A stretch of DNA of 14,363 nucleotides from Candidatus Latescibacterota bacterium. GTDB taxonomy: Bacteria; JAAXHH01; JACQVL01. Positions 1 through 14,363 of this stretch are shown piece after piece. How positions within the stretch are numbered: the stretch's first letter is position 1; each line of letters opens with the position of its first letter. A program made the translations under genes and the position numbers. Under the pieces are notes generated by a model. That model saw only the letters and a list, made by a program, of their open reading frames with translations. It did no database searches and was not told where the DNA came from. The stretch spans positions 1-14,363 of the forward strand of contig JACQVL010000346.1 in assembly GCA_016209865.1 (NCBI GenBank). Direction: 5' to 3'.

Positions 1-16
1 CTCACGTTGCGCGGGA

Positions 17-1015
17 ATGACACTCATGCACCGTCACCCTGTGTTCTCGTCACTCGTCACTCGTCACTCGTCACTGTCTTTCTCCGCCTTTCTCCTCCTG
101 CTGGTGCCCGGATTGGCCGTCCCGGCGGACGCGAGCGATCGGGCGGGAACCGCCGCGTTTGCCTTCGTGAAGATCACTCCTGGCGCTCGCCAGGCCGGTA
201 TGGGAGGGGCCTGCTCGGCGATCGGACGGGATGTGAACGCCCTCTCCTGGAACCCGGCCGGACTCGCTCGATTGGATACGGCTCAGGCCACGGTCGCATA
301 CACGAACCTCTTCCAGGATGTCCAGTTGGGGTTCGTCGGGTATGCCCGTCCAGCGGGCAAGATGCAGGTCGTCGGCCTGGCCGTCCAGTCGCTGTCGTAC
401 GGCACGTTCCGGGAAACGACGCTCGACGACCCGACGGGCGGTCAGCATGGGACGTTCGGCGCGGCCGACTGGGCGATGACCCTGTCGTACAGCCGGCGAG
501 TCGGGGAGCATCTGTCGGTCGGGGTTAACCTCACCGGCCTCTACGAGCGCATCCAGTCGTATTCGGCCGGGGCGTTCGCGGTGGACGCCGGGCTGCAAGT
601 GCGCATCCCCTCACGACGGCTGAGCCTGGCTGCCGTCCTCCAGCATGCGGGCGTCGGACTCAGCGGGTTCAGACCCGGACGCCATGACCCCCTGCCGCTC
701 AGCGTACGGGCGGGCCTCAGCTACATCCCGGCCCACCTGCCCCTGCTCCTGACCGCCGACGTGGAGCAGGCACTCGATCACACCGTTGCCGCCCGCCTGG
801 GTGGGGAATTCGATATTCGCGGCCTCGTCTTCCTCCGCGGCGGGTATGCCTCGACCGGCTCCGATCAGCGAGTCACCCCCTCGGATACGCGGCTGGCTGG
901 GTTCTCGACGGGCATCGGGGTGCAGGCGCGCGCGTACCGCCTGGATTATGCATACGTCCCGTCACTCCGGCTTGGGGACGCTCATCGGGTCTCCCTGACC
1001 CGGTCCCTTCGATAA
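17..1015 (+). CDS. PorV/PorQ-family outer-membrane beta-barrel protein
   Basis: This 332-residue protein looks like a member of the PorV/PorQ (UPF0164) family, whose members are outer-membrane beta-barrels; some serve type IX secretion. A hydrophobic stretch at about residues 21-35 followed by AVPADA is a likely signal peptide. The family signature follows at about 48-85: FAFVKITPGARQAGMGG, then a region ending ALSWNPAGLARL. The rest alternates short amphipathic strands, and the C-terminus (DYAYVP, then LGDAHRVSLTRSLR) is typical of the family. The start is uncertain. ATG at 17 and 26 and GTG at 41 are in frame, and a four-copy 7-bp repeat (46-75) encodes part of the signal-peptide N-region. 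No type IX secretion genes are visible, so the exact role is unknown. The family call is firm; function is inferred only as an envelope protein. Confidence 0.8.
   Translation: MTLMHRHPVFSSLVTRHSSLSFSAFLLLLVPGLAVPADASDRAGTAAFAFVKITPGARQAGMGGACSAIGRDVNALSWNPAGLARLDTAQATVAYTNLFQDVQLGFVGYARPAGKMQVVGLAVQSLSYGTFRETTLDDPTGGQHGTFGAADWAMTLSYSRRVGEHLSVGVNLTGLYERIQSYSAGAFAVDAGLQVRIPSRRLSLAAVLQHAGVGLSGFRPGRHDPLPLSVRAGLSYIPAHLPLLLTADVEQALDHTVAARLGGEFDIRGLVFLRGGYASTGSDQRVTPSDTRLAGFSTGIGVQARAYRLDYAYVPSLRLGDAHRVSLTRSLR
46..75. repeat. Tandem heptamer array, unit CTCGTCA, 4 copies
   Basis: Four exact consecutive copies of CTCGTCA (46-52, 53-59, 60-66, 67-73) are followed by a partial CT. The array lies inside the first 20 codons of the PorV-like gene, where it encodes SSLVTRHSSL. 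Seven is not a multiple of three, so gain or loss of a unit would shift the frame. Confidence 0.95.
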
Positions 1016-1019
1016 GGAG
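1014..1019 (+). promoter_or_regulatory. Shine-Dalgarno AAGGAG displaced from the antiporter start codon
   Basis: AAGGAG overlaps the TAA stop of the PorV-like gene. It is the only good ribosome-binding sequence before the antiporter ATG at 1056, but 36 bases separate them, far more than the usual 5-10. A 7-bp repeat array occupies most of that gap. Without the repeat tract (1026-1050) the spacing would be about 11 bases. Confidence 0.55.
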
Positions 1020-1025
1020 TGTGCT

Positions 1026-1050
1026 TCACCGATCACCGACCACCGACTGA
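1026..1050. repeat. Tandem heptamer array, ACCGACC family, forward orientation
   Basis: TCACCGA (1026-1032), TCACCGA (1033-1039) and CCACCGA (1040-1046) are followed by a decayed partial unit CTGA. The array ends five bases before the antiporter ATG. The same unit occurs in reverse orientation at 3130-3150 and 12181-12208. Confidence 0.9.
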
Positions 1051-1055
1051 AGCCT

Positions 1056-3089
1056 ATGACCATCCCACTCCTGCCGGATATCGTCATCATCCTCGGGCTG
1101 TCGAGTGCCGTCCTCTTCCTCTGTCATCGACTGCACATCCCGACGATCGTGGGGTTTCTGTTGACCGGTCTCCTGGCAGGGCCGCATGGGTTCAGGGTCG
1201 TCAAGGCGGTGCATGACGTGGAGGTTCTGGCTGAAATCGGGGTGGTGTTGCTGCTCTTCACGATCGGCCTGGAATTCTCGCTGCACAGTCTGTTTCAGAT
1301 CAAGCGAGCGGCCGTGATCGGAGGGGCGTTGCAGGTCATCCTGACGAGCCTGGCCGGGTTTGCCATCGCCTCGAAGCTCGGCCAGCCTGTCGGGGTTGCG
1401 GTCTTGCTCGGGTTCTTGATTTCCCTCAGCAGCACAGCTATCGTTCTCGGCTTGCTGCAAGAACGGGCGGAGATAGACAGCGCGCACGGACGGGTCTCGC
1501 TGGCGATCTTGATTTTTCAAGACATCATGACCGTCCCGATGATGCTGGTGACCCCGCTGCTGGCAGGAACCGCCGCCTCGATCGGAGAATCCCTTCTCAT
1601 CCTTGCGATCAAAGGGATAGGGATTATCGGGCTGGTCATCGTGAGCGCTCGATGGGTGGTGCCCTGGCTGCTCTATCAGGTCGCCCGGACGCGAAGCCGG
1701 GAATTTTTTCTGCTCAGCATCGTCGTCATCTGCCTCTCCGTCGCATGGCTGACGTCCAGCCTGGGACTGTCCCTCGCGTTAGGAGCCTTCCTGGCCGGAC
1801 TGATCATCTCAGAGTCTGAGTACAGCGACCAGGCGCTCGGCAATATCATCCCGTTCCGGGATGTGTTCACGAGCTTCTTTTTCGTGTCCATCGGTATGCT
1901 CCTGAACATCGGGTTTCTGCTGCGCCAGCCTGGGGTGATCGTGTTGACGGCTGCAGGGGTGCTGATCATCAAATCTCTGATCGCCGGGCTCGCCGTCCTG
2001 CTCCTGGGACTTCCGCTGCGCACGGCGGTGTTAGTGGGGATGGCGCTCTGCCAGATCGGGGAGTTTTCCTTCATCCTGTCGAAGGCCGGGGTGGAATCAG
2101 GAGTCTTGAACGACGCGATTTACCAGCGTTTTTTGGCCGTCTCGGTGGTGACGATGGCGGCGGCTCCGTTCATTCTGACCCTGGCCCCGCGCGTCGCCGG
2201 CCTTATCATCCGGTTCCCCCTGCCCGGACGGATCAAATCAGGCTGGTATGAGATGCCCGCAGTCACAGGAACCTATCCCAAAGACTACCTGCAGGACCAT
2301 CTGGTGATCATCGGGTTCGGAGTGAACGGCCGGAATGTCGCGCGCGCGGCCAGGATTGCCATGATCCCATACGTGATCATCGAGATGAACCCGGAGACCG
2401 TCCGGACTGAACGCGCGAACGGAGAGCCGATCTCCTACGGGGATGCCACACAGGAGGCGGTGCTGGGGGCGGTCGGGATCGCCGAGGCGCGGGTGGCGGT
2501 GGTCGCCGTCGCCGACCCGGTGACCACCCGGAGCATTACCGCCACCGTCCGCAGACTGAGTCCCAAAGCCTACCTGATCGCACGTACCCGGTACCTGCGC
2601 GAGATGAAGCCGTTGTATGACTTAGGGGCGAACGAGGTCATCCCGGAGGAGTTTGAGACGTCGATCGAGATCTTCACCCGTGTGCTGGAGCGGTATCTCA
2701 TCCCCAGGAACGATATCGAAGCGTTCATCACGGAAGTGCGATCCGACGGCTATGAGATGTTGCGCAGTCTCTCCAAAGGGTCGACGTCATTGGCTGATTT
2801 GAAGCTCCATCTCCCTGATATCGAAATCTGTACATTCCGGGTGAGCGGACGATCTCCTCTTGTCGGAAAAACGCTCGCCCAGGCTGAATTGAGGACGAGA
2901 TACGGGGTGACGGTTCTCTTGATTCAACGCGATGCACAGACTATCCCCAACCCGGATGGCACGATGCTGCTCTGCGCGGACGATGTCGCCGTGATTCTTG
3001 GCCGGCCGGAGGAGATTGCAGAGGTGGTGGAGGTATTCTATGGGGCAGGGGAAGAGGACACCAGTTCGTCGCCCGTGGGTTCAGGGTGA
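1056..3089 (+). CDS. CPA2-family K+(or Na+)/H+ antiporter with TrkA-N and TrkA-C domains (KefB/KefC type)
   Basis: This 677-residue inner-membrane protein is a monovalent cation:proton antiporter of the KefB/KefC/YbaL group. Residues about 8-375 form the sodium/hydrogen-exchanger domain with a dozen or so membrane segments. Conserved features include GFLLTGLLAGPHG (33-45), FTIGLEFSL (68-76) and the FQD motif at 154-156 typical of Kef proteins. A soluble TrkA-N (RCK) nucleotide-binding domain follows from about 413, with the dinucleotide loop GFGVNG at 420-425. A TrkA-C domain spans about 590-665. Such proteins usually export K+ in exchange for H+; ion choice cannot be read from the sequence. 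The start is the only suitable ATG before the first membrane helix. It has no adjacent Shine-Dalgarno sequence; AAGGAG lies 36 bases upstream, beyond a repeat. Nearby Kdp-like and KimA-like genes support a potassium role. Confidence 0.92.
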   Translation: MTIPLLPDIVIILGLSSAVLFLCHRLHIPTIVGFLLTGLLAGPHGFRVVKAVHDVEVLAEIGVVLLLFTIGLEFSLHSLFQIKRAAVIGGALQVILTSLAGFAIASKLGQPVGVAVLLGFLISLSSTAIVLGLLQERAEIDSAHGRVSLAILIFQDIMTVPMMLVTPLLAGTAASIGESLLILAIKGIGIIGLVIVSARWVVPWLLYQVARTRSREFFLLSIVVICLSVAWLTSSLGLSLALGAFLAGLIISESEYSDQALGNIIPFRDVFTSFFFVSIGMLLNIGFLLRQPGVIVLTAAGVLIIKSLIAGLAVLLLGLPLRTAVLVGMALCQIGEFSFILSKAGVESGVLNDAIYQRFLAVSVVTMAAAPFILTLAPRVAGLIIRFPLPGRIKSGWYEMPAVTGTYPKDYLQDHLVIIGFGVNGRNVARAARIAMIPYVIIEMNPETVRTERANGEPISYGDATQEAVLGAVGIAEARVAVVAVADPVTTRSITATVRRLSPKAYLIARTRYLREMKPLYDLGANEVIPEEFETSIEIFTRVLERYLIPRNDIEAFITEVRSDGYEMLRSLSKGSTSLADLKLHLPDIEICTFRVSGRSPLVGKTLAQAELRTRYGVTVLLIQRDAQTIPNPDGTMLLCADDVAVILGRPEEIAEVVEVFYGAGEEDTSSSPVGSG

Positions 3090-3097
3090 TTTTTTTG

Positions 3098-3126
3098 TTG
3101 TGGCCGGCCCGGTGGATCGCTATATT
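3098..3126 (+). promoter_or_regulatory. Possible sigma-70 promoter before the small cysteine protein gene
   Basis: TTGTGG (3098-3103) and TATATT (3121-3126) are 17 bases apart. The -10 box matches five of six consensus bases, the -35 only three. The predicted transcription start would fall inside the heptamer array that begins right after the -10 box. This is a weak call from consensus matching alone. Confidence 0.35.
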
Positions 3127-3129
3127 GGT

Positions 3130-3150
3130 GGTCGGTGGTCGGTGGTCAGT
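3130..3150. repeat. Tandem heptamer array, ACCGACC family, reverse orientation
   Basis: GGTCGGT (3130-3136), GGTCGGT (3137-3143) and GGTCAGT (3144-3150) are the reverse complement of the unit at 1026-1050. A partial GGT precedes them at 3127-3129. The array lies 36 bases upstream of the start codon of the small cysteine protein, just after a possible -10 box. Confidence 0.92.
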
Positions 3151-3186
3151 CAGGAACAACCAGCGTTGTCCCGGAGGGTACGAGTG

Positions 3187-3387
3187 ATGGCGAAGAAAGA
3201 TCGAAGTTTTGCGGCGAAGATCGCGAAAGCAGGGGTGGTGGATAAAATTCCCAAGTGCCCGACCTGCGGCACGCCCATCCAGACAGTGTTTCTCGTCAGG
3301 CCCGTCCAGTCCGAGCGCGGACACTACCGGTTCAAGCACAACGTCACCAAACTGTGCAAATGCAACCGGCCTGCGTTGGGGCTGTAG
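3187..3387 (+). CDS. Small four-cysteine protein, putative zinc ribbon, function unknown
   Basis: This 66-residue basic protein is not one I can assign to a named family. Four cysteines at 24, 27, 57 and 59 form a CPTC pair and a CKC pair. This is consistent with a small zinc-binding fold or a nucleic-acid-binding ribbon; the zinc role is inferred. The N-terminus is rich in lysine and arginine (MAKKDRSFAAKIAKAG). The start is ATG at 3187, supported by GGAGGG at 3173-3178 with an eight-base spacer. The open frame extends upstream to 2998, but that part overlaps the antiporter gene and the heptamer repeat, so it is unlikely to be translated. A Rho-independent terminator follows, so the gene is probably a single transcription unit. 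Confidence 0.72.
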   Translation: MAKKDRSFAAKIAKAGVVDKIPKCPTCGTPIQTVFLVRPVQSERGHYRFKHNVTKLCKCNRPALGL

Positions 3388-3390
3388 GAC

Positions 3391-3418
3391 ATTCACGATT
3401 CAGGACGCAGGATGAAGG
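3391..3418. repeat. Degenerate tandem heptamer array, ATTCAGG-like
   Basis: ATTCACG (3391-3397), ATTCAGG (3398-3404), ACGCAGG (3405-3411) and ATGAAGG (3412-3418) line up as four decaying 7-bp units. They lie directly after the stop codon of the small protein gene and run into the terminator stem. Divergence between units is high, so this is a weaker call than the other arrays. Confidence 0.5.
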
Positions 3419-3449
3419 GGGGGGTTGATGAAACCCGCCCCTTTTTCTT
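3415..3449 (+). terminator. Rho-independent terminator after the small cysteine protein gene
   Basis: AAGGGGGGGG followed by TT (3415-3426) can pair with AA, ACCC, G and CCCCTT further on, around the loop GATG (3427-3430). The stem has one mismatch and one bulge. A run TTTTTCTTT (3442-3450) follows. It closes transcription just before the histidine kinase gene and argues against that gene starting at the ATG at 3412. Confidence 0.7.
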
Positions 3450-3459
3450 TGGGAACGCG

Positions 3460-4953
3460 ATGAAAAGATACGGGATCAGCCTCATGTTAGTCATCATGGC
3501 GTCAGTGATCGGTGAGTGGGTGCACCGGAGGTTTGAGCCGACGAATCTTGTCATGCTCTACCTGGCGGTGGTGGTGATCGCTGCCACGTTTTTAGGCCGA
3601 GGGCCTTCGATCTTCGCCTCGATCCTCAGCGTGCTGGCGTTTGATGTCCTGTTCGTGCCCCCTCGGTTTTCGTTCACCGTGTACGATACGCAGTATTTGA
3701 TGACGTTTGCCGGCCTGCTGATCGTGGGGCTGATCATCAGCGAGTTGACATCCAGAACGCGTGAGCATGCGATTCAGGCACTGCAACGGGAAGCCGGAGC
3801 ACTCGCTCTCTATCGGTTGAGCCGTGATCTGTCGAATACCCTGGACTTCGCGTCCGTCCAGCATGTGATCGAAAACCACGTCGCCGAAGTGTTTCAGGGA
3901 CGCAGCGTCCTGTTCATCAGGGAGGCTGAAACATTCCATCTCGTCCAGGGGACGATAGAGATCACGGTCGATGACAATGAGGGAGCGGTGGCGAACTGGG
4001 TGGTTGAGCACAACCAAAAGGCCGGATGGGGGACTCAGGTTCTTTCTGCCGCCCGCATGATGTATTTGCCCCTTTCAAGTGGTCAGAAAACCTTAGGGGT
4101 TCTGGGGGTGCGCTTCGATGACAAAGAGCATCCCCCGACCCGGCAGAACATCCAATCTCTTGAAACCCTGGCCAATCAGTCGGGCCTGGCGATTGAGCGT
4201 GTGATGCTGGCTGAGGAAACCCGGAAAATGGAATTATTGAGAGAAAAAGAAAATCTCCACACCGCTCTCCTGAATTCGATTTCACATGACTTGCGGACGC
4301 CCCTCGTAGCGATTACAGGGGCGTTAAGCCATCTGGTGGGCGACCAGCATCTTCTCGAAAATCAAGCGTATAAAGAATTGATAGAAACGGCTCACGAAGA
4401 AGCCAGCCGGCTCAATCGAATCGTGACGAATTGGTTGGATATGACACGGGTTGAGGCAGGGGCCTTGAAGGTGTCTCGCCAGTCGTGTGATGTACGAGAT
4501 GTCATCGGTGTCGTGCTGGGACAGTTGGATGAAACGCTCGTGAACCGTCCGGTGCATGTCAAGATGCCTGATGGCCTGCCTGATGTTGAGATGGACTTTT
4601 CCTTGATGATGAAGGTGTTGATCAACATCGTTGACAATGCCGTGAAATATTCCAGCCCCGATGCCCCGATTGAGATCGAAGCCCGAATAGTCGGAGATCA
4701 GTTGGAAATCACCGTCACAGATCGAGGAGTCGGGATTCCCGAGGAGGATTTGACGAGGATATTCGATAAATTTTACCGTGTGACACGACCCATCAACGTT
4801 GCGGGTACCGGGTTGGGCCTCCCGATTTGTAAAGGCATCATCGAAGCTCATCACGGAACGATCACGGCTGAAAACCGTCCGGGCGGGGGGACGATTCTTC
4901 GTATGACTCTCCCGAAGAAGGACACAATGAGGCACGCGAGCGATGGCAACTGA
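3460..4953 (+). CDS. KdpD-like sensor histidine kinase lacking the N-terminal KdpD domain
   Basis: This 497-residue membrane kinase corresponds to the C-terminal half of KdpD, the sensor for potassium limitation and osmotic stress. Residues about 4-95 form the DUF4118 membrane block of four helices, including NLVMLYLAVVV and VLFVPPRFSFTVYDTQYLMTF. A GAF-like domain spans about 115-250. The HisKA domain has phosphoacceptor His276 (SISHDLRTPL). The ATPase domain has the N box around Asn393 (VDNAVKY), the G1 box at Asp421 (DRGVGI) and the G2 box GTGLGL at 449-454. The KdpD sensor and USP domains that occupy the first half of E. coli KdpD are missing. I chose ATG 3460 because it falls just before the first helix and after the terminator; ATG 3412 would add 16 residues encoded by the terminator. 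It overlaps the response-regulator gene by 11 bases, so the two are co-translated partners. kdpFABC is not in the window. Confidence 0.88.
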   Translation: MKRYGISLMLVIMASVIGEWVHRRFEPTNLVMLYLAVVVIAATFLGRGPSIFASILSVLAFDVLFVPPRFSFTVYDTQYLMTFAGLLIVGLIISELTSRTREHAIQALQREAGALALYRLSRDLSNTLDFASVQHVIENHVAEVFQGRSVLFIREAETFHLVQGTIEITVDDNEGAVANWVVEHNQKAGWGTQVLSAARMMYLPLSSGQKTLGVLGVRFDDKEHPPTRQNIQSLETLANQSGLAIERVMLAEETRKMELLREKENLHTALLNSISHDLRTPLVAITGALSHLVGDQHLLENQAYKELIETAHEEASRLNRIVTNWLDMTRVEAGALKVSRQSCDVRDVIGVVLGQLDETLVNRPVHVKMPDGLPDVEMDFSLMMKVLINIVDNAVKYSSPDAPIEIEARIVGDQLEITVTDRGVGIPEEDLTRIFDKFYRVTRPINVAGTGLGLPICKGIIEAHHGTITAENRPGGGTILRMTLPKKDTMRHASDGN

Positions 4954-5656
4954 GCAAACAGCCCAGGCGGTACGAGTCCTGATCGTTGAAGACGAGCCCT
5001 CCATTCGTCGATTCCTGAAGGCAAGCCTGGCTTCGCATGGGTATGCGGTCTTTGAGGCTCAGGACGCGCAAGAGGGGCTTGAGGGATCGGTCTCATCCCA
5101 TCCGGACGTCATCATTCTCGACCTGGGGTTGCCGGATTTGGACGGCCTTGAGGTCATCACACGCATCCGTGTTCGATCCACGACCCCTATTATCATTCTC
5201 TCCGTGAGAGAAGATGAATCGGATAAAGTCATGGCGCTGGATGCTGGGGCGGATGATTATTTGACGAAGCCGTTCCGGGAAGGAGAATTGTTGGCGCGGC
5301 TCAGAGCCGTGCTCCGGCGTTTTGCGTTGCCGGAAGAAGCGGCGGTGTTCAGAATCGGCCATCTGACGGTGGATTTCTCCAGGCATCTCGTTCACATGAA
5401 GGATCAAGTCGTGGGGTTAACCCCCACAGAATATGAGCTGTTGAAAGTGTTGGTGTCACACGCAGGCAAGGTGGTGACCCACCGGCAACTGTTACGTGAA
5501 GTCTGGAACAAGACCGAAGATTATGAAGGCGGGTCACACTTGTTGCGCGTGACGGTCAGTAATCTCAGGAACAAACTCGAACCTCAGCCGGAACGTCCCA
5601 CCTATATCTTGACAGAACCAGGAGTCGGCTATCGCCTCCATGCCGATTCGTTTTGA
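4943..5656 (+). CDS. kdpE: KdpE-like response regulator (OmpR/PhoB family)
   Basis: This 237-residue regulator has a receiver domain at about 10-122 and a winged-helix DNA-binding domain (Trans_reg_C) at about 138-232. The acidic pocket is Glu16-Asp17, the phosphoacceptor is Asp60 (IILDLGLPDLDG), the switch residue is Ser87 and the conserved lysine is Lys109 (LTKPF). The receiver sequence, with TPIIILSVRE and DKVMALDAGADDYLTKPF, and the C-terminal LTEPGVGYRL are typical of KdpE. The start overlaps the end of the histidine kinase gene by 11 bases, the usual kdpD-kdpE arrangement. Known KdpE proteins activate the kdpFABC potassium pump; here the nearest potassium gene is the KimA-like transporter downstream. 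Whether it regulates that gene is inference. No clear terminator follows it. Confidence 0.87.
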   Translation: MATEQTAQAVRVLIVEDEPSIRRFLKASLASHGYAVFEAQDAQEGLEGSVSSHPDVIILDLGLPDLDGLEVITRIRVRSTTPIIILSVREDESDKVMALDAGADDYLTKPFREGELLARLRAVLRRFALPEEAAVFRIGHLTVDFSRHLVHMKDQVVGLTPTEYELLKVLVSHAGKVVTHRQLLREVWNKTEDYEGGSHLLRVTVSNLRNKLEPQPERPTYILTEPGVGYRLHADSF

Positions 5657-5663
5657 CGCATTA

Positions 5664-5692
5664 TTGACTCCCCTGCTGTCCTGTTCGATGAT
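5664..5692 (+). promoter_or_regulatory. Candidate sigma-70 promoter for the riboswitch-kimA transcript
   Basis: TTGACT (5664-5669) and GATGAT (5687-5692) are separated by 17 bases. The -35 box matches five of six consensus bases and the -10 box four of six. The predicted start, near 5699, is about ten bases before the riboswitch aptamer, as expected for its own promoter. Confidence 0.5.
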
Positions 5693-5708
5693 AAATTTCC
5701 GTAAAATT

Positions 5709-5880
5709 GAGCTCGCCTAATCCGGGCCACTGCTCGGAACGGGGGACTACTGACACCCGCTGGACAGGTCCGGCCGGGTGACCGGGGTGTATCCTGCGCG
5801 TCAAGGACGCAGGACGGATACCTTTCGTCCGAACCCGTCAACTAACCCCGTCGGCGCAGGAAGGAGCCGTGGAGCGCGTG
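5709..5880 (+). ncRNA. Cyclic di-AMP riboswitch (ydaO/yuaA class)
   Basis: The leader contains the conserved ydaO/yuaA blocks in order: CGCCTAATCCG (5714-5724), ACGGGGGAC (5739-5747), CCGGGGTGTATCC (5782-5794), GGATACCTTTCGTCC (5816-5830), GAACCCGTCAACTAACCCCG (5831-5850), GGCG (5853-5856) and GGAAGGAG (5859-5866). Helices can be drawn: P1 CGCC/GGCG; CACCCG (5754-5759) with CGGGTG (5775-5780); TCCTGCG (5792-5798) with CGCAGGA (5808-5814); CGGA (5815-5818) with TCCG (5828-5831). CCTT (5821-5824) can form the known pseudoknot with AAGG (5861-5864). This class binds c-di-AMP and usually turns expression off. A terminator hairpin follows directly, and the controlled gene encodes a KimA-like potassium transporter, a classic target. 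The boundaries are approximate; the class assignment is strong. Confidence 0.93.
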
Positions 5881-5884
5881 TGAC

Positions 5885-5912
5885 AACCGCAGACGGACTC
5901 TGCGGTTTTTTT
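5885..5912 (+). terminator. Intrinsic terminator, expression platform of the c-di-AMP riboswitch
   Basis: AACCGCAGA (5885-5893) and TCTGCGGTT (5899-5907) form a perfect nine-base-pair stem around the loop CGGAC, and a run of seven T (5906-5912) completes it. It lies between the aptamer and the start codon, so ligand-stabilised termination is the likely mechanism. No antiterminator pairing was confirmed by eye. Confidence 0.9.
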
Positions 5913-5962
5913 GTGCCCTGATGATGCTGTCGGCGTAGCGCTCCCTCTGAGAAGGAGTCTGT

Positions 5963-7696
5963 ATGCTCCATCATGCGAGACGGCCACGGAACGTGAATTC
6001 GTCGCGTGCCGCAGCCATGCTGTACGGGGATTGGGGGACGAGCAAGGCGTACGTCACCGGCATCGCCTTTGCCTTAGCTGGCTATACCTCGCTGTACCTC
6101 ATCATCGGGATGGCGGTGCTGACGGCCATCGTCGGGACCAACTACATCTGGATCTGCAAGTATTACCCGGACGGCGGCGGGGTCTACTCGTCCGTCCGGC
6201 ACCGTTCCCGGACGTTAGCAGTCATCGGAGCGCTCCTGTTAGTGGCGGATTATGTCGTCACCGCGGCGTTGAGTTCGTTGGACGCGTTCCACTACCTCGG
6301 GGTGGCCAACCCGGAATGGTGGGCGATCGGGGCGATCATCCTCATCGGCCTGATCAACACGGTCGGCCCGAAGCACAGCGGCGAGCTGGCGATCTTCCTC
6401 GCCCTGCCGGCCGTGCTCGTCGTCCTCGCCCTCGTCGCCGCCGCCATCCCCCATCTCCATCAGGCGGCCATCCAGCCCCCAACCGGCGGCCTCACCCACA
6501 CCTGGCTGAACTTCGTCGGCATCATCCTCGCCCTCTCCGGGGTGGAGGCGATCGCCAACATGACCGGGGTGATGCGGGTCGACCCGGACAGCACGGACGA
6601 GCATCCGTCCGTCCACAAGACCGCCCGGCGGGCGATCCTGCCGGTCCTGCTCGAAGTGACCCTGATGACCGTCTTGCTCGGCTGGGCGATGCACGCCATT
6701 CCCAACCTCTCCGGCCACACCGAAGACATGCTCCGATTCATGGGCCAGTACTACGTCGGGGACTGGTTTGCCCGGATCGTGAGCGTCGTGTTCGCGTTGC
6801 TCCTGCTCTCCGCCTCCAACACCGCCCTCGTCGACCTGATCGCCGTGATGTACTCGATGTCTCGCGACCGGGAGATGCCGTTTTCCTTCAGCCGGCTTAA
6901 TACGTACGGGGTGCCGTGGCTGCCCCTGATTGTGGCCACCGCCCTGCCGGTGATCGTCCTGACGATCGAGCACGACCTGGAGCGCTTGGCCGCGCTGTAC
7001 GCGATCGGGGTGATCGGCGCGATCACGATCAACCTCGGGTCGTGTTCGACCAACCGGCATCTGCCCATGCCGAAAGTCGAGCGGGTCATCATGGGCGGGA
7101 CGTTCGTCCTGCTGACGATGATCGAATTGACGATTGCGTACGAGAAACGCCATGCCCTCATCTTCGCCGCGATGGTGCTGACGGTGGGGTTGATCACGCG
7201 GAGTTTCGCACGGCGGTTCAGACCGGTGGAACAGGCCATGACTCTCGAAGCGCCGGTGCTCCGGCAACTCCAGCCGTTCCAGCGTGCGATGGCAACGCCG
7301 GTATCAGCCATCATGGTGGCGGTCCGGGGGGTGACGGAGACGCTGCGATTTGCGATCGAAGAAGCGAGGCTCCGGGACGCGACCCTGTACGTGTTGTTCG
7401 TCCGGGAGATCGCCATCCGGGAGGCGGTGGACTTCACCCTCGACCAGGACCCCACGGCCCAGGCTGTCTTCACCGCGGCTAGACAATTAGCCGATGGCGT
7501 CCCGGTCATCCCGCTGTACTGCGTGAGCGATGATGCGGCGGGGATGATCCTCGACCAGGCGGCCACGCTTGGGGTGGATTATCTGATCGTCGGGAGTTCA
7601 GCTCGGGGGCGACTCGTTCATCTGTTGCGTGGGAATGTCATCCAGGAAGTGGCCGACAAACTGCCGGAAGAAATCAGGTTGATCATCCATGGATAA
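5963..7696 (+). CDS. kimA: KimA-like K+/H+ symporter (APC superfamily) with C-terminal USP-like domain
   Basis: This 577-residue transporter resembles Bacillus subtilis KimA (YdaO), a high-affinity potassium-proton symporter. About twelve membrane helices fill residues 25-410. As I recall the KimA structure, its ion-site residues D36, Y43, D117, Y118, T121, S125, T230 and E233 match D23, Y30, D96, Y97, T100, S104, S182 and E185 here, with the same spacing within each group. The loop YPDGGGVY (68-75) is also conserved. A cytoplasmic universal-stress-protein-like domain spans about 430-577, but its nucleotide loop (VGSSARGRLVHLLRGN) departs from the standard G-2x-G-9x-G-S/T pattern. ATG 5963 is supported by AAGGAG at 5952-5957 with a five-base spacer. 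The leader carries a c-di-AMP riboswitch, fitting repression of potassium uptake when potassium is plentiful. A related amino-acid permease is possible but less likely. Confidence 0.85.
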   Translation: MLHHARRPRNVNSSRAAAMLYGDWGTSKAYVTGIAFALAGYTSLYLIIGMAVLTAIVGTNYIWICKYYPDGGGVYSSVRHRSRTLAVIGALLLVADYVVTAALSSLDAFHYLGVANPEWWAIGAIILIGLINTVGPKHSGELAIFLALPAVLVVLALVAAAIPHLHQAAIQPPTGGLTHTWLNFVGIILALSGVEAIANMTGVMRVDPDSTDEHPSVHKTARRAILPVLLEVTLMTVLLGWAMHAIPNLSGHTEDMLRFMGQYYVGDWFARIVSVVFALLLLSASNTALVDLIAVMYSMSRDREMPFSFSRLNTYGVPWLPLIVATALPVIVLTIEHDLERLAALYAIGVIGAITINLGSCSTNRHLPMPKVERVIMGGTFVLLTMIELTIAYEKRHALIFAAMVLTVGLITRSFARRFRPVEQAMTLEAPVLRQLQPFQRAMATPVSAIMVAVRGVTETLRFAIEEARLRDATLYVLFVREIAIREAVDFTLDQDPTAQAVFTAARQLADGVPVIPLYCVSDDAAGMILDQAATLGVDYLIVGSSARGRLVHLLRGNVIQEVADKLPEEIRLIIHG

Positions 7697-7718
7697 TGTG
7701 CTTGAGTGTCTCTTGTCC

Positions 7719-7747
7719 TTGACGAGTTCCTGTTCGTAGGCTATTTT
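7719..7747 (+). promoter_or_regulatory. Candidate sigma-70 promoter for the RidA-family gene
   Basis: TTGACG (7719-7724) and TATTTT (7742-7747) are 17 bases apart, matching five and four of six consensus bases. It lies in the 133-bp gap after the transporter gene, about 80 bases before the next start codon. No terminator for the transporter transcript is evident in this gap. Confidence 0.5.
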
Positions 7748-7829
7748 AAGGCTCACACGACAACCTTTTTCGTCCCACGTCCTGTGGGTACTGTTTCAAC
7801 CCTGCCCTCTTTCTGAGGAGGTTCTTCCG

Positions 7830-8288
7830 ATGAAGATCGAACAACGTCTGGCTGACCTCGGCATCACTCTGCCACCGTCCGGCAGACCCGCCGGGACGTA
7901 TGTGCGGGCGCGTCGAAGCGGCAACCTCATCCACATCTCCGGCACTGGTCCTGCGGCGGGCATCAAGGCTCATCGGGGAAAATACGGCCAGGACCTGGCC
8001 GCGGAGGACGGGTATGAGGCCGCACGCACGGCCGGGTTGCAGATCCTGGCTGACCTCAAGAACGCGGTGGGAGACCTCGACCGGGTCAAAGGCGTCGTCA
8101 GATCCCTGGGGATGGTCAACGCCGTCCCGGAGTTTACCGATCACATCCGGATCATGAACGGCTGCTCGGACCTGTTCGTCCAGGTGTTCGGCGAGGAAGC
8201 CGGGAAAGGGGCGCGGTCGACTGTCGGGATGGGATCACTGCCCGGCAACATCTCCATCGAGATCGAGATGACGTTCGAGGTTGAATGA
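7830..8288 (+). CDS. RidA family (YjgF/YER057c/UK114) protein
   Basis: This 152-residue protein belongs to the YjgF/RidA superfamily, which forms trimers; its best-known members hydrolyse reactive enamine/imine intermediates from amino-acid metabolism. It is of the longer subgroup that begins LADLGITLPPSGRPAGTYVRARRSGNLIHISGTGP rather than the canonical RidA of about 128 residues. Arg129, in GARSTVGMGSLPGN, aligns with the arginine that binds substrate carboxylates in RidA. ATG 7830 follows GAGGAGG (7815-7821) with an eight-base spacer, a strong ribosome-binding site. It has its own candidate promoter, and its end converges with the UPF0182 gene, leaving 11 bases between them. The exact substrate is unknown, and canonical RidA activity is uncertain for this subgroup. 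Confidence 0.9.
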   Translation: MKIEQRLADLGITLPPSGRPAGTYVRARRSGNLIHISGTGPAAGIKAHRGKYGQDLAAEDGYEAARTAGLQILADLKNAVGDLDRVKGVVRSLGMVNAVPEFTDHIRIMNGCSDLFVQVFGEEAGKGARSTVGMGSLPGNISIEIEMTFEVE

Positions 8289-8299
8289 CCTGGCGCGGA

Positions 8300-11170
8300 C
8301 TACGGTTTACCGGTTTGATCCCCCTCCGCCTTCCGTGTCCCCGCCGCCTCGGCCAGTTTTTTCAGCGACTCCTCCAGTTGCTGGAGGGCGGTGCCGTATC
8401 CCCCCCAGTCTCCCGCGCGTAACCGCTGTTCGGCCTGATTGAACTGGGTCAACGCCTGGCTGGCCAGGTCCGCCAGCGGGGTCGTGCCGGTGGTGGCGGC
8501 TTCCGCCGCGATCGCCGGTGATCGCGCTGGCCCCTGCCCCGGCTCCGGGATGGAGAAGGAGAACACCGCCGCCAGCGCCTGGTCGAGCCGTTCCCGCATG
8601 GCGATACGTCCGCCGTGCGCGACGATCACCCGCTTCAGTTCGGGCAACCCGGCCTTGCTCGACCGCAGGTACATCGGTTCGACGTAGAGGAGGGATTGTT
8701 TGATCGGCACGACGATCAAATCACCTCGGATGACTTCCGACCCTTCCTGGTTCCAGAGAGTGAGCTCCTTCGAGATGTCCGCATCCTGAGTGATCCGCGC
8801 CTCGATCTGCATCGGCCCGTAAACCAGCTCTTGCTTCGGGAAATTGTAGACGATGATACGACCGTAATTGGCCGGGTCGCATTGCGCCGCCATCCAGCCG
8901 ATCATGTTGTCCTTGTTCGACGGGGTGAACGGGAGCAGGAGGAGGAGTTCCGCCCGGTCGATCTCCGGCGTTTTCATGACGGCGTAGTACGGAACCACCT
9001 GCTGTTGATTCCCGGCATACACCTGATTCGGGATCGCCCACAGGTCTTCCTGATTGTAGAACACCTGCGGGTTTTGCATGTGGTAGGTCCGGAACATCGC
9101 CGCCTGGATGGCGAAGAGGTCGCGGGGGTAGCGCAGGTGTGCGCGCAGAGACTGCGGCATCTGGTCGAGCGGAGTGAACAGCGTCGGAAAGATGCGCTGG
9201 TACGTCCGGATGAGCGGATCCGTCGTGTCGGCGACGTAGAACTGTGTCGCGCCGGTGTAGGCGTCGATCACGATCTTCACGGAATTCCGGATGTAGTTGA
9301 TGTCGCGCAGCGACGGCTGGGCGCGGACTAAGCGCCGACGGGGCGGCTGATTCGGGCCGGGAATGGCCGCCGGCTCTCCTGGCTCGTCCTGGTCTTGAAC
9401 GGGCAGCAGACCGCTGAACCGCTCGGAGTACGGATAGGATGACGTCACGGTGTACGCATCCTGAATCCAGAACAATTTCCCCTGCGCGATGACGAGATAC
9501 GGGTCGTGGTCGTACTGGAGGAACGGGGCGATCGTCATCACCCGGTCCTGCACGCGCCGGTGGAACATCACCTGGCTGTCCAAGGTGATGAGTGGGCTGA
9601 TGAGGAAATTCAGCTCACTGAAATATTTTGCGAATGCGACCCGTCTGATGAATGAACGGATCTGAACCCCCCCAACCCCTTGGTAGGTGCAGAACTGGTT
9701 CTCTTCCCCTTTCGGGTAGTCGAACTCCTGCTGCCTCGTACGGACGACGACGTAGTTCTCCATCTTCTCCCCGTAGTAGAGTTCAGGACGAGTGATCGTC
9801 AGGTCTTCGGTCGTCGCGGCGGGCGGGATGTCTTTCACGAAGAGGACGGGCATGCCTTCGGGGGTGGCGGTGTTGACCGGGCTGAGACACACCCCGTACC
9901 CGTGCGTGTAGAACAGATGCTCATTCTGCCACGTCTTCGACGGAATCTGGTCGTACGATAGCTCGCGCGCCGCCAGCATCACCTGGCGGTATTGGCCGTC
10001 GATGACGTAGCGATCCTCATCGATGTTGGAGAAATCGTAGTACGTGCGGATCTCCTGGATCTGCTGGTACGTCCGTCTCAACGGGTTTTTGTCTAAGAGT
10101 TTGATGTTCTGGATCGTCGTCGTGTTGGCCTGCAGGTCGTCCGCCGTCAGCCGTTGCTCGAACGGAAACGGGACTTCTTGCACCCGATCCAGGCCGTACG
10201 CTTTCCGGGTATACTCGATGCTATTCTTGATGTAGGGCATTTCCTTCTCGAACTCGTTCGGCTTGACGATGAACTGCTGGACGAACATCGGGTAGAGGCC
10301 GCTGACCACGACCGCCGCCACGACCATCGTCACCACCGCGAAGATGGGCAGGTTTTGACGCCGGGAGTAGAGGCTGACGATGAACAGCACCGCGCAGACG
10401 ACGGCGACGACGAGGAGTATCCAGTACGCGTTCATCCGGGCGTACAGGTCGGTGTAGCTCGCGCCGAACGTGAACCCGGACTCGGAGTAGAGCAGCCGGA
10501 ACATGCTCAGCCGGTATCCCCAGGCGATGAGCAGGAACAGGCCGGCCGCTAAGAGGCACAAGTGCCGTCTCGCGTACGGCCGGAGATGGAAGCCGCGTTC
10601 TTCGATGACCACCGCCCCGCGGTACAGGTAGAACAGCGACACCGTGATCATCGAGGCGACCACGGCCAGGAGGAGCCAGAAGCGGACGAAACTCCAGAAC
10701 GGGAGGGAGAACACGAAGAACCCGATATCCCGGCCGAAGATCGGATCGACCGCGTTGAACGGTTCCCGGTTGAGGTACCGCAAGACCTGATCCCATTCGG
10801 ACAGCCCGATCAGTCCGAGGATCCCGCTCACGACGAGGGCCGCACCGAACGCGAGCAGGTCGATCAGCCTCGACCCGGAGAGGAGCCGTTCGAGCTCGGT
10901 CAACCCTTCGTCGAACAGGTGGAGTTCAGTCAACTGGGAGGAGAAATGCCGGGCGAGGGCGAGGTTCGACCCGACGATGATCAGTGCCGTCACGCCGAAC
11001 GCGGCGCCGACGCCGAGCTTGGCCAGGATGGTCGTCAAGAAAACCGCACGGAAGCCGAGCTGGCCGAACCAGAGCGCTTCCACGTACACGTTCGCCCAGA
11101 AGCCGAGGCCGATGTAGAGCAGCACGACGCCGCCGATGATGATCAACAGAGTTGGTCTGCCTCCACCCAT
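8300..11170 (-). CDS. UPF0182 family large membrane protein
   Basis: This 956-residue protein belongs to UPF0182 (PF03699), conserved integral membrane proteins of unknown function. The first 310 or so residues contain about seven membrane helices, beginning LLIIIGGVVLLYIGLGFW. A large, probably extracytoplasmic region follows with family hallmarks: LLDKNPLRRTYQQIQEIRTYYDF, then DRYVIDGQYRQVMLAAREL, then HGYGVCLSPVNTATPEG. The C-terminal 75 residues (LADLASQALTQFNQAEQRL and on) look helical and charged, like the tail of other members. I chose the ATG at 11170 because AAGGAG (11178-11183 on this strand) sits seven bases before it; an upstream ATG at 11212 would lie inside the preceding kinase gene. 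The kinase stop codon is 16 bases upstream, so both genes are probably one operon. No function can be assigned from the sequence. Confidence 0.9.
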   Translation of the reverse strand: MGGGRPTLLIIIGGVVLLYIGLGFWANVYVEALWFGQLGFRAVFLTTILAKLGVGAAFGVTALIIVGSNLALARHFSSQLTELHLFDEGLTELERLLSGSRLIDLLAFGAALVVSGILGLIGLSEWDQVLRYLNREPFNAVDPIFGRDIGFFVFSLPFWSFVRFWLLLAVVASMITVSLFYLYRGAVVIEERGFHLRPYARRHLCLLAAGLFLLIAWGYRLSMFRLLYSESGFTFGASYTDLYARMNAYWILLVVAVVCAVLFIVSLYSRRQNLPIFAVVTMVVAAVVVSGLYPMFVQQFIVKPNEFEKEMPYIKNSIEYTRKAYGLDRVQEVPFPFEQRLTADDLQANTTTIQNIKLLDKNPLRRTYQQIQEIRTYYDFSNIDEDRYVIDGQYRQVMLAARELSYDQIPSKTWQNEHLFYTHGYGVCLSPVNTATPEGMPVLFVKDIPPAATTEDLTITRPELYYGEKMENYVVVRTRQQEFDYPKGEENQFCTYQGVGGVQIRSFIRRVAFAKYFSELNFLISPLITLDSQVMFHRRVQDRVMTIAPFLQYDHDPYLVIAQGKLFWIQDAYTVTSSYPYSERFSGLLPVQDQDEPGEPAAIPGPNQPPRRRLVRAQPSLRDINYIRNSVKIVIDAYTGATQFYVADTTDPLIRTYQRIFPTLFTPLDQMPQSLRAHLRYPRDLFAIQAAMFRTYHMQNPQVFYNQEDLWAIPNQVYAGNQQQVVPYYAVMKTPEIDRAELLLLLPFTPSNKDNMIGWMAAQCDPANYGRIIVYNFPKQELVYGPMQIEARITQDADISKELTLWNQEGSEVIRGDLIVVPIKQSLLYVEPMYLRSSKAGLPELKRVIVAHGGRIAMRERLDQALAAVFSFSIPEPGQGPARSPAIAAEAATTGTTPLADLASQALTQFNQAEQRLRAGDWGGYGTALQQLEESLKKLAEAAGTRKAEGDQTGKP

Positions 11171-11186
11171 GGGTCTTCTCCTTCCG

Positions 11187-12179
11187 TTACGATGAAGACG
11201 ATCCCAGCGCACACATCCGCTCGACCGTCATCTGATCGTCAAGGATCAGCCGGCTGGCAAACGCCCGAATACGGACTCTCGCGGCGTCGTCCGTGACGTA
11301 CTTCACCCGGTTGATTCCGTCGATGCGGAACAGCATCTCGACCCCTGCTTGCTGGAGGGCGGCGCGTTCCGCGTCAGCCAGCAGTCGATGAGCCATTCCC
11401 TGAACGTACGCCGTCCACAGCCGCCGCACGGCCGTCACGACAGACCCGGCCAGATGAGGGGTGTTCCGGGCATGCAGCAGGTAGTGCGCCATCATGAACC
11501 CGATGTCCTGCGACGGATGACCGTAGTAGGCGAACTCCAGGTCGAACACATGGATGCGCGTGTCATCCGCCATCACGCTCGCCGTCCAGAAATCCGCATG
11601 GAGCAGGACCCGCTTCTCTTGCGTGAACCGCTGTCCCAGGCGTCTGGCGGCGTCCAGCAGGGCGGGGTCGGACAGAAAATAGAAACAGTACTGCAACCGG
11701 AGACTCTGCATCCCCTCGTTGTTGAACTCAGCCCGAAGGACGGGATCATCGAAGGTTCGCCGGTGCAACTCGGCCAGGAATGTCCCTAAGCGTTCGGCCG
11801 TTTCCGGGTTGACACGCCCCTCGATCAACGACTGTTCGACCGACGGCTTCCTGCCCAGATCGCCCATGACCAGCACCCGGTTGTCGTCATCGAAGTGGAT
11901 GATCGGCGGCACGGTCCCGTCGGGGAAGAACCGGTTCAACACCTCCAGCGCCTTCCGCTCGAACACGATCCGGTCCGTCGTGACTTTCAGGTCGGGAAAC
12001 AGACGCAGCGCGTCCAACGCCTGCTTCACGACCAGCGCGTGCTCCCCGGCCTGCACACGGAGCACCGTGTTGAGAAACCCGCCGCCGAGCGCCTCGACGG
12101 TATACTCCGTTCCCAGGGGAACCGGGAAAAGATGTCTTGCATTGAGGTATTCCGCGATGTTATCTTTATCGATGGTCAT
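11187..12179 (-). CDS. APH-fold kinase, similar to S-methyl-5-thioribose kinase (MtnK-like)
   Basis: This 330-residue protein has the aminoglycoside-phosphotransferase/choline-kinase fold. The closest pattern I recognise is methylthioribose kinase, which phosphorylates 5-methylthioribose in methionine salvage. Visible features are the N-lobe loop LGGGFLNTVLRV (31-42) with the ATP lysine Lys52 (LVVKQAL), VLVMGDL (102-108), the catalytic loop LHADFWTASVM with His194, Asp196 and Ser201, and the metal-binding DLEFAYYG with Asp213 and Glu215. MtnK also has serine where most APH enzymes have asparagine, and has DPEFAFYG at the metal site. It is shorter than typical MtnK (about 400 residues), and no other methionine-salvage gene is present, so the substrate is open. 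I start at ATG 12179; the 32 codons upstream to 12275 are repeat sequence and the opposite gene. UPF0182 follows in the same operon. Confidence 0.8.
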   Translation of the reverse strand: MTIDKDNIAEYLNARHLFPVPLGTEYTVEALGGGFLNTVLRVQAGEHALVVKQALDALRLFPDLKVTTDRIVFERKALEVLNRFFPDGTVPPIIHFDDDNRVLVMGDLGRKPSVEQSLIEGRVNPETAERLGTFLAELHRRTFDDPVLRAEFNNEGMQSLRLQYCFYFLSDPALLDAARRLGQRFTQEKRVLLHADFWTASVMADDTRIHVFDLEFAYYGHPSQDIGFMMAHYLLHARNTPHLAGSVVTAVRRLWTAYVQGMAHRLLADAERAALQQAGVEMLFRIDGINRVKYVTDDAARVRIRAFASRLILDDQMTVERMCALGSSSS

Positions 12180-12180
12180 G

Positions 12181-12208
12181 GATCGGTGGTCGGTAGTCGG
12201 TAGTCGGT
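12181..12208. repeat. Tandem heptamer array, ACCGACC family, reverse orientation
   Basis: GATCGGT, GGTCGGT, AGTCGGT and AGTCGGT are four contiguous 7-bp units, the reverse complement of the array at 1026-1050. The array ends one base before the start codon of the kinase gene on the minus strand, in the place where a ribosome-binding site would be. Confidence 0.93.
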
Positions 12209-12213
12209 GATTG

Positions 12214-12241
12214 ACCTGGAACCTGGAACTTGGAACCTGGA
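12214..12241. repeat. Tandem heptamer array, unit ACCTGGA, 4 copies
   Basis: ACCTGGA (12214-12220), ACCTGGA (12221-12227), ACTTGGA (12228-12234) and ACCTGGA (12235-12241) are contiguous, with a single change in the third unit. The array starts five bases after the preceding array and ends five bases before the ATG of the glycosyltransferase-like gene at 12247. Confidence 0.95.
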
Positions 12242-12246
12242 ACCCC

Positions 12247-12990
12247 ATGTCCCACGCGCTCGTCCTGCTCGCCAAATACCCGGAACCGGGGACGGTGAAG
12301 ACCCGGCTGGTGGTCGGGACGTCCGAGAATCAGTACTATGGACTCCAGGACGCCTGCCTGGCCAACGGCGAGCGCCTCCCGGCGGCGGATGCGTACGTCC
12401 TGTCTGCCGAGTTGTTCAAAGCCTTCTTGATCGACCGGTTCAACGCGCACCGCGGCCGGGCGTATGACCTGATCCTCGGAACGAGCCAGCCGGAACGGGT
12501 CGAGGCATTCCGGACGATCACGGGGAATGGGGTCTGTTCTCATCAGGTGACCGGCAGCAACTTAGGCGAGATGATGTGTGAGGCCTTCCGCACCTTGCTC
12601 CCTCAGTACGCGAAAGTGATCATCTCAGGGAGCGATTTCCCGTACCTGCCGGAGTCGATCATCGACCGGATGTACCGGCAGCTCGACACCCACGAGGTCG
12701 TGCTCGTTCCCGCCTGCGACGGCGCCTATAATATGGTGGGGATGAGCCGGCTGCACAACATTTTTACCATCCCTGCGTGGAGTTCCGGCTCCGAGCTGAG
12801 GGAAACGGTCGCCCTGCTACAGCGCCAGAGCATCCCTTACGCCGTCCTCGACGACGTGCGCCTCCTCGATATCGACACCATGGACGACCTGGCAATCCTC
12901 ATGCGAACCCTGCAGCCGGATCAGGCGCCGGTCACGTTTGCGAAGTTGCAAGAGCTTCGTGACCGGCTGCGTCTCACGACGAGCGTGTAA
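12247..12990 (+). CDS. DUF2064 / TIGR04282-family glycosyltransferase-like protein
   Basis: This 247-residue protein has the GT-A-like nucleotide-sugar fold of the DUF2064/TIGR04282 family, related to molybdenum-cofactor and phospholactate guanylyltransferases. Features are ALVLLAKYPEPGTVKTRL (4-21, the nucleotide-binding N-terminus), IISGSDFPYLPESII (125-139, equivalent to the family GTDCP motif) and VLVPACDGAYNMVGM (152-166) with Asp159. The family consensus at the second motif usually has a cysteine where Phe131 stands here. ATG 12247 is preferred: the in-frame TTG at 12211 would add twelve residues encoded only by the heptamer repeat. No true Shine-Dalgarno precedes the ATG; only GGA, within the repeat, lies six bases away. 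The substrate is not predictable. The arsenosugar link given to part of this family has no support here because no arsenic genes are present. Confidence 0.8.
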   Translation: MSHALVLLAKYPEPGTVKTRLVVGTSENQYYGLQDACLANGERLPAADAYVLSAELFKAFLIDRFNAHRGRAYDLILGTSQPERVEAFRTITGNGVCSHQVTGSNLGEMMCEAFRTLLPQYAKVIISGSDFPYLPESIIDRMYRQLDTHEVVLVPACDGAYNMVGMSRLHNIFTIPAWSSGSELRETVALLQRQSIPYAVLDDVRLLDIDTMDDLAILMRTLQPDQAPVTFAKLQELRDRLRLTTSV

Positions 12991-13042
12991 CTATGTATTT
13001 TACGTGGGAGTCAAAAGGCTGTCAAGGAAATTCGGAACCATT

Positions 13043-14363
13043 ATGCTCCCAACCTACCCCGGCCAGCGTGTCACGATCATGGGCTTGGGCCTGTTCTCCG
13101 GTGGGGTCAGCACCGCCCGGTTCTTCGCCGTGGCCGGCGCGACGGTGACCGTCACCGACCTCAAGCCCGAAGCGGTGCTGCGCCGGTCGATGGACGACCT
13201 CCGGGGACTGCCCATCCGGTTCGTCCTCGGCGAGCATCATGAGGAGGATTTCATCCAGACCGACCTGGTCGTCGTCAGTCCCGCCGTGAACGATGATTCT
13301 CCGTACCTCCGGCTCGCCCGCCAGCACGGTGTCCCGCTGACGACCGAGATGAACCTGGTGTTCGAACGATGCCCCGCCCGGATCATCGGGATCACGGGGA
13401 GTAACGGGAAGACGACGACCACCTGCCTGATCGGCGCCATCCTCCGCGCGTTCGACGACCGGACGCGCGTCGGCGGCAACATCGGCCGCTCCCTGCTGGA
13501 GGAGATCGACGACGTCCCGCCCGACACGACCGTCGTCCTGGAACTCTCCAGCTTCCAGTTGAAACGGCTGGCGTGGATCGGCCGCAGCCCGCACGTCAGC
13601 GCCGTGACCAACTTGTCCCCGAACCACCTCGACTGGCACGGGACGTTCGAGGATTATGCCGACTCCAAGCAGCAGATCATCCGGTCTCAGAAAGAGGACG
13701 ATATCGCGGTCCTGAACGCCGATGATGCACGACTGCGTGACTGGGCCACCGTCTGTCGAAGCCAGGTGTTCTGGTTCAGCCTCGAACGTGAGGTCGAGCG
13801 TGGTGCGTGTCTCCGGAGGAATACCGTCGTGTTTCGTCATGAGGGAAGAGAGGAATGGGTCTGCGACATTCGTGATCTACAGATTCCGGGCCGGCACAAC
13901 GTCGCCAACGTGCTCGCCGCCGTCGCGGCCGCGGCCGCGTACGGCGTCCCGGCCCGTACGATCCTGGCCGCCGTCACCACGTTCCGCGGGGTGGCGCACC
14001 GGCTCGAGTTCGTGGCGGAACTCGACGGTGTCCGGTATTACGACGACTCCGCCTGCACGACGCCGGAATCGACGATCATCGCCCTGCGCGCGCTCGATGC
14101 TCCGATCATCCTCATCGCGGGCGGGTACGACAAGCACGTGGAGTTCGATGAGCTGGCGGCTGAAATCGTCCAGCGGACAAAAGCGGCTGTCCTCATCGGC
14201 AAGACCGCAGGCCGGCTCGAAGCGGTGATCACGCAGCGTCGAAACGGGGACTCTCCGGCGATCGTCCACTGTGGGTCGCTGAAGGACGCGGTCGATCAGA
14301 GCCGCGCTCTCGCCCAACCCGGCGACGTCGTCGTCCTCTCCCCCGCCTGCGCGAGTTACGACA
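13043..14363 (+). CDS. murD: UDP-N-acetylmuramoyl-L-alanine--D-glutamate ligase, 3' end beyond window
   Basis: MurD adds D-glutamate to UDP-MurNAc-L-Ala in cytoplasmic peptidoglycan precursor synthesis. The open frame runs to the window edge with 440 codons and no stop; MurD is usually about 450-460 residues, so only the last few residues are missing. The N-terminal Rossmann-like domain has GLGLFSGGVSTARFF (14-28) and VTDLKP. The ATP loop is GSNGKTTTT (119-127) with Lys123. Further MurD hallmarks are GGNIGRSLL, LELSSFQLKRL, TNLSPNHLDWHGTFEDYADSK, AHRLEFV, YYDDSACTTPEST and, at the very end, LSPACASYD. The GLGLFSGG form of the first loop is less common than GLGKSG but occurs in a known MurD subgroup. 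ATG 13043 is the only close start; AAGGAA at 13024-13029 is a weak, distant ribosome-binding site. It follows the glycosyltransferase-like gene after 52 bases. Confidence 0.93.
   Translation, partial: MLPTYPGQRVTIMGLGLFSGGVSTARFFAVAGATVTVTDLKPEAVLRRSMDDLRGLPIRFVLGEHHEEDFIQTDLVVVSPAVNDDSPYLRLARQHGVPLTTEMNLVFERCPARIIGITGSNGKTTTTCLIGAILRAFDDRTRVGGNIGRSLLEEIDDVPPDTTVVLELSSFQLKRLAWIGRSPHVSAVTNLSPNHLDWHGTFEDYADSKQQIIRSQKEDDIAVLNADDARLRDWATVCRSQVFWFSLEREVERGACLRRNTVVFRHEGREEWVCDIRDLQIPGRHNVANVLAAVAAAAAYGVPARTILAAVTTFRGVAHRLEFVAELDGVRYYDDSACTTPESTIIALRALDAPIILIAGGYDKHVEFDELAAEIVQRTKAAVLIGKTAGRLEAVITQRRNGDSPAIVHCGSLKDAVDQSRALAQPGDVVVLSPACASYD

Follow-up and report, generated by a model that had tools for sequence, protein, structure and literature searches.

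A c-di-AMP riboswitch precedes the gene of a predicted KimA-related potassium transporter in a Candidatus Latescibacterota bacterium

In Bacillus subtilis, an aptamer of the ydaO/yuaA class (Rfam RF00379) lies in the leader of the gene for the transporter KimA, and transcription proceeds past this riboswitch only at low c-di-AMP (PMC5573677). In the kdp operon of Bacillus thuringiensis, c-di-AMP promotes termination before the potassium importer KdpFABC (PMC6488665), and the shutting off of high-affinity potassium uptake by c-di-AMP is an established logic (PMC5573677, PMC6488665). Riboswitches for c-di-AMP have already been published for potassium transporters of Gram-negative phyla (PMC6488665), and a 2019 paper cites such potassium-transporter riboswitches from six phyla. 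In the present study, a contig of 14,363 nt from a Candidatus Latescibacterota bacterium (JACQVL010000346.1, referred to at its full length as the window) was analysed, in which an aptamer of the same class precedes a transporter gene. We consider it highly probable that this c-di-AMP riboswitch regulates transcription of a proton-coupled potassium importer related to KimA, in a diderm host and with c-di-AMP leading to termination.

A preliminary description of the window, made from the sequence alone, had placed a ydaO/yuaA aptamer followed by a terminator at 5709-5912, before a KimA-like gene. In cmscan, an aptamer at 5704-5871 (+) was aligned to RF00379 over its full length (model positions 1-134 of 134) with 64.9 bits and E 2e-13, where the gathering score is 38 bits, and this was the only Rfam match above threshold within the window. 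The earlier span is thus made up of the aptamer and an intrinsic terminator at 5885-5912 (+), with a stem of 9 bp (5885-5907), a loop of 5 nt and a T-run. Just 5′ of the aptamer, a consensus scan gave a sigma-70-like promoter candidate, TTGACT-17-GATGAT (5664-5692, +), with 9 of 12 consensus matches, 0.3 being expected by shuffling. The KimA-related gene (5963-7696, +) starts 92 nt after the aptamer end, which places the aptamer in its leader, and an AAGGAG tract stands within a few bases before the ATG at 5963. These results confirm that a genuine c-di-AMP riboswitch lies 5′ of the predicted potassium-transporter gene.

The window belongs to a draft genome of 3.75 Mb in 356 contigs (83% complete), which contains a single other RF00379 match (61.2 bits), also 5′ of a KimA-related gene, whose product is a paralog with 77% protein identity to the window transporter. 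This second copy has its own terminator and its own promoter candidate (TTTACA-17-TATATT) 5′ of its aptamer. In comparisons of the two loci, the aptamers were 81% and the terminators 93% identical, the 100 bases upstream were 40% and the stretches from terminator to start 43% identical, and random pairs of 100-mers had a mean identity of 45%. Thus, aptamer and terminator have been kept with flanks at random level, which is more than chance and indicates that both elements are under selection.

The 577-aa product of the window gene is predicted to be a KimA-related potassium transporter with an APC transmembrane domain and a cytosolic USP-type domain. A profile was built from 16 full-length sequences of the own genome, one unclassified bacterium and the verrucomicrobial phylum, and this profile ranked B. 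subtilis KimA (6s3k) first at E 1.4e-14, the next transporter being a lysine permease at 0.018. Moreover, hhalign related this 16-member clade to a verrucomicrobial KimA-type set with a probability of 97%, and the first member of that set matches 6s3k at 6e-58. Structure prediction from 4 sequences was of too poor quality for use; an AlphaFold2 model from 16 sequences reached a mean pLDDT of 79, and KimA was its best fold match in Foldseek. In VIA-align, KimA had a Z of 45.8 over residues 17-577, followed by amino-acid transporters (Z 38 and below) that cover the membrane domain only. The two-domain match to KimA has a large rmsd of 12-13 A, probably owing to a different relative placement of the domains in the monomer model and the KimA dimer.

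The preliminary description had claimed a match to KimA at eight ion-site positions, seven identical and one Ser for Thr, and the profile alignment bears this out: the KimA/window pairs are D36/D23, Y43/Y30, D117/D96, T121/T100, S125/S104, T230/S192, E233/E195 and Y377/Y346. Among the residues of the ion/proton site itself (D36, Y43, T121, T230, E233, Y377), five are identical and T230 is Ser; the roles of these residues in KimA have been described (PMC6994465, PMC10284832), and a T230A variant of KimA still supported growth (PMC6994465). D23, Y30, T100, S104, S192, E195 and Y346 do not vary across the 16 clade members, and D96 is replaced in only one of them, by N. With B. subtilis KimA (PDB 6s3k, 8b70, 8b71) the window transporter shares the two-domain fold and is only 16-19% identical in structural alignment. 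The KimA identity proposed earlier therefore stands as a relationship, by profile, fold and ion site, not as a Bacillus-type KimA; the evidence supports a remote relative of KimA that forms a separate clade. At Arg337, a residue of KimA in contact with c-di-AMP, the window protein has Phe307. Arg337 increases affinity, yet inhibition is possible without it (PMC10284832), so Phe307 weakens only the idea of direct c-di-AMP sensing by the protein. A YGDxGTS motif in the clade's first transmembrane helix (window 5981-6052, residues 7-30) resembles a motif of Kup, which reads FGDIGTSPLY in a verrucomicrobial Kup; a profile comparison of the clade with Kup was weak.

Upstream of the leader, the window encodes a CPA2 monovalent cation:proton antiporter with TrkA_N and TrkA_C (RCK_C) domains (1056-3089, +; KefC/YbaL-like in NCBIfam, under the equivalog cut-offs). 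It is followed by a KdpD-like histidine kinase (3412-4953, +) with DUF4118, HisKA and HATPase domains and without the N-terminal KdpD/USP sensor half; the match to KdpD, its best NCBIfam model, is confined to model positions 400-884 of 895. A KdpE-like response regulator (4943-5656, +) lies immediately 5′ of the leader; KdpE is its best NCBIfam model, with 238 bits, below the equivalog cut-off of 325 bits. These genes would fit a potassium-homeostasis neighbourhood. The kdp operon of B. thuringiensis is without kdpDE genes and has KdpFABC downstream of its riboswitch (PMC6488665), whereas in the window KdpD/KdpE-like genes adjoin the switch and a KimA relative follows it.

A diadenylate cyclase had been predicted to exist elsewhere in the genome, and one DAC-domain protein was found (PF02457, 141 bits). 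It scores 196.7 bits against the CdaA equivalog TIGR00159 (cut-off 188.8) and slightly under the cut-off of the CdaA_N model; its N-terminus is a membrane region and it carries the DGA and RHR motifs. In this protein, DAC and YbbR/CdaR are fused in one polypeptide (L004:4916-6613, contig C349 of the own genome G000, minus strand). A DAC protein is present in 15 of 16 genomes of the phylum, as open frames of 517-612 aa, and two others checked in Pfam are DAC-YbbR fusions as well; no description of such a fusion stood out in a literature search. As to the DHH-type phosphodiesterases that were also to be looked for, three DHHA1 matches were obtained in the genome, namely RecJ, a 904-aa frame and a 374-aa DHH-DHHA1 protein, the last being a candidate phosphodiesterase; a PgpH-type phosphodiesterase was not found there. 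The genome also encodes Omp85 proteins, one of them an 834-aa BamA-like protein, which indicates a diderm envelope and supports the earlier guess of a Gram-negative host. Neither of the two outcomes named beforehand as refuting the earlier description, a lack of a significant RF00379 score or of a diadenylate cyclase gene, was thus obtained.

In the mechanism that we propose, ample potassium would lead the CdaA-type cyclase to make c-di-AMP, which would be bound by the aptamer, so that the terminator hairpin would form and the transporter gene would not be transcribed; at low c-di-AMP, RNA polymerase would read through into the gene. The conserved terminator and the analogy with B. subtilis suggest such an OFF switch by termination for potassium uptake, which is the most likely mode and would act in the same direction as in B. 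thuringiensis. The minimum-energy folds gave no antiterminator that would exclude the terminator of both copies, so the direction of switching is inferred. Ligand binding and potassium as both substrate and signal are likewise inferred. A purine tract (GGAGUC, paired with GACUCU in the second copy) was considered as a shared antiterminator; it makes 5 of the 6 pairs in the window and is an unconvincing candidate.

The lack of an identified, mutually exclusive antiterminator would also agree with a switch working the other way round (c-di-AMP turning it ON), or with one acting on translation instead of termination. For the window copy, folding also gave a 10-bp helix (5865-5874 paired with 5898-5907) as a competitor of the terminator, the two folds lying within 1.4 kcal/mol of each other there and 5 apart in the second copy, and several verrucomicrobial relatives, inspected by eye, show no clear terminator directly behind the aptamer. 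We nevertheless consider this reading unlikely, given the selectively conserved 9-bp terminator with T-run in both copies and the known OFF logic cited above. Slightly less probable still is that the riboswitch is genuine and the controlled gene carries another substrate, e.g. an amino acid, its likeness to KimA being generic to the APC superfamily. Pfam calls the protein AA_permease_2 plus Usp, single-sequence phmmer gave no KimA match in PDB even at E 10, and a 4-member profile matched the lysine permease ahead of KimA. Both search results were due to insufficient depth and were reversed by the profile from 16 sequences; moreover, amino-acid transporters leave the second domain of the fold uncovered, and the equivalents of Asp36, Tyr43, Thr121, Glu233 and Tyr377 do not vary in the clade.

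Given so fragmented and incomplete a draft, cyclase and riboswitch could also come from different organisms through mis-binning of the contig. This is very improbable: two riboswitch-transporter loci are found on separate contigs, the GC content is 0.61 in the window, 0.63 at the second locus and 0.635 on the cyclase contig, and a genome of the same order (G014) has a transporter 64-73% identical together with the same cyclase fusion. An OFF switch before a KimA-related importer remains our preferred reading. Counting against it, the nearest clade transporters outside the own genome are without a detectable aptamer: none was seen beside the broken transporter copy of G014, and for the other close relative (L006), which belongs to a different small phylum, the aptamer was absent among 4 genomes.

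Among 16 genomes of the window's phylum, the aptamer was found in the own genome only, and the transporter clade in the own genome and G014 only; no plasmid relatives were found. In the verrucomicrobial phylum, RF00379 was detected in 14 of 288 genomes (13 over threshold). As in the window, aptamers of this Gram-negative phylum (L046-L059) precede genes for potassium transport, but the downstream genes, counted on the aptamer's strand, are mostly of other types: KimA-type in L049, L052 (by motif and Pfam only), L054, L057 and L059, Kup in L048, KdpA in L055, and a Na/H exchanger-family antiporter in L046. A pairing of KimA with this riboswitch outside Firmicutes, as noted earlier, does occur, but with its repeated verrucomicrobial occurrence and the published cases (PMC6488665) it is not rare enough to surprise. 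The window arrangement is a new instance, in a new lineage, of a known arrangement, and only mildly surprising; it would add a sparsely sampled Gram-negative phylum, whose other examined genomes are without the riboswitch, to those in which potassium uptake is under c-di-AMP control. It also connects this class of riboswitch with a divergent clade related to KimA; that c-di-AMP shuts off potassium import is in itself known logic.

In one verrucomicrobial genome (G183, L053/L060), a transporter of the window's own clade lies behind the aptamer. This aptamer seemed to stand directly before a KimA-clade gene in L053, until the orientation showed that gene (L060:8704-10881, +) to be divergent; the real operon (L060:5404-8862, minus strand) consists of the aptamer, a BBP2 outer-membrane porin gene, which has no counterpart between aptamer and transporter in the window, and another transporter gene of the clade, the two gene ends overlapping. 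From this gene order, the operon may possibly serve outer-plus-inner-membrane potassium uptake. Tentatively, and with somewhat more doubt than confidence, we suggest that the clade (RPRNV...YGDWGTSKAYV, with YGDxGTS shared with Kup) is an unrecognised second KimA subfamily in at least three diderm phyla, preceded by c-di-AMP riboswitches in at least two, in one case within an operon that also encodes an outer-membrane porin.

SPFH/Band 7-type genes follow the aptamer in four further verrucomicrobial genomes (L050, L051, L056 and L058; L050 and L058 were checked in Pfam), which is an unexpected target class for c-di-AMP. In another, a strong RF00379 aptamer (86 bits) lies 63 nt 5′ of a citrate synthase gene (L047:1501-2772, +).
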